Of a DNA stretch of 59,120 nucleotides, positions 1 through 59,120 are shown piece after piece. A program made the position numbers and the translations under genes. The DNA is from Methanomicrobia archaeon (GTDB lineage Archaea > Halobacteriota > Syntropharchaeia > Alkanophagales > Methanospirareceae): positions 1 through 59,120 of the forward strand of contig JAFGHB010000076.1 in assembly GCA_016930255.1 (NCBI GenBank), written 5' to 3'. Each line of letters begins with the position of its first letter. Positions within the stretch are counted from its first letter, which is position 1. The notes beneath the pieces are model-generated. The model was not told the DNA's origin. It was given only the letters and a program-made list of their open reading frames with translations, and ran no database searches.

Positions 1-1
1 G

Positions 2-3000
2 ATCCATATCCACATACCGGACGTCAATTTCAGTATCGTTGAGGTGAGTACCGATCCGGTAACACTTATTAAGCGGTATAGAGTGCATAATTATGGTGAT
101 ACGCTCACTGATTTTACCGTTTACGCCGACGACAGTATAAAGAATAACGTGATGTTCCAGCCGGCGATGAACCATTACAATCTTTACCGTGGTGCCGTGG
201 TTGAGTTTGACGTTCTACCCATCTTCTCCCCGGAGTCACCCCCAACACTCGGCAGTTGTCCGAGCTGTCTCGCGGGCCTTGGGGCGGGTGGCTTGAGTGG
301 TACCATCAATGCAAAGGGCGCTGGTGTTTCCAAAAGCGCATCTGCAACCTTTTCATGCCCGGAAGGAGAGCAAGTCCGGTGCGTTACCCTGAACAACGTG
401 GGTATTTTAAGAAAGGTGAATGATTGGTATTGTACGAACCGCCCCAATATCAACCTTAAATTTGATGTTCCCGCGGGATTCGAGAGTGCAAATGTGAAGA
501 AAGCGACGCTAAGAATAGATTTCAATCCTTTTTTCGGGCTTCATGAACTTGAGAAACACGACGTTGACGTCTATCTCAACGGGCATAAAGTGGGGAGCTT
601 ATCGAATACGATCCCACGCGGTGTCTCGGAGTTTGACCTGACTCCTTCTTATCTGGCCTATGCGAGTGCCGGTAAAGCGGATAACAAAATCGAATTGAGG
701 ACAACGCATCTGAACGGTGGCCATTATGCGGTTGCATCGAATGCGGTGATTCAGGTCTGTGTTGACAACCTTACACTGTGCGTCTGCGCGCCCAGTCAAG
801 AAGAGGCGCTGAACCGGGCGAAACAAATGAGTGTTCTCGAACCTTCGCTCTCTTCGATCACGGTAAGCATAGCGGAGCCCGCGGAAAATCAGGAGGTGCA
901 GAAGACCAAGACCGTGACTATAAGCGCACAGGTGACCGGTGATGGCTCCTCGGCAGATGATCTCGCGGTAACCGCGTCCTTCAGCAACGGCGATAGCAAC
1001 GTTATGCTCTCGAGTGCGGGTAGCGGTGCCTACACGGGGCAGTGGACCGTCACCAATGCGAGTGCTTCTCCTACCGGTGAGTGCACAATCACGGTGCGAG
1101 CCGCGACGTGTGAAGCAAGTGGGGAGGCAACCCGAAAGGTGAAGATCTCCGCACCTGATGCGCTCATGGTTGAGATCAAAAAGCCGGAGGATAATTTTGT
1201 CGAGCAAAAAGATAACGAGGTGGTAATCAGTGCCCAGGTGAACTATTATACCACGAGCACCAAGGAACTCGGTGGTGTCGTGAAGCACGACGAACTTGAC
1301 TCGATCGAGGCAGAAGTTGACGGCTCTACCATAACTTTACTAGATACCGGAAAAGGCGCTGGCACGGAGGATGACGGCCTCTATGCGGGCATCTGGACGC
1401 CGACGGAGACCAAAGAGTACACGATTAAGGTAACAGCGAAGAAGAGCGAACTGAAAGACGGAGAAGACGAGGTGAAGGGGATCGTCAGTAGTTTCCTACT
1501 CTTAACTATCCCCGCGTCATTCGCAAACGTTCACCCATATAAAGAGTATGTTATCGCACTTCCTCAAAGTCGTTACGAAAACGCTCCCGTTTTTCAAAGA
1601 GGCGTTGAGAAGCCACAATTTGAGGTTAAAGGGTTAACAGGAGTGCCCGAAGGTTACGAGTTGCGGGTGGTGATCGAAGAGCCCGAAGGCCGAGGACAAT
1701 ACCACGTCGTGAAAAATCTCACGATATCCGACGGGTGGACTGATGACAAGGTGGTGGGCGAATGGGATTGGTCGGATAATTCCGGCACGAGGGGTGTGAA
1801 CAGTATTCCAATCGGCGTGTATAAGGCGCAGGCACAGCTCATCAATAAGACAAACAATAAAATAAAAATTGTTCAACAGAGTTATACAAAAGAATTTTAC
1901 GTCATCTTCGACTGGGATTCCACCCATAAGGACTTTATTACCAACGACAATGCCTATGTTTTTTACAACTATCCCTCATATTTTGGGTATGGAGGGGTTG
2001 GATACAAACTCCACATGTACGATGAGCGGATATGGAAAGAAGCGCTAAAAGAACTTTCAAATTCCAAAACGGCTGCATTTAGAGGCATTGATTTAACCAG
2101 TAGAGCGCGTGTGGCAAGAGCATTGGGAGATATGAGCTTTATCACCAATTATATCTCATATCCCTCGGAAATAGATGATCACTGGCCTGGGAGAAACAAC
2201 CTGTGGTACGATAATATAAAAGCTTTGGATGAAGGAACGGGCACTTGCACCGATCAATCCTCGTTATCAATAGGAATGTTACGGGCGGTCGGCATCCCGG
2301 CGCGAATCACGAATATCCAGGGTAAAGGGGGATTGGGTCCAAATTATCAGGATCAGACTCACTCGTTCTTTGAGGCTTGGTATGATGGGGACTGGCACTG
2401 GTTCGATCCGACCAATTACGGAGGGGAAGATGCGGGAACCGTTGGGACCAACGAATACACGCAAGAAGGGACGCAATACAGACCTGAGGGTTTTGGGTTA
2501 AAGAACAACGGCTACTGGGTGATAACGTCGCAAAGCGTTCCTGGAAACACTCCACCAGAGAACATCTACAAACGGTATAACTACAATCTTGACGTTGTGG
2601 GTTTACGGTTTGATAAAGCCAGCTACAAACCGGGTGACGCGATGAATATTGAGATCGCCGTTAAGAACACCGGTGAGATCACCATTCCCAGCCCGCGTTT
2701 GGAAGTGAAGATATTGACCGAGAGCTACGTCGGGGACACAACAACCGGCTCCATCTCTTTTTATAAACCGTTCGCCGATATCGACGTTGCGGCTAGCCTT
2801 GCACCAGGCCAGCAGGAAAATAAGACGGTGAGTGGAGTCGTTCCTCCTAAAAAGTCTTATACGGAGGTTTATATTGTTGCAAAACCTTACACGCCCTGGG
2901 GTACAAAGAAAGCCTATACCACCTCTTTTTACCGCGTCAGAATTCCGGGAATGAGTATCGCTCCGCTCTATTCCATTGAGGTAGATGGCCTTAAGCAGAC

Positions 3001-5689
3001 CTTCCAGCGGTTCAACGGCACCTTCTTCGAGTCGAACGCGAGCAACGAAACGGCGTTTATCCGGGATAGTTACGTGTGGGATGAAGTGCCGGTCGCCGTT
3101 GACCTGTACAGCGAGCTTAACGCGGATCGCAACTACTCGAAGACCATTGTCACGATCGAAAACCCCGATGACGCATCGCATGTCTATACCTTCTCCATGC
3201 CGCTCTACGGGCTTGGGGATGCCGCTTATGTGCCAGGGACCGGGACGATAGCGTCAAATACCACGTTAAACGCCAAGGCGGGTCACGTTATTATGTATAA
3301 CTACTCGTCGGATGATGACGCCAACGTCTCGATCTATGCATTCTCAGAAGAGGCGACGATACTGGCCGTCGAGCTCTTCGAGCATGACAGCGTTCCGCTC
3401 GTGAAGGCTGATGCATGCTGGAACATAACCTTATCACCGGGTTCTTCATATGAATTCAGCGTTTATTCTTCAACGAGACCTGCAAACATTACCGCACCTT
3501 CTGACGACGACACCTGTGCCAATGCAACACCGCTCACGCTCGGTATCGCATCATCCGGCGCGATTGACCCAGTTGGTGATCTGGATTGGTGGAAAGTGGA
3601 CGTGCCAACTACGGATTGTCCCCAAATCCTGAACGTCACCCTGGACGGACCTGAGGATCAAGACCTTGACCTTTATGTGTATGCTACTTGCGACTCAGAG
3701 TACATTTCCGCTCCCTGGTTATATGGTTCTCATGAGACCTGTTTTATAAATGCCACGCCCGGAACGTACTATATCAAAATAGAGGGCTATGACAATAGCA
3801 CGGGTAACTATACGATCTATACGTCTATTGCGCCGAACGCTGACTACTGCTGTGGTGCCATGCTTATACCCCTGGGATATCATGGCTGCGCGTGGATTGA
3901 TCCCGCAGGTGATCGCGACTGGTGGAAAGTGGAGCCGTATGGAGGGGACCTGGAAGTAAATTTATACGGACCAGCGGGTGAAGATTTCGATCTCTACGTG
4001 TATGACTCCTGCACTGCCACGGAGCCCTTATGCGCGCCGCTCGAAGCGGATGCGAACGAAACCTGTACAATCGACGTGGATCCGGGAACCTACTACATAA
4101 AAATAGAAGGATATGGAGATAGCACGGGCTACTATGAGGTCTGGTGGTCTGAGATACTCTTCTCGGCTCCGCCGGCTAGCCAGAGCCCGGGGGGACTTTC
4201 GGTTTCAGAGCACGAAGCAGCGTCAAAGAAGCTCACGGAACTCAAACCTGCAGCTCACCGAGTAGCCGCTGCTGAATTCAATTTCTCTGAGATACATGCC
4301 ACGTTTGCGGATGAGATCGTTACGCATAATGATAGTCTCTTGAATTTAGAGGTGAGTGCACCGGAGAGCGTACGAGTTGGCGAATCCGTTCCCATCACGG
4401 TGACCGTGGGTAATGGCGGTGTTGTGAAAGAGACAATGGATCTCACGCTAAACGTATCGAAAACTGCCCGCTATTCCTACACCCCCGAGATCATCTATAC
4501 AAATACAACAACCGTCTCGGTCTCTCCGAACTCCGCAAAGAATGTGACCTATTCGGTCGATATACCCACCGATACGGAGATCGGCGTTTGGAACATCAAC
4601 GTGGACACGGATAAAGGCATTGGAGCAGAAGCAGCGTTTACCGTAGCGGATGCGTTTGACCTCACTTGCACGCAGAACCTCACCGTATTGCAGGATTCGA
4701 TCTTCGTCTTCAACGCAACCGTCACGAACACGTGGGATACCGCCGTGCATGACGTTAATGTCTCCGTTGAGCTTTACTATAGCTTCAATACCTCAGAGCC
4801 CGTAGAGAAGCAGCTTGGCACGCTTCTCCTGAACGAAACCCGGGCGGTCAGTTGGCAACTGACGGCTACCTCTTCTGGAGAACTGCCCATTGAGGTACTG
4901 GCAACTTCAGATGATGGCGGTAGCGATACCGTAAGCACCTCTGTAACCGCACTCTCACCACCGATCCTATGGATACCGACTGTTATCAACCGAACAAGTG
5001 CTCCTGACCCCGGCACAAATAAGACCATCTTCTTGAATCTCACCGTTCAAAACTGGGGCGATTTGCCCGCACAGAATGTTCAAGTTCAGCTCATTTTGCC
5101 CGCGCATGCGACCTCCACCGTCGTAACGCATGCTCTCGGCACTCTATCGGCCGGCGAGCAGAAGAATATCTCTGTAGATCTCACGTACGGCACGCAGAAA
5201 GATTTCGCTTTCGAGGTGGTTGCGAACGATGATGCGAACCACACGGCGACAAGCACGATTATGATCTCGCAATCAGGTCTCTACGAGGATACATTAGATA
5301 CGGGCTCCGGGGGCTATCCGAGCATAGCTGGTATCCATACAGGAGTCATAAAGCCAAGTCACGAGATTAACGTATCGACGCTCTACACGTATCCCTGCCC
5401 TGGCACAGGAGGGCATACCGAATATGTGTGGATTCATGGTGCTGGTGTTAATGCGAGTGCCACTTGGAACGGCTATCAGGATGGATATCAGTCCCTCGAA
5501 TTTCCCGAGCCATTTACCTTACATGAGGGGGTTACCTATTATTACACCATTCGCACCGGCTCGTATCCGCAGATCATCCACAAACAGACCCATCCCACCC
5601 TGGATGACTCGTTCATCAATTGCACGACCTTCACGGACGTCAATGGGCGAGTGTACACCGATTGGATACCAGCGATACGGTTGTACTGA
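2..5689 (+). CDS. Giant secreted surface protein with transglutaminase-like core (5' end outside window)
   Basis: The frame is open from base 2 with no stop, so the true start lies upstream; the GTG at 44 is only the first start codon visible. Residues below count from that GTG. A transglutaminase-like core has a Cys-His-Asp triad: Cys in GTCTDQS near 734, His in QTHSFF near 773 and Asp in WFDPT near 788. Before it lie Ig-like beta segments (about 270-370). After it come a CARDB-like segment (about 848-1000), two PPC-like domains with the IDPxGDxDWWKV signature (about 1153-1265 and 1266-1367) and more CARDB-like segments (about 1430-1742). The last 135 residues form a PGTGGHTEY domain also found in the protein at 12444-13268. 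NxS/T sequons are dense. An extracellular or cell-wall role is inferred; whether the core is a protease, cross-linker or binding module is unknown. Confidence 0.85.
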   Translation: MHIHIPDVNFSIVEVSTDPVTLIKRYRVHNYGDTLTDFTVYADDSIKNNVMFQPAMNHYNLYRGAVVEFDVLPIFSPESPPTLGSCPSCLAGLGAGGLSGTINAKGAGVSKSASATFSCPEGEQVRCVTLNNVGILRKVNDWYCTNRPNINLKFDVPAGFESANVKKATLRIDFNPFFGLHELEKHDVDVYLNGHKVGSLSNTIPRGVSEFDLTPSYLAYASAGKADNKIELRTTHLNGGHYAVASNAVIQVCVDNLTLCVCAPSQEEALNRAKQMSVLEPSLSSITVSIAEPAENQEVQKTKTVTISAQVTGDGSSADDLAVTASFSNGDSNVMLSSAGSGAYTGQWTVTNASASPTGECTITVRAATCEASGEATRKVKISAPDALMVEIKKPEDNFVEQKDNEVVISAQVNYYTTSTKELGGVVKHDELDSIEAEVDGSTITLLDTGKGAGTEDDGLYAGIWTPTETKEYTIKVTAKKSELKDGEDEVKGIVSSFLLLTIPASFANVHPYKEYVIALPQSRYENAPVFQRGVEKPQFEVKGLTGVPEGYELRVVIEEPEGRGQYHVVKNLTISDGWTDDKVVGEWDWSDNSGTRGVNSIPIGVYKAQAQLINKTNNKIKIVQQSYTKEFYVIFDWDSTHKDFITNDNAYVFYNYPSYFGYGGVGYKLHMYDERIWKEALKELSNSKTAAFRGIDLTSRARVARALGDMSFITNYISYPSEIDDHWPGRNNLWYDNIKALDEGTGTCTDQSSLSIGMLRAVGIPARITNIQGKGGLGPNYQDQTHSFFEAWYDGDWHWFDPTNYGGEDAGTVGTNEYTQEGTQYRPEGFGLKNNGYWVITSQSVPGNTPPENIYKRYNYNLDVVGLRFDKASYKPGDAMNIEIAVKNTGEITIPSPRLEVKILTESYVGDTTTGSISFYKPFADIDVAASLAPGQQENKTVSGVVPPKKSYTEVYIVAKPYTPWGTKKAYTTSFYRVRIPGMSIAPLYSIEVDGLKQTFQRFNGTFFESNASNETAFIRDSYVWDEVPVAVDLYSELNADRNYSKTIVTIENPDDASHVYTFSMPLYGLGDAAYVPGTGTIASNTTLNAKAGHVIMYNYSSDDDANVSIYAFSEEATILAVELFEHDSVPLVKADACWNITLSPGSSYEFSVYSSTRPANITAPSDDDTCANATPLTLGIASSGAIDPVGDLDWWKVDVPTTDCPQILNVTLDGPEDQDLDLYVYATCDSEYISAPWLYGSHETCFINATPGTYYIKIEGYDNSTGNYTIYTSIAPNADYCCGAMLIPLGYHGCAWIDPAGDRDWWKVEPYGGDLEVNLYGPAGEDFDLYVYDSCTATEPLCAPLEADANETCTIDVDPGTYYIKIEGYGDSTGYYEVWWSEILFSAPPASQSPGGLSVSEHEAASKKLTELKPAAHRVAAAEFNFSEIHATFADEIVTHNDSLLNLEVSAPESVRVGESVPITVTVGNGGVVKETMDLTLNVSKTARYSYTPEIIYTNTTTVSVSPNSAKNVTYSVDIPTDTEIGVWNINVDTDKGIGAEAAFTVADAFDLTCTQNLTVLQDSIFVFNATVTNTWDTAVHDVNVSVELYYSFNTSEPVEKQLGTLLLNETRAVSWQLTATSSGELPIEVLATSDDGGSDTVSTSVTALSPPILWIPTVINRTSAPDPGTNKTIFLNLTVQNWGDLPAQNVQVQLILPAHATSTVVTHALGTLSAGEQKNISVDLTYGTQKDFAFEVVANDDANHTATSTIMISQSGLYEDTLDTGSGGYPSIAGIHTGVIKPSHEINVSTLYTYPCPGTGGHTEYVWIHGAGVNASATWNGYQDGYQSLEFPEPFTLHEGVTYYYTIRTGSYPQIIHKQTHPTLDDSFINCTTFTDVNGRVYTDWIPAIRLY

Positions 5690-5700
5690 AAAGCGCGAGA

Positions 5701-6170
5701 TCACGGTTGTCCCTGTTTATTCACCAGCGTCAGGGCGTTTCTTGCGCTCAACGAATGAGCTTGAGCGGCAGCTTCTAAATCAGTAGCATTGGGCCTGCCC
5801 CTGTTTATTCCGCCAAGGAGTTTTAATGGCCCTGCACTATCAAATCCACGGCACGAGAATTCGCCAACAATGTTAAAGCCGCTCTTCACTAATTCCCGCC
5901 GTAACCGTCGATTAAGAATACGACCCGCTCGTAGCCCGCTCGTCGCTAAAATGAGCCTTCTTGCCCTTTACCCGCGGCAACCCGCTCACGAGATCCAACA
6001 ACTTCCGGTCGTGTTTGCCCCAATAGATACCGGAACCGATCTGGTCATAGTCTGCAAGGTCAGGAATATCGGTCTCGCTCAGGTTCACTAATTCCGCATT
6101 GAGATGAGCCGCTATTTCCTGCGTAATCTTTTTCGTATTACCGTGGTGCTTCGAAGAGCAAAAATTAGCT
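5701..6170 (-). pseudogene. Flavodoxin-family pseudogene (frameshifted)
   Basis: On the minus strand, two frames together encode a small flavodoxin. The N-terminal part carries the FMN-phosphate loop CSSKHHGNTKK, then YDQIGSGIYWGKH and LPRVKGKKA. The C-terminal part, in another frame, continues as FILATSG and then GEFSCRGFDSAGPLK and GGINRGRPNATDL to a stop at 5701-5703. The frames switch near position 5950, so one indel separates them. There is no proper start codon before CSSKHHGN. This fills most of the gap between 5690 and 6290. The plus-strand ORF over the same bases looks like its antisense shadow. The 3' flavodoxin motifs are well kept, so the decay looks recent, or the indel is an assembly error. 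Confidence 0.7.
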
Positions 6171-6290
6171 CTCTCAGAACCTCTGCAAATAGGCGGTCAA
6201 TTTAGGAGTACTTTTATCTGTTTCGGTCACTGATTAACACTAAGGGGCATAGATAGGTAGATAGGCAGTGAGGTAGAATAGGAGAAAGCA

Positions 6291-6761
6291 ATGAAAGAGA
6301 AGGTTGCGGAGATTATGGACCGGGATGTCATTACGGTGCATGAAAACGACTCAGTGCTGGACGTTGCACAGGTATTCAAAGCGAAGAAGATCGCAGGTGC
6401 GCCGGTTCTCAATGACAAGGAGGAAGTGGTTGGCGTGATCAGTGAAGCGGATATTTTAAAAATCCTGGACGATTCGCACTGGTACACGCCGATTTTCACC
6501 GCACTGTACTATTTACACCTCTACGGAGAAGGTGAAGAGGCGCACGGCATAGAGCAGGATGTAGCAAAAGCGCACGCGCTGAAAGCGAAAGAGATAATGT
6601 CCAAAGATCCGCAAACGGTGCCGCCCGATGCGTTAATCGACGATGCCGCGCAGATTATGCACGCAACGGGTTTTAATCGGCTGCCCGTGGTGGACGAAAC
6701 AGGCACGTTGCGTGGAATCGTTACGCGAGCGGATATACTCGCTTCACTGTATGAACATTAG
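6291..6761 (+). CDS. Tandem CBS-domain protein
   Basis: This 156-residue protein consists of two CBS motifs, about residues 1-60 (IMDRDVITV ... GVISEADIL) and 98-156 (IMSKDPQTV ... GIVTRADIL), joined by an insert of about 40 residues. CBS pairs bind adenine nucleotides or S-adenosyl ligands and act as energy or ligand sensors. No effector domain is attached, so the partner is unknown. The ATG follows a purine-rich AGGAGAAAGCA. A paralogue with the same layout starts 37 bases downstream, so the two are probably co-transcribed after a tandem duplication. Confidence 0.88.
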   Translation: MKEKVAEIMDRDVITVHENDSVLDVAQVFKAKKIAGAPVLNDKEEVVGVISEADILKILDDSHWYTPIFTALYYLHLYGEGEEAHGIEQDVAKAHALKAKEIMSKDPQTVPPDALIDDAAQIMHATGFNRLPVVDETGTLRGIVTRADILASLYEH

Positions 6762-6798
6762 TATGAACCTTAATTAGAATGAAAGGAGGAACGAAGGA

Positions 6799-7281
6799 AT
6801 GGTAACAAAGGCAAAGGTTAAGGTCAAAGAGCTGATGACCACGGACGTTATCGCATTCAAGCCGAGCGATAAGATCCAGCAGGTGGCGGAGACGTTTCGA
6901 GTGAATAGAATTAGCGGTGCGCCGGTGATTGACGACCAACGCCGAGTCATTGGCGTGATCAGTGAAGCGGACATCATGAAACTGACCGCAACGATCCCCT
7001 TTCCCGATATAGACCCGCTTAATCCGTTTCCCGTCTTCTCGCTATCTGCATACATGAAACAGGTAAGGGATATTCAAGAAGAAATTGCCACACTGTTCGA
7101 AGGCGAGGTGAAGGACGTGATGTCGAGAAAACCGGTAACGATTTCTCCTGAAGACTCGATCTCCAATGCTGCGCGGATAATGCGTAAAAACGATTTCAAC
7201 CGGATTCCCGTGGTGGACGCCGACGGGAAATTGGTAGGGTTGATTGCACGGGACGATATTATCGGTGTTTTTGCACGGTAA
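6799..7281 (+). CDS. Tandem CBS-domain protein (paralogue of upstream gene)
   Basis: This 160-residue protein has the same plan as the preceding gene: CBS motif 1 (LMTTDVIAF ... GVISEADIM), an insert of about 45 residues rich in Phe and Pro, and CBS motif 2 (VMSRKPVTI ... GLIARDDII). A good Shine-Dalgarno, AAAGGAGG, precedes the ATG. The two genes share GAPV and GVISEADI blocks, while the inserts differ, which suggests separate ligands or partners. They could form a hetero-oligomeric CBS module. The function is not otherwise known. Confidence 0.88.
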   Translation: MVTKAKVKVKELMTTDVIAFKPSDKIQQVAETFRVNRISGAPVIDDQRRVIGVISEADIMKLTATIPFPDIDPLNPFPVFSLSAYMKQVRDIQEEIATLFEGEVKDVMSRKPVTISPEDSISNAARIMRKNDFNRIPVVDADGKLVGLIARDDIIGVFAR

Positions 7282-7331
7282 GTAAGTTACGTAAGCCGTC
7301 CCCCAGAGCATTTGCGGGAACTCTACAGAGT

Positions 7332-9002
7332 TCAGAGCACATACGGGCCGGCGAGCATGATGACGATTGAGGAGAAGATGAAAAGAGCGATAAAGGATGC
7401 AATGGCCTTTGCGACTTTTTCTTTGCGCTTCTCCTCCTTTATGCCGAGCTGCAACACGGGGTTCAGCATCTCGCGGAATACGTAGCCGCCGTCAAGCGGA
7501 ATGGCCGGAAGGCAGTTGAACAGGCCGACGTAGAAGTTTATCCAGCCCGTCCAGAACAGGATATCGGCCGTCCAGAAGATACCACTGCCGAGGAGTGCCG
7601 CACCACTGACCGGCTCGTACAAATGCGCGAGCAGCGGGTTGAAACCGCCGAAGCCCGTAGGTAACGGCGCGATGGGCATAATGGTCAGCCAAATCCAGCC
7701 ATTCAACCATTGGCCAGGTGAGAACGTAATAAATGACCGAGGCAGGTTCCGCAGCCCGTCAAGATAGTCCTGTGTGGGGAAATTCACGATTGTTGTTCCT
7801 AAAGGGCTATTGGCGACGAGCACGCCTAAGAACCCGATCTGCTCGGTGTACGGCGACTCTGCCAACTCCACAGTAACCGTTTTTTTATCTGTTTCTATTT
7901 CTATCACCTGTGCCGGCGTTGTCGTGTCCATGAACGCGCTGAAATCCTCGTAGCTGGTTATGCGCACGGAATCCATCCGTATTATGCGCATGCCACCGGT
8001 TAAACCCTCGTTCGCTGCAGGCAAGCCGTCCTCAACGCCGACGATGTAGACACCCGTGCTTCCGGAACCATCGGACACGACGAGTGTCCTTTCTGCTCCG
8101 CCCCTATCCAGTACCGTGATCTGCGTCTCATCTTGTGTGCGCAGCGCGGTGTTCAGCTCCTCCAGACGCGTAACCGGTGAGCCGTCAACCATGGTGATGA
8201 ACATTTCAGACTCTAGGCCTACGCTAGCCGCAAGACTCCCCTCGGCAACGTCGTACACATACAGCACGTTATCGCTAATCGGCTGTACAGAAAAGAGAAT
8301 AGCAAAGAACAAGCTAAACGCAACGAACGCCACGCAGAAGTTGCTGGTCACACCTGCGGACAGTATACGCGTCCGCTCACGAGACGTTGCTACTTTCTTC
8401 ACCGTCCCTTTCGACTCACGCGCCTCAATCCCTTCTTTCCCCGGTTCACCCCTCTTCTTCTTTTCCTTTTCTTTCTCGCCAAAGAGCTGCTCACTGTCAG
8501 GCTCTGCGAATGCGCCGATCGGCACCAAGGCCACCAGAAGCCCCATGGACTTCACTTTGATCTTCTCTACCGTGCTCAGGACGGCATGCGAGAGTTCATG
8601 CACGACCAAAGCGATCACGAAGCCCACCCATGCACTGAGCGGTATGAACTCGTTCAATCCCGGTATAAGCAGCCAATTCCTCGGCTCGTTTATCTCCGTG
8701 GGTTCCGGGTGCGCCATGAACGTTGCATACGTGCCGTACGCGACAAGGACGAACATGAAGACCATGGCAATAAGCACTAAAACCGTGCCGATATTCGCGT
8801 AGACACGCCAGAATCGCTCCCGTCTCGTACCGGTAGACAACCGTTCCAATAAGCGCTCCCCCCGTTTCGTCCGTATCATCAAGACGGGCCCGACCGCGGA
8901 GATATTATACCGCTCCAGAATGCCCTTCCTATCAAGTGCCAAGACGATAAGCCAGTAAATCAGAAATAGGTACAGCATCACCGTCAGATAAAACACGTCC
9001 AT
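7332..9002 (-). CDS. M50-family (site-2 protease type) membrane zinc metalloprotease with PDZ segment
   Basis: This 556-residue polytopic membrane protein has the metalloprotease motif HELSH at residues 135-139 within a hydrophobic helix and the distal M50 motif PLDGGYVF near residue 500, which supplies the third zinc ligand. A charged Lys/Glu-rich loop (about 170-207) follows the GAFAEPD motif. A PDZ-like region (about 245-390) lies between the catalytic helices, as in RseP/S2P proteases that cut transmembrane substrates. Several additional transmembrane helices are visible, including the N-terminal one. The gene is divergent from pfkA. A TATA-like element lies about 42 bases upstream of the ATG. 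The substrate cannot be told from the sequence. Confidence 0.9.
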   Translation of the reverse strand: MDVFYLTVMLYLFLIYWLIVLALDRKGILERYNISAVGPVLMIRTKRGERLLERLSTGTRRERFWRVYANIGTVLVLIAMVFMFVLVAYGTYATFMAHPEPTEINEPRNWLLIPGLNEFIPLSAWVGFVIALVVHELSHAVLSTVEKIKVKSMGLLVALVPIGAFAEPDSEQLFGEKEKEKKKRGEPGKEGIEARESKGTVKKVATSRERTRILSAGVTSNFCVAFVAFSLFFAILFSVQPISDNVLYVYDVAEGSLAASVGLESEMFITMVDGSPVTRLEELNTALRTQDETQITVLDRGGAERTLVVSDGSGSTGVYIVGVEDGLPAANEGLTGGMRIIRMDSVRITSYEDFSAFMDTTTPAQVIEIETDKKTVTVELAESPYTEQIGFLGVLVANSPLGTTIVNFPTQDYLDGLRNLPRSFITFSPGQWLNGWIWLTIMPIAPLPTGFGGFNPLLAHLYEPVSGAALLGSGIFWTADILFWTGWINFYVGLFNCLPAIPLDGGYVFREMLNPVLQLGIKEEKRKEKVAKAIASFIALFIFSSIVIMLAGPYVL

Positions 9003-9040
9003 TTTCGTTTCCTTAGCGTAAGTGAGAATACACGTAGAGG

Positions 9041-9050
9041 TATAAATAAT
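9041..9050 (-). promoter_or_regulatory. TATA-like box for the M50 protease gene
   Basis: Read on the minus strand this is ATTATTTATA, about 40 bases upstream of the protease ATG at 9002. The position fits an archaeal TBP site with a short leader. It is in the 236-bp divergent region shared with pfkA. Confidence 0.45.
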
Positions 9051-9175
9051 TTCGAGTGATGAGCGTGGCAGCAGCCGTTTCGTTAACCGGGAAAGCGTTA
9101 CGCGAACCGTTATTTAACGCTCCCCGACACTCTCTGGGTACAGGGCTGGCATTAATCTCTGAGCGCTAACGTACA

Positions 9176-9185
9176 TACTTAAAGG
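9176..9185 (+). promoter_or_regulatory. TATA-like box for the pfkA-aldolase-ftr cluster
   Basis: TACTTAAAGG lies about 55 bases upstream of the pfkA ATG, leaving room for a leader of about 30 bases with AAGGAAAGG and AGGAA before the start. It is the best plus-strand candidate in the divergent intergenic region. Confidence 0.4.
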
Positions 9186-9238
9186 ATGAGATGATTTCTC
9201 TAAGTAGAACGCAATAAGGAAAGGAAACGTAGGAATCG

Positions 9239-10204
9239 ATGATAAAGCGTATTGGTGTGTTAACGAGCGGTGGCGATGCGCCTGGAATGAATGCGGCGAT
9301 TCGGAGTGTGGTACGATACGGCGTGCATCATAACGTCGAGGTGATCGGGATCTTTCGCGGCTACGCGGGGTTGATTGACGGAGAAGTGAAGGCGTTGGAC
9401 CACCGCTCGGTTTCGGGTATTATTAACAGGGGCGGGACGATTCTGGAGACCGCCCGCTGTGACGAATTTTTAACGGAAGCGGGGCAGCGAAAGGCGGTAG
9501 AGGTCGTAAAACGGAATAATATCGATGCGTTAGTTCTGATTGGAGGAGATGGCACGTATCGAGGGGGGATTCAGCTCTGGGAGAAGTGGCATATCCCGTG
9601 CGTCGGTGTACCGGCAACGATTGATAACGATGTTAGTGGCACCGATATCACTATTGGTGCGGACACCGCGATAAATACCGCCTTGGAAGCAACCGATAAG
9701 ATTCGGGATACCGGCACGAGCATGGAGCGGATTTTTGTGGTCGAAGTCATGGGTAGAGAGAGCGGCTACATTGCGATCCAGGTTGCGTTGGCGAGCGGCG
9801 CCGAAGAGGTGCTGGTTCCTGAATTGAGTTATGAGTTAGAGGACATGGCCCAGGATATTGCCAAAGGGAGTCTCAAAGGAAAAAAGAGCTGGATTATTAT
9901 CGTTGCGGAAGGCGAAGCGAAGGCAGACGATATTGCGAAGATGATCACCGATATGACGGGATTAGAGACACGAGTGGCGGTATTAGGCCATATTCAACGA
10001 GGAGGAAATCCCACCGCGCAGGATCGCATCTTGGCAACCCGGTTGGGTGCAGCCGCGGTCGATTTACTTTTAAACGGTGAGTTTTGCAAAGCAGTGGGCG
10101 TACAGGATGGTAGAGTTACGGCCGTGGAGTTCCAGCTCGCGATAAAGGTGAAGGAGACGAATACGATCGATTCGTTCTATCAACTATTGAGGAATTTGAC
10201 ATAA
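9239..10204 (+). CDS. pfkA: ATP-dependent 6-phosphofructokinase (bacterial PfkA family)
   Basis: This enzyme phosphorylates fructose 6-phosphate to fructose 1,6-bisphosphate. The 321 residues match the usual length of bacterial-type PFK. Visible motifs are the ATP loop GGDAPGMNA (11-19), GGDG (102-105), PATIDND (125-131, catalytic aspartates), GADTA (140-144) and MGRESGYIA. Gly in GGDG, where PPi-dependent enzymes have Asp, and Ala rather than Lys before TIDND, both point to ATP as donor. Most archaea that run an Embden-Meyerhof route use ADP-dependent PFK of a different fold, so this type is unusual in an archaeal setting. It lies 18 bases upstream of a class II aldolase, the next glycolytic enzyme. 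Confidence 0.93.
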   Translation: MIKRIGVLTSGGDAPGMNAAIRSVVRYGVHHNVEVIGIFRGYAGLIDGEVKALDHRSVSGIINRGGTILETARCDEFLTEAGQRKAVEVVKRNNIDALVLIGGDGTYRGGIQLWEKWHIPCVGVPATIDNDVSGTDITIGADTAINTALEATDKIRDTGTSMERIFVVEVMGRESGYIAIQVALASGAEEVLVPELSYELEDMAQDIAKGSLKGKKSWIIIVAEGEAKADDIAKMITDMTGLETRVAVLGHIQRGGNPTAQDRILATRLGAAAVDLLLNGEFCKAVGVQDGRVTAVEFQLAIKVKETNTIDSFYQLLRNLT

Positions 10205-10222
10205 GATGAAGAGCCGAGTACC

Positions 10223-11485
10223 ATGACGGAAGAGGGAGAATTGGATCTGGATGAACTGGTACGCGAATTGGTGCTAACCGAAACGCTAAAGACGAAATCA
10301 GAGGTATTTTCTACGATTTCGCACGTAGCAGAAGCGCAGGGGATCTTCCCCGCTTCTATCCTTCCCCTGTATCGCGCACGGGGCCGGGGGGATTTTAGCG
10401 GCTTCACAGTGCCCGCAATAAATTTGAGGACGCTTACGTACGATCTAGCACGCACCATTTTCCGGGTTGCCAAGCGGAACCACGCAGGCGCTTTCATCTT
10501 CGAGATCGCCAGAAGTGAGATCGGGTACACGGCGCAGCGTCCTCTGGAATATGCCGGCGTGTGCCTGGCTGCGGCGCTAAAAGAGAAGTGGCACGGCGCG
10601 GTATTTCTTCAAGGGGATCATTTCCAGGTGAATTCGAAGAACTATCGCCAGAATTCCGAGGAAGAAATAGCAAAACTGCGCGATCTTATCCGGGAGGCGA
10701 TAGCAGCGGGCTTTTATAATATCGATATTGACAGCTCCACCCTGGTGGACTTGAGCAAGAAGGGACTGAAAGAGCAGCAGAAGTTAAATTATACCGTCTG
10801 TGCTGATTTGACTACGTTTATTCGGGCGATCCAGCCGGAGGGTGTCGAGGTTTCTGTTGGCGGTGAGATCGGCGAGATAGGAAAGGAGAACTCGACGCCC
10901 GAAGAGCTAGAGGCGTTTATGGACGGCTATCAAGAAGCATTAGGGCCGTCATTGACAGGAATAAGTAAGATCAGTGTGCAAACCGGGACGTCCCACGGTG
11001 GGGTGGTTTTACCGGACGGGCGCATTGCCAGTGTGAAGCTGGACTTTGAAACGTTAAAGACACTTTCGCGATTGGCACGCGAGAAATTCGCGCTAGCGGG
11101 TGCGGTGCAGCACGGCGCTTCGACGTTACCGGCGGAAGCGTTTCATACATTCCCGGAAGTCGACACGGCTGAGGTGCACTTGGCCACGCAGTTCCAGAAT
11201 ATGGTATACGAAAGCGCTTATTTCCCTCCTGAGTTAAAGGAGAAGGTGTATGCGTGGCTCAAAGAGAACCATCGGGATGAATGGCACGAAGGGCAGACGG
11301 AGGAGCAGTTTATTTATAAGACGCGCAAAAAAGCGCTGGGGCCCTTTAAAAGAGAGATTGTGGGCCTCGAACCGGAAATACGGGACGCGATTGCGGCAGA
11401 GGTCGAGGCGAAACTCAATTTCCTCTTTAAGGAGTTGAAGGTAGTAAATACGCTATCGGTTGTTAATCGGTATATAACCGTGTAG
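10223..11485 (+). CDS. Class II (zinc) fructose-bisphosphate aldolase family protein
   Basis: This 420-residue protein is predicted to cleave or form fructose 1,6-bisphosphate. Class II features are visible: a zinc-type histidine in QGDHF (about 133), an acidic segment EIGEIGKENST (215-225), TGTSHGG with His near 258 and QHGAST with His near 297. It is longer than E. coli FbaA by about 60 residues because of a C-terminal extension rich in charged helix. Typical archaeal aldolases are class I or the bifunctional FBPA/P, so a class II enzyme is noteworthy. It follows pfkA directly and precedes ftr by a few bases, suggesting one transcript. A related ketose-bisphosphate or tagatose-bisphosphate specificity cannot be excluded. 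Confidence 0.82.
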   Translation: MTEEGELDLDELVRELVLTETLKTKSEVFSTISHVAEAQGIFPASILPLYRARGRGDFSGFTVPAINLRTLTYDLARTIFRVAKRNHAGAFIFEIARSEIGYTAQRPLEYAGVCLAAALKEKWHGAVFLQGDHFQVNSKNYRQNSEEEIAKLRDLIREAIAAGFYNIDIDSSTLVDLSKKGLKEQQKLNYTVCADLTTFIRAIQPEGVEVSVGGEIGEIGKENSTPEELEAFMDGYQEALGPSLTGISKISVQTGTSHGGVVLPDGRIASVKLDFETLKTLSRLAREKFALAGAVQHGASTLPAEAFHTFPEVDTAEVHLATQFQNMVYESAYFPPELKEKVYAWLKENHRDEWHEGQTEEQFIYKTRKKALGPFKREIVGLEPEIRDAIAAEVEAKLNFLFKELKVVNTLSVVNRYITV

Positions 11486-11490
11486 AAAAT

Positions 11491-12387
11491 GTGAGGAACA
11501 AGGAAATGGAGATAGAAGACACGTATTGTGAGGCGTTTGATGGGTTGGTTGCACGAGTCTGCGTTACCGCGCGTGACGAGCGGAGGTTGAAGCAAGCGGC
11601 GTATAATGCCACGGCACTGCCCTGCACGGTCTTTGGCGAGTCAGAAGGCGGAATCGAGCAGTGGCTGCTGGGAGATAAGACGCCAGACGGCCGAAAAGGC
11701 GCTTTGATTCAACTCTGGGTGAATTACGGTGCGGCGGACGCACCCCAGAAGCTGGAATACGAGGTGTCGAAACGGATACGGCAGGGAATCCTGGTCGTGC
11801 CGACGACGTCAGTCTTCAATGCGCTTGCTTCTCCCGATACGTTCGAGACGATGGAGCAAATAGGGCACTGCGGTGATGGTTACGAGACCGTTGAGCGTCG
11901 GTATGGAAGAGAGGTCATCGCGGTGCCGATCATGATGGGCGAGTTCGTGATCGAGCGCTCTTTAGGCTATAAGAAGGGCGTGATGGGCGGCAACGTGTGG
12001 TTCCTCTGTGACAGTATGAAATCGGCATTAGAATCAGGTGAAAGAGCTATAGCCGCGATAGAAAACGTAGAAGGTGCCGTGACGCCGTTCGGTATCTGCT
12101 CCGCAGGCTCGAAACCTGAGACGAACTATCCCGAGATCGGGCCGACGACGAACCATTGGTACTGCCCGACTTTAACGCGGCAGATAAGCGATTCGAAAGT
12201 ACCGGACGGTGTGCAGTGCATTCCGGAAATCGTGATTAACGGCTTATCGCTCGATTCGGTAAAGGATGCGATGCGCGCAGCGATCGCGAGCGTACGGGAT
12301 GTTAAGGGGGTGGTGAAGATCTCCGCGGGTAATTACGGTGGTAAATTAGGTAAGTCTAAGATCTATTTGAAAGAGCTGGTGGAGTGA
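11491..12387 (+). CDS. ftr: Formylmethanofuran:tetrahydromethanopterin formyltransferase
   Basis: Ftr moves the formyl group between formylmethanofuran and tetrahydromethanopterin in the cytoplasm, the second step of CO2 reduction to methyl-H4MPT (or the reverse in oxidation). The family pattern runs the full length: IEDTYCEAF at the N-terminus, TTSVFNAL, GEFVIERS, GVMGGNVWF, AYCPT-like WYCPTLTR, CVYEIVINGL-like CIPEIVINGL and the terminal VKISAGNYGGKLGK. Length (298) is normal. The GTG at 11491 gives five extra residues; the ATG at 11506, giving MEIEDTY, agrees better with known homologues. It is the last gene of the pfkA-aldolase-ftr run. Confidence 0.95.
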   Translation: MRNKEMEIEDTYCEAFDGLVARVCVTARDERRLKQAAYNATALPCTVFGESEGGIEQWLLGDKTPDGRKGALIQLWVNYGAADAPQKLEYEVSKRIRQGILVVPTTSVFNALASPDTFETMEQIGHCGDGYETVERRYGREVIAVPIMMGEFVIERSLGYKKGVMGGNVWFLCDSMKSALESGERAIAAIENVEGAVTPFGICSAGSKPETNYPEIGPTTNHWYCPTLTRQISDSKVPDGVQCIPEIVINGLSLDSVKDAMRAAIASVRDVKGVVKISAGNYGGKLGKSKIYLKELVE

Positions 12388-12443
12388 AAGGGAGAGCTTT
12401 GTACAAACTTACGGTGAAAATACTCTTGAACGCTTATCCCGTC

Positions 12444-13268
12444 TTAGAATAGCCTTATCGCCTGTATCCAGTCATAGTAGGTTTTTCCGTTCGTATCCGT
12501 AAATTGAGTGCAATTTATCCAGCCGCTTTCGGTTGACAGTGTCCTATTATGGTGAATCTGCGGATAAGAGCCCGTGCGAATGCTATAATTGTACGTAGTT
12601 CCCGCATAAAGGGTAAATGAGTCGTTGAACGTTATGTTACGCCAGTCTCCCGAATAGCCATTCCATGTCGCCGTCACATTCCATTCGGTGTCACTCCATA
12701 TCTTTGCGTATTCGGTATGGCCACCGGTTCCAGGGCAGGAATAGGTGTACATTTTTGAGACGTTAATGTCAACGAAGGGAGTGATGGTGCCGGTATGGAT
12801 GCCTGAGATGCTGGGATATGGATTAGCTAAAGGGCCAGTGTCCAATACGGGTTCTTGAATGGGGATTCTTGTGATGTGATACTCCTCATTGCCGTTTAGG
12901 GAGACGCGACAGTCCGTCGCATTATAGCTCCCGTACACTTCTACCGTATCACCAATGGCGATGTCATCATCGAAATATCCCCATGGGAATGGCGGCCCAG
13001 AAACCAGACGAACTTCCAGTTCCGGGCACGGTGTGGGTCCACTTATCACCCCCTCAACGGTTACATCCCACCATTTTGTTCCAATCAAACCTTCCGGGTA
13101 GCGATCGGTTACCGTGCCTGTGAGTCTGATATCATCAGCATTCGCAAGTGTAACGGAGGTCGATAAGAGAGCGACAATCATTACGAAAGCAACTGCAATC
13201 ACCACCACCTTCGAGCCCGTGGCGCAACTATCTTTTCCCACCGCTCTTCTACACTGCCTTAGTTTCAT
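12444..13268 (-). CDS. Secreted protein with C-terminal PGTGGHTEY domain
   Basis: This 274-residue protein starts with a charged segment followed by a hydrophobic signal sequence (about residues 20-42) ending in TLANA, a plausible signal-peptidase site. Residues of about 45-130 form a small beta-rich domain (LTGTVTDRYPEGLIGTKWW ... GDTVEVYG), possibly an OB-like fold. Residues 135-274 closely match the C-terminal domain of the giant protein at the window start: YPSISGIHTG, CPGTGGHTEY, ATWNGY, SIRTGSYPQI, INCTQFTD and DWIQAIRLF all have counterparts. The domain is probably extracellular and perhaps adhesive or structural. The gene is convergent with ftr and divergent from the dehydrogenase at 13527. 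Confidence 0.82.
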   Translation of the reverse strand: MKLRQCRRAVGKDSCATGSKVVVIAVAFVMIVALLSTSVTLANADDIRLTGTVTDRYPEGLIGTKWWDVTVEGVISGPTPCPELEVRLVSGPPFPWGYFDDDIAIGDTVEVYGSYNATDCRVSLNGNEEYHITRIPIQEPVLDTGPLANPYPSISGIHTGTITPFVDINVSKMYTYSCPGTGGHTEYAKIWSDTEWNVTATWNGYSGDWRNITFNDSFTLYAGTTYNYSIRTGSYPQIHHNRTLSTESGWINCTQFTDTNGKTYYDWIQAIRLF

Positions 13269-13526
13269 CAGTGATCAGAAATCGTCAACTGCTTTGATAA
13301 AGTTAAAGATTCCGGTTTCTTCCTTTCATTCAATTACCACTCAAATCTTTACGTCTCTCTCCCCTCTCGTCTTGATGTGAGTGAGCACCTTTTTCGGTTC
13401 GTGTTGGTGGTCGTTTCACGAACATTTTTATCTCCGTAGGTGGTTTGAAGTACCGGGAGAAAGAATCATTGTTCTTCGCTTTGTTTATTTAGAACGAGCG
13501 AACCCACGAGGTAGACGAAAAGAAAA

Positions 13527-14678
13527 ATGAAGAGCTATAAGATTGCGGTCATGCGTGGCGACGGGATCGGGCCGGAGATAATAGAAGAAGGGCTGAAGGT
13601 GCTCGATGCGGTCTCCGAGCGCGAGAATTTTGAACTCGACTGGGTGGAATATCCGCACGGTGCGGATCATTATATGGAGACCGGCGAGTTGTTGAGTGAG
13701 GAGACGTTAAAGGAGTTGGAGCGGTACGCGGCGATCTATTTCGGCTGCATCGGCGATCCGCGGCTGGAGCCCGGCGTCCTGGAGCAGGGGATACTGCTCG
13801 CGCTCCGGTTCTATTTCGATCAGTACGTGAATTTGAGACCGGTGAAGCTTCTGGAAGGTGTTCGCACACCGCTGGCGGACAAAGGACCCGCAGATATTGA
13901 TATAACCGTGGTGCGTGAGAACACCGAGGATTTCTATATCGGCATTGGCGGCCGTGCAAAAGGCAGTGGCAGTGGTAGCAGCGGCAAAACGCACGACGTC
14001 TTGGAGATCATGCGGACGCTCTATCAGGTCAAGTTCGATCTGGACATCGAGACCGATTCGGACGAGCTCGCGTACCAAATCGGCGTGGTGACGAATGAGG
14101 GCTGCGAACGCGTGATACGGTTCGCCTTTGAACTCGCGCGTGCGACGGGTAAGACGAAGGTGACGAGCGTGGACAAGGCGAACGTCCTGACGCACTGCTA
14201 CGGGTTCTGGCGCGAGGTGTTCACCGGCGTGGCGAAGGGCTACCCAGAGATGGAGACCGAGTTCAATTTCGTCGACGCGATCACCATGTGGTTCGTGAAG
14301 AATCCCGAGTGGTATCAGGTTGTCGTGACGCCGAACATGTTTGGCGATATTATCACGGACCTCGGCGCGATGATTCAGGGCGGCCTGGGCCTCGCACCGG
14401 GCGGGAACATCAATCCCGACGGCGTGTCCATGTTCGAGCCCATTCACGGCTCCGCACCAAAATATAAGGGCAAAAACGTCTCGAACCCGATTGCAACGAT
14501 CTGGGCCGGCGCGATGCTGTTAGACACAATCGGCGAAAAGCCTGCTGCTGAACAGGTCATAGCAGCGATTGAAACGGTCTTGCGAGAAGGCAAGGTGCGC
14601 ACCTACGACCTCGGCGGCAGCTCGAAGACGAGCGAGGTCGGCGACGCGATCGTTGCGAAGATCCGGGCACAGGCTTGA
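13527..14678 (+). CDS. leuB: 3-isopropylmalate/isocitrate dehydrogenase family protein
   Basis: This 383-residue beta-decarboxylating dehydrogenase probably oxidises 3-isopropylmalate with NAD in leucine synthesis. It shows GDGIGPEI at the N-terminus, the substrate arginine segment [21 protein letters not shown] with the YxG environment, DKANVL, the metal-binding [12 protein letters not shown] and the nucleotide loop [17 protein letters not shown] Gly/Ser-rich insert ([13 protein letters not shown]) follows the active-site loop. [10 protein letters not shown] is also seen in tartrate/D-malate-type homologues, so the substrate is less certain than the family. No other leu genes are nearby. Its local GC content is higher than that of its neighbours. 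Confidence 0.8.
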
Positions 14679-14770
14679 GTATCGTTCAAGTACAGGCGGT
14701 TTGAGAGCAGAACGGCACGAGCGAGTTCTTAAAAAAGCCTGCTTTTTTTCTGCTCTGATCCTCCCTACCA

Positions 14771-14921
14771 GATCGAGCCAGTTATGCTACGTTGTGGACT
14801 CCAAAAGGAGCTGCTCAGCTATCCTTTCCAGCCTGCTCAGCTCTCTTCGCCGGAACCCGATAAAGAGCTCGGGGGGTTTACCGCCAACGCACGTCTTTGT
14901 CTTCGCACTGCGTGGCAGCAC
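14771..14921. repeat. Direct repeat copy 1 (151 bp, about 90% identical to 18759-18909)
   Basis: Aligned by eye without gaps, this stretch matches 18759-18909 with about 15 mismatches in 151 positions and the same orientation. It begins GATCGAGCCAGTTATGCTAC. The two copies bracket the two pilin-like secreted protein genes (14942-18559). The copy corresponds to the 3' end of the gene at 18775-19176. Confidence 0.9.
14787..14921 (-). pseudogene. 3' fragment of a duplicate of the gene at 18775-19176
   Basis: On the minus strand this stretch reads VLPRSAKTKTCVGGKPP then LFIGFRRRELSRLERIAEQL and ends LLLESTT-stop. It corresponds to the last 45 residues or so of the intact protein at 18775-19176. 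No 5' part is present: homology stops about 20 bases short of the stop codon of the adjacent secreted protein gene. Many differences between the copies are silent, so the fragment was probably once part of a full coding copy. Confidence 0.8.
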
Positions 14922-14941
14922 CTTTTTTGGGAGTTTACAGA

Positions 14942-16282
14942 TTATTCCTGTAGATCTACCAGCACCGTGTTCTTTTCTAAATATAGCCGAACGCCGTCCT
15001 CATGCCCGTAAAAATCCACGATCACTGAGTTATTTGCTGAACGGGTAACGGCATAATCGTAAGATTCGATTAACCCTGATGTTTCAAGCGTCTGATTAAG
15101 CCAGGCACCCCAGATTGCGGGATAATTGGTCGTAATCGTAACGGTTAGATTCGGGTACGAGAGGTTATCAGCAATAAGTTCATCATCGCTATTGCTCTGG
15201 AATAATCGGACAACATTCACAGGTGCTCCGATGAGTGCAGCCGGAGATCCTGTCAAATTGATAAGAGATATTCTCACGCTCGTACTCCCGTTCGTTTTGT
15301 TGAAGGAGAAAACCGAATTAGAAACAACGAAACCTCCTTCCTCCTGGCTCTTGATAACCGCTCCATTTTCATACGTGAGCGCATGGTCCGGGAGGTAGTA
15401 ATAATTGCTCGCGAAGGTGAGAGCGCCCAACGAGTTGGTGAGCACCACGTTTTCTGATGGAGACGAGAAATTCACGCTTGTATTCAGTAACGTGGGTGTT
15501 AGCATTGGATTCCACGTTTTGAACTCAGCGCGGTATTGAATATACCGATGCCCATCGGAAACAGAAGGCACGTCAGAGAGCGAAATCGTATTTACACCAT
15601 CATTTGATTCAATAGCCGGGCAGTCATACCAGTCTTTCGCATGCGTCATGTTGGGGAACATATCGGATCTGAGCTTCAGGGTGATTTGAGTATTGAACGG
15701 GAGCTGTGTGTACCACGAGAAGCCACCATACTTGACGTTGTTGCTGCCGATGTCTTTTCCAATCTGCCCGGTAAGGGCACTGAAGTTGGATTCAAGATCA
15801 CCACGTGAATACGGAGGCCCAAGAAGAGTCACATTACCAGAAGAAACCTTAACGTTGTTGAGCGTAGTAGCATTGAAATCTTCATCAGTCCACCTGCCGG
15901 AGTTGCCCGTTCCTGTTTCGTTCAATTTCACCGTAACGGTCCCGAAATTTGGTGAGAAGTTCAATGAGCCTGATGCAAGCGGTAATGAAAGCCTGGAATC
16001 CTTAAGAGGGGTCATTTGGATGGGCGCTGATGTAGATGCACCTCCCGATTGAGCACGTGAGAGATCCTGGATACCCGCATTGAGCACGATAAAATCTTCG
16101 AATACGGCGTTTGCGTGGTTAAACTCGCACGTCCGTGTGGCAATAGGCACCTGAAGTGGAAGATACAAAGCCGTCATGACAAGTGCGGTCGAGATGAGGA
16201 GGTATGCACCTAACGCTATGGAGAGCGCCTCCTCAGATCCGACAAGCGATCCTTTTCTTTTCCGTTTCATCTTATTCAGCAA
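14942..16282 (-). CDS. Secreted protein with archaeal pilin-like N-terminus
   Basis: The 446 residues begin with a basic stretch (MKRKRKG), then SEEALSIALGAYLLISTALVMTAL, a hydrophobic helix like that of archaeal type IV pilin-like proteins processed by a prepilin-type peptidase. The remaining chain is beta-rich, Ser/Thr/Asn-rich and full of N-glycosylation sequons, so it is probably outside the membrane. Its layout parallels the upstream 746-residue protein: both share a SDVPSVSDGHRYIQYRAEF-type segment, a YLPDHALTYENGA-type segment and a WNQTLETSGL-type C-terminal segment. The start may be the TTG at 16282 or the ATG at 16270; GAGAGGTG lies upstream. The function is unknown; a surface or pilus-associated role is inferred. 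Confidence 0.75.
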   Translation of the reverse strand: MLNKMKRKRKGSLVGSEEALSIALGAYLLISTALVMTALYLPLQVPIATRTCEFNHANAVFEDFIVLNAGIQDLSRAQSGGASTSAPIQMTPLKDSRLSLPLASGSLNFSPNFGTVTVKLNETGTGNSGRWTDEDFNATTLNNVKVSSGNVTLLGPPYSRGDLESNFSALTGQIGKDIGSNNVKYGGFSWYTQLPFNTQITLKLRSDMFPNMTHAKDWYDCPAIESNDGVNTISLSDVPSVSDGHRYIQYRAEFKTWNPMLTPTLLNTSVNFSSPSENVVLTNSLGALTFASNYYYLPDHALTYENGAVIKSQEEGGFVVSNSVFSFNKTNGSTSVRISLINLTGSPAALIGAPVNVVRLFQSNSDDELIADNLSYPNLTVTITTNYPAIWGAWLNQTLETSGLIESYDYAVTRSANNSVIVDFYGHEDGVRLYLEKNTVLVDLQE

Positions 16283-16318
16283 GCACCTCTCGAGATCGTG
16301 AAAAGGAGGAGAGTAAAG

Positions 16319-18559
16319 CTATTTTTCGATTCCTATCTGCGCTGCGGATTTCTTTAGCCATAAACTCGTAGGTCTCGATTCATCACCATAGAATATTAGT
16401 TGTCGCGTGGATCCATCACGCCTGATATAGTAGTTTCCCGGCGCGGTGCCCCAGGTCAGGCCTGCCTCTTTGCACGTCTCGTTAAACCAATTTTCCCACG
16501 CGGTTGGATAACGGGTAGTGACACTGAGGGTGAGATTATAGAAGATCAAACCGTCGGTGACCAGGGCAGCATCGTCGTAAGAAGCATGTATGGTTGAGCT
16601 CAATCCGCCACTGATGGTTCTGTTGCCACCTGTGAGACCAATATCAGTAACTTTGAGCGAGGTGAGATTGCCCTGTTTGCTCACCGAAATGGGTGGAGCG
16701 AAGATAAGGAAGTTGCCACCCGCCGTCTGGTTTCGTATCGTCGCACCGTGCGCATAGATGAGTTTGAAATTGGGAAGATACAGATAACGGCTGTTAAATT
16801 CGATGCAGCCGGAAGAGCTTGCAAGGACGGGTAGTTTCCCGTACTCGTAGGAGATATTAATCGCGTGGAGTACCGGCGTTCTACTGGGATTGAAGGTAAT
16901 GAGTTCTGCTCGCCATTGCAGATAGCGATGCCCATCTGAGACCGAAGATAGATCAGAGATGGCCTGGCCCGATACGACGGGCGGGCATTTCTCCCAGGGG
17001 AGGGCGTTCTTCATATTCGGATCCAGGGAAGACCGCACTTTCACGATTACATCGGTGCCAATCGGAATGGAAGCATCATAGGTGAGATTACCGTAGTGGA
17101 CGAGATAGTGCTGGGTATCGTACCCGATCTGTCCCTGGGATGGTGTCATGTTGGAGACGAGGTACCCAGAAGAGTGGTATAATATGGTGGGGATAAATGG
17201 CGCTCGATACACGCTTTTTTGACCCACGTTTCCGGGATCGCCGTACGAGGAGCCCGCTCCACCGGTTCCATTACCCACGTATAGACTGTTGTTTATCGCA
17301 TCGACACCAGGAGCTAAACTCTCGTCGTAGGTTACCTCAACAATTCCACCGCCGCCGCCACCACCTCCAGCACCGAAGTTAGTTTCACCCTCGCCGCCTT
17401 TACCGCCCACGGCATAGAGCCTTCCGGTGATGTTGACGGCATCGCCCTTTATGAGAATGTATCCGCCACTTCCGCCACCGCCACCGGCACCTTTGAAGAA
17501 GCCGCCCTTACCCTGATACTGCTCCTTGCCCTCACCGATTGAGCCGTTGGCGGAGATGATACCACTCAGGTCTATAAAGGTTGCTTCGAGCCAGATGAGC
17601 CCGCCACCGTCGCCGCCAGTCCCCCCGGAGCCGAGTGTCGGCTGACCTTGCGGTTCTCTCCAATCGCCACCGCCACCGCCACCAGAACCCATAGCCTCAA
17701 CCAGACCGGGTGCGCTTCCACCAGAGCCCGGGTTATTGCCCCCCGCGCCACCTGTTCCACCGTATCCGCCACCGCCGCCCCCTAACTCAAAATCGACACC
17801 ACCCAGTCCGCCACCGTCGCCGGATCCATTTTCTCCCGCGGCGCCACCAGGCCAGCCTTCACTACTTGCGGTTATCTCAGAACCAGCTTCCACAACGAGG
17901 TTTGAGGCATGAATCTTTATTGCGCCCCCTTTGATCGTCAGGGTTGCATTATTCCGCACAATGAACCAATCGTAATAGCAATCGTAACAATTGACCAGGA
18001 GGATGGTATCATTCTCGATGATCCTGTCCTCTTTTATCTCGGGCTCCAGGGTGGCGTCCCATGCGGTTACTTTGACATGGAAGCTGTCATTCTCGAAGGG
18101 CAAGAAATTGGTGGTATTCCAGGAGCCCGTTCCTGAGTCTTCTGTCGCATCAGGTGCACACGCCAGGCACTCGAAACCTTCTTCACCCGAGTCGAAGCGA
18201 AGTGAGCCGCCGGTACTATACACGCCGACGAGCGGAATGCTTCTTGATTCCATTCCGAGCGGACAGGCGGCCGATGACGTAGGATCTTCGCTTAACACGG
18301 CCATGTCGATGGTAGCACCGAGATCCGCGAAGTCCTGGATCACTTTGGACGCGTGCTCGGCTTCGAACTCCTTCGTCAATTCCGGAACCTGCTGCGCAAA
18401 GAGGATCGCAGTGGCAGAGAGCACAATACCCATGATGAGCACGAAGCCGATAACTACAGAGACTGCCTTTTCCGCTGCTAAGAAGCTCCTTATCCCTTTT
18501 TTCCGCATCATTTCCGAGTTTGACGTCAGTGCGCCCTGAGTGGCAAGAATAAACGCCAC
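16319..18559 (-). CDS. Large secreted protein with pilin-like N-terminus and Gly-rich beta region
   Basis: This protein is 746 residues from the GTG at 18559; the ATGs at 18511 and 18508 give MMRKKGIRSFL, a basic tail leading into AEKAVSVVIGFVLIMGIVLS. That is the pattern of archaeal DUF7289/pilin-like membrane-anchored surface proteins. Roughly residues 225-400 are extremely Gly-rich (GGGGGGYGGTGG and similar), probably a repetitive beta-structure. Downstream are SDLSSVSDGHRYLQWRAEL, YLPNFKLIYAHGA and WENWFNETCKEAGL, matching segments of the downstream 446-residue protein, so the pair arose by duplication and divergence. The two genes are 36 bases apart and likely co-transcribed. The role on the cell surface is inferred only. 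Confidence 0.78.
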   Translation of the reverse strand: MAFILATQGALTSNSEMMRKKGIRSFLAAEKAVSVVIGFVLIMGIVLSATAILFAQQVPELTKEFEAEHASKVIQDFADLGATIDMAVLSEDPTSSAACPLGMESRSIPLVGVYSTGGSLRFDSGEEGFECLACAPDATEDSGTGSWNTTNFLPFENDSFHVKVTAWDATLEPEIKEDRIIENDTILLVNCYDCYYDWFIVRNNATLTIKGGAIKIHASNLVVEAGSEITASSEGWPGGAAGENGSGDGGGLGGVDFELGGGGGGYGGTGGAGGNNPGSGGSAPGLVEAMGSGGGGGGDWREPQGQPTLGSGGTGGDGGGLIWLEATFIDLSGIISANGSIGEGKEQYQGKGGFFKGAGGGGGSGGYILIKGDAVNITGRLYAVGGKGGEGETNFGAGGGGGGGGIVEVTYDESLAPGVDAINNSLYVGNGTGGAGSSYGDPGNVGQKSVYRAPFIPTILYHSSGYLVSNMTPSQGQIGYDTQHYLVHYGNLTYDASIPIGTDVIVKVRSSLDPNMKNALPWEKCPPVVSGQAISDLSSVSDGHRYLQWRAELITFNPSRTPVLHAINISYEYGKLPVLASSSGCIEFNSRYLYLPNFKLIYAHGATIRNQTAGGNFLIFAPPISVSKQGNLTSLKVTDIGLTGGNRTISGGLSSTIHASYDDAALVTDGLIFYNLTLSVTTRYPTAWENWFNETCKEAGLTWGTAPGNYYIRRDGSTRQLIFYGDESRPTSLWLKKSAAQIGIEK

Positions 18560-18595
18560 GGCGTGGTTATTAGTACTAACAGAGCTCGGAGAGCG

Positions 18596-18604
18596 CTTAT
18601 ATAG
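18596..18604 (-). promoter_or_regulatory. TATA-like box for the pilin-like secreted protein pair
   Basis: CTATATAAG on the minus strand lies about 40 bases before the GTG at 18559 and about 88 before the alternative ATG at 18511. The spacing favours a short leader and slightly supports the GTG start. Confidence 0.45.
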
Positions 18605-18758
18605 TTAATGCCTGAAAACGTTGCTCGATTATGCATTACTTGCTCGATTTGAGCTACGCCTTCCCCGCTTCGTGATGCTCAAAGAAGAAGGTTATTCAGA
18701 TTTTGATTCGGACTTCGAAGCAGCAGGCATCGGCTTTTGAGTTTTTCTGCTCTTACCA

Positions 18759-18909
18759 GATCGAGCCAGTTATGCTACGTTGTGGACTCCAAAAGGAGCT
18801 GCTCTGCTATTCTTTTCAGCTTGCTCAGCTCTCTTCGCCGGAAGCCGATAAAAAGTCCGGTGGGTTTTCCGCCAACGCACGTCTTCGTCTTTGTGCCCTG
18901 TGGTAGCAC
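18759..18909. repeat. Direct repeat copy 2 (151 bp, about 90% identical to 14771-14921)
   Basis: This is the second copy of the direct repeat. It contains the 3' end of the intact minus-strand gene 18775-19176 plus about 16 bases beyond its stop. Weaker similarity (TTTTTCTGCTCT) continues just outside both copies. Confidence 0.9.
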
Positions 18910-19176
18910 GTGATTGAGCAAAGGACAAATAACCTTAATCGTATCATCGTGCTCCGTACGAATTACAAGCCCGTTCTCGATGCCGATGATCCAGCTGAAC
19001 GTTCTTGTCTTCGGCGGGATCAATCCGACAAGAGAAGGATGCTCGATATCTAAGTGTGTGACGGTCGCCCGCGCAAACCCTTTGCGGTGTATACAAACCC
19101 GAGCATCGGCTAACTCGACATCGTTCAGGTACACCTGAGCTTTTAGTAGGAGTTTGCCTTCTTCATGGAGAGTCAT
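18775..19176 (-). CDS. Hypothetical protein, 133 aa
   Basis: I do not recognise this family. The 133 residues look like a small beta-rich soluble domain (TLHEEGKLLLKAQVYLNDVE ... ATVTHLDIEHPSLVGL ... WIIGIENGLVIRTE) followed by a basic helix (FIGFRRRELSKLKRIAEQL). Its ATG overlaps the TGA of the upstream DUF2254-like gene in an ATGA arrangement, so translation is probably coupled and the two products may act together. The last 45 residues are duplicated as a gene fragment at 14787-14921. Confidence 0.65.
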   Translation of the reverse strand: MTLHEEGKLLLKAQVYLNDVELADARVCIHRKGFARATVTHLDIEHPSLVGLIPPKTRTFSWIIGIENGLVIRTEHDDTIKVICPLLNHVLPQGTKTKTCVGGKPTGLFIGFRRRELSKLKRIAEQLLLESTT

Positions 19177-20561
19177 TGCTGTTGCTCAGCGCGAAGCTTT
19201 TGGAGTTCCGGTTTATACAAATCCATAATTTTTGAGAACGGATCGCGTTGTTCTTCAGTTAAGATTGATTGGATATTTCTAATCACAGTTTTAACGACGT
19301 TTTCGCGTAAAATTGTTAGTTGTGCAAGATAGTCTGCCACTTCACCTCTCACAACTTCAAATTTCTTTTTCGTAGCTTGTATCCCGATCGTCAAAAGAGA
19401 TACTGCGGCCCTTTTTACCGCATCTTCAAGGTCATTTTTCGCTACTCTAATTCCAATCGTCCCTAAAGAAACGACTACATGACCTGTTGCATCTTCAAAA
19501 TCTTTTTCTACGGTAATACACCCTATGAGGAAGAGGAACTCGACTGATATCTTTGTCGCGTCCTTCAAAATTTTTTCTGCAGAAGCTACCCCAACCTTTT
19601 CAAGAGATATCGCCGCTTGAATAGCCGCGACCTCAAATCCTTTTTCCGCCGCAGCTTCTCCAATCATCCCAAGTGAAGTTACCGCTAACCTTGTTGCCTC
19701 TGAGAGTTTCTTTTCTGCGGTTGATTTGCCGAATATCTCTAAATTCTTAATAACTTCTATGGCAGATTCTTCATCATCCCTGCGTATTGCCAATCGACAA
19801 ACTCGCTTTAAATGATCGCAAAAAAGCTTTGATATTTTCTCATCGTTATCTGAATCAATAAGTTCAATTACCCGATCAGTAACTGCTCTTAACCCATCCC
19901 TCGTCGTCGCAATGTCATACTTCATAATCGAACCATGCACGATGTCCATGATGGGCTGGATTGGATCTTCTTCTGATTTTAAGAGGCTGTCCTTGGTAAT
20001 CTCGGCTGCCAAGCGGTTTATAATAGTAGCAGGATTCAGAAGATTGATGATGTTCCACATATAGGGAAACAACATGAAAAAAGTAAACGCAACTGCGATA
20101 TAGGCGGAAAAAAGATGGTACTCAAGATAGCTCCCAAAAAGAGTGATTTGTCTTAAATTCCCGGTTTGTATCATTTTCAAAACTAAGAGGCCGTACAATA
20201 TTGAGACTACATAAAAGAGCAAAAGAATCCACATATCAGGATTATCCCTGAAAATTCGAATGACCCGTGGCGAATACGCTTGTGCGGTAAGCTGCACGGC
20301 GATCAAGGTCAGCGTGACAACAATAGCGACAATGGCCGCTTGAGTTTGAACGAGTGCACTAAGCATGTAGCGGGCACTGTCGACATTGGTTTGAAAAAGA
20401 TTGAAATATTTGAAAAAGATGGCCCCAACTAATGAAACTAGCAGTGAAAGAAGGAAATATTCAAGAATCCGTGCAGGCCAGAGGTGTCTGATTTCCCACT
20501 TGTGGTATGTCTCTTTGGCCTGGGTGACAAGGTTCTTTAAAGCCACTTTCGCATCTTGCAT
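19173..20561 (-). CDS. DUF2254-like membrane protein with 23-residue tandem repeats
   Basis: This protein has 462 residues. The N-terminal half has four or so transmembrane helices (about 32-52, 68-92, 110-130 and 148-170) and contains TQAAIVAIVVTLTLIAVQL then AYSPRVIRIF, the hallmark of the DUF2254 membrane family. The soluble C-terminal half contains at least six consecutive 23-residue repeats (residues 262-399), each of the form xhxxAxxxAhxSLxxIGxxxAEK, predicted to be helical like HEAT/Sel1-type solenoids. The gene looks leaderless: a TATA-like element sits about 28 bases before the ATG. It overlaps the next gene by ATGA. The function is unknown. Confidence 0.75.
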   Translation of the reverse strand: MQDAKVALKNLVTQAKETYHKWEIRHLWPARILEYFLLSLLVSLVGAIFFKYFNLFQTNVDSARYMLSALVQTQAAIVAIVVTLTLIAVQLTAQAYSPRVIRIFRDNPDMWILLLFYVVSILYGLLVLKMIQTGNLRQITLFGSYLEYHLFSAYIAVAFTFFMLFPYMWNIINLLNPATIINRLAAEITKDSLLKSEEDPIQPIMDIVHGSIMKYDIATTRDGLRAVTDRVIELIDSDNDEKISKLFCDHLKRVCRLAIRRDDEESAIEVIKNLEIFGKSTAEKKLSEATRLAVTSLGMIGEAAAEKGFEVAAIQAAISLEKVGVASAEKILKDATKISVEFLFLIGCITVEKDFEDATGHVVVSLGTIGIRVAKNDLEDAVKRAAVSLLTIGIQATKKKFEVVRGEVADYLAQLTILRENVVKTVIRNIQSILTEEQRDPFSKIMDLYKPELQKLRAEQQQ

Positions 20562-20585
20562 ATGAACACCATACTCGTAACATAC

Positions 20586-20594
20586 TATTTAAAT
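20586..20594 (-). promoter_or_regulatory. TATA-like box for the DUF2254-like gene
   Basis: ATTTAAATA on the minus strand is centred about 28 bases from the ATG at 20561, the spacing expected for a leaderless archaeal transcript. Confidence 0.5.
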
Positions 20595-20789
20595 CTTACC
20601 CTGATGTGGTGCGGCTGCTTCACGTATTCTCACTTGTTGAGCATGGCTGCACCACTCTAAGAGGGGAGTAGAAAATCTTTTAAGTGATGAACGATAATGG
20701 ATAGCACGCACTGGATTAGCGAGCCCGCTTGCAGACATACATAACCACAGTGGGCTGCTGAGGATGAGTTATGGAGGTGCTGAGAAAAG

Positions 20790-21071
20790 ATGTTGTCCGA
20801 AATACCGACGGATGTGGAAAATGTGGATAAGGAGATGCGAGATCGGGAGATTTTGCGTGTTGGCATGATAGCAGAACTCGACGCGGTGAATTTGTATGAG
20901 CAGCTCGCGGCCATGGCCGATGATGAAATGATCAAGGCGGTGCTCCTGGATATCGCGAAAGAGGAGAAGACGCACATGGGCGAATTCCAGACCTTGCTGC
21001 TGCGAAAAGACAAGGAGCAGGTCGAGGAATTGGCGAAGGGCAAAGAGGAAGTGGAGGAGCTGTTCGAGTAA
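20790..21071 (+). CDS. Short ferritin-like (rubrerythrin/EncFtn-type) protein
   Basis: This 93-residue all-helical protein has the di-iron pattern of half-length ferritin-like proteins: Glu in IAELDAVNLYEQLA (about residue 30) and the ExxH pair in AKEEKTHMGEF (about 61-65). A single two-helix unit must dimerise to complete a four-helix di-iron site, as in encapsulated ferritin (EncFtn) and related short rubrerythrins. A Shine-Dalgarno GGAGGTGCTGAG lies upstream. It sits 64 bases before a superoxide reductase, which suggests oxidative-stress iron handling. No encapsulin shell gene is seen in the window. Confidence 0.75.
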   Translation: MLSEIPTDVENVDKEMRDREILRVGMIAELDAVNLYEQLAAMADDEMIKAVLLDIAKEEKTHMGEFQTLLLRKDKEQVEELAKGKEEVEELFE

Positions 21072-21135
21072 GTAAGTAGGTAAGGAAGAAAGGAAAGTTG
21101 GGTGAAAAAAAGAAGGGGGGTGTTGTAATCGAACC

Positions 21136-21462
21136 ATGAAATTTGGCGCGTTGTTGAAGGGCGCGGAAGCGGAAGGTAAGGAGAAGCATGTGCCTGAAAT
21201 CGAGATAGGTGCGGACACTGTGCGTGTCATCGTGGGTAAGGAGGTGCCGCATCCCAATACGGTCGAGCATCACATCGAATGGCTAGAGCTGTACGGCGTG
21301 AAGGCGAACGGGCAGGTAGTGAATCTCGGCCGGGCCGAGTTCGCACCGACGTACACCAAGCCCAAAGCGGAATTTAAAGTGCCGGTCGCGGACTTCAAGA
21401 CGTTATGTGCGCTTGAATATTGCAATATCCACGGTGTGTGGGAGAACTGCGTAGAGGTATAG
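21136..21462 (+). CDS. Superoxide reductase (neelaredoxin type)
   Basis: This 108-residue protein reduces superoxide to peroxide using a mononuclear Fe(His)4Cys centre. The ligands are visible: His in EKHVP (about 20), His in HPNTVEHHIEW (two or three positions, about 44-52) and the Cys-His pair in CNIHGVWE near the C-terminus. It lacks the N-terminal desulforedoxin domain, so it is the one-iron class. A paralogue of 132 residues is at 54511-54909. It is probably in one unit with the mini-ferritin upstream. Confidence 0.93.
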   Translation: MKFGALLKGAEAEGKEKHVPEIEIGADTVRVIVGKEVPHPNTVEHHIEWLELYGVKANGQVVNLGRAEFAPTYTKPKAEFKVPVADFKTLCALEYCNIHGVWENCVEV

Positions 21463-21634
21463 TCAGAAGCGGAGCGTGAAGGTATACTAAGCTAAGCGCG
21501 ACGAGGTTACAATTTGTTATCCGTGGCGAGCGAAGGATAAGCATCATAAATATAGAATAAGCCTTAAAAGGCACTACGACGTATAGAGTAACCACAATGA
21601 TGGAGGCAGACAGAGAAGAAAGGGGGTATAATGG

Positions 21635-22534
21635 ATGAGTGAAGAAGAGGCAAAATATCCATACACGACTGAAGTAGAAGGCAAAAAGGTCCCGTGGGAC
21701 CCCGCACAGCTCAGAAAGATCCAGGAACATCCCTGCTTCAGTAAGGACGCCTGCCATCTCTTTGGGCGGATGCATCTCGCCGTGGCGCCGAAGTGCAATA
21801 TCCAGTGTAACTACTGCGTGCGGAAATTCGATTGTGTGAACGAATCGCGGCCCGGCGTAACGAGCAAGGTGCTCACCCCGCAGGAAGCGCTGGAACGGGT
21901 AGGGGAAGTGCTGGAGAAGGTGCATTACATCAAGGTGATCGCCGTGGCGGGCCCCGGCGAGCCGTTGTTTAATGAGGAGACATTTGAAACGTTCCGACTC
22001 GTTAAGAATGAGTTCCCGAATCTCATGCGATGCTTGAGCACGAATGGATTACTCTTACCAGAGCGAGTAGATGACATTGAGGAGTTAGGCATTGGTACCG
22101 TAACGGTGACGCTCAATGCCGTCGACCCGAAAATCGGCAAGGAGATCTATTCGTTCGTCAATTATCACGATACAATCTACAGGGGTAAGGAAGCGGCTGA
22201 GATCCTGCTCAGAAACCAGTTAGAAGGTATTCGCGAGGCGGTGAAGCGAAAAATTCTGATCAAGGTGAATACGGTGCTCATTCCCACGGTGAATGACAAG
22301 CACGTTGTTGAGGTAGCGAAGACGGTAGGCGAGATGGGCGTTTATCTGCAAAATATCATACCGCTCATCCCGCAGTCCAAGTTCGCGCATATCTCGCCGC
22401 CAACACCGCAGGAGAAGAAGGCGATACAGGACGCATGCAGTAACTACACGCGACAGATGACACACTGCCGTCACTGCCGGTCCGATGCGATCGGGCGACT
22501 CGGGCACGATATTCAAGATCAGTTCTCGGATTGA
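21635..22534 (+). CDS. nifB: NifB-type radical SAM protein
   Basis: NifB builds the 8Fe-9S-C core of nitrogenase cofactor from two Fe4S4 clusters and SAM. This 299-residue version has HPCFSKDACHLFGRMH at the N-terminus, the radical SAM motif CNIQCNYC, then KFDCVNESRPGVTSK, the SAM-binding AGPGEPL and the C-terminal CRHCRSDAIGRL. It lacks the NifX domain of bacterial NifB, as is usual in archaea. AAAGGGGG lies shortly upstream of the ATG. No nifHDK genes are in the window, so it may serve a distant nif locus or a different role. Confidence 0.9.
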   Translation: MSEEEAKYPYTTEVEGKKVPWDPAQLRKIQEHPCFSKDACHLFGRMHLAVAPKCNIQCNYCVRKFDCVNESRPGVTSKVLTPQEALERVGEVLEKVHYIKVIAVAGPGEPLFNEETFETFRLVKNEFPNLMRCLSTNGLLLPERVDDIEELGIGTVTVTLNAVDPKIGKEIYSFVNYHDTIYRGKEAAEILLRNQLEGIREAVKRKILIKVNTVLIPTVNDKHVVEVAKTVGEMGVYLQNIIPLIPQSKFAHISPPTPQEKKAIQDACSNYTRQMTHCRHCRSDAIGRLGHDIQDQFSD

Positions 22535-22583
22535 TAACGACTTTACATCGCTTGCTTGTACTGCGAGGCAAAGAAACTCGTCT

Positions 22584-22593
22584 TTTATTTATA
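22584..22593 (+). promoter_or_regulatory. TATA-like box for argF
   Basis: TTTATTTATA lies about 28 bases before the ATG at 22617, and no Shine-Dalgarno is visible, so argF looks leaderless. This supports the ATG at 22617 over the longer open frame that begins inside nifB. Confidence 0.5.
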
Positions 22594-22616
22594 CTTTCCG
22601 CTCCTTTATCCTTACT

Positions 22617-23531
22617 ATGGATCTCATCTCGATCTTTGACCTCTCGTCTGCGGAGATAGAAGCTTTACTCAAGCGCGCGGAAGAACTGAAACGCGAGCGC
22701 CGAGCAGGCGTAAAGGTGCGCACTGAGTGTGCAGGGCAGACCTTAGCACTGATCTTCGAGAAACCGTCCACACGCACTCGGGTCTCCTTTGAGGTGGCAA
22801 TGCTGGAACTCGGAGGGCACGTGATTCGCTTAAATCGTGACGAACTCCAACTGGGCCGCGGCGAACGAATACGGGAGACGGCAAAGGTGCTCTCGTCGTA
22901 TGTCGACGCGGTGATGATTCGCGCGTACAGCCATGCTGCAGTAGAGGAACTTGCGCGCCATGCTTCGATCCCCGTGATCAACGGGTTAACCGATTTCGAG
23001 CACCCCTGTCAGATACTGGCTGATCTGCAGACGATACAGGAGTACAAGCACAAACTCAAGGGCGTCACCATCGCATGGTTCGGTGACGGGAACAACGTCT
23101 GTAACTCGCTCATTGGCGGTGCCGCGCTCACCGGCATGAACATCCGTGTCGCATGCCCGAAGGGCTATGAGCCGGCTCGGGAGATAGTGGAAGAGGCTGA
23201 GAAGAGGGGCTGCGAGGTTCTTATAACGACAAATGCAGAGGAAGCCGCTGCTGACGCCGATGTGTTATACACCGATGTCTGGGTCTCAATGGGTGACGAA
23301 GCTGAACGAGAGCAGCGGCTGACTGATTTACAACGGTATCAGCTCAACGAAGAGGCCGTAACCTGGGCGAAGGACGACGCCATCATAATGCACTGCATGC
23401 CCGTGCACATCGGCGAGGAAATGACCGAGGCGGTACTGAATTCCGACAACTCCGTTATCTTCGAGCAAGCGGAGAACCGGCTGCACGCGCAGAAAGCGCT
23501 CTTAGTGCATCTCCTCACGTCTGTGAAATAA
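22617..23531 (+). CDS. argF: Ornithine carbamoyltransferase
   Basis: This enzyme joins carbamoyl phosphate and ornithine to make citrulline in arginine synthesis. The 304 residues contain the carbamoyl-phosphate loop EKPSTRTRVSFE, the LGRGERIRETAKVLSSY block, the HPCQILADLQT motif and the ornithine-binding Cys in MHCMPVH. The frame is open further upstream to 22485, but that part overlaps nifB and has no family similarity. I chose ATG 22617 because MDLISIFDLSS matches a normal N-terminus and a TATA element is correctly spaced for a leaderless start. Confidence 0.95.
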   Translation: MDLISIFDLSSAEIEALLKRAEELKRERRAGVKVRTECAGQTLALIFEKPSTRTRVSFEVAMLELGGHVIRLNRDELQLGRGERIRETAKVLSSYVDAVMIRAYSHAAVEELARHASIPVINGLTDFEHPCQILADLQTIQEYKHKLKGVTIAWFGDGNNVCNSLIGGAALTGMNIRVACPKGYEPAREIVEEAEKRGCEVLITTNAEEAAADADVLYTDVWVSMGDEAEREQRLTDLQRYQLNEEAVTWAKDDAIIMHCMPVHIGEEMTEAVLNSDNSVIFEQAENRLHAQKALLVHLLTSVK

Positions 23532-23587
23532 GAATAAGTAGTATCTTTCGGAGCCTCTTCCCCATAAGAAATTGGTTGCTTGAAACC

Positions 23588-23597
23588 TTTTTAAAAC
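23588..23597 (+). promoter_or_regulatory. TATA-like box for cdhC
   Basis: TTTTTAAAAC, preceded by ACC that could serve as a BRE, lies about 45 bases upstream of the cdhC ATG. A second AT-rich stretch (CTTTAAAAATAAT) follows. The leader would include AAGAGAGAAAA before the start. Confidence 0.45.
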
Positions 23598-23638
23598 GCC
23601 CCCTCTTTAAAAATAATCAAGAAAGATAAGAGAGAAAA

Positions 23639-25114
23639 ATGGGAGAACCAGAAGCGGAGGAGGAGTTTCCTTTTGATATAAACCCTATGTACGAGGGTGA
23701 GCGGATAAGAAAAGCAGGTTTGTACGTGGAGTTGGGCGGCCAAAATGAGCCGGGCTTCGAGCTTGTTCTCTTTGAGCCGGATCCCACGAAGATAACGGAC
23801 GGCGAGGTTACACTTATCGGACCTGATCTAAAGGAGATGGAGGAGGGTGGCACGTATCCGTACGCAATGATTTACCGGGTCTACGGTGAACAGATAGAGA
23901 AGGACCTCGAGCCGGTGATCGAGCGGCGGAATCATGAGTATCAGGGTTACCTCCAGGGCTATATGCACCTCAACCAGCGCGCGGAAATTTGGGTGCGAAT
24001 AAGCAAGGAAGCGGTAAAGAAGGGGCTGAAATCGTTTAAACAGATCGGAAAGGCGACGATAATGCTGTTCAAGGCAGAACTACCGTTTATCGAGAAGATG
24101 GAAGCAACCTACATCACCGATGAGGACGAGGTGACACGCAGGCTCGAAGAAGCGAACACGATTTACGAGGCGCGGGATGTGCGTGTGCGCGGGCTTCACG
24201 ACGAGGATGTGGATGAATTTTATCAATGCACGCTCTGTCAGTCATTTGCACCGACGAACGTGTGCGTCGTTGCGCCTGATAGGACCGCTCTGTGCGGTGC
24301 CATGAACTGGTTCGACTCGCGGGCTGCCGCGCGGGTTGACCCCGAGGGGCCGAACGCACCCATACCGAAAGGCGAGTGCACGGACCCTATCGGTGGTGAG
24401 TACACCGGCGTAAATGCGGCTGCAGTAAAGCTTTCTGGCGGCGAATACGATTCTATAAAGCTGCATTCATTCCTCGAACGGCCGCATACCAGTTGCGGAT
24501 GCTTTGAGGTCGCAGGCTTTTACATACCGGAAGTTGATGGAATCGGCTGGGTGCATCGCGGGTCAAAAGTCTCCGATACGCCGATTGGCTTGCCGTTCTC
24601 CACGATCGCGAGTTCGGTCGGGGGCGGGAAGCAAGTAACTGGGTTCCTCGGAATTGGACTGCAATACTTCTACAGCCCCAAGTTCATACAGTACGATGGC
24701 GGCTGGCGTCGCGTGGTCTGGATAGCGTCCGATTTGAAAGAGCGAATAAGGGATGCCATTCCCGATGGGATGTGGGACAAGATAGCAACCGAGCAGGACG
24801 TGAAAAGCGTCGATGAACTGCGTGCATTCTTAAAAAGGGTGGACCATCCGGTTGTGACTGGCGTTATCCGAGAAGCTGACGGTGCGCAACTAACCGTAGG
24901 CTGGACTGCGGCAGCAGGCGAAGCCGAGAAGGTTGAAGCAGTTATTTCGACTGCTGGCGTGGAAACGGCCGTTCCTGCGGGGGTAGAACCCGTAACACAG
25001 GTTCCCCTTACGCAGATGCTGGCATCGGGAAGCACCTCACCGGTAACACTAATATTAAAGGACGCTGATATTCGTATAGGCAAGATAATCATAAAGAGGA
25101 AAGAAGAGAAGTAA
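23639..25114 (+). CDS. cdhC: Acetyl-CoA synthase/decarbonylase (ACDS), beta subunit
   Basis: CdhC carries the Ni-Ni-Fe4S4 A cluster that makes or splits acetyl-CoA from CO, a methyl group and CoA. This 491-residue protein has the A-cluster cysteines: CTLCQSF (C197, C200), the following CVVAPDRTALCGAM, and the CGC pair (C286, C288) in HTSCGCFEV. The N-terminal INPMYEGERIRK is family-typical. The C-terminus ends in an Ala/Thr/Val-rich tail and a small domain (about 430-491). Unlike methanogen operons, cdhD does not follow directly; three isoprenoid genes intervene. CdhA and CdhB are not in the window. Confidence 0.94.
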   Translation: MGEPEAEEEFPFDINPMYEGERIRKAGLYVELGGQNEPGFELVLFEPDPTKITDGEVTLIGPDLKEMEEGGTYPYAMIYRVYGEQIEKDLEPVIERRNHEYQGYLQGYMHLNQRAEIWVRISKEAVKKGLKSFKQIGKATIMLFKAELPFIEKMEATYITDEDEVTRRLEEANTIYEARDVRVRGLHDEDVDEFYQCTLCQSFAPTNVCVVAPDRTALCGAMNWFDSRAAARVDPEGPNAPIPKGECTDPIGGEYTGVNAAAVKLSGGEYDSIKLHSFLERPHTSCGCFEVAGFYIPEVDGIGWVHRGSKVSDTPIGLPFSTIASSVGGGKQVTGFLGIGLQYFYSPKFIQYDGGWRRVVWIASDLKERIRDAIPDGMWDKIATEQDVKSVDELRAFLKRVDHPVVTGVIREADGAQLTVGWTAAAGEAEKVEAVISTAGVETAVPAGVEPVTQVPLTQMLASGSTSPVTLILKDADIRIGKIIIKRKEEK

Positions 25115-25204
25115 CTGACGCTCATCCAAAGTAACATATCGTGCCGCCGTGCATGATATAAATGACGATAAGCTTAGAATAAAGGTAGTTAGGAGGGGAG
25201 GACG

Positions 25205-26278
25205 ATATCAGCAGATATAGGTGATCTACTGGCTCCGTATCAAACGCAGATAAATGAGCATTTGGCATTGCTCTTCGATAAGAAGATAGCGGAGGCTTCG
25301 CGGATCTCTAGCCATACCGGCGAAATCGTCGTTGCGGCGAAAGAGTACACCTTACGAGGCGGCAAACGACTCAGACCGATCTTCTGTATCTACGGCTACC
25401 AATGCCTGAGTGATACGAATATCGACGCGATCGTCAAAGCCTCCATCTCGCTCGAATTGATGCAGAGCTACCTCCTGATTCATGACGATATAATGGACGA
25501 AGACGAACTTCGCAGGGGTAAAACGACGTTTCATATCATCTGTAAGGATCTGTGTGAACGCGAATTTGGAACGACGAAGTCACTCAAATTCGGCGAAAGT
25601 ATCGCGATCGTGGCGGGCGATTTGTTAGAGGCGTACGGCGAGGAGATAGTGGCGAACTCACCGTTTAACAGCGAATACGTCAGGAAGGCGTTAGCCAAGT
25701 ATGCGGCAATCGTCGAGAATGTGGGCTACGGCCAAATTTTGGACATCACCGCTGAGCGAAAAGGCGGTTTTAACGAGGATGAAATTCTTACGATCCACAA
25801 ACTGAAGACCGCGAGTTATACCATCGAAGGCCCGCTGCACATCGGTGCGCTTTTAGCTGGTGCGAACGAAGCGGATTTGCAGATTTTGAGTGACTACGGC
25901 ATTCCTTTAGGGTTAGCATTCCAGATCCATGATGATATACTGGGCTTGTTCGGCTCGGAAGAGAAAACAGGCAAACCAGTGGGCTCCGATGTTCAAGAAG
26001 GTAAAAAGACGCTCCTGATCCTACATGCTCTGAAAAGCTGCACGGGAGATGAGAAAGCGTTTATTTTTAACGCGCTGGGCAATGAACAGATTACAGCAGC
26101 GGACGTGGATAAGGTTCGAGAGATCGTGCGAAGAACGGGCTCGCTCGAGTATTCGAAACGCTTGGTTACAGAGATGACGGATAAGGCGGTTCAGGCTATT
26201 AAAACATCCGATTTCCGGGCAGAAGCGAAGGAGTTCCTTATTAACATAGCGGATTTTATAGGGAATCGGGAGTATTAG
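25205..26278 (+). CDS. idsA: Geranylgeranyl diphosphate synthase family (polyprenyl synthetase)
   Basis: This enzyme condenses isopentenyl diphosphate onto allylic diphosphates to build archaeal lipid side chains. The first aspartate motif is DDIMD in LIHDDIMDEDELRRG and the second is DDILG in QIHDDILGLFG; GGKRLRP is the IPP-binding block. The reading frame is open back to 25193. A strong Shine-Dalgarno, AGGAGGGG at 25191-25198, is spaced correctly for the in-frame ATA at 25205. The only usual start, TTG 25262, has no ribosome site and would remove about 19 residues of a plausible N-terminus. I therefore give 25205 as the likely start, with the start codon itself in doubt. Confidence 0.85.
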   Translation: MSADIGDLLAPYQTQINEHLALLFDKKIAEASRISSHTGEIVVAAKEYTLRGGKRLRPIFCIYGYQCLSDTNIDAIVKASISLELMQSYLLIHDDIMDEDELRRGKTTFHIICKDLCEREFGTTKSLKFGESIAIVAGDLLEAYGEEIVANSPFNSEYVRKALAKYAAIVENVGYGQILDITAERKGGFNEDEILTIHKLKTASYTIEGPLHIGALLAGANEADLQILSDYGIPLGLAFQIHDDILGLFGSEEKTGKPVGSDVQEGKKTLLILHALKSCTGDEKAFIFNALGNEQITAADVDKVREIVRRTGSLEYSKRLVTEMTDKAVQAIKTSDFRAEAKEFLINIADFIGNREY

Positions 26279-26400
26279 AGGTCCATAAACAGACCTCTCC
26301 ATATGTGGTTGGTGGTCTAAAGCCACTGTAGACTGCGAAAGAGCGTCTTACTTAACTTGGATTGATGTACTTAGTATGTAAGTAGGTAGGGTGTTGTGAA

Positions 26401-27003
26401 ATGATGCGATTGGTCGTGGGAGTGACGGGGGCAAGCGGTGCCATTTATGCGAAACGGCTGTTAGAGGTGCTCAAGGAAAAGAACGTCGAAGTCGATTTGA
26501 TCGTTACCGCACCTGCGGAATACATTATGCAAAACGAACTGGGGCTTACGAGCAAGGAATTGGGAGAACTCGCAACAGCCGCCTGGGACATTGCAGACAT
26601 AGCCGCGGACGTTGCAAGCGGCTCACAACCAAGAGACGGTTTGGTTGTCATTCCCTGCACGATGGATGCCGTGGCAAAGATGGCGCATGGCATCTCGGAC
26701 AATCTGCTTTTACGCTGCTTTGACGTGATGCTGAAAGAAAATCGGAAGATCATTATCGTACCCCGGGAGACGCCGTTACACGCGACGCATCTTGAAAATC
26801 TGCTGCGGTTGCGGCGATTGGGCGTAACGATCATACCACCCATGACCTCGTTCTATCACAAGCCTCAGACTGTAATGGACATGGTGGATTTTATAATAGC
26901 CAAAATCCTTGACCAATTTAACATACCGAATGCTCTGATCGCGCGCTGGAAAAAGCCGGAAGTTGAAACGACGCAGGAGAGGACGGAAGATGAGCGGACG
27001 TGA
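26401..27003 (+). CDS. ubiX: UbiX-type flavin prenyltransferase
   Basis: UbiX makes prenylated FMN, the cofactor of UbiD-type decarboxylases. The 200 residues show GVTGASGAIYAKRLL at the N-terminus, VIPCTMDAVAKMAHGISDNL and the IIVPRETPLHATHLEN motif of the family. It lies between GGPP synthase and isopentenyl phosphate kinase. In the modified archaeal mevalonate pathway, a UbiD-like anhydromevalonate phosphate decarboxylase needs prenylated FMN and isopentenyl phosphate is then phosphorylated, so this neighbourhood fits that route. No UbiD-like gene is in the window. Confidence 0.9.
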   Translation: MMRLVVGVTGASGAIYAKRLLEVLKEKNVEVDLIVTAPAEYIMQNELGLTSKELGELATAAWDIADIAADVASGSQPRDGLVVIPCTMDAVAKMAHGISDNLLLRCFDVMLKENRKIIIVPRETPLHATHLENLLRLRRLGVTIIPPMTSFYHKPQTVMDMVDFIIAKILDQFNIPNALIARWKKPEVETTQERTEDERT

Positions 27004-27820
27004 AGGAAATATGATCTTCGTCAAGTTAGGTGGGTCGCTCATTACTGAGAAGAACGCACCTTACACGATCAACTACCAGGTACTAACGCGCATCATAAAG
27101 GAACTGAAAGAAGCGATCGATAACGATTCGCAGTTGCAGTTGGTACTGGGGCACGGTGGCGGGTCGTTTCCGCACCCAGTCGCTCAAGCTTTCAGAACCG
27201 CGGAAGGATTCGTCCAGGATACCAGTGTACGCGGGTTCGCACTGTGCCAAAACGCTGCATCGACATTGAACAGGATTATCGTCGATTTGATGACTGATTA
27301 CGCGATTGACGCGGTCTCGATCCAGCCGTCCGCATGCTGCGTAACTTCAGACGGTAAGATTACGGATTTCTTTACCAAACCGATAGAAGCGGCGATAGCC
27401 GCCGGACTCGTCCCCGTTGTCTTTGGCGACTGCGTATTTGATGCGGTAAAGGGCTGTTCAATCGTGTCGACGGAACAAATCTTTTCTCACTTGAGCGGCG
27501 CGCTACACCCCTCACGAGTGCTTGTGGTTGGCCTGGTTGACGGCGTTTATACCGCGGATCCGCAAAAAGATGCGAACGCACGGCTCGTTCCTACCATCAA
27601 GGTGGAACAGTTCAGCAGTGTCGAATCGTACCTCAGCGGCTCTTATTCGGTTGACGTTACCGGCGGGATGGTAACGAAAGTCAAAGAGCTGGTGGAGATC
27701 GCGAAGCAGGATATTGAATGTGAGATCTTGAGCGGCGCGTCAGGCAACATAAGAAAGGCATTGGCGGGGCAGAGAGGTCTGGGAACGCGTATAAAATCGG
27801 TCTCCACCGCAGTTGAATAA
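26990..27820 (+). CDS. Isopentenyl phosphate kinase
   Basis: This kinase phosphorylates isopentenyl phosphate to IPP in the archaeal mevalonate pathway. It belongs to the amino acid kinase fold: FVKLGGSLITEK at the N-terminus, GHGGGSFPHPVAQAF containing the catalytic-site histidine (HP pair) typical of IPKs, and GVYTADPQKD and VTGGMVTKV near the C-terminus. The ATG at 26990 overlaps the end of ubiX by 14 bases; the ATG at 27011 (MIFVKLGG) with GAAGGA just upstream is the alternative. The wider open frame from 26963 overlaps ubiX and looks spurious at its Arg-rich start. Confidence 0.9.
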   Translation: MSGREGNMIFVKLGGSLITEKNAPYTINYQVLTRIIKELKEAIDNDSQLQLVLGHGGGSFPHPVAQAFRTAEGFVQDTSVRGFALCQNAASTLNRIIVDLMTDYAIDAVSIQPSACCVTSDGKITDFFTKPIEAAIAAGLVPVVFGDCVFDAVKGCSIVSTEQIFSHLSGALHPSRVLVVGLVDGVYTADPQKDANARLVPTIKVEQFSSVESYLSGSYSVDVTGGMVTKVKELVEIAKQDIECEILSGASGNIRKALAGQRGLGTRIKSVSTAVE

Positions 27821-27857
27821 AGCTATAAAAACGAAGCGCTTAAATGAGTTACGAGAG

Positions 27858-29135
27858 ATGGAGAAGAAACGAACCCTAGCGGATTTAGCGAAGCTGTTGG
27901 AGCGGTATGATATCGTTGAGTTAGAAGATGTCACGATAAAAGGGGATATCACCTTAGAATTCGGGGCTTCGAGAGGCGTGGCGCTTCCGCCTGCGCTCGT
28001 CGAGATTCTGCGTTCCGCGTTGGGCGCTCGCGAATTGCCTGCAGCTCCTGAGGAGGCACGGATAGCCGAATTACTCCCTGCGACCTTTGAAGGTGCGCAG
28101 GCCGACTGGAGGGGGCAGATAGAAGAGGTTACCATTGGTGCTACTGCTGCGGACGGTGGCACACGGGAGCGCGCGGTAACAATCGGGGGCGAGAAAGCCT
28201 TGCAGTTCTATAATTTCGACGCGCAAATGCCACATCCACCCGTGATCTCCGTAGATTGCTTTGATATGCCCATCCCCCTGGCGAGAGCGGTACGGGGCTA
28301 TTACGAGGATGTGATGGAAGATCCGGGCGAATGGGCGAAGAAGAACGTGCACGAATTCGGTGCAGACATGGTCACAATTCATCTTATCAGCACGGATCCG
28401 ACGATCAAGGATACTCCGGCACGGGAAGCGGCAAAGACCGTAGAGGAAGTGCTGCAGGCGGTAAAAGTCCCCATCGTCATTGGCGGGTCGGGCAATCCGG
28501 AGAAAGACCCCGCGATACTCGAGGCTGCGGCTGCAGCTGCCGAGGGAGAGCGGTGCTTAATCGCATCGGCGAACCTGAACATGGACTACGAGCGAATAGC
28601 ACAAGCAGCGCAGAAATACGGGCATGTTATCCTCTCGTGGACGCAGCTGGACATAAACGCGCAGAAAACACTGAACCGGTATCTCTTCAAACTGGGCGTG
28701 CCGAGGGAAGATATCGTCATCGACCCAACCACGGCTGCACTTGGTTACGGACTGGATTATGCGTTCACGAATATAGAACGGATGAGAATAGCAGCGCTGA
28801 AGGGCGATACCGATCTGGCATTCCCTATCTCCTGTGGAATCACGAATGCATGGGGTGCGCGAGAAGCCTGGATGAAGGACTCGCCCATTAAGGAGGATTC
28901 TGATTGGGGGCCGGCGGCGTACAGGGGTCCGATTTATGAGATTATAACCGGACTGACCCTGGGTCTTGCCGGTGGCGATTTGTTTATGATGATGCATCCG
29001 AAGGCTGCGGCTGCTATCAAGGACATAACACAGATGCTGTTCGGAGCACCAGGAGAAGTTCTGGGTACGGGTGAGGGCGAGAAAAAGGAGCTGCCCAATT
29101 GGGTCTCGTGGACGGGAGGTGCGTCAAAGCAATGA
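27858..29135 (+). CDS. cdhD: ACDS, corrinoid protein delta subunit
   Basis: CdhD pairs with CdhE to form the corrinoid/Fe-S methyl-transfer part of ACDS. It has the TIM-barrel signature of the family: AVTIGGEKALQF, MPHPPVISVDCFD, the corrinoid-type block MVTIHLISTDPTIKD, PIVIGGSGNPEKDP, RCLIASANLNMDY and DPTTAALGYGLDYAF. The frame could start at TTG 27813 inside the kinase gene, but ATG 27858 gives a normal N-terminus (MEKKRTLADLAKLL). It overlaps cdhE by ATGA, implying coupled translation in equal amounts. Confidence 0.94.
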   Translation: MEKKRTLADLAKLLERYDIVELEDVTIKGDITLEFGASRGVALPPALVEILRSALGARELPAAPEEARIAELLPATFEGAQADWRGQIEEVTIGATAADGGTRERAVTIGGEKALQFYNFDAQMPHPPVISVDCFDMPIPLARAVRGYYEDVMEDPGEWAKKNVHEFGADMVTIHLISTDPTIKDTPAREAAKTVEEVLQAVKVPIVIGGSGNPEKDPAILEAAAAAAEGERCLIASANLNMDYERIAQAAQKYGHVILSWTQLDINAQKTLNRYLFKLGVPREDIVIDPTTAALGYGLDYAFTNIERMRIAALKGDTDLAFPISCGITNAWGAREAWMKDSPIKEDSDWGPAAYRGPIYEIITGLTLGLAGGDLFMMMHPKAAAAIKDITQMLFGAPGEVLGTGEGEKKELPNWVSWTGGASKQ

Positions 29136-30559
29136 AACTCAGCAGTCCAATGGAGATCTGGAAGTATCTTCCGGGCACAAATTGTGGCGACTGCGGTGAG
29201 AAGACGTGTCTGGCGTTCGCATCGCTCCTGAAAGAACGAAAGAGAACCTTGGAGGAGTGCATACCACTTCGTGAAGCTCGGTACAGCGAGAAAGCTAAAC
29301 AATTAGCGGATTTGTTAGCGCCCGAGATACGAGAAGTGGAGATCGGCGTAGGCGCCCGGGCGTTGAAACTCGGTGGTGAGGATGTTCTGCACCGGCATGA
29401 ACTCACGTTCTTCAACCGAACGGCGTTAGCTTATGATGTCTGGGACACGCTGGACGCGAACGAGTTGCGAGCGCGCGTAGAGCGAATAACGAACTGGCGT
29501 AAATTTTACGTTGGTGATTTTTTGACGGTCGATGCAATTGCGGTCCGATCGGTATCGGGCGATCCAGGCACGTTTGCGGCGTGTGTGAATGCCGTTGCTG
29601 AGTATACGGATCTACCGCTGGTGCTCTGCTCCTTTGATACAGAGGTGCTAGAAGCGGGCTTGCAAGAGGTTACGGATCGAAAGTCGCTGGTATACGCCGC
29701 GAACAACGCCAACTGGAAAGAGGTTCTGGAACTCGCACAGCGCTACAGCGTTCCTGTTACGTTATTCTCGCCAGACCTCGATAAACTCACCAGTCTCGCG
29801 ATGACGTTCTCGTCCGCCGGCGTCGAAGATATCGTACTTGATCCTGGCACGTATCCAACGGGTGAAGGGCTTGCAGGTACCTTTTCCCGATTGGTACGGC
29901 TACGGCGTGCGGGAATAGTCGAGGCAAATAAGAGCGTTGCCTATCCCTTGATGGCCGTGCCGATGACCGCATGGTTGATTTACGGTGAAGTTGAAAGCGA
30001 AGAAGACGCGCTGGATGCGTCATACTGGGAAGCAATGCTCGCAGCCATGGGCAGCATAAAATACGCGGATATACTGATTCTGCACTCGATCGAGCCGCAT
30101 TCGCTGATCGCGGAGCGGACACTTGTGGCAAATATATACACTGATCCACGCCGCCCGGTAAGCGTAGAGCCGGGCTTGCGCAAGATAGGCACGCCAACGG
30201 CTGATTCACCGCTTTTCCTCACCACTAATTTCGCGTTGACCTACTATACGGTCGAGAGCGACCTCAGCTCGAACAAAATCGATTCCTACTTGATGGTGGT
30301 TGACACTGATGGGATCGGCGTCGAAGCCTCAGTTGCCGGTGGGCAGCTCACGGCGGGACTGATAAAAGATGCTCTGGAATCGAACGAAGCGGAAAAGAAA
30401 CTACATCATAAAACCTTGGTGATCCCGGGCCTCGCAGCACGACTCTCGGGCGAGACAGAAGACGTTACCGGCTGGAACGTGCTGGTCGGTCCACGCGACA
30501 GCGGAAGAATCCCAGGCTGGATGGAAGGGAATTGGCCGCCTAAAACCGTTTCCGCGTGA
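29132..30559 (+). CDS. cdhE: ACDS, corrinoid Fe-S gamma subunit
   Basis: CdhE binds a corrinoid and one 4Fe-4S cluster and carries the methyl group between the pterin and CdhC. The cluster motif is near the N-terminus: C18, C21 and C26 in TNCGDCGEKTC, then C43 in TLEEC, in the CxxCx4Cx16C pattern. The rest is a TIM barrel and C-terminal corrinoid domain (DTDGIGVEASVAGGQL, IPGLAARLSGETED, VGPRDSGRIPG). The ATG at 29132 overlaps the cdhD stop; the extension to 29099 would lie wholly within cdhD. The length is normal for the family. Confidence 0.95.
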   Translation: MKLSSPMEIWKYLPGTNCGDCGEKTCLAFASLLKERKRTLEECIPLREARYSEKAKQLADLLAPEIREVEIGVGARALKLGGEDVLHRHELTFFNRTALAYDVWDTLDANELRARVERITNWRKFYVGDFLTVDAIAVRSVSGDPGTFAACVNAVAEYTDLPLVLCSFDTEVLEAGLQEVTDRKSLVYAANNANWKEVLELAQRYSVPVTLFSPDLDKLTSLAMTFSSAGVEDIVLDPGTYPTGEGLAGTFSRLVRLRRAGIVEANKSVAYPLMAVPMTAWLIYGEVESEEDALDASYWEAMLAAMGSIKYADILILHSIEPHSLIAERTLVANIYTDPRRPVSVEPGLRKIGTPTADSPLFLTTNFALTYYTVESDLSSNKIDSYLMVVDTDGIGVEASVAGGQLTAGLIKDALESNEAEKKLHHKTLVIPGLAARLSGETEDVTGWNVLVGPRDSGRIPGWMEGNWPPKTVSA

Positions 30560-30589
30560 GTGTTTATGTGAGAGTGAGCGTATGATAAA

Positions 30590-31132
30590 ATGACCTGGGC
30601 AGTCTGGATAACCGGTTTACCCAGCAGTGGTAAGACCGCAATAGCACGGAAAGTACGAACCATCCTCAAAGATCAGGGCGTAGCTAACGTGAGGGAGCTC
30701 GAACTTGACGAGATACGGAAGTTCATCACGCCACAGCCGACCTATTCGGATGAGGAACGGGAGATTGTTTATGCTTCGTTGGTGTACATGGCGAAGCTCC
30801 TCGTGGACTGCGGCACACCGGTTATCATAGACGCAACGGCGAATCGAAGGCGATACCGCGATAGAGCGCGTGCGGCTATACCGAAATTCGCGGAAGTGTA
30901 CGTTAAGTGCTCGTTGGAGACCTGCATGGCACGAGAACGGCGTAGAAGAGCGAGACATGCGCCTGCGGGCATTTACAAGAGGTCGCAGGAGGAAGGCGCG
31001 ACGGTACCTGGCGTGAACGTGCCGTACGAGGAACCTGTGAAGCCCGAAGTAGAGGTAGATAGCGAAACTATGACGATCAAAAAGTGCGCGGAGCGGGTGG
31101 TGGAGTTCTTACTCAACGAATATGAAACGTAA
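30590..31132 (+). CDS. Adenylylsulfate kinase-like P-loop kinase
   Basis: This 180-residue kinase resembles APS kinase (CysC). Its P-loop is GLPSSGKTA, and the late motif GVNVPYEEPVKPEVEVD corresponds to the GxDDPYExPxxPE motif of APS kinases. The usual DGD motif after strand 2 is replaced by LELDEIRKFI, and a basic stretch RERRRRARHAPAG stands where APS kinases have AxxRDPKG. The substrate could thus differ from APS. It begins 30 bases after cdhE and may be in the same transcript. No sulfate-assimilation partner is nearby. Confidence 0.72.
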   Translation: MTWAVWITGLPSSGKTAIARKVRTILKDQGVANVRELELDEIRKFITPQPTYSDEEREIVYASLVYMAKLLVDCGTPVIIDATANRRRYRDRARAAIPKFAEVYVKCSLETCMARERRRRARHAPAGIYKRSQEEGATVPGVNVPYEEPVKPEVEVDSETMTIKKCAERVVEFLLNEYET

Positions 31133-31416
31133 CAGTTTCTGACTGAATACCTTCTAGTTATCTTTTATTCCTGCCGGATTCGCTTAATCGCTCGTCAGCA
31201 ATCCCAGAATACCGCTCAAAGCTCGTCACCATCAGGTCGGGATACGAACGCATAATGACATAATAGACGGATTACTCGAGCATTCCTTCAACCATGGGAG
31301 GACAACAGGAGAACGGCAAAAACCCGCATCTTTTAAACCTCTGCTCCTTACAACAATATCATACATACGGTTATCTCATGCACAGATGAGCAAGGTGCTG
31401 AGAGGGACGCGATACT

Positions 31417-34239
31417 ATGAGATCTACAACGCAGGACTTAACGTTCAAGGAAATAGAGGAGAAGTGGCAGCGGATCTGGGAAGAGAGCAGGATATTTGAT
31501 GCGGAAATCGACCAGCGGGAAAAGTTCTTCTTGACCGTTCCGTATCCATACACTTCGGGACCGTTGCACATCGGTCATGGACGTACGTACACTATAGGGG
31601 ACATAATCGCGCGTTTCAAGCGGTTGCAGGGCTATAACGTCCTTTTCCCTATGGCGTTTCATGTTACGGGCACGCCGATCTTAGCGATCGCAGACAGCAT
31701 TGCACGGGGGGAAGCGGAGGTTGTAGAACGATTTAAAGAGTACGTCTCGATTTATGAAGATGCCGAGCGGGTTGACGCAATCGTCAAGTCCTTTGATACA
31801 CCGGAGAACGTGGCAGATTTCTTCGCGAATCGAATCTCCGAGGATTTCAAACGAATGGGGTATTCCATTGATTGGCGCAGACGGTTCAATACCACCGAGC
31901 CGCTGTACAATCGGTTCATCGAATGGCAGTTCAAGAAGCTTTATGACCGGGGCGTCATCAGGAAGGGCAAGTATCCCATTACGTATTCCTGCGAAGACGG
32001 CTGCGCGGTTGGCGAGGATGATATTGGCGAGGGAGACACCGATAAGGTCTCGATTACCGAATATACCGCGATAAAATTCAAGCTGAGTGACGAGGACGCG
32101 TACTTACTTGCCGCGACGCTGCGACCTGAGACCATCTTCGGGATCACCAACCTCTGGATAAAGCCCGAGGCAACGTATGTTCGAGCGAAGGTCGGAACTG
32201 AAGTCTGGATCGTCTCAAAGGAAGCGGCGGAGAAGCTGAGTTACCAGCGTGAGGACGTCGAGGTCTTGGACGGCGAACTGAAGGGTGACGATCTGCTGTG
32301 GCGAAATGCCCAGGAGCTTGTTGACGGCCGTGAGATTCCGATCTTCCCAGCGAGCCTCGTTGATGAAGATGTGGGCACGGGCGTGGTCTATTCGGTGCCT
32401 GCACATGCGCCTTATGATTACATGGGTGTGGTGGACCTGAAGAAGGCGGAAGGCATCGAAACAGAGCTCATAAAGATCATTGACATTGAGGGCTATGACT
32501 TGCCGGCGAAGGAGATCTGCGAGAAGATGCTGATAGAGAGCCAGGATGATGAGCGTCTGGAAGAAGCCACACGGATCATTTATAAGGACGAATTTTACCG
32601 TGGCGTCTTGAACGAGCGCTGCAAGGCGTTTGCGGGTATCAAGATCGCGCAGATAAAGGATGAGGTCAAGGACTGGTTAAAGGCCGAGAATATCTCTGAT
32701 ACTTTTTACGAGACGTCGCGAAAGGCGGTAACGCGCGGCGGGAGCAAGGTGATCGTGGCCGTGCTGCAGGACCAGTGGTTCATCGACTATACGCCGCAAT
32801 GGTGGAAGGATATGGGGCATAAACTCGTAGGTAGTATGACGTTCTATCCAGAGAAGTACCAGAGCTATATGCAGGACATTGTTGATTGGTTAGCGTTTAG
32901 ACCCTGCGCGCGGAAACGCGGCCTGGGCACACGGTTCCCGTTCGAAAAGGAATGGATAATCGAATCACTGAGCGATTCCACCATTTACATGGCGTTGTAC
33001 ACCATCGCGCACCTGCTCCGGGACGTGCCGGTTGATGCGTTGCAAGAGCAGTTCTTTGACTACGTGTTTCTGGGCATCGACGATCCCGAAGCCGTAGCAA
33101 ATGAGGTTCACGTTGATGCGGCCGTTTTGAAACGGCTGCGAGCGGAGTTTACCTACTGGTATCCGAACGATCAGCGGCACACGGCGCCACCGCACCTCTC
33201 TAACCATCTGGTCTTCTTCTTGATGCATCATGCCGCGATATTCCCCAAAGAATGCTGGCCACGAGCGATAACGCTGAACGAATTGATGATTCGGGAAGGG
33301 GCAAAGATCTCGAAGAGTAAGGGGAACGTCATTCCGCTGGCGCACGTCTCCGAACTCTACGGTGTGGATTTGTACCGGCTCTATTGCGCGCTCAATGCGG
33401 ATTTCGCCAGTGTGGTTAACTGGCGTGAGCAGGATACCGATGCGCTGCGGAAACGGTTCAACGCACTGGTCACGGTATTCGAGGAGAGCGCAGACGTGGA
33501 TCCGTTGCCGGAAGCCGAGTTCACGCATACCGATCGCTGGCTGCTCTCCAAGTTCTACAGCCGGTTACAGGAATCCATCGAGCGATTCGAAGGCTTTAGA
33601 ATACGCGAAGCGGGCATCAACGTGGTCTTCAACATGATGAACGACCTGAGGTATTACGAGAAGCGGGAGAGCGTGGAACGACGCAGGCGAATCGTCCGGA
33701 ACGTGCTGGACGAGTGGCTCATTATTCTCTCGCCGTTCGTGCCGCATATCTGTGAAGAGCTCTGGCACAGACGATACAACACATTTATCTCGCTGCAAAC
33801 GCTGCCGGCGATAAAAACGGAGCTTATCGACGAGCAGGTGGAGCGCGAGGAGGAGTACATGGTCTCGCTTGTGGAGGACATACAGGAGATCCTGAAGGTC
33901 GCACGGATTACACCCACTAAAATCTACCTGTATACCGCAGACACCGGAACGGAGCAGTGGAAGTGGGAGCTCTTCAAAGCGCTCAAGGACGTGCCGGATA
34001 GGGAGAAGATAAAAGAGGCGATGCAGATACGGAAGGATAAGAGCACGGTGAATTTCGTCAAGCTTTTGCTGAAGAGCAATCTCGAATACAGCGAGGTGCG
34101 TGAAGCGGAGACTCTGACACGTGAGACGGAGTACTTAAAGAAGGCGTTCGGCTGCGAGATAGGCATAAACGATGAGTACGACCCGAAGGGGAAGAAGACG
34201 TTCGCGATTCCCCTGAAGCCCGCGATTTACGTGGAGTGA
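31417..34239 (+). CDS. leuS: Leucyl-tRNA synthetase (archaeal type)
   Basis: LeuRS charges tRNA-Leu with leucine. The 940 residues show the class I signatures HIGHG (51-55) in PLHIGHGRTYTIGD and the KMSKS-type loop KISKSKGN (about 630-637), plus the CP1 editing domain (TEYTAIKFKLS, LAATLRPETIFG, GTGVVYSVPAHAPYD). The anticodon-binding and C-terminal domains follow. Length and order match archaeal/eukaryotic LeuRS. It is monocistronic, with a TATA-like CTTTTAAACC about 85 bases upstream and a hairpin with a T-tract downstream. Confidence 0.96.
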   Translation: MRSTTQDLTFKEIEEKWQRIWEESRIFDAEIDQREKFFLTVPYPYTSGPLHIGHGRTYTIGDIIARFKRLQGYNVLFPMAFHVTGTPILAIADSIARGEAEVVERFKEYVSIYEDAERVDAIVKSFDTPENVADFFANRISEDFKRMGYSIDWRRRFNTTEPLYNRFIEWQFKKLYDRGVIRKGKYPITYSCEDGCAVGEDDIGEGDTDKVSITEYTAIKFKLSDEDAYLLAATLRPETIFGITNLWIKPEATYVRAKVGTEVWIVSKEAAEKLSYQREDVEVLDGELKGDDLLWRNAQELVDGREIPIFPASLVDEDVGTGVVYSVPAHAPYDYMGVVDLKKAEGIETELIKIIDIEGYDLPAKEICEKMLIESQDDERLEEATRIIYKDEFYRGVLNERCKAFAGIKIAQIKDEVKDWLKAENISDTFYETSRKAVTRGGSKVIVAVLQDQWFIDYTPQWWKDMGHKLVGSMTFYPEKYQSYMQDIVDWLAFRPCARKRGLGTRFPFEKEWIIESLSDSTIYMALYTIAHLLRDVPVDALQEQFFDYVFLGIDDPEAVANEVHVDAAVLKRLRAEFTYWYPNDQRHTAPPHLSNHLVFFLMHHAAIFPKECWPRAITLNELMIREGAKISKSKGNVIPLAHVSELYGVDLYRLYCALNADFASVVNWREQDTDALRKRFNALVTVFEESADVDPLPEAEFTHTDRWLLSKFYSRLQESIERFEGFRIREAGINVVFNMMNDLRYYEKRESVERRRRIVRNVLDEWLIILSPFVPHICEELWHRRYNTFISLQTLPAIKTELIDEQVEREEEYMVSLVEDIQEILKVARITPTKIYLYTADTGTEQWKWELFKALKDVPDREKIKEAMQIRKDKSTVNFVKLLLKSNLEYSEVREAETLTRETEYLKKAFGCEIGINDEYDPKGKKTFAIPLKPAIYVE

Positions 34240-34308
34240 ACGGGTTAGGCCTGAGAATCCTGTAACGCTCGGGTATTGTTCCATCCTCTCGAAGGCAAAT
34301 TACTGAAG

Positions 34309-34360
34309 GCACCGACCGAAATAGCGTAAGCTACTTTTAGTGTCGGCGCGAAGGTTTTTT
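34309..34360 (+). terminator. Terminator-like hairpin after leuS
   Basis: GCACCGAC at 34309-34316 can pair with GTCGGCGC at 34342-34349 (one mismatch), with an inner TAGC/GCTA stem, and is followed by GAAGG and six T residues at 34355-34360. It lies about 70 bases after the leuS stop and before the next promoter. Confidence 0.5.
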
Positions 34361-34389
34361 AAGTAACTTCGGATAATTTATTCTACGCC

Positions 34390-35418
34390 ATGGATAAACC
34401 GCCTTCATGCAGGCCAACAAGTTGGTGGCAGGCGTTTCGCTATCATTTCGTGCCGCCGAGCATTTTCCCCGCTACGATCGGCGCGCTGGTCAGTTGGGCT
34501 GTCATCCATACGTTTTCGCTCTGGTATTTCTTCCTGGTTCTCGTTGGCGTCACTATCAATCATATTGCATTGAATATGACCGATGACTATTTCGACTTTA
34601 AATATTCCGTTGATCAGCTAAAGCCCGGCGAGAAGAACCCGTATACCGGCGGCAGCGGCACACTTACCAGCGGGTTGATCGCGCCCCCCGACATGTTCAG
34701 AGCGTTTACACTGCTCTATCTCATTGTTGCCGCCATCGGCATTTATCTCGGGATCGTACGAGGACTTCTCGTTGTGTTGTTTGGATCCATCGGCGTTTTT
34801 TGCTCTATCTGTTACACGGCACCCCCAATCAAGTTCTCGCACCGTTGCCTGGGCGAACTGGGATTGCTCCTCAACTTCGGGCCCATCATTGGCCTCGGCG
34901 CCTATTTTGTGCAAGCCCAGCAGTTGAGTACCGAGTCGTTATTAGCAACACTGCCCTGCGGCATCATGCTCTTCTCGATGATTATCATCAATGAAATCCC
35001 GGACCTCGAAGAGGACAAGCAGGCAGGAAAGATAACGCTCGTCGCGCGGTATGGAACGCAAACAGGCATTAAGCTCTATGTGGGAAGCTGGGCTGCGACG
35101 TATCTCGTGATCGTACTGGGTGCAGCGTTTCACGTGCTATCCCCCTTCATGGTAATTGTACTCCTCTCGTTTCCCTTGACCTACCGATCAATAAAGAGTC
35201 TGTTTACGCACTATGACGATCCACGAGCGATGGCGCCGGCAAACCTGGACATGATACGGGCGCACAGTGTCACCTCATTATTGATCATTAGTGCGTACGC
35301 CCTCGAAGGGCTCACGAACGGTGCGGATGGTATGCAACTGCTCGGTCTCCTTCTGGTCTTACTCGTTTTTTACGTACCCGCGGCGCTTTCGATATTCCGA
35401 GTTCCAAAGCCCGAATAA
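34390..35418 (+). CDS. UbiA-family prenyltransferase (MenA-like)
   Basis: This 342-residue integral membrane prenyltransferase has about eight transmembrane helices. The two Asp-rich motifs of the UbiA family are present: NMTDDYFD (residues 62-69), followed by the Tyr/Gly segment KNPYTGGSGTL, and NEIPDLEEDKQAG near 205. That combination is closest to 1,4-dihydroxy-2-naphthoate (menaquinone) or related aromatic prenyltransferases; the acceptor is not certain. It faces, tail to tail, a tocopherol-cyclase-like gene, so both may act on a prenylated aromatic such as a quinone. Confidence 0.85.
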   Translation: MDKPPSCRPTSWWQAFRYHFVPPSIFPATIGALVSWAVIHTFSLWYFFLVLVGVTINHIALNMTDDYFDFKYSVDQLKPGEKNPYTGGSGTLTSGLIAPPDMFRAFTLLYLIVAAIGIYLGIVRGLLVVLFGSIGVFCSICYTAPPIKFSHRCLGELGLLLNFGPIIGLGAYFVQAQQLSTESLLATLPCGIMLFSMIIINEIPDLEEDKQAGKITLVARYGTQTGIKLYVGSWAATYLVIVLGAAFHVLSPFMVIVLLSFPLTYRSIKSLFTHYDDPRAMAPANLDMIRAHSVTSLLIISAYALEGLTNGADGMQLLGLLLVLLVFYVPAALSIFRVPKPE

Positions 35419-35443
35419 GCAGCCCTTTCGTAGACAGCGAGAT

Positions 35444-36469
35444 TTATTTAGTCAGATCGTGGAAGAGCTCATCGGTATCGTCCATAATTTCCAGACCGGC
35501 GTTCCTGCCGCGATCTTCAAAAAGCAGTCGATTCCCACCGCTCGTCTTCTCGTACACTTTCAGGTTTATTGTTGACGTGAGACTTTCAAAGGTGTTATGC
35601 GTCATTGTGCCCTCATGGGGACTTTTGAGTGCCCATACGCGGCCCTGTATCGCTTCAATATCGGCTTTGAAATGCCGGTCTTCGAGGGTGATTCGCACGA
35701 GGTTTCGTTCTGTTTTTTCGAACTGTGTTATTCGAGCGCCGGCATAGGTCGCGAACGTGTAAAAACGACCGTTATACCTGAGGAGTCCGGCAAAGCCAGA
35801 GAAATTCGTGTGCAACCACGGTATTCGAGCAAGTGCAAGCATAAAGGATATTCCTTCGTCCGTAAAATGATTCGACTGCATCCAGATGTAGGAGCTGGGG
35901 AAGCTGTGCCCCCAATCTTTCTCGATGTAGCCTTTTCCGTTATCGAACGCTATCTGCTCACCGTCGATTTCTAAGGTGCCCCGGAGTGTGTGGTTCATGC
36001 TTACGATACCGTGTTTACACTGCATGAAGGGAACGAAAGAACCCCAGCCCATAAGTCCAGGCGCGAAGAATCGCTTGGGATACGAGATGACGTTCTCGAA
36101 GTGTAGCTCGCCGCGAATGCTCTGCCCTGATTGATCGAGGTCCACGGTGAGCGACGCGGTAGAGAACTGGTTTTTCCCGATGGTTACGGCGAAGTTCCGG
36201 GACGACGGAATGAAGGCAGCAACGGGGAACGTGAAGTACTCGAAGTCGCCGGTTTTACCGTTAAAAACCTGGATGAACGCGTGTGAGTTCTCTTTATCCT
36301 TGCCAAGCGAGATCCCCGGAATAACGGCGAGTATATGCGCTTCAGCGGTATCGACGAGCTTGAAGTACCAGCCCTCAAAATAGTTCTTATACGTTTTCTT
36401 ACCCTGAAACAGCTCGGGGTTCCATATCTTTCGAAGGTTTGCGAGTACCATAGGGTTCGGTTTGTTCAC
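35444..36469 (-). CDS. Tocopherol cyclase-like protein
   Basis: The 341 residues contain the segments that define the tocopherol cyclase-like family: KNYFEGWYFKLVD near the N-terminus, AVIPGISLGKD, and GKGYIEKDWGHSFPSSYIWM with the Lys-Asp-Trp-Gly core, followed by beta-rich segments. Characterised relatives (plant and cyanobacterial VTE1) close the chromanol ring on a prenylated hydroquinone. There is no signal peptide. The gene ends 25 bases from the end of a UbiA prenyltransferase on the opposite strand. The actual substrate is unknown; quinone or hydroxylated lipid modification is inferred. Confidence 0.72.
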   Translation of the reverse strand: MNKPNPMVLANLRKIWNPELFQGKKTYKNYFEGWYFKLVDTAEAHILAVIPGISLGKDKENSHAFIQVFNGKTGDFEYFTFPVAAFIPSSRNFAVTIGKNQFSTASLTVDLDQSGQSIRGELHFENVISYPKRFFAPGLMGWGSFVPFMQCKHGIVSMNHTLRGTLEIDGEQIAFDNGKGYIEKDWGHSFPSSYIWMQSNHFTDEGISFMLALARIPWLHTNFSGFAGLLRYNGRFYTFATYAGARITQFEKTERNLVRITLEDRHFKADIEAIQGRVWALKSPHEGTMTHNTFESLTSTINLKVYEKTSGGNRLLFEDRGRNAGLEIMDDTDELFHDLTK

Positions 36470-36748
36470 GATTGAGAAATAGCGTGCATTTGCTTTGCTT
36501 CACTTCACTACCCGGTATCACTTTTTGTGACGTGAAGCTGGTTGAATATTTTAAGACGTACCCGTGATAAATGTTGCAGTTTTTTCAAACGCTCTTTCTT
36601 CTTCCAAAGATGCTCTGCATCTCTCCACCTTCGCGGTTTGTTTGACTTTGTTGGAGAGAGGTTATCGGAAACGACACTTTTATGCTCTCGGAGCATCTTC
36701 TGGTTATCCATTTATACTGAGCGCAGTAAAACCCACTCACCCGTACCG

Positions 36749-37486
36749 ATGAAGGAATCGACGAGGCTTATCAGGATCGAGAACCCGCAGGAATGCCGCA
36801 TAATCGAGCGGCTGAATCGCTTCGTGGTGCTGATAGAGCGAGACGGAACGGTCTATCGAGCGCACATAACGAACACCGGCAGGCTCTTGGAATTCATGGT
36901 CAAAGGCCAAAAAGCGTTCTGCTTCAAAACGCCGCAGCAGCACCATCGGGGCAAAACGGATTGCAGGCTGTTTGCAATCGAGGAGCGGGGGTTAGGGGCG
37001 CTCATCGATACCTGGCTGCAGATGAAAGCGTTTGAAGACGCTTTGCTGCGAAACCTCATTCCATGGCTCGCGGGCTGCCGCATGCGGAAGCGGAACGCAG
37101 CGTTGGGTGCATCACGATCACGCATCGATTATCTTTTAGAGTGCCATGATAAGCAGGTGTATCTGGAGGTAAAGAGCGCAGTGTTACGGGACGGTGCGTA
37201 CGCCATGTATCCCGATTGCCCGACTGAGCGCGGGCGAAAACACGTACGCGAACTGACGAATTATGTGAGAGCAGGAGGAACGGGGATTGTGGTGTTTGTG
37301 GCGGCGCTGCCGTATGTTCGAGCGTTCAAACCGAATAGAGCTGCGGATCCGAAGCTCTCCGATGCGCTTGTGGTGGCACAGTCATCAGGGGTAGACGTAA
37401 GAGCTCTTGGGTTGTACTACAATCCAGAAGACGGGTGGGTGTATCTGTTTGAGCAGGATCTTGCGGTTATCATCGCCAATCACTGA
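36749..37486 (+). CDS. sfsA: SfsA family DNA/RNA nuclease-like protein
   Basis: The 245-residue product matches SfsA: N-terminal OB-like segment (RFVVLIERDGTVYRAHITNTGRL), SRIDYLLE, and the endonuclease-like core EVKSAVLRDGAYAMYPDCPT followed by RGRKHVREL. SfsA proteins were first linked to maltose gene expression and carry a PD-(D/E)XK-like fold. The frame is open to 36542, but homology begins at ATG 36749, and a TATA-like CATTTATACT lies about 35 bases upstream, so I chose that start. Confidence 0.88.
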   Translation: MKESTRLIRIENPQECRIIERLNRFVVLIERDGTVYRAHITNTGRLLEFMVKGQKAFCFKTPQQHHRGKTDCRLFAIEERGLGALIDTWLQMKAFEDALLRNLIPWLAGCRMRKRNAALGASRSRIDYLLECHDKQVYLEVKSAVLRDGAYAMYPDCPTERGRKHVRELTNYVRAGGTGIVVFVAALPYVRAFKPNRAADPKLSDALVVAQSSGVDVRALGLYYNPEDGWVYLFEQDLAVIIANH

Positions 37487-37495
37487 GCCTTTTAC

Positions 37496-38074
37496 TCATT
37501 TATAATCTTTCGAATCGATATAGAGCTGACGCATGTCACTGTATTCTTTATCTTTAGGTTCCTTGTGGTGAATTTCCAACAGTTTCTGATGCATGGGGAT
37601 AAGAATTTCAGGAATAATCTTTAGGGCTTCTTCATCCCAGATTTTATAAATGGTGTTTTTTGGGACTATGTTATTAACAGTAAGAACGGCTAAATGATGA
37701 TAATATTGCGAGACTAATCTTCTCTGATGATCTAATGTTGTTTTAAGAGTCTCAATGGGTTTCTCCTGTGGTTTTCCGTGCATTTTTGTTTTTTTATAAT
37801 AGTTTTCCTGCACTTTTTGAAGTATTTTCTTTTCTTCATAGTATTTTTCACCATATTTTTTCATGAGTGCTTCTTCATCCTCATTAACCTCGTCATAAAG
37901 ACCCCATAATATCCAGAGCGCGTATTGCATCTCTGGTTTGCGATATTCCATTTGTAACTCTACAATAACCTGATACATCAAATTTCTTTTCGTTGTAACA
38001 TAGAGATAATAAGAAATTCCCAAAGCGATTATTGCGATTATTGGGCTAATAATCAAAATTAAATCTTCAATCAT
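37496..38074 (-). CDS. Hypothetical membrane-anchored protein, 192 aa
   Basis: I do not recognise this family. A single N-terminal transmembrane helix (about residues 4-27, DLILIISPIIAIIALGISYY) anchors a cytoplasmic helical domain rich in Lys, Glu and Tyr; the segment 60-100 could form a coiled coil. Its ATG overlaps the stop of the upstream 281-residue gene by ATGA. Both are AT-rich compared with the surrounding genes, suggesting an acquired two-gene unit. The gene is convergent with sfsA. Confidence 0.65.
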   Translation of the reverse strand: MIEDLILIISPIIAIIALGISYYLYVTTKRNLMYQVIVELQMEYRKPEMQYALWILWGLYDEVNEDEEALMKKYGEKYYEEKKILQKVQENYYKKTKMHGKPQEKPIETLKTTLDHQRRLVSQYYHHLAVLTVNNIVPKNTIYKIWDEEALKIIPEILIPMHQKLLEIHHKEPKDKEYSDMRQLYIDSKDYK

Positions 38075-38898
38075 TTTTTCTGATTCTGGAGGTTATTACT
38101 ATCGCTCTTTTGTTTAGACTCTTTTTCTTTTTTATAATCATCGTAAGTTATTATTTTATCTTTTACGAGCCCGTGTAAAAATTTTATTTCTCTTTGATCT
38201 TCGGCCTCTTTTTTCTCATCTCTTTCCAATTTTTCAAGTTCCGTTTTTGTATCACCAAAAACCTTAACGCCAATTTCTCCCAGTGCGTATCGCTTTAGTA
38301 GAATATCCAGTGGCTTTAAGTTCTTATATGCTTTAGTTGTTTGTATCTGTTCCGTCAATCGTGAGCCAAAGTAAAAGCCGATAATAATAACGTAGATATA
38401 GAGGAAGTTTTGAGTAAAGCTTCCAATTGCCTGCAAAGGTATCGTTGCAGAGCTATTAGATGGAACTACTGAAGAAACTGTATTATTCTTTAATTCTTCT
38501 GAGGTCTGGAAAAAAGAGATTGACAGTAGAATTATGAACATGATAGTAAACGATATCACAATCGATTTTCTAACCTCACCTTTGCTTAATCTAGTCCCAA
38601 AATTACATTTTGGATGGTAAGACAATATTAAGGGAAGAAGGAAACTAGCGATACCTGCAATGATAACTAAACTTACCTGATTGTAATCAGCTGCGCACGC
38701 AATAATAGCAAAAACAATAACAATAGCAATAGCTACACACACAATTGCAGGACATTTCCAATCAAATTTTTGTAACTTCCCAACTTGAATTTTACCAGCT
38801 TCTACTGTTTCAGTCTGTATTTTTTTAGCCTTTATTTCTTCTGCTTCAAGCACATCTACCGAACGTTTTTCGGGTTCGCCCTTTTTTGAGTCACTCAT
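38071..38898 (-). CDS. Hypothetical membrane protein with period-5 N-terminus and SHOCT-like tail
   Basis: The ATG at 38898 (MSDSKKGEPEK) is preferred over ATG 38916 because GGGAGG lies inside the longer version at ribosome-site distance. After a charged start there is a short stretch with five-residue periodicity (AEEIK AKKIQ TETVE AGKIQ VGKLQ), then four transmembrane helices in two pairs, and a Lys/Glu-rich cytoplasmic tail. The tail ends in FLHGLVKDKIITYDDYKKEK, which resembles the SHOCT oligomerisation motif. Function unknown. It is AT-rich and coupled to the downstream 192-residue gene. Confidence 0.65.
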   Translation of the reverse strand: MSDSKKGEPEKRSVDVLEAEEIKAKKIQTETVEAGKIQVGKLQKFDWKCPAIVCVAIAIVIVFAIIACAADYNQVSLVIIAGIASFLLPLILSYHPKCNFGTRLSKGEVRKSIVISFTIMFIILLSISFFQTSEELKNNTVSSVVPSNSSATIPLQAIGSFTQNFLYIYVIIIGFYFGSRLTEQIQTTKAYKNLKPLDILLKRYALGEIGVKVFGDTKTELEKLERDEKKEAEDQREIKFLHGLVKDKIITYDDYKKEKESKQKSDSNNLQNQKK

Positions 38899-39073
38899 CC
38901 CTATAGATCCTCCCAACCTCAGCCCTGATTCTTCACCCTGTGATAGGATCCGATCTCTTATGGCAGATACCTCTGACGTAGAGATTATCTTTCATATAAC
39001 TATGAATTCATATATATGTTTTTCTATTCCATTAAATTTTTCTTTTCTGATTTGACGGTCAGAAAAAAGTGTA

Positions 39074-39402
39074 TTAGAATAGGATTATGAAATTAACTTC
39101 GCCGTTCAAAACCACCAGCCTCAGATACAGATCATCGATGTAGATAACTCCAAACGGCAGCCTTTTCAGCAATTCCTTCGCAGCAGATCGGTTTTCGCGA
39201 TAGCCTGACTTGAACCACCCGATGCGTGTATCAAACCCGTGGTCGATCGTGATCTTGTTTTCATAGCTTGTTGACTTATCTTTAACGATCTCCGTACTGC
39301 TTGCTGCCGCTCATCCACAATCTCACTTACCCTGTAAAGGTCATCATGACCACGAGTTGCAAACGAACAAAAATTCCTTCACATTAAAAGCGAACTCACG
39401 TA
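39074..39402 (-). pseudogene. Decayed ORF of unknown family
   Basis: The 480-bp gap between 38917 and 39402 has no intact gene. On the minus strand an open stretch from 39310 to a stop at 39074-39076 has no start codon and reads ENKITIDHGFDTRIGWFK, then GYRENRSAAKELLKRLPFGV and IYIDDLYLRLVVLNGEV. In a neighbouring frame just upstream there is HDDLYRVSEIVDERQQAVRR. The two look like parts of one protein split by indels. I cannot name the family. Confidence 0.4.
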
Positions 39403-39726
39403 TCAGGCAGATACCGCGGGCTGTTCAAACCCCACGATAAAATCACGATTCCGTTTGTGTTCCGCAGCCAAATCCGTGAGCACCTGCAGCCGCCCGATGC
39501 CGATTGCAAGATCGATGAGCGAGTTCGCCAGAATCTGTTGGTCATCAGTCAGCCCGGCCTCGGCGAGCTTCTTCATGCAGAAATCTGAATAGGTCAGGTC
39601 ACCCTCACCGCGTTCATGGGCTTCAATACCCCGCGCCTGGAACTCATCCATAAGCGACTTCTTCTTCTTGACGAACCGCTCGTACAGTAGTTCGTCTTCT
39701 CCGGTTTGCTGCGCTTCCGTCGCCAT
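39403..39726 (-). CDS. Hypothetical protein, 107 aa
   Basis: This is a small, soluble, mostly helical protein of unrecognised family (VKKKKSLMDEFQARGIEAHE ... LTDDQQILANSLIDLAIGIG). It has no cysteines beyond one in DFCMKK and no membrane segment. The promoter region looks real: an AT-rich TATA-like stretch (TTTTTATAGCATAAAATTAT on the minus strand) and GAGGAG upstream of the ATG. It is followed by the decayed ORF. Confidence 0.65.
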   Translation of the reverse strand: MATEAQQTGEDELLYERFVKKKKSLMDEFQARGIEAHERGEGDLTYSDFCMKKLAEAGLTDDQQILANSLIDLAIGIGRLQVLTDLAAEHKRNRDFIVGFEQPAVSA

Positions 39727-39852
39727 CTGTTCCGTCCTGTCAGATCAACTCCTCAGTTAATTTTATAATTTTATGCTATAAAAACTTTTTAAAATCGGAT
39801 GTGGTTCTGTTTGCCGAGTAAGGGTCCGTACAACTAACGGGTGGCCGCTACG

Positions 39853-40416
39853 TTACATGAGCACCGTATGCTCAATCAGGATCTTCAGCCCGATACCGAT
39901 CAAGATGAGCCCGCCCAGAACTTCGATCTTCTTCTCGAAGAAGTGCCCTGAAACGTTGCCGAGATAAACGCCGAGGAACGACAGTGCGAACGTCGTCACG
40001 CCAATTATGATCGCAGGCGTAATAATGGCCATCTGCAAGAAGGCGAAGCTTATCCCCACGGCCAGCGCATCAATGCTCGTGGCAATCGCCAAGAGCACTA
40101 ACACGTGGAGATCCTGGGGGTTCATCTTTTTGTCGTCCGAATCGAGCCTGGTCGATTCATAGATCATTTTACACCCGATCAGACACAGCAGCCCAAACGC
40201 TATCCAGTGGTCGATATCCGTAATCACCGCTCGCGCGCTGACGCCGCCGAACCAGCCTAAGAGCGGCATAACGGCCTGAAACGAGCCGAAAAAGAGCGCG
40301 ATCGTTGCCGCGTTCCTGAGCCTGAGGTCGTTTATTGTCAGACCGCTGGTGATCGATACGGCAAGCGCATCCATTGCCAGTCCGATTGCGATCAGTAGGA
40401 TGGTGATCATGCTCAT
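39853..40416 (-). CDS. mntP: MntP-family manganese efflux pump
   Basis: MntP exports Mn2+ across the membrane. The protein has six transmembrane helices in two inverted halves, with the conserved Asp motifs GLAMDALAVS in helix 1 and ATSIDALAVG in helix 4. Length (187 from ATG 40416, or 194 from GTG 40437) is normal. MSMITILLIAIGL is the likelier N-terminus because the extra seven residues are polar. In bacteria mntP is often under Mn riboswitch or MntR control; I see no such element here. Confidence 0.88.
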   Translation of the reverse strand: MSMITILLIAIGLAMDALAVSITSGLTINDLRLRNAATIALFFGSFQAVMPLLGWFGGVSARAVITDIDHWIAFGLLCLIGCKMIYESTRLDSDDKKMNPQDLHVLVLLAIATSIDALAVGISFAFLQMAIITPAIIIGVTTFALSFLGVYLGNVSGHFFEKKIEVLGGLILIGIGLKILIEHTVLM

Positions 40417-40561
40417 CTCGTTGTAGTACTCACCCACTTTTGTATAGGTGCTTATGTGCTTAACGGTTTGTGTGTTTGTGCACCGATCCGCCCCTCTTAC
40501 GGTTGGTTACGCACGGTGCACGACCTATAACCATGACTATAACCCCTATCACTAATCACAA

Positions 40562-40798
40562 TTACTCTTCTTCTAACGTCCCAACTACAGGGAACCGGTC
40601 GAGCAGTTCAGCGCCATGCGGCGCGTGGTCAAGGCTACCGGTCAGATCCTCACCCGCGTGGTGTATGACTTGATGCTTCCCTTCCCGCCAGAGAAAACTC
40701 CCAGATACGTCGTAGACATTCCCCTCGAAGGCGACGTATGCTGGCGCTCCGTTCCTGCCGTTATAGCGGGCAAGTTCTTCCCTGGTAAACGTCCGCAT
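40562..40798 (-). CDS. Cytochrome b5-like heme/steroid-binding domain protein
   Basis: This single-domain protein of 78 residues has the cytochrome b5-like order FTREELARYNGRNGAPAYVA, VYDVSGS, and a His-rich GKHQVIHHAGEDLTGSLDHAPHG. It resembles the short soluble 'predicted heme/steroid-binding' proteins of anaerobic archaea and bacteria. Candidate axial ligands are His in KHQVIHH and His in DHAPHG. ATG 40798 is preferred over GTG 40807. It lies between mntP and a Dps-like gene on the same strand. Redox or heme-carrier function is inferred. Confidence 0.82.
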   Translation of the reverse strand: MRTFTREELARYNGRNGAPAYVAFEGNVYDVSGSFLWREGKHQVIHHAGEDLTGSLDHAPHGAELLDRFPVVGTLEEE

Positions 40799-40881
40799 CG
40801 TTCTCACTCACTAACTAACCAACTAACGTCCTCACTAATTAAACACGTGCCTCATGGTACGAAAGAGGAGAAAGAAAATGA

Positions 40882-40912
40882 GGGCGTCTTAAACAATCCT
40901 GAACGGACGCCC
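40882..40912 (-). terminator. Terminator-like hairpin after the Dps-like gene
   Basis: GGGCGTC (40882-40888) and GACGCCC (40906-40912) form a 7-bp stem with a 17-base loop. On the minus strand it is followed by a pyrimidine-rich run, TCATTTTCTTTCTCCTCTTT. It lies 27 bases after the stop of the Dps-like gene. Confidence 0.5.
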
Positions 40913-40938
40913 AATTCTGTCTGAATTGATTAATCTAC

Positions 40939-41490
40939 CTACCTCAGGAACTTTGACACGAATGGAGAGGTCTCACCCCGGCGTAAGAAATGCCCGGACG
41001 GCCCTTCGCCGAGGAACTCCGAAAACCAGGACTCATGCTCGATCTCTTCGTTCAGGATCGCGAGCGCTAAGTCGTAGGTTCGGTGATCCTTGCCCGCTGT
41101 TAGATTGCAGATATGCGTATAGGCGCGAACCGCGCACCGTTCCGCTTCCACGAGCACCTCCAGAATTGTGTTCACATCGCTTATATCTTTGGGTAAATAT
41201 GCGGGTGGGCATCCTGAGATGTCATGGAACTCCTTCATATCCTTGGGCAGACGTCCATCAAGTTCATAGATGCGCGGCACGAGCGCTTCGAAGTGGTTTC
41301 GGTCTTCAATGCGAGCGGTCTCGGCAATCTCCTTAATCCCTTCGCCCTCTAATCCAATGAGATTGAACCGAAGGATAGTGTAGTAGTAATACGTCGTGAG
41401 TTCTGCTGCTGCATTCTTAACGAGGAGTTCTACCAATTCGTCAACATTGACCCCGGACCTCTCTACCATTTCACGTGTTACCTTAGCCAT
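40939..41490 (-). CDS. Dps-like/DpsL ferritin-superfamily protein
   Basis: This 183-residue four-helix ferritin-like protein probably stores iron and detoxifies peroxide. Iron-site candidates are visible: Glu in NAAAELTTYYYY, the ExxxH of ARIEDRNHFEAL, Glu in VLVEAERCAVRAY and ExxxxH in NEEIEHESWFSEF. The pattern, including Cys residues in SGCPPAY and AERCAV, is that of archaeal DpsL rather than classic Dps. I set the start at ATG 41490 because a perfect GGAGGTGAT precedes it; the frame upstream to 41544 is hydrophobic noise. Neighbours also handle metals. Confidence 0.85.
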   Translation of the reverse strand: MAKVTREMVERSGVNVDELVELLVKNAAAELTTYYYYTILRFNLIGLEGEGIKEIAETARIEDRNHFEALVPRIYELDGRLPKDMKEFHDISGCPPAYLPKDISDVNTILEVLVEAERCAVRAYTHICNLTAGKDHRTYDLALAILNEEIEHESWFSEFLGEGPSGHFLRRGETSPFVSKFLR

Positions 41491-41561
41491 ATTATCACCT
41501 CCTATTAGTAACAAAGATATTTTGGAATATAAGATTATGGCCACTTACCACGAAATTCTGC

Positions 41562-42374
41562 CTAACCAAATGCAACATCGAGCACCATCATGACTGCAAA
41601 CCCGATCATAGCACCCATGGTGGCTAAATCGGTATTCCCGCCGCGTTGTGACTCTGGAACGACTTCTTCGACCACAACGAAGATCATGGCGCCTGCGGCA
41701 AAGCCCAATGCGTACGGCAGGAGTGGTCGTGCGAAAATAACCGCTGCCGCGCCAATAACACCGGCGACTGGCTCGACAATGCCTGATAACTGGCCGTACC
41801 AGAAGCTTCTCAACCTGGACAGCCCTTCGCGCCGCAGCGGCATAGAGACTGCGAGCCCTTCCGGGAAATTCTGTATCCCAATACCGATAGCCAGCGCGAT
41901 TGCTGCTGCAAGCGTAGCGGCAGGCAACCCGGCAACGACGGCGCCGAAGGCAACGCCAACGGCAAGACCCTCGGGAATGTTGTGCAGCGTAATAGCAAGA
42001 ATGAGCAAGGTGCTCCGCTGCCAGGAGGTCTTGATCCCTTCTGCTTCCTCTACCGGAAAGCCGATATGGAGGTGCGGCAGTACGTTATCAACAACCAGGA
42101 GGAAGGCACCCCCAATAAGGAAGCCAGCCGCAGCCGGAAACCATGCCGGCATAGCGCCACCTGAGGACATCTCAATAGCCGGTGCAAGGAGCGACCAAAA
42201 ACTGGCTGCGATCATGACGCCACCGGCAAAACCAAGCATCCCATCGAGTACCTTCCTGCTCACGTCTCGGGCCATGAATACCGTCGCCGCCCCAAGAGCG
42301 GTCAGAGCCCACGTAAATAATGTTGCAAGCAGCGCCTGCAGCACCGGATGAAGCTGCCGTAACGTGTCTATCAT
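41562..42374 (-). CDS. ZIP-family divalent metal transporter
   Basis: This 270-residue membrane protein with eight predicted helices carries the ZIP metal-site motifs [10 protein letters not shown] (helix 4) and [10 protein letters not shown] (helix 5). It has the ZupT/GufA layout and probably imports Zn2+, Fe2+ or Mn2+. AAGGAGATAATATG lies just upstream of the ATG. It sits in a run with Dps-like, cytochrome b5-like and MntP genes on the same strand, so the block looks devoted to metal balance. Confidence 0.9.
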
Positions 42375-42522
42375 ATCATATTATCTCCTTGTAACCCCTA
42401 CCTTTACGCTGTTATGTGTACAGGCACTTTAATCGTGGTCCATACACCCCTACCTAACTCCCGTACGTTTGCAGACTGCTCACCACAGGTAACGCAAAAG
42501 GTCTCGTGCACACTGCTGTCAC

Positions 42523-42927
42523 TTATTCTTTCGCAGCCTTTTTCTTCTTGTAATCTTTGATCGCCTCTTGCAGAGCGTTCGATGCCAGATTGGAGCAATG
42601 CATCTTCCGGGGCGGCAGACCCTCGAGCTCGTCCGCGACGTCACCACGGGTTATCTTCATCGCCTCGTCGACGTGCATCCCTTTCGCCATCTCGGTCACC
42701 ATGCTGCTCGTTGCGATCGCAGAGCCGCAGCCGAAGGTTCTGAACTTGATATCCGTGATAATATCGTTCTCTACTTTGATGAACATCTCCATGAGATCGC
42801 CGCAGACTGGATTCCCCACCTTCCCGTAGCCGTCGGGATTCTCTATAACACCGACGTTCCGCGGGTGCATGAAATGCTCCATTACCTTTTCAGTGTAGCC
42901 GATCTGTTCCACATCTAAATCTCCCAT
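42523..42927 (-). CDS. iscU: IscU-type Fe-S cluster scaffold protein
   Basis: IscU is the scaffold on which Fe-S clusters are assembled. The 134 residues show the three ligand cysteines in GNPVCGD, FGCGSAIATSS and MHCSNLAS, with the Asp after the first. The N-terminus YTEKVMEHFMHPRNVGVIENPDG is typical. The C-terminus ends in a Lys-rich tail. It lies 1.7 kb downstream, on the same strand, of an IscS homologue that lacks the PLP lysine, with an ion-channel gene between them. The Shine-Dalgarno is a weak AGGAAATACT. Confidence 0.93.
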   Translation of the reverse strand: MGDLDVEQIGYTEKVMEHFMHPRNVGVIENPDGYGKVGNPVCGDLMEMFIKVENDIITDIKFRTFGCGSAIATSSMVTEMAKGMHVDEAMKITRGDVADELEGLPPRKMHCSNLASNALQEAIKDYKKKKAAKE

Positions 42928-43087
42928 AGTATTTCCTCACCTACCTAATAATCTCTGGTAGTTTCTCCGTCGATATAAAAATTGTGCTTGCCTGGGTGGG
43001 GTTCTTCCGGTTGCTGATGCGACTCGCAATTCATACACTGTAGCCTAAACCCGAACGAAGCGAAGACGTTTGCGTTTTAGAGAAAAT

Positions 43088-44305
43088 CTAACGTGAGACC
43101 TGGTAGGTGACCACGAAGATGATTAACGCCATCAACAGAATACCCAGTACGGATTCCGCAGCCACTAAGATCTGCGGCACGGGTCCAACTGCGAGGTTGG
43201 GCTGGATATTGGAATAGCCAAGGCTCGTGAAGGTCGTGATGCTGTGATAAACGTAATCGAGCCATCCAGGGGAAACCGTTTCGCCGTTCACGGTCTTGAC
43301 AATGCCGTTTGTTAACCAGAAGAGGACGGCGAAAAGGGCGATTATTGTTGCAGAAGCACCTATCGGTCGTTCAATTTTATCGCCATAGCCGGTGAGGGTT
43401 CGCAAGACGAAGAAGTCAAAAATCCAGGACTTCAACCAGTAAAATCTGCCTTTCTCTCGCAGTAACTTCCTGTATGCCTCGCCTCTCCGGTAGTGAACGC
43501 GCCCGGCTTGATCACGGCTACCGTTAGCAATGTAAAAATTGTAAAGGTTATTATAAACCTCGTAGGACGCTTCGAATTGCTCGGCACGGCTGCCTTCGTA
43601 GAGGTATTCTGATTGTATCTCTATACCCCGGTGGATTAGGTCTGAGAGCCCGTCTATAATGACGGTGTCGTCTTTGCGTCTTCTCCGGTTTTCGAGATTT
43701 TTACGAAGACCCCCGGATGGTCGATCGAAGAAAACGATTCGGGTGCCATCACGCGCATACCTTGCCAATCCGTCGTTATCCAAAATCGCTGCCGCAACAT
43801 CGGGATTTGCTTCTTCAATCTTATCCAGGTCAAGGACAGATATGGTCTCAGCACCGAGCGCATCTCCAATAAGCTCGTTGATCTCTTTGCCGTTTTCAGT
43901 ACGAAAAAGCTTCGCATGTCTGAAGCTCTTCGCTTCGTCGAAATAAGAGCGGAAAAGGTTGGCGTCAAATAATCGAGCATCTTCAAAAGCGGTTTCTGAG
44001 TCGAATCGTGCACCATGAAGATTAGTTCCTTGAAGAAAGGCTTCTTTTAAGTTTGCTTTCCGGAGGTTTGCCCACATTAGGTCTGCGTTCTGCAGATTCG
44101 CATTCGATGGGTTTGTGTTCTGCAGTTCAGCTGATTTTAGGTTTGCATTCTGAATTAAAGCCCTCGATAGGTTTGCATTCTGCAGTATAGCCATCCATAG
44201 GTATGCATTCTGCAGTTCAGCTAATTCTAGATTTGAATTCTGCAGTTTAGACGATCTTAGATCAGAATTACGCATTTTAGCAAACCATAGGTTTGAGCTG
44301 CTCAT
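43088..44305 (-). CDS. Pentapeptide-repeat ion channel (3' part of a gene split by in-frame TAA)
   Basis: Residues 1-100 are pentapeptide repeats of the A(N/D/E)Lxx type (ANLKS AELQN TNPSN ANLQN ADLMW ANLRK). A cytoplasmic helical region follows (about 100-300). Two transmembrane helices (about 312-335 and 380-402) flank a pore segment TTFTSLGYSNIQP, similar to K+ channel filters but with TSLGYSN instead of TVGYGD. The frame continues upstream without change into the 93-residue ORF at 44324-44605, separated only by a TAA. TTTGGAGCTGAA just before ATG 44305 could allow re-initiation. Selectivity cannot be told from the altered filter. Confidence 0.78.
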   Translation of the reverse strand: MSSSNLWFAKMRNSDLRSSKLQNSNLELAELQNAYLWMAILQNANLSRALIQNANLKSAELQNTNPSNANLQNADLMWANLRKANLKEAFLQGTNLHGARFDSETAFEDARLFDANLFRSYFDEAKSFRHAKLFRTENGKEINELIGDALGAETISVLDLDKIEEANPDVAAAILDNDGLARYARDGTRIVFFDRPSGGLRKNLENRRRRKDDTVIIDGLSDLIHRGIEIQSEYLYEGSRAEQFEASYEVYNNLYNFYIANGSRDQAGRVHYRRGEAYRKLLREKGRFYWLKSWIFDFFVLRTLTGYGDKIERPIGASATIIALFAVLFWLTNGIVKTVNGETVSPGWLDYVYHSITTFTSLGYSNIQPNLAVGPVPQILVAAESVLGILLMALIIFVVTYQVSR

Positions 44306-44323
44306 TTCAGCTCCAAATAGCTC

Positions 44324-44605
44324 TTAATTTTGCAGTTCAGCCATCTTTAGGTTCGCGTTACGCATTTTTACCCCTATTAGGTCCTTATTCTGCAGTTTAG
44401 CCTTCTTTAGGTAAGCACCGAAAATTGCTCTTTCCTTCAGCTCGTTGAGCATCTCCTGAGTGGGTTCTTTTCCCTCCACTTCTTTGTGCCAGTAGCAGCG
44501 CTCTTCTCCCGGGAGAGCTTTACGAGGGTATTCCCACATTTCAGTGGTAGACAATAATATTTCGTAGCTACATTTTGCCATTGTCGTATGCTTATACTTA
44601 CTCAA
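44324..44605 (-). CDS. N-terminal part of the pentapeptide-repeat channel gene
   Basis: This 93-residue ORF has a non-repeat head (EMWEYPRKALPGEERCYWHK, a short zinc-knuckle-like start seen at the front of some pentapeptide-repeat proteins), then begins pentapeptide repeats (GAYLKKAKLQNKDL ... ANLKMAELQN) and hits TAA at 44324-44326. In the same frame, six codons later, the next ORF begins and the five-residue register is kept across the stop. It is best seen as the 5' third of one gene interrupted by a nonsense codon. Confidence 0.65.
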   Translation of the reverse strand: MSKYKHTTMAKCSYEILLSTTEMWEYPRKALPGEERCYWHKEVEGKEPTQEMLNELKERAIFGAYLKKAKLQNKDLIGVKMRNANLKMAELQN

Positions 44606-44641
44606 CAGTTGACCTTAAATCCTATAGCCCTAAAACAGATG

Positions 44642-45796
44642 TTACAGCGGCGAAAGCGCTCGCAGCCGCTGAACCGTCTCTTTAACCGCTTTGGTGATAT
44701 GCAGTATCTGTTCGGGCGTATTCGAACGGCCGAGTGTTATAACCATAGACCCGTGCGCCTCTTCATGTTTCAAGCCGATTGCCAGGAGCACGTGCGATGG
44801 CTCGAGGGTCTTGGACGAGCACGCGGAACCCGTGGATACCTGTATGTGGTACAGCGTATCCATATTCAACTGGATGCTTTCACCTTCTATGCGGCTGAAC
44901 CGGAAACTGGCATGGTGCGGGAGCCGTTGCGTGGGGTGTCCCGTGAGATACGCCTCTTCTATTAGCAGTATCTCTTTGACGAGTTCATCCCGTATTCTCG
45001 CGAGTCTCGTGCTCTCCTCTGCCATTTCAGCCTTCATTATCCGTGCCGCTTCGCCCATGCCCGCAATCGCGAAGACGTTCTCCGTGCCGGACCGGAGGCC
45101 GCGTTCCTGCCCGCCGCCAGGCAGGATCGATTGGAGCTTTACTCCTGGTTTCATATACAAAGCACCGGCACCTCGTGGCCCGTACAGATCGTTTGAAGAC
45201 AGGGTCAAGAGATCGATGCCGTCGTTTTGGACATCGATCGGGATGCGTCCAGCCGCAACAGTCGCATCCACGTGCAGATACAGACCCTTTTCGTGCACAA
45301 GCTCGCTGATCGCCTTGATCGGCTCAATGGTTCCGATCTCATTATTGGCATACATGATCGAGGTCACTGTCGTCTCTTTGGTCACGAATTCGTTCACGTT
45401 CTCAAGATCAACGAGACCTGTACTATCAACCGGAATAAGAGCAAATTCAAATCCACTTTTCTGCAGCTCTTTCATCGGGTTGAGCACCGACATGTGCTCG
45501 ATCGCGCTTGCCGCGACCTTCTTGCCTTTCCCCACGTTCCGAAGCGCCGTGCCCTTGATAGCGAGATTGTTGGATTCCGTTGCGCTGCCGGTAAAGATAA
45601 TACGGGCCGGGCTCTCTGCGTTTATCAGCTCCGCGACCTTCTTCCGTGCCTCTTCGACTGCCCGTTTCGCCTCCAAGCCGACCGAATAGAGCGCGAACGG
45701 ATTGCCAAAGTCCGCTCTCAGATACCGGTCGGCGAACGACAATACCCGCGGGTCAACGGGCATCGCCGCGGCGTGGTCCAGGTAGATCCGTTCCAT
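44642..45796 (-). CDS. iscS: IscS/NifS-like protein lacking the PLP-binding lysine
   Basis: This 384-residue class V aminotransferase-fold protein keeps the cysteine desulfurase frame: YLDHAAAMPVDP, FTGSATESNNLAIKG, EHMSVLNP, HVDATVAAGR and the catalytic-loop Cys in STGSACSSK (about 326). Where active enzymes have S(G/A)HK, this one reads LSSNDLYGPRG, so the Schiff-base Lys is Asp (about residue 203, codon at 45188-45190) and the preceding His is Asn. The usual Gln of HxDAxQ is Val. Archaeoglobus fulgidus IscS has the same Lys-to-Asp change, lacks PLP and has been reported inactive as a desulfurase. The start is ATG 45796. DsrE and TusA genes lie upstream. Confidence 0.88.
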   Translation of the reverse strand: MERIYLDHAAAMPVDPRVLSFADRYLRADFGNPFALYSVGLEAKRAVEEARKKVAELINAESPARIIFTGSATESNNLAIKGTALRNVGKGKKVAASAIEHMSVLNPMKELQKSGFEFALIPVDSTGLVDLENVNEFVTKETTVTSIMYANNEIGTIEPIKAISELVHEKGLYLHVDATVAAGRIPIDVQNDGIDLLTLSSNDLYGPRGAGALYMKPGVKLQSILPGGGQERGLRSGTENVFAIAGMGEAARIMKAEMAEESTRLARIRDELVKEILLIEEAYLTGHPTQRLPHHASFRFSRIEGESIQLNMDTLYHIQVSTGSACSSKTLEPSHVLLAIGLKHEEAHGSMVITLGRSNTPEQILHITKAVKETVQRLRALSPL

Positions 45797-45824
45797 GAAT
45801 GAACGCCCTCCTATCTTCAAACTA

Positions 45825-46187
45825 CTAAAACCACATTGTCGCACCGGCCTCTAAGACCAGATCGTTCAGGGTCGCGGCACCGACAATCTTGACTCCTGGT
45901 ATTAGCTCCACTTTCTCCCATCCGAGCATCTGCTTTGACGCCTCACACACATAGATCTCAATTCCCATCTCCAGAGTCTTCTGGAGCATTTCCGCAACGC
46001 TCGGGAAAGTTCCGAGTTTGATCTTCTCTGCCTCGCCCGGAAGCAAGATCTTCAAACCCATTCCCAGATAGTACACCATCGGTTTCAGATCCATGGCCTT
46101 CGCCGTCTGGGCCAAAACCAGTGGCGAATACTGTCGTTCTGGAGCGTCGCTCGTCTGCACATACAAGATCGAGTTCTCATCTTTCAT
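45825..46187 (-). CDS. DsrE-family sulfur-carrier-like protein
   Basis: This 120-residue protein has the DsrE/F/YchN alpha-beta fold pattern: ILYVQTSDAPERQYSPLVLA, VYYLGMGLKIL, and MGIEIYVCEASKQMLGW with the single conserved Cys of the family in the YVC position. Such proteins pass persulfide sulfur in relays with TusA. It is placed between tusA-like and iscS-like genes on the same strand, 28 bases from the latter's ATG, so it probably belongs to the same sulfur-transfer unit. Confidence 0.85.
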   Translation of the reverse strand: MKDENSILYVQTSDAPERQYSPLVLAQTAKAMDLKPMVYYLGMGLKILLPGEAEKIKLGTFPSVAEMLQKTLEMGIEIYVCEASKQMLGWEKVELIPGVKIVGAATLNDLVLEAGATMWF

Positions 46188-46244
46188 ATTACTCCTACAC
46201 CCCCTTACATAGTTCTCAATTTACCACACCTACCACACCTCATC

Positions 46245-46526
46245 TCATTTCGTCCTTCGTATGAAGAAGGTCAAAATTGTCCCCTCTTTCTCAAATTTCA
46301 AAATCTCATGCCCGGTTCGCTTCGCCCAGCGTTTGATGTCCTCTTCAGCCGCGGGGTCGTCCGCCTCCACCCTCAACACCTGCCCCACTTCGATCTTTTC
46401 TATCTCCTCCTTCGTCATCGCAATTGGCATCGGGCAGTAGAGCCCCACACAGTCCAGTTCCGCATCCGGAACGATATCAGAATCCATCGTCACGTCAAAA
46501 CCTCCGCTTATTACCTCATACTTCAT
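46245..46526 (-). CDS. tusA: TusA/SirA-family sulfurtransferase
   Basis: TusA carries persulfide sulfur. The 93-residue product has the family signature LDCVGLYCPMPIAM, with the CPxP cysteine, and EVGQVLRVEADDPAA then DIKRWAKRTGHEIL. The start is ATG 46526 (MKYEVISGG); the open frame to 46619 has no supporting features. An N-terminal extension of about 20 residues precedes the core. It heads a minus-strand run TusA - DsrE - IscS-like. Confidence 0.88.
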   Translation of the reverse strand: MKYEVISGGFDVTMDSDIVPDAELDCVGLYCPMPIAMTKEEIEKIEVGQVLRVEADDPAAEEDIKRWAKRTGHEILKFEKEGTILTFFIRRTK

Positions 46527-46712
46527 AGTAAAAAAACTTTTCGATCCCGTGCGATTCGTGTAATACTGAGAAGGGCAGTATCCTGAGGTAACCACAGAGC
46601 CATAAGTAAAGCAAAACAAGAATCTCAGGTGTTTTTTTTAGTACTACTAAAAAGGATTGAGCGTGACTTTTATGTGTACGTGAATGCTACTAAGACGTAT
46701 GGAGGTGATAGA

Positions 46713-47012
46713 ATGACAAAGTTTCTCTTGCTTTGGGAGGCTGATATTAGTAGAGTGCCGCTTGATCAGAAAGAACGACTTAAGGGGTGGACTACGCTGC
46801 TGAACATGGTTAAGGATGACGTAGAGAGCGGCAGACTTAAAGACTGGGGAGAGTTCCCGGGCGAGTATGCCGGCTATGCCATCATGGAAGGCACCGAGCT
46901 GGATGTCCTTACTGGTACAGAAAAATATGTACCCTTCGTGCGGTTCGAAACGCACCCGGTCATCTCAGTGAGCCAAACCCTGGAAGGTATGAAGGCGCTC
47001 TCACAAGCGTGA
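46713..47012 (+). CDS. Hypothetical small protein, 99 aa
   Basis: This soluble alpha-beta protein (MTKFLLLWEADISRVPLDQK ... FPGEYAGYAIMEGTELDV ... RFETHPVISV) looks like a dimeric ferredoxin-fold (DUF3303/muconolactone-isomerase-like) domain. GGAGGTGATAGA directly before ATG 46713 fixes the start; the open frame to 46629 is upstream leader. It is divergent from tusA. No enzyme motif is seen, and the role is unknown. Confidence 0.72.
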   Translation: MTKFLLLWEADISRVPLDQKERLKGWTTLLNMVKDDVESGRLKDWGEFPGEYAGYAIMEGTELDVLTGTEKYVPFVRFETHPVISVSQTLEGMKALSQA

Positions 47013-47050
47013 AACGGTGCTCTGGAGACGGGGCGTGGGGAGATACTACG

Positions 47051-47068
47051 TTTCCCTTTTTCTTTTTT
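47051..47068 (+). terminator. T-rich termination tract
   Basis: TTTCCCTTTTTCTTTTTT lies about 40 bases after the stop at 47012. Oligo-T tracts without a hairpin terminate archaeal RNA polymerase. The rest of the 270-bp gap to 47283 has AT-rich promoter-like sequence (TTTAAAATATAACC) just before the next gene. Confidence 0.45.
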
Positions 47069-47282
47069 AGTAGCTCGATCAGTAGTACCGTTTTTCCCGG
47101 AACATCTAACCACAGAAAAACGTTAAACGGGTAAATCCGCGAGGATTGAGAGATAAATTGACTTAGCCCGTGCATACTCAAAATCAGAGGGGGCCCTCTA
47201 GTGAAAACCAAATTAATACGCATTGAATATGACAAAATTTTTTATGTGATCAACCTCAATGGTTTAAAATATAACCGGAGTT

Positions 47283-47690
47283 ATGAGCAATACAAAAAAA
47301 GAGAATGAGAACGCTTGCAATAAAAATTTTGTGTTGGATACAAACTTTTACCTCCATTATAAGCTTTTTACAGAACTTGATTGGAAGTCACTGTTGGGAT
47401 GTAATAATCTAATATTGATAGTGCCTCCAACCGTCATAAAAGAACTTGACGATAAAAAATTTTCTGCTCCCAACTCACGAATAAAAAGAAGAGCTCAAGA
47501 AGTAATCTCAAAATTCCGGGATATCAGCGAAGGTAAATCTATACCTTGTGGATTCCAAATAAACTTTCTAGAGTCAATTATCGAGGAAAAGGCTTTGAGA
47601 GACCTACATCTAAACCCCGATAACAGTGATGACAAAATTATAGCCGCGACTCTTGCCTTTAGAGAACAAAATGCTGATGAAAGGTATTAA
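47283..47690 (+). CDS. PIN-domain protein, N-terminal fragment (frameshifted)
   Basis: This ORF encodes most of a PIN ribonuclease domain: FVLDTNFYLHYKLF with the first acidic residue, PPTVIKELDDKK with the second, and NPDNSDDKIIAATLAF with the third. The domain's last strand is in another frame: LIISADFGMQLKAKSHGVKV runs directly into the next ORF. One indel near 47680-47695 thus breaks a single gene of about 445 codons (47283-48622). The region is AT-rich relative to the neighbours. The arrangement resembles PIN-domain proteins with long C-terminal extensions, not a toxin-antitoxin pair. Confidence 0.7.
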   Translation: MSNTKKENENACNKNFVLDTNFYLHYKLFTELDWKSLLGCNNLILIVPPTVIKELDDKKFSAPNSRIKRRAQEVISKFRDISEGKSIPCGFQINFLESIIEEKALRDLHLNPDNSDDKIIAATLAFREQNADERY

Positions 47691-47710
47691 TCATTTCTGC
47701 TGATTTTGGG

Positions 47711-48622
47711 ATGCAACTTAAAGCAAAAAGCCATGGTGTCAAAGTTGTACTTCCGCCAGATGACTGGATAAGAGAAACTAAGGATTCTCGCGATAAAGAA
47801 ATCGCATCCCTAAAAGCAGAACTTCAGAAATCCCAGAATGCGCTACCTGATGTTCAACTATTATTTTTCACAGAGGATAATTTGGTACCCGTTCTCAAAA
47901 TAGATAAGAATAAACTTTTGGAAGGTATCCTTACTGATGAAGATATTGAAGCAAAATTGGAACAAGAACATAAAGAAGTAAAGCCAATAGGAACCGTCAA
48001 TACTATAAACACTGGATTTATATCCAAAAAAGAAATTAGGATTTATAATAGTGCAGTACGCGAATATATGGAGGAATATCGTAAGTATCTTAATGATGTT
48101 AAAGGAATTCAAGAGCTATGTTTAACAATGGAACTATCCCCTGTCTTGGACAATAAGGGAAATTCTCCCGCCGAGAACGTTGATATTTTTCTCCAATTTC
48201 CTAACGATTGGGTCGATTTTCCTAATGATATTGAACTATTGGAAGAATCAGAGCTTCTTGGATTTCCCGAAAAGCCTGCCAGACCCAACCTGCCAAAAAC
48301 AGATATTGCATCGATCTGGGGTGGTATTCAAACTCTATCGGAGTTGAGGGCTATACCAACCATCTCACCCTATGCAGAAAGGAAGCCTGTTAATCAGATC
48401 GGCCCCGAAATCGATAAATCAAAGATGTCTGTACACTATTGGCTTGGAAATTTAAAGCATGGCATGGAAATAGAACTAAAACCCCTATATGTTTGGTATT
48501 CCTCAGTTAACGCAATAAATACATTTAAAATTAAATATTCGATTAATATTGGTAATTCCCCCGAAGTGAAAGAAGGGGAATTGGTGGTAGTAATCATAAG
48601 TGAAGAAACATCTGATCACTGA
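47711..48622 (+). CDS. C-terminal part of the frameshifted PIN-domain gene
   Basis: The frame opens upstream of the ATG at 47711 with LIISADFG, the final PIN strand, so this is the continuation of the gene at 47283. After the PIN domain come a coiled-coil-like stretch (EIASLKAELQKSQNAL) and a long uncharacterised domain of about 250 residues with a beta-rich end (MEIELKPLYVWYSSVNAINT). I do not recognise the C-terminal domain. Either an inactivating indel or a sequence error separates the two parts. Confidence 0.6.
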   Translation: MQLKAKSHGVKVVLPPDDWIRETKDSRDKEIASLKAELQKSQNALPDVQLLFFTEDNLVPVLKIDKNKLLEGILTDEDIEAKLEQEHKEVKPIGTVNTINTGFISKKEIRIYNSAVREYMEEYRKYLNDVKGIQELCLTMELSPVLDNKGNSPAENVDIFLQFPNDWVDFPNDIELLEESELLGFPEKPARPNLPKTDIASIWGGIQTLSELRAIPTISPYAERKPVNQIGPEIDKSKMSVHYWLGNLKHGMEIELKPLYVWYSSVNAINTFKIKYSINIGNSPEVKEGELVVVIISEETSDH

Positions 48623-48732
48623 CCCTTACTTAATCATTTTTGGTAAAGTTGGCTTATTAGTAATCACTAGCAACATCCTTAGCATTGGCTAGCCCTTTGA
48701 TGTGGTTCATTGATCGTCACAACTGCACCGTT

Positions 48733-48876
48733 CTATTTCAGGTACTCGTCAGGATTCTCCTCGAACGCCTTCTTGCAGCCGGGCGCACAGAAGTAATAGG
48801 TTTCACCTTTGTACTCGGTCTTAAATCGCGCCGTCTTCTCGTCTACGGTCATTTTACAGACCGGATCTATTGCCAT
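48733..48876 (-). CDS. Small YHS-domain protein (47 aa)
   Basis: A 47-residue ORF begins ATG 48876 after a strong Shine-Dalgarno (AGGAGGTGAATA) and encodes a complete YHS domain: DPVCKMTVDEK, then YKGETYYFCAPGCKKAFEE and NPDEYLK-stop. It lies 18 bases downstream of the copper ATPase gene on the same strand. YHS peptides often accompany heavy-metal ATPases and use their cysteines to bind metal, so a copper-donor or sensor role is likely. Its length is below the usual ORF-calling cutoff. Confidence 0.88.
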   Translation of the reverse strand: MAIDPVCKMTVDEKTARFKTEYKGETYYFCAPGCKKAFEENPDEYLK

Positions 48877-48894
48877 GTTTTTATTCACCTCCTA

Positions 48895-51342
48895 TTAGTG
48901 GTTTTTCAACCCGCTTTGCTTTGCAGGTGGTATATAGCTCTTCAACATCAGAGAAAGCGTGACGACCGTTACGGAACTCAGTGCCATTGCAAGCCCCGCA
49001 AGTTCCGGCTTGAACGTGATGCCAAAAAAGGGGTAGAGTATGCCCGCAGCCATGGGAATGAGCGCCGTATTGTACGCGAACGCCCAGAAGATATTTTGTT
49101 TTATCCGTGACATCACTTTCTTACTGAGCTGCACCGCGGCAACGGCGTCCATCAAATCGTCTTTTACCAGGACGATCTCGCCGCTCTCGATCGCCACGTC
49201 CGTCCCACTGCCTATTGCGATACCGACATCCGCCTGCGCCAGTGCCGGGGCATCGTTGATGCCGTCGCCCACGAAGCCGACGACCTCGCCTCTCATTTGC
49301 AGTCGTTTCACCTCTTCCGCTTTATCCTGCGGCAACACTTCCGCTAACACCCGGTCGATGCCGATTTGCTCCGCGATCGCATGCGCCGTCCGTGCATTGT
49401 CGCCCGTGATCATGACGACGTTCAGCTTCATCGCTTTGAACGCCTTAATAGCCTCTTCTGTGCTTTCCTTGAGCGTATCCGCTACTGCGATGACGCCTAC
49501 GATTTTGGTATCGCGCGCGATGAGGATGGCGGTCTTTCCCTCGTTCTCAAGCTGAACGACCTGCTCCCCCCTCGATTCCGGGTACGAATTACTGCGCTCT
49601 TCAAAGAGAATTCGATTCCCGATGAGCACCTCGTTTCCCTCAACGGTTGCGATTACACCTTTGCCGCTGAAGGTGTCGAAATTCGTGCTTCCCTTCAATT
49701 CAATGCCTTTTTCCGCTGCTCTTCGCACGATCGCCTCTGCAAGCGGATGCTGTGAATCCTTCTCGACGCTCGCTGCCAACGTCAGCAGTGCGCGATCCCC
49801 GATGCTGAATCCGATGATATCCGTCACCTCCGGCTTTCCCTTCGTCAACGTGCCTGTTTTGTCAAAGACGATCGTGGTCAGTTTCTCCGCGATTTCAAGC
49901 GCCTCGCCGTTCTTAATGAGCACGCCCAGTTCTGCACCCCTGCCAACGCCCACCGTTACCGCAGTCGGTGTGGCAAGCCCAAGTGCGCAGGGACACGCGA
50001 TAACGAGCACCGAAATGAGGGCCGTGAGCGAAAAGAGGAGCGTATTGTCGATGATAAAATACCATACCGCAAAGGCGAGGAGCGCGATGCTTAAGACCGT
50101 TGGGATGAAATAGCTCACCGCCCTATCCGCAATGCGTTGCACCGGCGGTCGCGAGCCCTGCGCCTCTTCCACAAGCTGAATGATCTGCGAGAGGACGGTA
50201 TCTTTCCCGATTTTGGTAGCGCGAAAGGTGAGCACGCTGTTCTTGTTCAGGGTGCCGCCCACAACACCAGCTCCTTTCTGCTTCAATGCGGGAATCGGCT
50301 CCCCGGTAATCATTGCTTCATCGACGTAGCTTTCACCGTCGATCACTTCACCATCCACGGGTATTTTTTCGCCCGGTTTAACGCGTATCAGGTCGTCTAT
50401 CTGGACGTCTTCGATCAGTATTTCCAGCTCCTGATCATCACGGAGAACCGTTGCGGTCTTTGGTTGCAGCCCTATCAATCGCTTAATCGCCTCGGACGTC
50501 TTCCCTTTCGCCCGGGACTCCATGTACCGACCCACCATGAGAAATGCAGCGAGCATGAGCGCCGTTTCGTAAAAGAGAAATTCGCCCGTAAGTATAATGC
50601 CAAAGGTGCCCAGCAGGCTCGATCCAAACGCCACACCGATCCCCATCGAGTACATCACGTCCATGTTGAGGTTCTTATTCTTCAGCGCACGATAGGCCGC
50701 GCTGAATATCGGATGGCTGACGTACACAAAAGCAGGAGTTGAAACAACGAGCATGAAATACGCCATGGAAAACGGTAGAGTGACCGGGGCGTACATGAGA
50801 ATCATGAGCGGAATACTGACGGCAAATCCAACAATAAACCGATTGCGTTTTTCTCGTAGATCCTTTTCCCGTGCTGCGGTTTCTAAATCTTCTGCCTCTT
50901 CACCCGCTACGCCGAGATACTGATAGCCCATATCTTCAACAGCCTTTTTCATATCGGCGATCGTTACTATCCGCTGATTATAGGTCACGTACGCCTTCTC
51001 CGCGCCGATATTGGCGGTCACACTGACGACGCCATCCAGGCTGCCGAGGGCGTTCTCAATGGTCTTCACGCACATCGCACAGGTCATGCTGCCGATCTTC
51101 AGCGTTGCCTTCTCGTGGATTACCTCGTAGCCCGCGCCGACTACTGCGTTCTCCAGGTCCACAAGGTTTACTTTCGTAGCGTCATAGTCCACCGTAGCCG
51201 TCTCGGTACCGAGATTCACCTGCGCATCAGCAACGCCCTCTTGGCCCAGCAGCGATTTTTCTATAGTCGTTGCGCAGGTTGCGCAGGTCATGCCGGCAAT
51301 CTTGAATTCCGCCTTTTTTTTACTACGCTCTTCTGCCGCCAT
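48895..51342 (-). CDS. copA: Copper-exporting P1B-type ATPase with two HMA domains
   Basis: CopA pumps Cu+ (or Ag+) out of the cytoplasm using ATP. There are two N-terminal metal-binding domains, GMTCATC and SMTCAMC. The core has the transport motif CPC in VIACPCALGLATP, the phosphorylation motif DKTGTLTKG, the TGE in MITGEPIP, and the hinge VGFVGDGINDAPAL. Asn and Tyr of the last helices (FAYNTALIPMAAG, MALSSVTVV) match Cu+-type pumps. ATG 51342 (MAAEERSKKK) is preferred to ATG 51384. The downstream YHS gene probably belongs to the unit. Confidence 0.94.
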   Translation of the reverse strand: MAAEERSKKKAEFKIAGMTCATCATTIEKSLLGQEGVADAQVNLGTETATVDYDATKVNLVDLENAVVGAGYEVIHEKATLKIGSMTCAMCVKTIENALGSLDGVVSVTANIGAEKAYVTYNQRIVTIADMKKAVEDMGYQYLGVAGEEAEDLETAAREKDLREKRNRFIVGFAVSIPLMILMYAPVTLPFSMAYFMLVVSTPAFVYVSHPIFSAAYRALKNKNLNMDVMYSMGIGVAFGSSLLGTFGIILTGEFLFYETALMLAAFLMVGRYMESRAKGKTSEAIKRLIGLQPKTATVLRDDQELEILIEDVQIDDLIRVKPGEKIPVDGEVIDGESYVDEAMITGEPIPALKQKGAGVVGGTLNKNSVLTFRATKIGKDTVLSQIIQLVEEAQGSRPPVQRIADRAVSYFIPTVLSIALLAFAVWYFIIDNTLLFSLTALISVLVIACPCALGLATPTAVTVGVGRGAELGVLIKNGEALEIAEKLTTIVFDKTGTLTKGKPEVTDIIGFSIGDRALLTLAASVEKDSQHPLAEAIVRRAAEKGIELKGSTNFDTFSGKGVIATVEGNEVLIGNRILFEERSNSYPESRGEQVVQLENEGKTAILIARDTKIVGVIAVADTLKESTEEAIKAFKAMKLNVVMITGDNARTAHAIAEQIGIDRVLAEVLPQDKAEEVKRLQMRGEVVGFVGDGINDAPALAQADVGIAIGSGTDVAIESGEIVLVKDDLMDAVAAVQLSKKVMSRIKQNIFWAFAYNTALIPMAAGILYPFFGITFKPELAGLAMALSSVTVVTLSLMLKSYIPPAKQSGLKNH

Positions 51343-51430
51343 TTTTCTTGTACAATTACCGTTAGTTACGAGAACCGCTCGCACTATATGGATGAAGACT
51401 CGTGCCTCCCCTTCACGAGGCTATGCTATA

Positions 51431-51934
51431 CTACAAGAATCGTTCGAACCGGTCCTTTTTCGCCTTGCAGATCGGACACACCCCGGGCGGGCCTTCTCGT
51501 GCGCATAAGTAGCCGCAAACACGGCAGCGCCACACGGGGAGCGAGAGCGTTGATAACGCAAGGGGTTCCTGCGCGATCTTCTTCCTCGCTTCAGGTGGTG
51601 GCCTCCGTTCCGGTATGGACCCTGCTTCTTCCTCGCCCTTAAAGACGCGCTCCGACACGTAGAGGCCGCAATAGCAGGCGCCGTACTCTTCTATATCCTG
51701 ATCGCGATAATCGCAGGGACAGATGATATCCAGATCTTCCTCTCTTTCGCCTGATGCCAGCCTGCACGGGCAGGCCCAGTAGCCGTACCGCCCCTCGTTG
51801 GTGAGTAGCCCCCTGACCAGTTCTTTGGTGTGTTCAACATCAGGATTCAGATGGTAACCCGCCGCCTCAGCCTCGCTATCTAAACGTGCATAAAGCTTTT
51901 CTACCTTTTCATCCGTTATTTCAGTATCCATCAT
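51431..51934 (-). CDS. Ferredoxin-disulfide reductase catalytic subunit fused to rubredoxin
   Basis: Residues 1-105 match the catalytic chain of ferredoxin:thioredoxin reductase, with the cluster and redox cysteines in [18 protein letters not shown] and ACYCGLY. A Pro/Glu-rich linker leads to a rubredoxin-like knuckle, [10 protein letters not shown] and GVCPICKA (about 134-160). Similar FTR-rubredoxin fusions are known in methanogens such as Methanosarcina. The gene overlaps the upstream glutaredoxin by ATGA, which points to the glutaredoxin as its protein partner: electrons pass from ferredoxin through the Fe4S4 cluster to the glutaredoxin disulfide. Confidence 0.9.
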
Positions 51935-52212
51935 GTTCCTAAGACCTCCCGAATCTTCTTCTCCTGATAGCCCACGATGACCTTTTCATCATCAATGACG
52001 AGCGTGGGAAAAGACCGTAAGGAATTAAAACGGCTCACTTCTGCCATCACTTTCGCTTGCTCTTCGCCCTTCAATAAGTCAACATAGACGTAAGAGAAAT
52101 CCACACCAAGCTCTGTGAGCAGTTTCTTCGTCTTTTTGCACCAGACACAGGTACTTAACGCGTAGAGTATTATCTTCCCTTTATTCTGCCCTTTGACGTG
52201 CACTTGAGACAT
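51931..52212 (-). CDS. Glutaredoxin-like protein
   Basis: This 93-residue thioredoxin-fold protein has the active site CVWC in [14 protein letters not shown], the cis-Pro loop FPTLVID and the GYQEKKIRE end, as in the NrdH/methanogen glutaredoxin-like family. The start is ATG 52212 (MSQVHVKGQ); ATG 52227 is the longer option. The stop overlaps the ATG of the ferredoxin-disulfide reductase gene. It probably delivers reducing power to disulfides in this anaerobe. Confidence 0.88.
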
Positions 52213-52331
52213 AGGATCATCCCCCACTTAACTCAACAGTATAAAAAGAAGGTAAGCGAACTGGATAAATATGTGCCTTACTTTTAATCGACCACCGCAT
52301 TCCTTCTTACCACCACGTTAGTCTGAGTGAG

Positions 52332-54236
52332 TTAAATGCCCAGTTTCTCGCGATTGGCTTCGATGTGGGACAGCATGGCATCAACGGCTTTGACTGGATC
52401 TGTTTCTACGTTGAGCCGGCCACCGGTCACCTGTTTACAATCTTGAGTTAAGAGTTTTACCAATTGTGGTGCTCCCGTGATCGTCGGTACCGGATTAACA
52501 TAGGTGAATAGCCCTAATGCCAGAGCGAATACGGCATCAATGGTAGCTTTCTGTTCCATATATTCTGGTGCAGCGGCAACAACCGGAAGATCAGGAAGTG
52601 GTACGCCTCCTAGCGCATCTGAAATTGCAGCCAGCAGGTCCGCTAAACGTCCGGTATCCGTGCACGTGCCAAAGCTGAGGACTGGTGGTAAATTCAGATT
52701 CTCACAAAGCTCTTTCAGGCCAGTACCCGCCAGTTCTTTTGCCTCGGGACTACAGAGACCTGCAACCTGCATGGCGCCGTTGCCACAGCCCATCGAGAGC
52801 ACTAGAATGTCGCGTTTAATCAGCTCTTTTGCTATACGGACGCTGTGTACATCCTGACCCGTATCTCTCAGCGTGGTGCACGAAACGAGACCGGCGATCC
52901 CTCGCAAGGCCCCGTCCTTGATAGCCTTTAAGAGCGGATCGAGTGTGCCGCCAAGAGCTTGTAGGATACTCTCCGTAGAGAAGCCTACCACGGCTTCTCG
53001 CATAGGTAAATGCGTAGCCGGCTCGGTAGAGGCTCTGCGGTCTTTGAAGTTATCGATCGCCATCTGCAGGAGTTGTGCCGCCTGCTCTTCAACCTTTTCC
53101 GGCTCGTAGTTGACTCGATCGCTTATGCCGTCAAAAGCAACCAGTTCACTCACAGGCACGAGTCGGAACTTGTATCGTTCGGCGTATAGCGGGTCAATGG
53201 GCATCGAGCAGTTCATATCCGCTACGAAGAGATCCACGCAGCCACTGGCCAGAATCGCCTCCTGCATGATCCAGTTTCCCGTAAAGCCGTAAAATGCGTC
53301 ATCCATCTCCCAGCGTTGGATCATCTCCTGGCCTGTCTCAATGTTCGCAATGACCCGTAACCCTTTGGCGCCCACCGCTTTTGCTTTGTCCTGCCATTTC
53401 TGCTCTCTGGCCAGTTGAACCATCGCAAACCCGAGAAATGGTTCGTGGCCGTTCGGGAGTACATTGATATAATCTGGATCCAATACACCAAGGTCTACGT
53501 GCATCATATGCGGCTTGGGTATTCCGTAGAGGATATCCTGACAAAACTCGTTCACAATTTGACTTTGATATGCCATTGCCACCCCTAGCCGCATCGCCTT
53601 GAGGGCCAGGCTCGCGTAATAGCCGTCGACATTGGTGAGACACGAACTTGTGGCGAGCATCATTTCGCCATAGATTCCACCGGGGAAAATAGCCAGTTCT
53701 TTCCAACGGGCTTTGCGCTCCTGAGGAGCTAAAGTCTCTACGATCTGACTTGGCTCGTAGTACTTTCGGTTAAAATCTACTTCTACAAATTCACAGAGGC
53801 GTAGTGCAAGTTCATTTTTCGAACCCGACGTGTTGATCCCCAATCGTTCAGCAAAATCCTTCAACTTCTCGTACTCGCGAATTTTGAAGGGTGTTTGACC
53901 CTTTGCGGTAGCCCGAAGGGTCCTGATCGTCTGATCTGTATGGTAGTGGTACGTGGATGCACCCATGATGTTTCGCAGCAGCATCATGCGCATCGCCATG
54001 CCATCGGCCGTAATGCCGCAAACTCCCTTCTTATTCTGCAATGCGTCTGCTCGACACGGCCCATTTGAACAGAGGTCGCAGCGTGCCCCTGCCTGACAGA
54101 ATGGGCATCGTCGATCAGGATCGCCACCCATGCCCTGCGCCTCATAGCGATCCCAGATATTGTCCATGCTATCCTCTTTTATCCGGAGGTACATCCTCCG
54201 AATCGAATCATAGTACGAAATTCTATTTTCCTCCAT
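52332..54236 (-). CDS. cooS: Anaerobic carbon-monoxide dehydrogenase catalytic subunit
   Basis: CooS interconverts CO and CO2 at a Ni-Fe-S C cluster. The 634 residues have the N-terminal cluster cysteines CPFCQAGARCDLCSNGPC and KKGVCGI; NGHEPFLG supplies the C-cluster His; later Cys segments are ADMNCSMP, LVSCTT, SMGCGNGA, GLCSPEAK and SFGTCTD. This is the bacterial-type homodimeric enzyme, not CdhA. No CooF, CooC or hydrogenase gene is adjacent. A Shine-Dalgarno GGAGGGAGAGG precedes the ATG. It shares the window with cdhC/D/E but is 22 kb from cdhE. Confidence 0.94.
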   Translation of the reverse strand: MEENRISYYDSIRRMYLRIKEDSMDNIWDRYEAQGMGGDPDRRCPFCQAGARCDLCSNGPCRADALQNKKGVCGITADGMAMRMMLLRNIMGASTYHYHTDQTIRTLRATAKGQTPFKIREYEKLKDFAERLGINTSGSKNELALRLCEFVEVDFNRKYYEPSQIVETLAPQERKARWKELAIFPGGIYGEMMLATSSCLTNVDGYYASLALKAMRLGVAMAYQSQIVNEFCQDILYGIPKPHMMHVDLGVLDPDYINVLPNGHEPFLGFAMVQLAREQKWQDKAKAVGAKGLRVIANIETGQEMIQRWEMDDAFYGFTGNWIMQEAILASGCVDLFVADMNCSMPIDPLYAERYKFRLVPVSELVAFDGISDRVNYEPEKVEEQAAQLLQMAIDNFKDRRASTEPATHLPMREAVVGFSTESILQALGGTLDPLLKAIKDGALRGIAGLVSCTTLRDTGQDVHSVRIAKELIKRDILVLSMGCGNGAMQVAGLCSPEAKELAGTGLKELCENLNLPPVLSFGTCTDTGRLADLLAAISDALGGVPLPDLPVVAAAPEYMEQKATIDAVFALALGLFTYVNPVPTITGAPQLVKLLTQDCKQVTGGRLNVETDPVKAVDAMLSHIEANREKLGI

Positions 54237-54510
54237 TTCAACCTCTCCCTCCTCGTATCTATCCTCTAAACTGATGTGCTACTGTTAGATCTTTGTATTA
54301 TTCCAAAAACAAGTTTTCTAACCTCTGACTGACTGTGGAGCACAGAAATATTTCGTCAACCAGCCTTCGGATGGCATGGTAAAACTGACGAATGAGGGCA
54401 TTAAATGGCTGGTAATCCGTGTGTGTTCGGGATTTTTTACCGTGAAAAACGCGGCGCGGGAAAGTACTTTAAGGATCAAATTCAATCTAATAAAGAGGAG
54501 GTGAAAAATT

Positions 54511-54909
54511 ATGCCTGAGAAATTAGGAGAGCATTTTCAATCTGCGGATTGGAAGAAGGAGAAACACGTGCCGGTAATCGAATGTCCATCTGAGGTGAGG
54601 GCGGGAGAACTGTTCGAGGTAAAAGTGACCATTGGGAAGGAGATAGCCCACCCTAATACAACCGAGCATCATATCCGGTGGATACAGGTCTTTTTCCATC
54701 CGGATGGCGGGAAGTTCAGCTATCAGGTGGGACAGTTTGAGTTCTGCGCGCACGGTGAATCCACGGATGGCCCGAACACAGGACCGGTCTATACACATCA
54801 CGAGGCCGCCTTCGCTCTGAAAATGTCCAAGCCGGGAACGCTCTACGCGCTGGCACTCTGCAACATCCATGGCTTGTGGGAAAGTGCGAAAGAGATAAAA
54901 CTGCTCTAA
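54511..54909 (+). CDS. Superoxide reductase (second copy)
   Basis: This 132-residue one-iron superoxide reductase has ligands in EKHVPVIE, HPNTTEHHIRW and the Cys-His pair of CNIHGLWE. It is longer than the paralogue at 21136 by about 24 residues because of a loop (FFHPDGGKFSYQ ... HGESTDGPNTG). A strong AGAGGAGGTGAAAA precedes the ATG. It is divergent from cooS across a 274-bp region and followed by an MBL-rhodanese gene, suggesting a co-regulated stress or sulfur group. Confidence 0.93.
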   Translation: MPEKLGEHFQSADWKKEKHVPVIECPSEVRAGELFEVKVTIGKEIAHPNTTEHHIRWIQVFFHPDGGKFSYQVGQFEFCAHGESTDGPNTGPVYTHHEAAFALKMSKPGTLYALALCNIHGLWESAKEIKLL

Positions 54910-55042
54910 TGGCCTTCGGTGAAGGAAAGGGAGGGGATGGAGAGCGGGGAGTAAGCGTCCTCATGCTTTTTTTTATCGTATAGTGGGATGAGGTGAAATG
55001 TGGTTAAGAAGGATAAGTAACCGGAGGAGTGGTAAGTGAATC

Positions 55043-56419
55043 ATGATCTTTCAACGGATTAAATCTCCAGGATTGGCACATCATTCGTATTTCATTGGCT
55101 CGGAAGACACAGCAGCGGTGATTGACCCGCGTCGCGATTGTGATGTTTATATAAAGCAAGCCCAGCAAGATGAAGTGACCATAAAGTACATCTTCGAGAC
55201 GCATCGAAATGAGGACTATGTCATTGGTTCTGCTGAGCTATCATATCAGACGGGGGCTGAAATTTACCACGGACCCTGTTTGGAATGGAAATACGGGACC
55301 ACGCTCCGTGACGGTGCTACTTTTCAGATCGGTAAGTTGCGACTTACGGTGCTCCACACACCCGGGCATACTGATGAGAGTATGTCGTATGTCTTAGCTG
55401 ATCGTGAGGCAGGAGAGGAGCCGGTGATGGTCTTCACAGGTGACGCGCTCTTCATCGGTGACATGGGTAGAACAGACCTCTATGGGCCTGAAGAAGCTCC
55501 GAGGTTGGCCAGCGCCCTCTACGAGAGCATCTTTAACAAATTACTTTCGCTCGGCGACGGTGTTATCCTCTGTCCAGCCCACGGCGCAGGTTCTGTCTGT
55601 GGCAGTCATATCAGTGCGCGAGAAGAGAGCACGCTCGGTATCGAGCGATTGCAAAACCCCTTGCTTCACATGACAAACAAGGATGACTTCGTTACACGCA
55701 AGGTTCATGAATACCATGAAAGACCGCCCTATTTCAGACAGATGGAGAAGTATAATCTCGAAGGTGCACCACTACTTCGAGGGCTCCCGATTCCGCCACC
55801 TTTATCGCCTCGCGAATTTAAAGACGAGATGGAACGTGGAGCAGTGGTTGTTGATGCCCGAACCCCTCCCGCATTTGGCGGTGCACATATCAAGAGCGCT
55901 TACAGCATTTGGCTCGAGGGTATACCGGGATATGCTGGCTGGGTCTTGCCCTACGAAACCCCGCTTCTGCTTGTGCTCGAGTGCCGTGACCAATTAGAGA
56001 CGGCAGTCCATTATCTTTTACGCCTGGGCTACGATAACATCATCGGGTATTTGAAGGGCGGTATAGCGGCATGGTATGACAGAGGTTTCACGGTCGAACA
56101 AATGGGGCTCTCGACGGTGCACGAACTCAAATATCGGCTTGACCGTCATGAAGACGTCCTGGTTCTCGATGTGCGCGATAACACTGAGTGGAAAGCAGGG
56201 CATATCGAGGGTGCTCACCATATTTTTGTCGGGCATCTCCAGAATCGATTAGCTGAGATACCGCGCGATCGTCCTATAACAGTTCTCTGCAGCATCGGTC
56301 ATCGTGCGAGTCTTGCCCCGAGTATTCTACTTCGTGCGGGCTTTTCCAATGTATGCTGCGATGTGCTGGGCAGTATGCGAGCCTGGAACGCTAACCAATT
56401 CCCGGCGATTCAGGAATAG
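55043..56419 (+). CDS. MBL-fold persulfide dioxygenase-like protein with two rhodanese domains
   Basis: Residues 1-240 are an ETHE1-like metallo-beta-lactamase fold. The first metal motif is THRNEDY (H54, N56, D58, Y59) rather than HxHxDH, while the iron ligands HTPGH (H109) and TGDALF (D134) are kept, as expected for a mononuclear iron enzyme. Two rhodanese domains follow. The first (about 265-350; VVVDARTPP ... LECRDQLE) lacks a normal active-site loop. The second (about 370-458) has DVRDNTEW and the active loop CSIGHRA. It probably oxidises or transfers persulfide sulfur. GGAGGAGTGG precedes the ATG. Confidence 0.87.
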   Translation: MIFQRIKSPGLAHHSYFIGSEDTAAVIDPRRDCDVYIKQAQQDEVTIKYIFETHRNEDYVIGSAELSYQTGAEIYHGPCLEWKYGTTLRDGATFQIGKLRLTVLHTPGHTDESMSYVLADREAGEEPVMVFTGDALFIGDMGRTDLYGPEEAPRLASALYESIFNKLLSLGDGVILCPAHGAGSVCGSHISAREESTLGIERLQNPLLHMTNKDDFVTRKVHEYHERPPYFRQMEKYNLEGAPLLRGLPIPPPLSPREFKDEMERGAVVVDARTPPAFGGAHIKSAYSIWLEGIPGYAGWVLPYETPLLLVLECRDQLETAVHYLLRLGYDNIIGYLKGGIAAWYDRGFTVEQMGLSTVHELKYRLDRHEDVLVLDVRDNTEWKAGHIEGAHHIFVGHLQNRLAEIPRDRPITVLCSIGHRASLAPSILLRAGFSNVCCDVLGSMRAWNANQFPAIQE

Positions 56420-56573
56420 CGATATCGTCCATTCATCTTACGGTTTTTTTACCACCCTAATAGCACGAGAACATAGACAATCCCCACGAGAATTCCAACC
56501 CTCATTAAGCAGCGAGACAAACATGACCAGTGTTCCGAGACGCGGACTGAAAATACCAAGCCGACCAACGAGA

Positions 56574-56666
56574 TTAAGACAGGCCAAGCCGAGCGCCTTC
56601 TGCAACTGCCTCGACCATACGATGGATATGGCCATACAGAGAATAGTAGACAACTAAAACCTTCAC
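56574..56666 (-). pseudogene. wrbA 5' remnant
   Basis: From GTG 56666, with AAAGGAGG upstream, the minus strand encodes MKVLVVYYSLYGHIHR then MVEAVAEGARLGLS and stops. This is the N-terminus of WrbA-type NAD(P)H:quinone oxidoreductase, including the FMN phosphate loop, but only 30 residues remain. The rest of the 364-bp gap (56420-56783) shows no further WrbA similarity that I can read. The start and ribosome site are intact, so it is a truncated gene. Confidence 0.7.
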
Positions 56667-56783
56667 AGGTACAACCTCCTTTTTCAGGCGTACATCACTA
56701 TAATTCGTCAGTACACAAAAATTTATGCTCCCACATGATAATACTAACTCAGAGGATAGTAGGGAGAATGGGGGAGGAACGCC

Positions 56784-57236
56784 ATGAAATCCAGGAAAAA
56801 TGATACAAAGGCTCCAATAACGTTTATCGACTCATTTTTAAGGACACTCAGAACTTTTGGAGCTGCACTCCCGGCAGTGCTCGGTGTTATTTTACTGCTG
56901 GGTCTTTTTCGCGTATTCGTCACAACCGAGCTGATTTCGGCAGTATTCAGTGGCGAAGTGTTTCGCGATACGGTGATCGGGGCGCTCTTTGGTAGTATCT
57001 CTGCGGGAAATGCGATAGCCAGTTACATAATCGGTGGGGAACTTCTCAAAGAAGGGGTGAGCCTCTTCGCCATTGCCGCATTCATCGTGGCGTGGGTTAC
57101 TGTGGGCGTTGTTCAATTCCCCGCTGAAGCTGCGATTCTTGGCAGACGATTCGCTGCGGCTCGTAATATACTCGCTTTCTTGCTCGCCCTAGTGGTTTCA
57201 ATCGCTACGGTTACGACCGTAGAGGTGATCTTATGA
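56784..57236 (+). CDS. Permease half (DUF318/ArsP-like), N-terminal type
   Basis: This 150-residue protein has four predicted transmembrane helices. SISAGNAIASYIIGGELL and VQFPAEAAILGRRFA are typical of one half of the predicted permease family (DUF318), which includes the ArsP organoarsenical permeases. GGGGGAGGAACG precedes the ATG. Its stop overlaps the start of the second half by ATGA, so the transporter is probably a heterodimer of two half-proteins. The substrate is unknown. Confidence 0.78.
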   Translation: MKSRKNDTKAPITFIDSFLRTLRTFGAALPAVLGVILLLGLFRVFVTTELISAVFSGEVFRDTVIGALFGSISAGNAIASYIIGGELLKEGVSLFAIAAFIVAWVTVGVVQFPAEAAILGRRFAAARNILAFLLALVVSIATVTTVEVIL

Positions 57237-57742
57237 CCGAAAAGCGTAGCGGGAAAAAAGAGAGGTGCTACGGGCGTTACTTCTTAGGTGCGGTTATCCT
57301 TTTCTACATCGTTTTGTTTTTGGTCACGCCGGAAGGCATCCAGAAAGCGCTAAGAATAAGTGCTGAAGTGTTTTTACAGCTCGTTCCCGTACTGGTTCTC
57401 ATTATCGTCGTTATGGGGCTTCTGAATTATTTTCTCAATCCAAAAACGGTTTCAAAGTACGTTGGGCAGGGATCGGGGAGCAAAGGCTGGCTTTTAGCCA
57501 TATCCACTGGAATGCTGAGTCATGGTCCTATCTATATCTGGTACCCATTATTAAAGGAGCTTCGGGATCAGGGCATGCGAAGCGGGTTGGTCGCCGCTTT
57601 TCTTTATAATAGGGCGATAAAAATGCCGCATCTGCCGTTGATGGTCTATTACTTCGGGACAGTGTTCGTGGTCGTGCTGCTCATGTATATGGTAATTGCG
57701 TCCCTTGTCATAGGAAAACTGATTGAGATGATAGAAAAATAA
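57233..57742 (+). CDS. Permease half (DUF318/ArsP-like), C-terminal type
   Basis: This 169-residue membrane protein has about five helices. GMLSHGPIYIWYPLLKEL and LYNRAIKMPHLPLMVYYFG are characteristic of the predicted permease family. It is translated from an ATG overlapping the stop of the preceding half. In many genomes both halves are one protein of about 320 residues; here they are separate. NP/NRAIK and Pro-rich helix breaks suggest a pore, but the transported molecule cannot be told. Confidence 0.78.
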   Translation: MTEKRSGKKERCYGRYFLGAVILFYIVLFLVTPEGIQKALRISAEVFLQLVPVLVLIIVVMGLLNYFLNPKTVSKYVGQGSGSKGWLLAISTGMLSHGPIYIWYPLLKELRDQGMRSGLVAAFLYNRAIKMPHLPLMVYYFGTVFVVVLLMYMVIASLVIGKLIEMIEK

Positions 57743-57784
57743 GTTTTAATTCATATACTAAGTTAATAGTAGTGGCTGCAAGTC

Positions 57785-58480
57785 ATGCGAAAAGAATCGG
57801 TCGATTCGACCGCAAAAAAACGCCGCGCTTTGTGCGGTATCTGCTCTGCGGGCTGTGGTGTTGTGGTAACGTATGACGAAGAGGGCAGAATTACCAAGGT
57901 GGAGCCTGACGAGAGCTCGGAACCCGGCATTATTTGCAAACTGGGGGAACATTCTCCGGAAATTGTCTATTCGAAAGATCGTGTTTTGTATCCTCTGCGG
58001 CGTGTGGGCGAGAAAGGCACGTTTGAGTTTGAACGAATTTCATGGGATGAGGCGTACGATATTATTGTCACTAAACTGACCGAGATCAAGACGCAGTACG
58101 GCCCTGAAGCGACTGCGATCTATACGGGCTCCGGGAGTTTTGAACTGTCGCTGTGCGACGTGTACCAACCGAAAGATGTTGTCGTTTCTTCTGCCTCAAG
58201 TGTGCTGTTCCCCTTTGGCTCCCCAAATACGATGGGTGTCGGGGCGTTGTGCTACGTTTCATTTGCCATGGTCGCGCCGCATGTCACGATGGGCGGGATG
58301 TTCATTACTATGTTCTCGGATTTCGAGAATAGCGATCTCATCGTAGTTTGGGGCACGAATCCCGCGACCGATTTCCCACCACTTACGCTCCAAAAGATTA
58401 GGGAGGCGCATCAACGGGGTGCTGAGGTGGTCGTTATTGACCCACGTCGTACGAAGACCGTCGATCTCACCGATGCCTAA
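57785..58480 (+). pseudogene. Molybdopterin oxidoreductase, N-terminal fragment
   Basis: This is the front of a formate dehydrogenase/DMSO-reductase-family catalytic subunit. The 4Fe-4S motif CGICSAGC plus a later Cys in GIICKLGE lies at residues 17-51. Then come ISWDEAYDIIV, YTGSGSFE, a likely metal-ligand Cys in GVGALCYVSF and the cofactor motifs VVWGTNPATDFPP and VVIDPRRTKT. It ends at TAA after VDLTDA, where relatives continue as xWxPIRPGTDGAL; in the same frame after the TAA the sequence reads WVPIRPGTDGA, so the stop is a nonsense codon. A frameshift follows about 30 bases later. Confidence 0.8.
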
Positions 58481-59000
58481 TGGGTCCCTATACGTCCCGG
58501 AACAGACGGCGCTTGCGCTGGGCCTGTGTAACGTATTGATAGAAGAGGAACTCTATGACGAAGCATTTGTTCACGACTGGACACGAGGTTTTAAAAAGTT
58601 CAACCAATACGTACAGCATTTCAGGCCGGAAGTTGTCGAGCGGATTACGGGCGTTCCGGCTGATACCGTCGTCTCGCTGGCGAGGCAAATAGCCAACGCC
58701 GAAGGTGCTGCACCGGCGATGTACAGCGGTCTGGAATACTGTGACAGCGGCGTGCAGGCGATTCGGGCAACGATGGTGCTCTGGGCGCTTGCCGGGCAAC
58801 TGGACGTCCCCGGTGGGCGCTGCTTCACCATGAATGAGAACCTATTCCCAATCAACCGATCGGAGTATATCGCGAATCCTGATTTGAAGAATGCAATTGG
58901 CAAAGATCGCTTTCCGGTTTACACCGCGTATCGAAAAGAGGGTCACGCTATCGCACTCCCCGATTCTGTTCTGAAAGGAAAACCGTACAAGATTCGGTAA
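58481..59000 (+). pseudogene. Molybdopterin oxidoreductase, middle fragment
   Basis: After a one-base shift near 58513, the protein resumes as LALGLCNVLIEEELYDEAFV, then VERITGVPADTVVSLARQIA and APAMYSGLEYCDSGVQAIRA, all typical of molybdopterin oxidoreductases. It stops at 58998-59000 just after KGKPYKIR, where relatives go on for some 250 residues. The gene is thus broken three times: stop, frameshift and 3' loss. The bases after 59000 do not continue the family in any frame and may belong to an inserted element. Confidence 0.75.
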
Positions 59001-59019
59001 TGTCCCACAAACCATGACC

Positions 59020-59027
59020 TTTATAAG
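59020..59027 (+). promoter_or_regulatory. TATA-like box for the terminal ORF
   Basis: TTTATAAG lies 24 bases before the ATG at 59051, the spacing of a leaderless archaeal promoter. It supports the ORF at the window edge being a real gene start. Confidence 0.4.
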
Positions 59028-59050
59028 TACCCAATCTAATAACTTATTCC

Positions 59051-59120
59051 ATGGCTGGAGCAACTTCAAATGACCAGATATGTTTGAATCGGGATTGCCC
59101 GGACTACCGAAAGAGGAACA
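59051..59120 (+). CDS. Start of a probable zinc-ribbon transposase-like gene (truncated by window end)
   Basis: Only 23 codons are visible. After MAGATSNDQ comes ICLNRDCPDYRKRN, which resembles the CxxxxCxxY zinc-ribbon start of archaeal insertion-sequence transposases. A TATA-like element is correctly placed for a leaderless start, and the gene lies just after the point where the molybdopterin oxidoreductase similarity ends. The call is tentative because the rest is outside the window. Confidence 0.4.
   Translation, partial: MAGATSNDQICLNRDCPDYRKRN

What the first reader, a model, noticed from the sequence alone, without database searches (positions are those of the whole stretch)
44642..45796. 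IscS homologue with Asp in place of the PLP lysine, beside IscU, TusA and DsrE
The Schiff-base lysine of the S(G/A)HK motif is Asp (codon 45188-45190), the His before it is Asn, and the Gln of HxDAxQ is Val, while the persulfide Cys remains. The same Lys-to-Asp change is known in Archaeoglobus fulgidus IscS, which lacks PLP. Here the gene follows TusA and DsrE, so sulfur may come through a relay rather than from cysteine, with IscS serving as a cysteine-ligand or docking partner of IscU.
Basis: partly seen in the sequence, partly recalled or inferred. Interest (0 to 1): 0.6.

Follow-up and report, generated by a model that had tools for sequence, protein, structure and literature searches.

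The report
Desulfurase-dead IscS in sulfur-relay cassette

Summary
The ORF (minus strand, 45796-44642, 384 aa) has Asp203 (codon GAT) in place of the PLP lysine, plus Asn202, Val180 and Cys326. It is an orthologue of the crystallised Archaeoglobus fulgidus IscS (51% identity), so the Lys-to-Asp protein itself is known. What I did not find described in the open-access library is the setting. Asp-type IscS forms one clade spread over archaea and some bacteria; 56 of 57 testable members have TusA and/or DsrE directly upstream, against 0 of 74 Lys-type IscS. IscU follows in 54 of 56. The sulfur-carrying cysteines of all four proteins are essentially invariant. A. fulgidus itself has this cassette, and eight Archaeoglobaceae genomes show no Lys-type desulfurase. 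A second Lys-less group (Thr-type, Methanosarcinaceae IscS1, 30 of 30) also mostly has TusA plus a different DsrE (24 of 30). Best explanation: a desulfurase-dead IscS partnering IscU, with TusA/DsrE supplying sulfur. That it is no conventional desulfurase is near certain; the relay and its direction are inferred from conservation only. This genome does hold a SufS-type lysine desulfurase, beside FdhD and MoaE.

The parts
44642..45796 (-). Lys-less (Asp-type) IscS homologue, 384 aa
   Evidence: Pfam Aminotran_5 241.9 bits; 51-53% identical to A. fulgidus IscS 4eb5; AlphaFold2 pLDDT 89.4 and TM 0.93 to 4eb5
45188..45190 (-). codon GAT, Asp203 in place of the PLP Schiff-base lysine
   Evidence: Asp in 57/59 clade members, Lys in 86/86 Lys-type
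44819..44821 (-). Cys326, persulfide/ligand cysteine of the mobile loop (position computed from residue number)
   Evidence: Cys in 59/59 of the clade and 86/86 Lys-type; loop 326-331 is low-confidence, i.e. probably mobile, in the model
44741..44743 (-). Val352 in place of the substrate-carboxylate arginine (E. coli Arg354) (position computed from residue number)
45825..46187 (-). DsrE-family sulfur carrier, 120 aa, cysteine conserved
   Evidence: Pfam PF02635/PF13686; cysteine 41/41 in cassette DsrE
46245..46523 (-). TusA (ORF can start further upstream), the only TusA of the genome
   Evidence: Pfam PF01206 88 bits; only match in the genome; CPxP cysteine 53/53
42523..42927 (-). IscU scaffold with three cysteines, Asp and LPPRK
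   Evidence: Pfam PF01592, NCBIfam TIGR03419 above cut-off; Cys and Asp 56-57 of 56-57 in cassette IscU
43088..44605 (-). pentapeptide-repeat/ion-channel ORFs (two pieces) inserted between iscS and iscU in this lineage; probably not part of the module
   Evidence: Pfam PF00805, PF07885; in most relatives iscU follows iscS by 0-30 bp

Best explanation
This is a desulfurase-dead IscS in a conserved TusA-DsrE-IscS-IscU module. Because the lysine and the substrate arginine are gone, it cannot run the normal PLP reaction on cysteine. It keeps the IscS fold and the mobile-loop cysteine, and is inferred to dock IscU. Persulfide sulfur would be brought by TusA and DsrE and passed to Cys326 and/or directly to IscU, with Cys326 acting as transfer thiol or as temporary cluster ligand as in the A. 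fulgidus IscS-IscU structure. Shown here: catalytic residues lost, cysteines kept, gene linkage, purifying selection. Inferred: complex formation, sulfur flow and its direction, and the ultimate donor (sulfide or polysulfide; in this genome possibly also the SufS-type enzyme).
For: Loss of Lys, Gln, His and Arg across one clade with Cys 59/59. TusA and/or DsrE directly upstream on the same strand in 56/57 Lys-less loci against 0/74 Lys-type, and IscU downstream in 54/56. The one exception, L168, keeps a DsrE C-terminal remnant read into the IscS frame. Carrier cysteines invariant: TusA 53/53, DsrE 41/41, IscU 57/57. A. fulgidus has the full cassette (L152) and a DsrE-IscS-IscU copy (L151). Eight Archaeoglobaceae genomes have only Asp-type IscS and, in seven, one class-V aminotransferase of another kind. 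A second Lys-less group (Thr, 30/30) has TusA plus a DsrE of another subgroup in 24/30. dN/dS about 0.06. A. fulgidus IscS has no desulfurase activity (PMC7585200). DsrE takes up sulfide as a persulfide and DsrEFH passes it on in Allochromatium (PMC3397948).
Against: No experiment shows transfer from TusA or DsrE to IscS or IscU in such a system. The Asp clade is monophyletic, so the 56/57 is one evolutionary association, not many independent ones; whether the Thr group is independent is unresolved (AU p 0.42 and 0.71). Some Archaeoglobaceae members have only TusA or only DsrE. Known TusA biology runs the other way, IscS to TusA (PMC2854127). The TusA footprint on E. coli IscS is only partly kept here. 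The Lys-type sample is the nearest relatives, not all IscS.
Confidence: 0.55

Rival explanations
1. Docking/ligand only: IscS lends Cys326 as a cluster ligand and stabilises IscU, free sulfide supplies the sulfur, and TusA/DsrE serve a neighbouring task such as tRNA thiolation.
For: The A. fulgidus IscS-IscU structure has the IscS cysteine as cluster ligand (PMC7585200, PMC9769115). Sulfide can feed IscU without IscS in E. coli (PMC13015791) and feeds SMS in M. jannaschii (PMC12192291).
Against: Does not explain why TusA/DsrE are joined to Lys-less but never to the sampled Lys-type IscS, nor why the DsrE-IscS boundary is often within a few bases.
Confidence: 0.25
2. Cysteine is still the source: a separate lysine-bearing SufS-type desulfurase loads TusA, and TusA/DsrE carry that sulfur to IscS/IscU.
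For: The genome holds one SufS-type enzyme with intact motifs; most non-Archaeoglobaceae carriers have Lys-type enzymes too.
Against: That gene sits 4 bp from FdhD and near MoaE, pointing to Mo/W enzymes; eight Archaeoglobaceae genomes carry the Asp-type module without any such enzyme.
Confidence: 0.13
3. A different PLP/PMP-dependent reaction persists without the lysine.
For: H101, D177 and T73 of the PLP pocket are kept; I recall a PMP-bound recombinant A. fulgidus protein (unverified).
Against: Substrate arginine and Gln are lost too; A. fulgidus IscS is reported inactive.
Confidence: 0.05
4. Pseudogene, assembly or sequencing error.
For: None found beyond the fragmented draft assembly.
Against: Conserved in 59 distinct sequences, dN/dS about 0.06, invariant Cys.
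Confidence: 0.01

Closest known systems
Archaeoglobus fulgidus IscS2 (PDB 4EB5, 4EB7, 4HVK; D199K variant 4R5F)
   Same: Asp in place of Lys, loop Cys kept, 51-53% identity, same fold (TM 0.93), IscU partner; its genome also has DsrE/TusA next to it
   Different: About half the residues differ; in this window iscU is separated from iscS by a pentapeptide gene; a SufS-type desulfurase exists here
Methanosarcina acetivorans IscS1/IscU1 (MA0808/MA0807)
   Same: Lys-less IscS with TusA and DsrE-family genes upstream and IscU downstream
   Different: Lys is Thr, His104 is Asp, Arg354 kept; DsrE of another subgroup; IscU fused to an FeS_assembly_P domain
Canonical ISC (E. coli IscS-IscU; TusA accepting sulfur from IscS)
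   Same: Fold, loop cysteine, IscU scaffold residues, TusA family
   Different: PLP lysine, Gln, His and Arg lost; TusA/DsrE encoded in the same cassette; no iscA, hscBA or fdx seen beside it
MIS and SMS minimal Fe-S systems
   Same: Few-component Fe-S assembly in anaerobes; sulfide-driven SMS shows a desulfurase is dispensable (PMC12192291)
   Different: MIS is described with a cysteine desulfurase; SMS uses SufBC

Membership tests
IscS/NifS group I cysteine desulfurase (as an active enzyme) | PLP Schiff-base lysine | tested here: not met
   Asp203
IscS/NifS group I cysteine desulfurase (as an active enzyme) | substrate-carboxylate arginine (E. coli Arg354) | tested here: not met
   Val352
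IscS/NifS group I cysteine desulfurase (as an active enzyme) | mobile-loop persulfide cysteine | tested here: met
   Cys326
IscS/NifS group I cysteine desulfurase (as an active enzyme) | desulfurase activity | not testable with these tools
   needs protein
IscS/NifS group I cysteine desulfurase (as an active enzyme) | NCBIfam equivalog cut-offs (TIGR03402, TIGR02006) | tested here: not met
   420.1 against 530.75 and 389.1 against 643.2 bits
A. fulgidus-type Lys-less IscS | Lys replaced by Asp, loop Cys kept | tested here: met
A. fulgidus-type Lys-less IscS | same clade as A. fulgidus IscS | tested here: met
   one clade, SH-aLRT 95-97 with diagnostic columns masked
A. fulgidus-type Lys-less IscS | binds IscU and lends a cysteine ligand | not testable with these tools
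   IscU gene linked in 54/56; needs protein
TusA | PF01206 match with CPxP cysteine | tested here: met
DsrE family | PF02635 match with conserved cysteine | tested here: met
IscU | three cysteines, Asp, LPPxK | tested here: met

The most novel reading that the evidence does not exclude
A widespread ISC variant in anaerobic archaea and some bacteria has replaced cysteine desulfuration by a dedicated TusA-DsrE persulfide relay, turning IscS into a non-catalytic sulfur-transfer and IscU-docking protein; this may have evolved twice (Asp-type and Thr-type) with different DsrE subgroups.
Probability: 0.45. Interest if true: 0.75.

Novelty: new variant of a known kind. Interest (0 to 1): 0.55.

Why it matters
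The crystallised A. fulgidus IscS-IscU complex is used as a model of Fe-S assembly, yet where its sulfur comes from is unexplained because the enzyme is dead. A conserved TusA-DsrE-IscS-IscU cassette, present in A. fulgidus itself, names candidate donors and makes the question directly testable. It would also show how an enzyme can be kept as a non-catalytic sulfur-relay partner in anaerobes.

Tried and rejected
Pseudogene or sequencing error: rejected by conservation and dN/dS. Independent loss of Lys in the Methanosarcinaceae Thr group: free trees place it apart, and its losses differ (H104D, N155Q, Q183H, T243V, Arg kept), but a joint clade is not rejected, so I do not claim independence. 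A TusA-docking signature on IscS: W45/E49/D52 positions inconclusive. Fisher p of 1e-36 for the linkage is not used as evidence strength because the clade is one lineage. Promoter and terminator scans gave chance levels. Paper searches found no description of the TusA/DsrE linkage, but most subscription papers are not held.

Full report
What is there. The gene at 44642-45796 is on the minus strand and encodes 384 residues. Asp203 (GAT at 45190-45188), Asn202 and Val180 replace the lysine, histidine and glutamine of the PLP site, and Cys326 is kept. The nearest solved structures are A. fulgidus IscS 4EB5/4HVK and its D199K form 4R5F. A structure model (pLDDT 89.4, pTM 0.89) matches 4EB5 with TM 0.93, and the cysteine loop 326-331 is among the low-confidence, probably mobile parts. 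On the same strand lie TusA, DsrE, IscS, two pentapeptide/ion-channel ORFs and IscU. The wider window carries ferritin, Zip, MntP, a copper-type P-ATPase, glutaredoxin and ferredoxin-thioredoxin reductase genes.

Is the change real and old? Yes. I collected 59 distinct sequences of the clade. 57 have Asp, one Ala, one Gln, none Lys; every one keeps the cysteine. All 86 more distant IscS sequences in the comparison have Lys, the Thr-type group described below being counted apart. The clade also loses Q183 (to Ala; Val in this window), H205 (to Asn) and the substrate arginine R354 (to Val/Leu), while H104, D180 and T76 (E. coli numbers) remain. New clade-specific residues appear (R86, S103, N106 invariant, R299 and E346 nearly so). 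With the diagnostic columns masked the clade is one side of a branch with SH-aLRT 95-97. dN/dS between window and near relatives is 0.05-0.07, with dS near saturation. This is a maintained protein with a changed role.

The genomic association. In loci with at least 900 bp upstream, 56 of 57 Lys-less IscS have TusA and/or DsrE on the same strand within 3 kb, usually abutting, and 35 have both; 0 of 74 Lys-type IscS have either. IscU follows in 54 of 56 Lys-less loci, and in 63 of 73 Lys-type loci. The exception L168 starts with NDLAPDAGAAMWF, a remnant of the DsrE C-terminus, read into the IscS frame. In several loci of Methanocellales-, Thermoplasmata-, Cloacimonadota- and WOR-3-labelled contigs the cassette sits in an oxidative-stress island with Fur, rubrerythrin, desulfoferrodoxin, flavodiiron protein, peroxiredoxin, hybrid-cluster protein and Nfu. 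Carrier cysteines are conserved: TusA CPxP 53/53, DsrE 41/41, IscU three Cys and Asp 56-57 of 56-57. All this is one lineage, so it shows a long-lived linkage across an apparently horizontal spread, not repeated independent events.

A. fulgidus. Genome G135 holds a 100% match to the crystallised IscS and an 87% paralogue. The paralogue lies in TusA-DsrE-IscS-IscU (L152), the crystallised one in DsrE-IscS-IscU (L151). G135 and seven further Archaeoglobaceae genomes (G122, G109, G180, G052, G061, G069, G148) have no other class-V protein above E 1e-20 except, in seven of the eight, one that by its sequence (IPGPVQLHERI, SQKCLGAPPG) looks like a serine/alanine-glyoxylate-type aminotransferase. 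By this search they have no lysine-bearing IscS or SufS.

A second Lys-less group. Methanosarcinaceae IscS1 (MA0808 in M. acetivorans; [quoted passage not shown] Its decay pattern differs (H104D, N155Q, Q183H, T243V, arginine kept), but trees cannot exclude a common origin with the Asp clade (AU p 0.42-0.71). Caveat from my own knowledge: YedF-type TusA-DsrE fusions occur near another class-V desulfurase subfamily, so such linkage is not exclusive to dead enzymes outside the IscS sample.

In this genome. The Lys-bearing desulfurase is SufS-type (TIGR01979 462.5 bits, just under its cut-off), 4 bp from FdhD and near MoaE. The cassette TusA is the only TusA. SufBC (SMS-like) is present, as are two other NifU_N proteins, one lacking the cysteines.

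Mechanism. Near certain: this is not a normal cysteine desulfurase. Likely: it partners IscU as in A. fulgidus. Inferred: TusA/DsrE bring persulfide. Precedents are DsrE taking sulfide as persulfide and DsrEFH passing it on (PMC3397948), sulfide feeding IscU without IscS in E. coli (PMC13015791), and sulfide feeding SMS (PMC12192291). Direction is open, since in E. coli IscS gives sulfur to TusA (PMC2854127).

Novelty. The Lys-to-Asp IscS is known. The conserved cassette, its presence in A. fulgidus itself, and its recurrence with the Thr-type were not found in the library searched, which lacks most subscription papers.

Noticed in passing
G000 contig C83, L222:4854-5312 (+): A NifU_N/IscU-like protein whose scaffold cysteines are replaced (ITDSEGD, TEAHGP); a second degenerate member of the Fe-S machinery in the same genome.
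   Followed up: partly
window 43088-44605 (-): Pentapeptide-repeat protein with an ion-channel domain, in two ORFs separated by a stop, inserted between iscS and iscU; L009 of the same genus has about 1 kb without a long forward ORF at this place.
   Followed up: partly
L209:770-1432 and relatives (Methanosarcinaceae IscU1): IscU1 is fused to an FeS_assembly_P (PF01883) domain, beside the Thr-type IscS.
   Followed up: partly
L168:4185-5393: An Asp-type IscS that lost TusA/DsrE but starts with a remnant of the DsrE C-terminus, now behind TPP-enzyme and ferredoxin genes (probable oxoacid oxidoreductase).
   Followed up: partly
L039, L042, L045, L046, L048, L053: The cassette occurs in contigs labelled WOR-3, Cloacimonadota, Desulfobacterales, Deltaproteobacteria and Syntrophomonas; transfer or mis-binning. 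L046 lies on a 2.5 Mb contig, so mis-binning is unlikely there.
   Followed up: no
L012/L144 (G026:C47): The Asp-type IscS of this genome has one in-frame TAA; error or decay.
   Followed up: no
L220 (G000:C21): SufBC genes of this genome lie beside ORFs that look like peroxiredoxin, rubrerythrin and flavodiiron protein (read by eye), another redox-stress neighbourhood for Fe-S assembly.
   Followed up: no
window 47283-48622 (+): PIN-domain ORF followed after a stop by a 303-aa ORF without Pfam match; possibly one interrupted gene.
   Followed up: no
L166 (G022:C105): A Lys-type IscS is encoded divergently right beside a complete TusA-DsrE-IscS(Asp)-IscU cassette.
   Followed up: no
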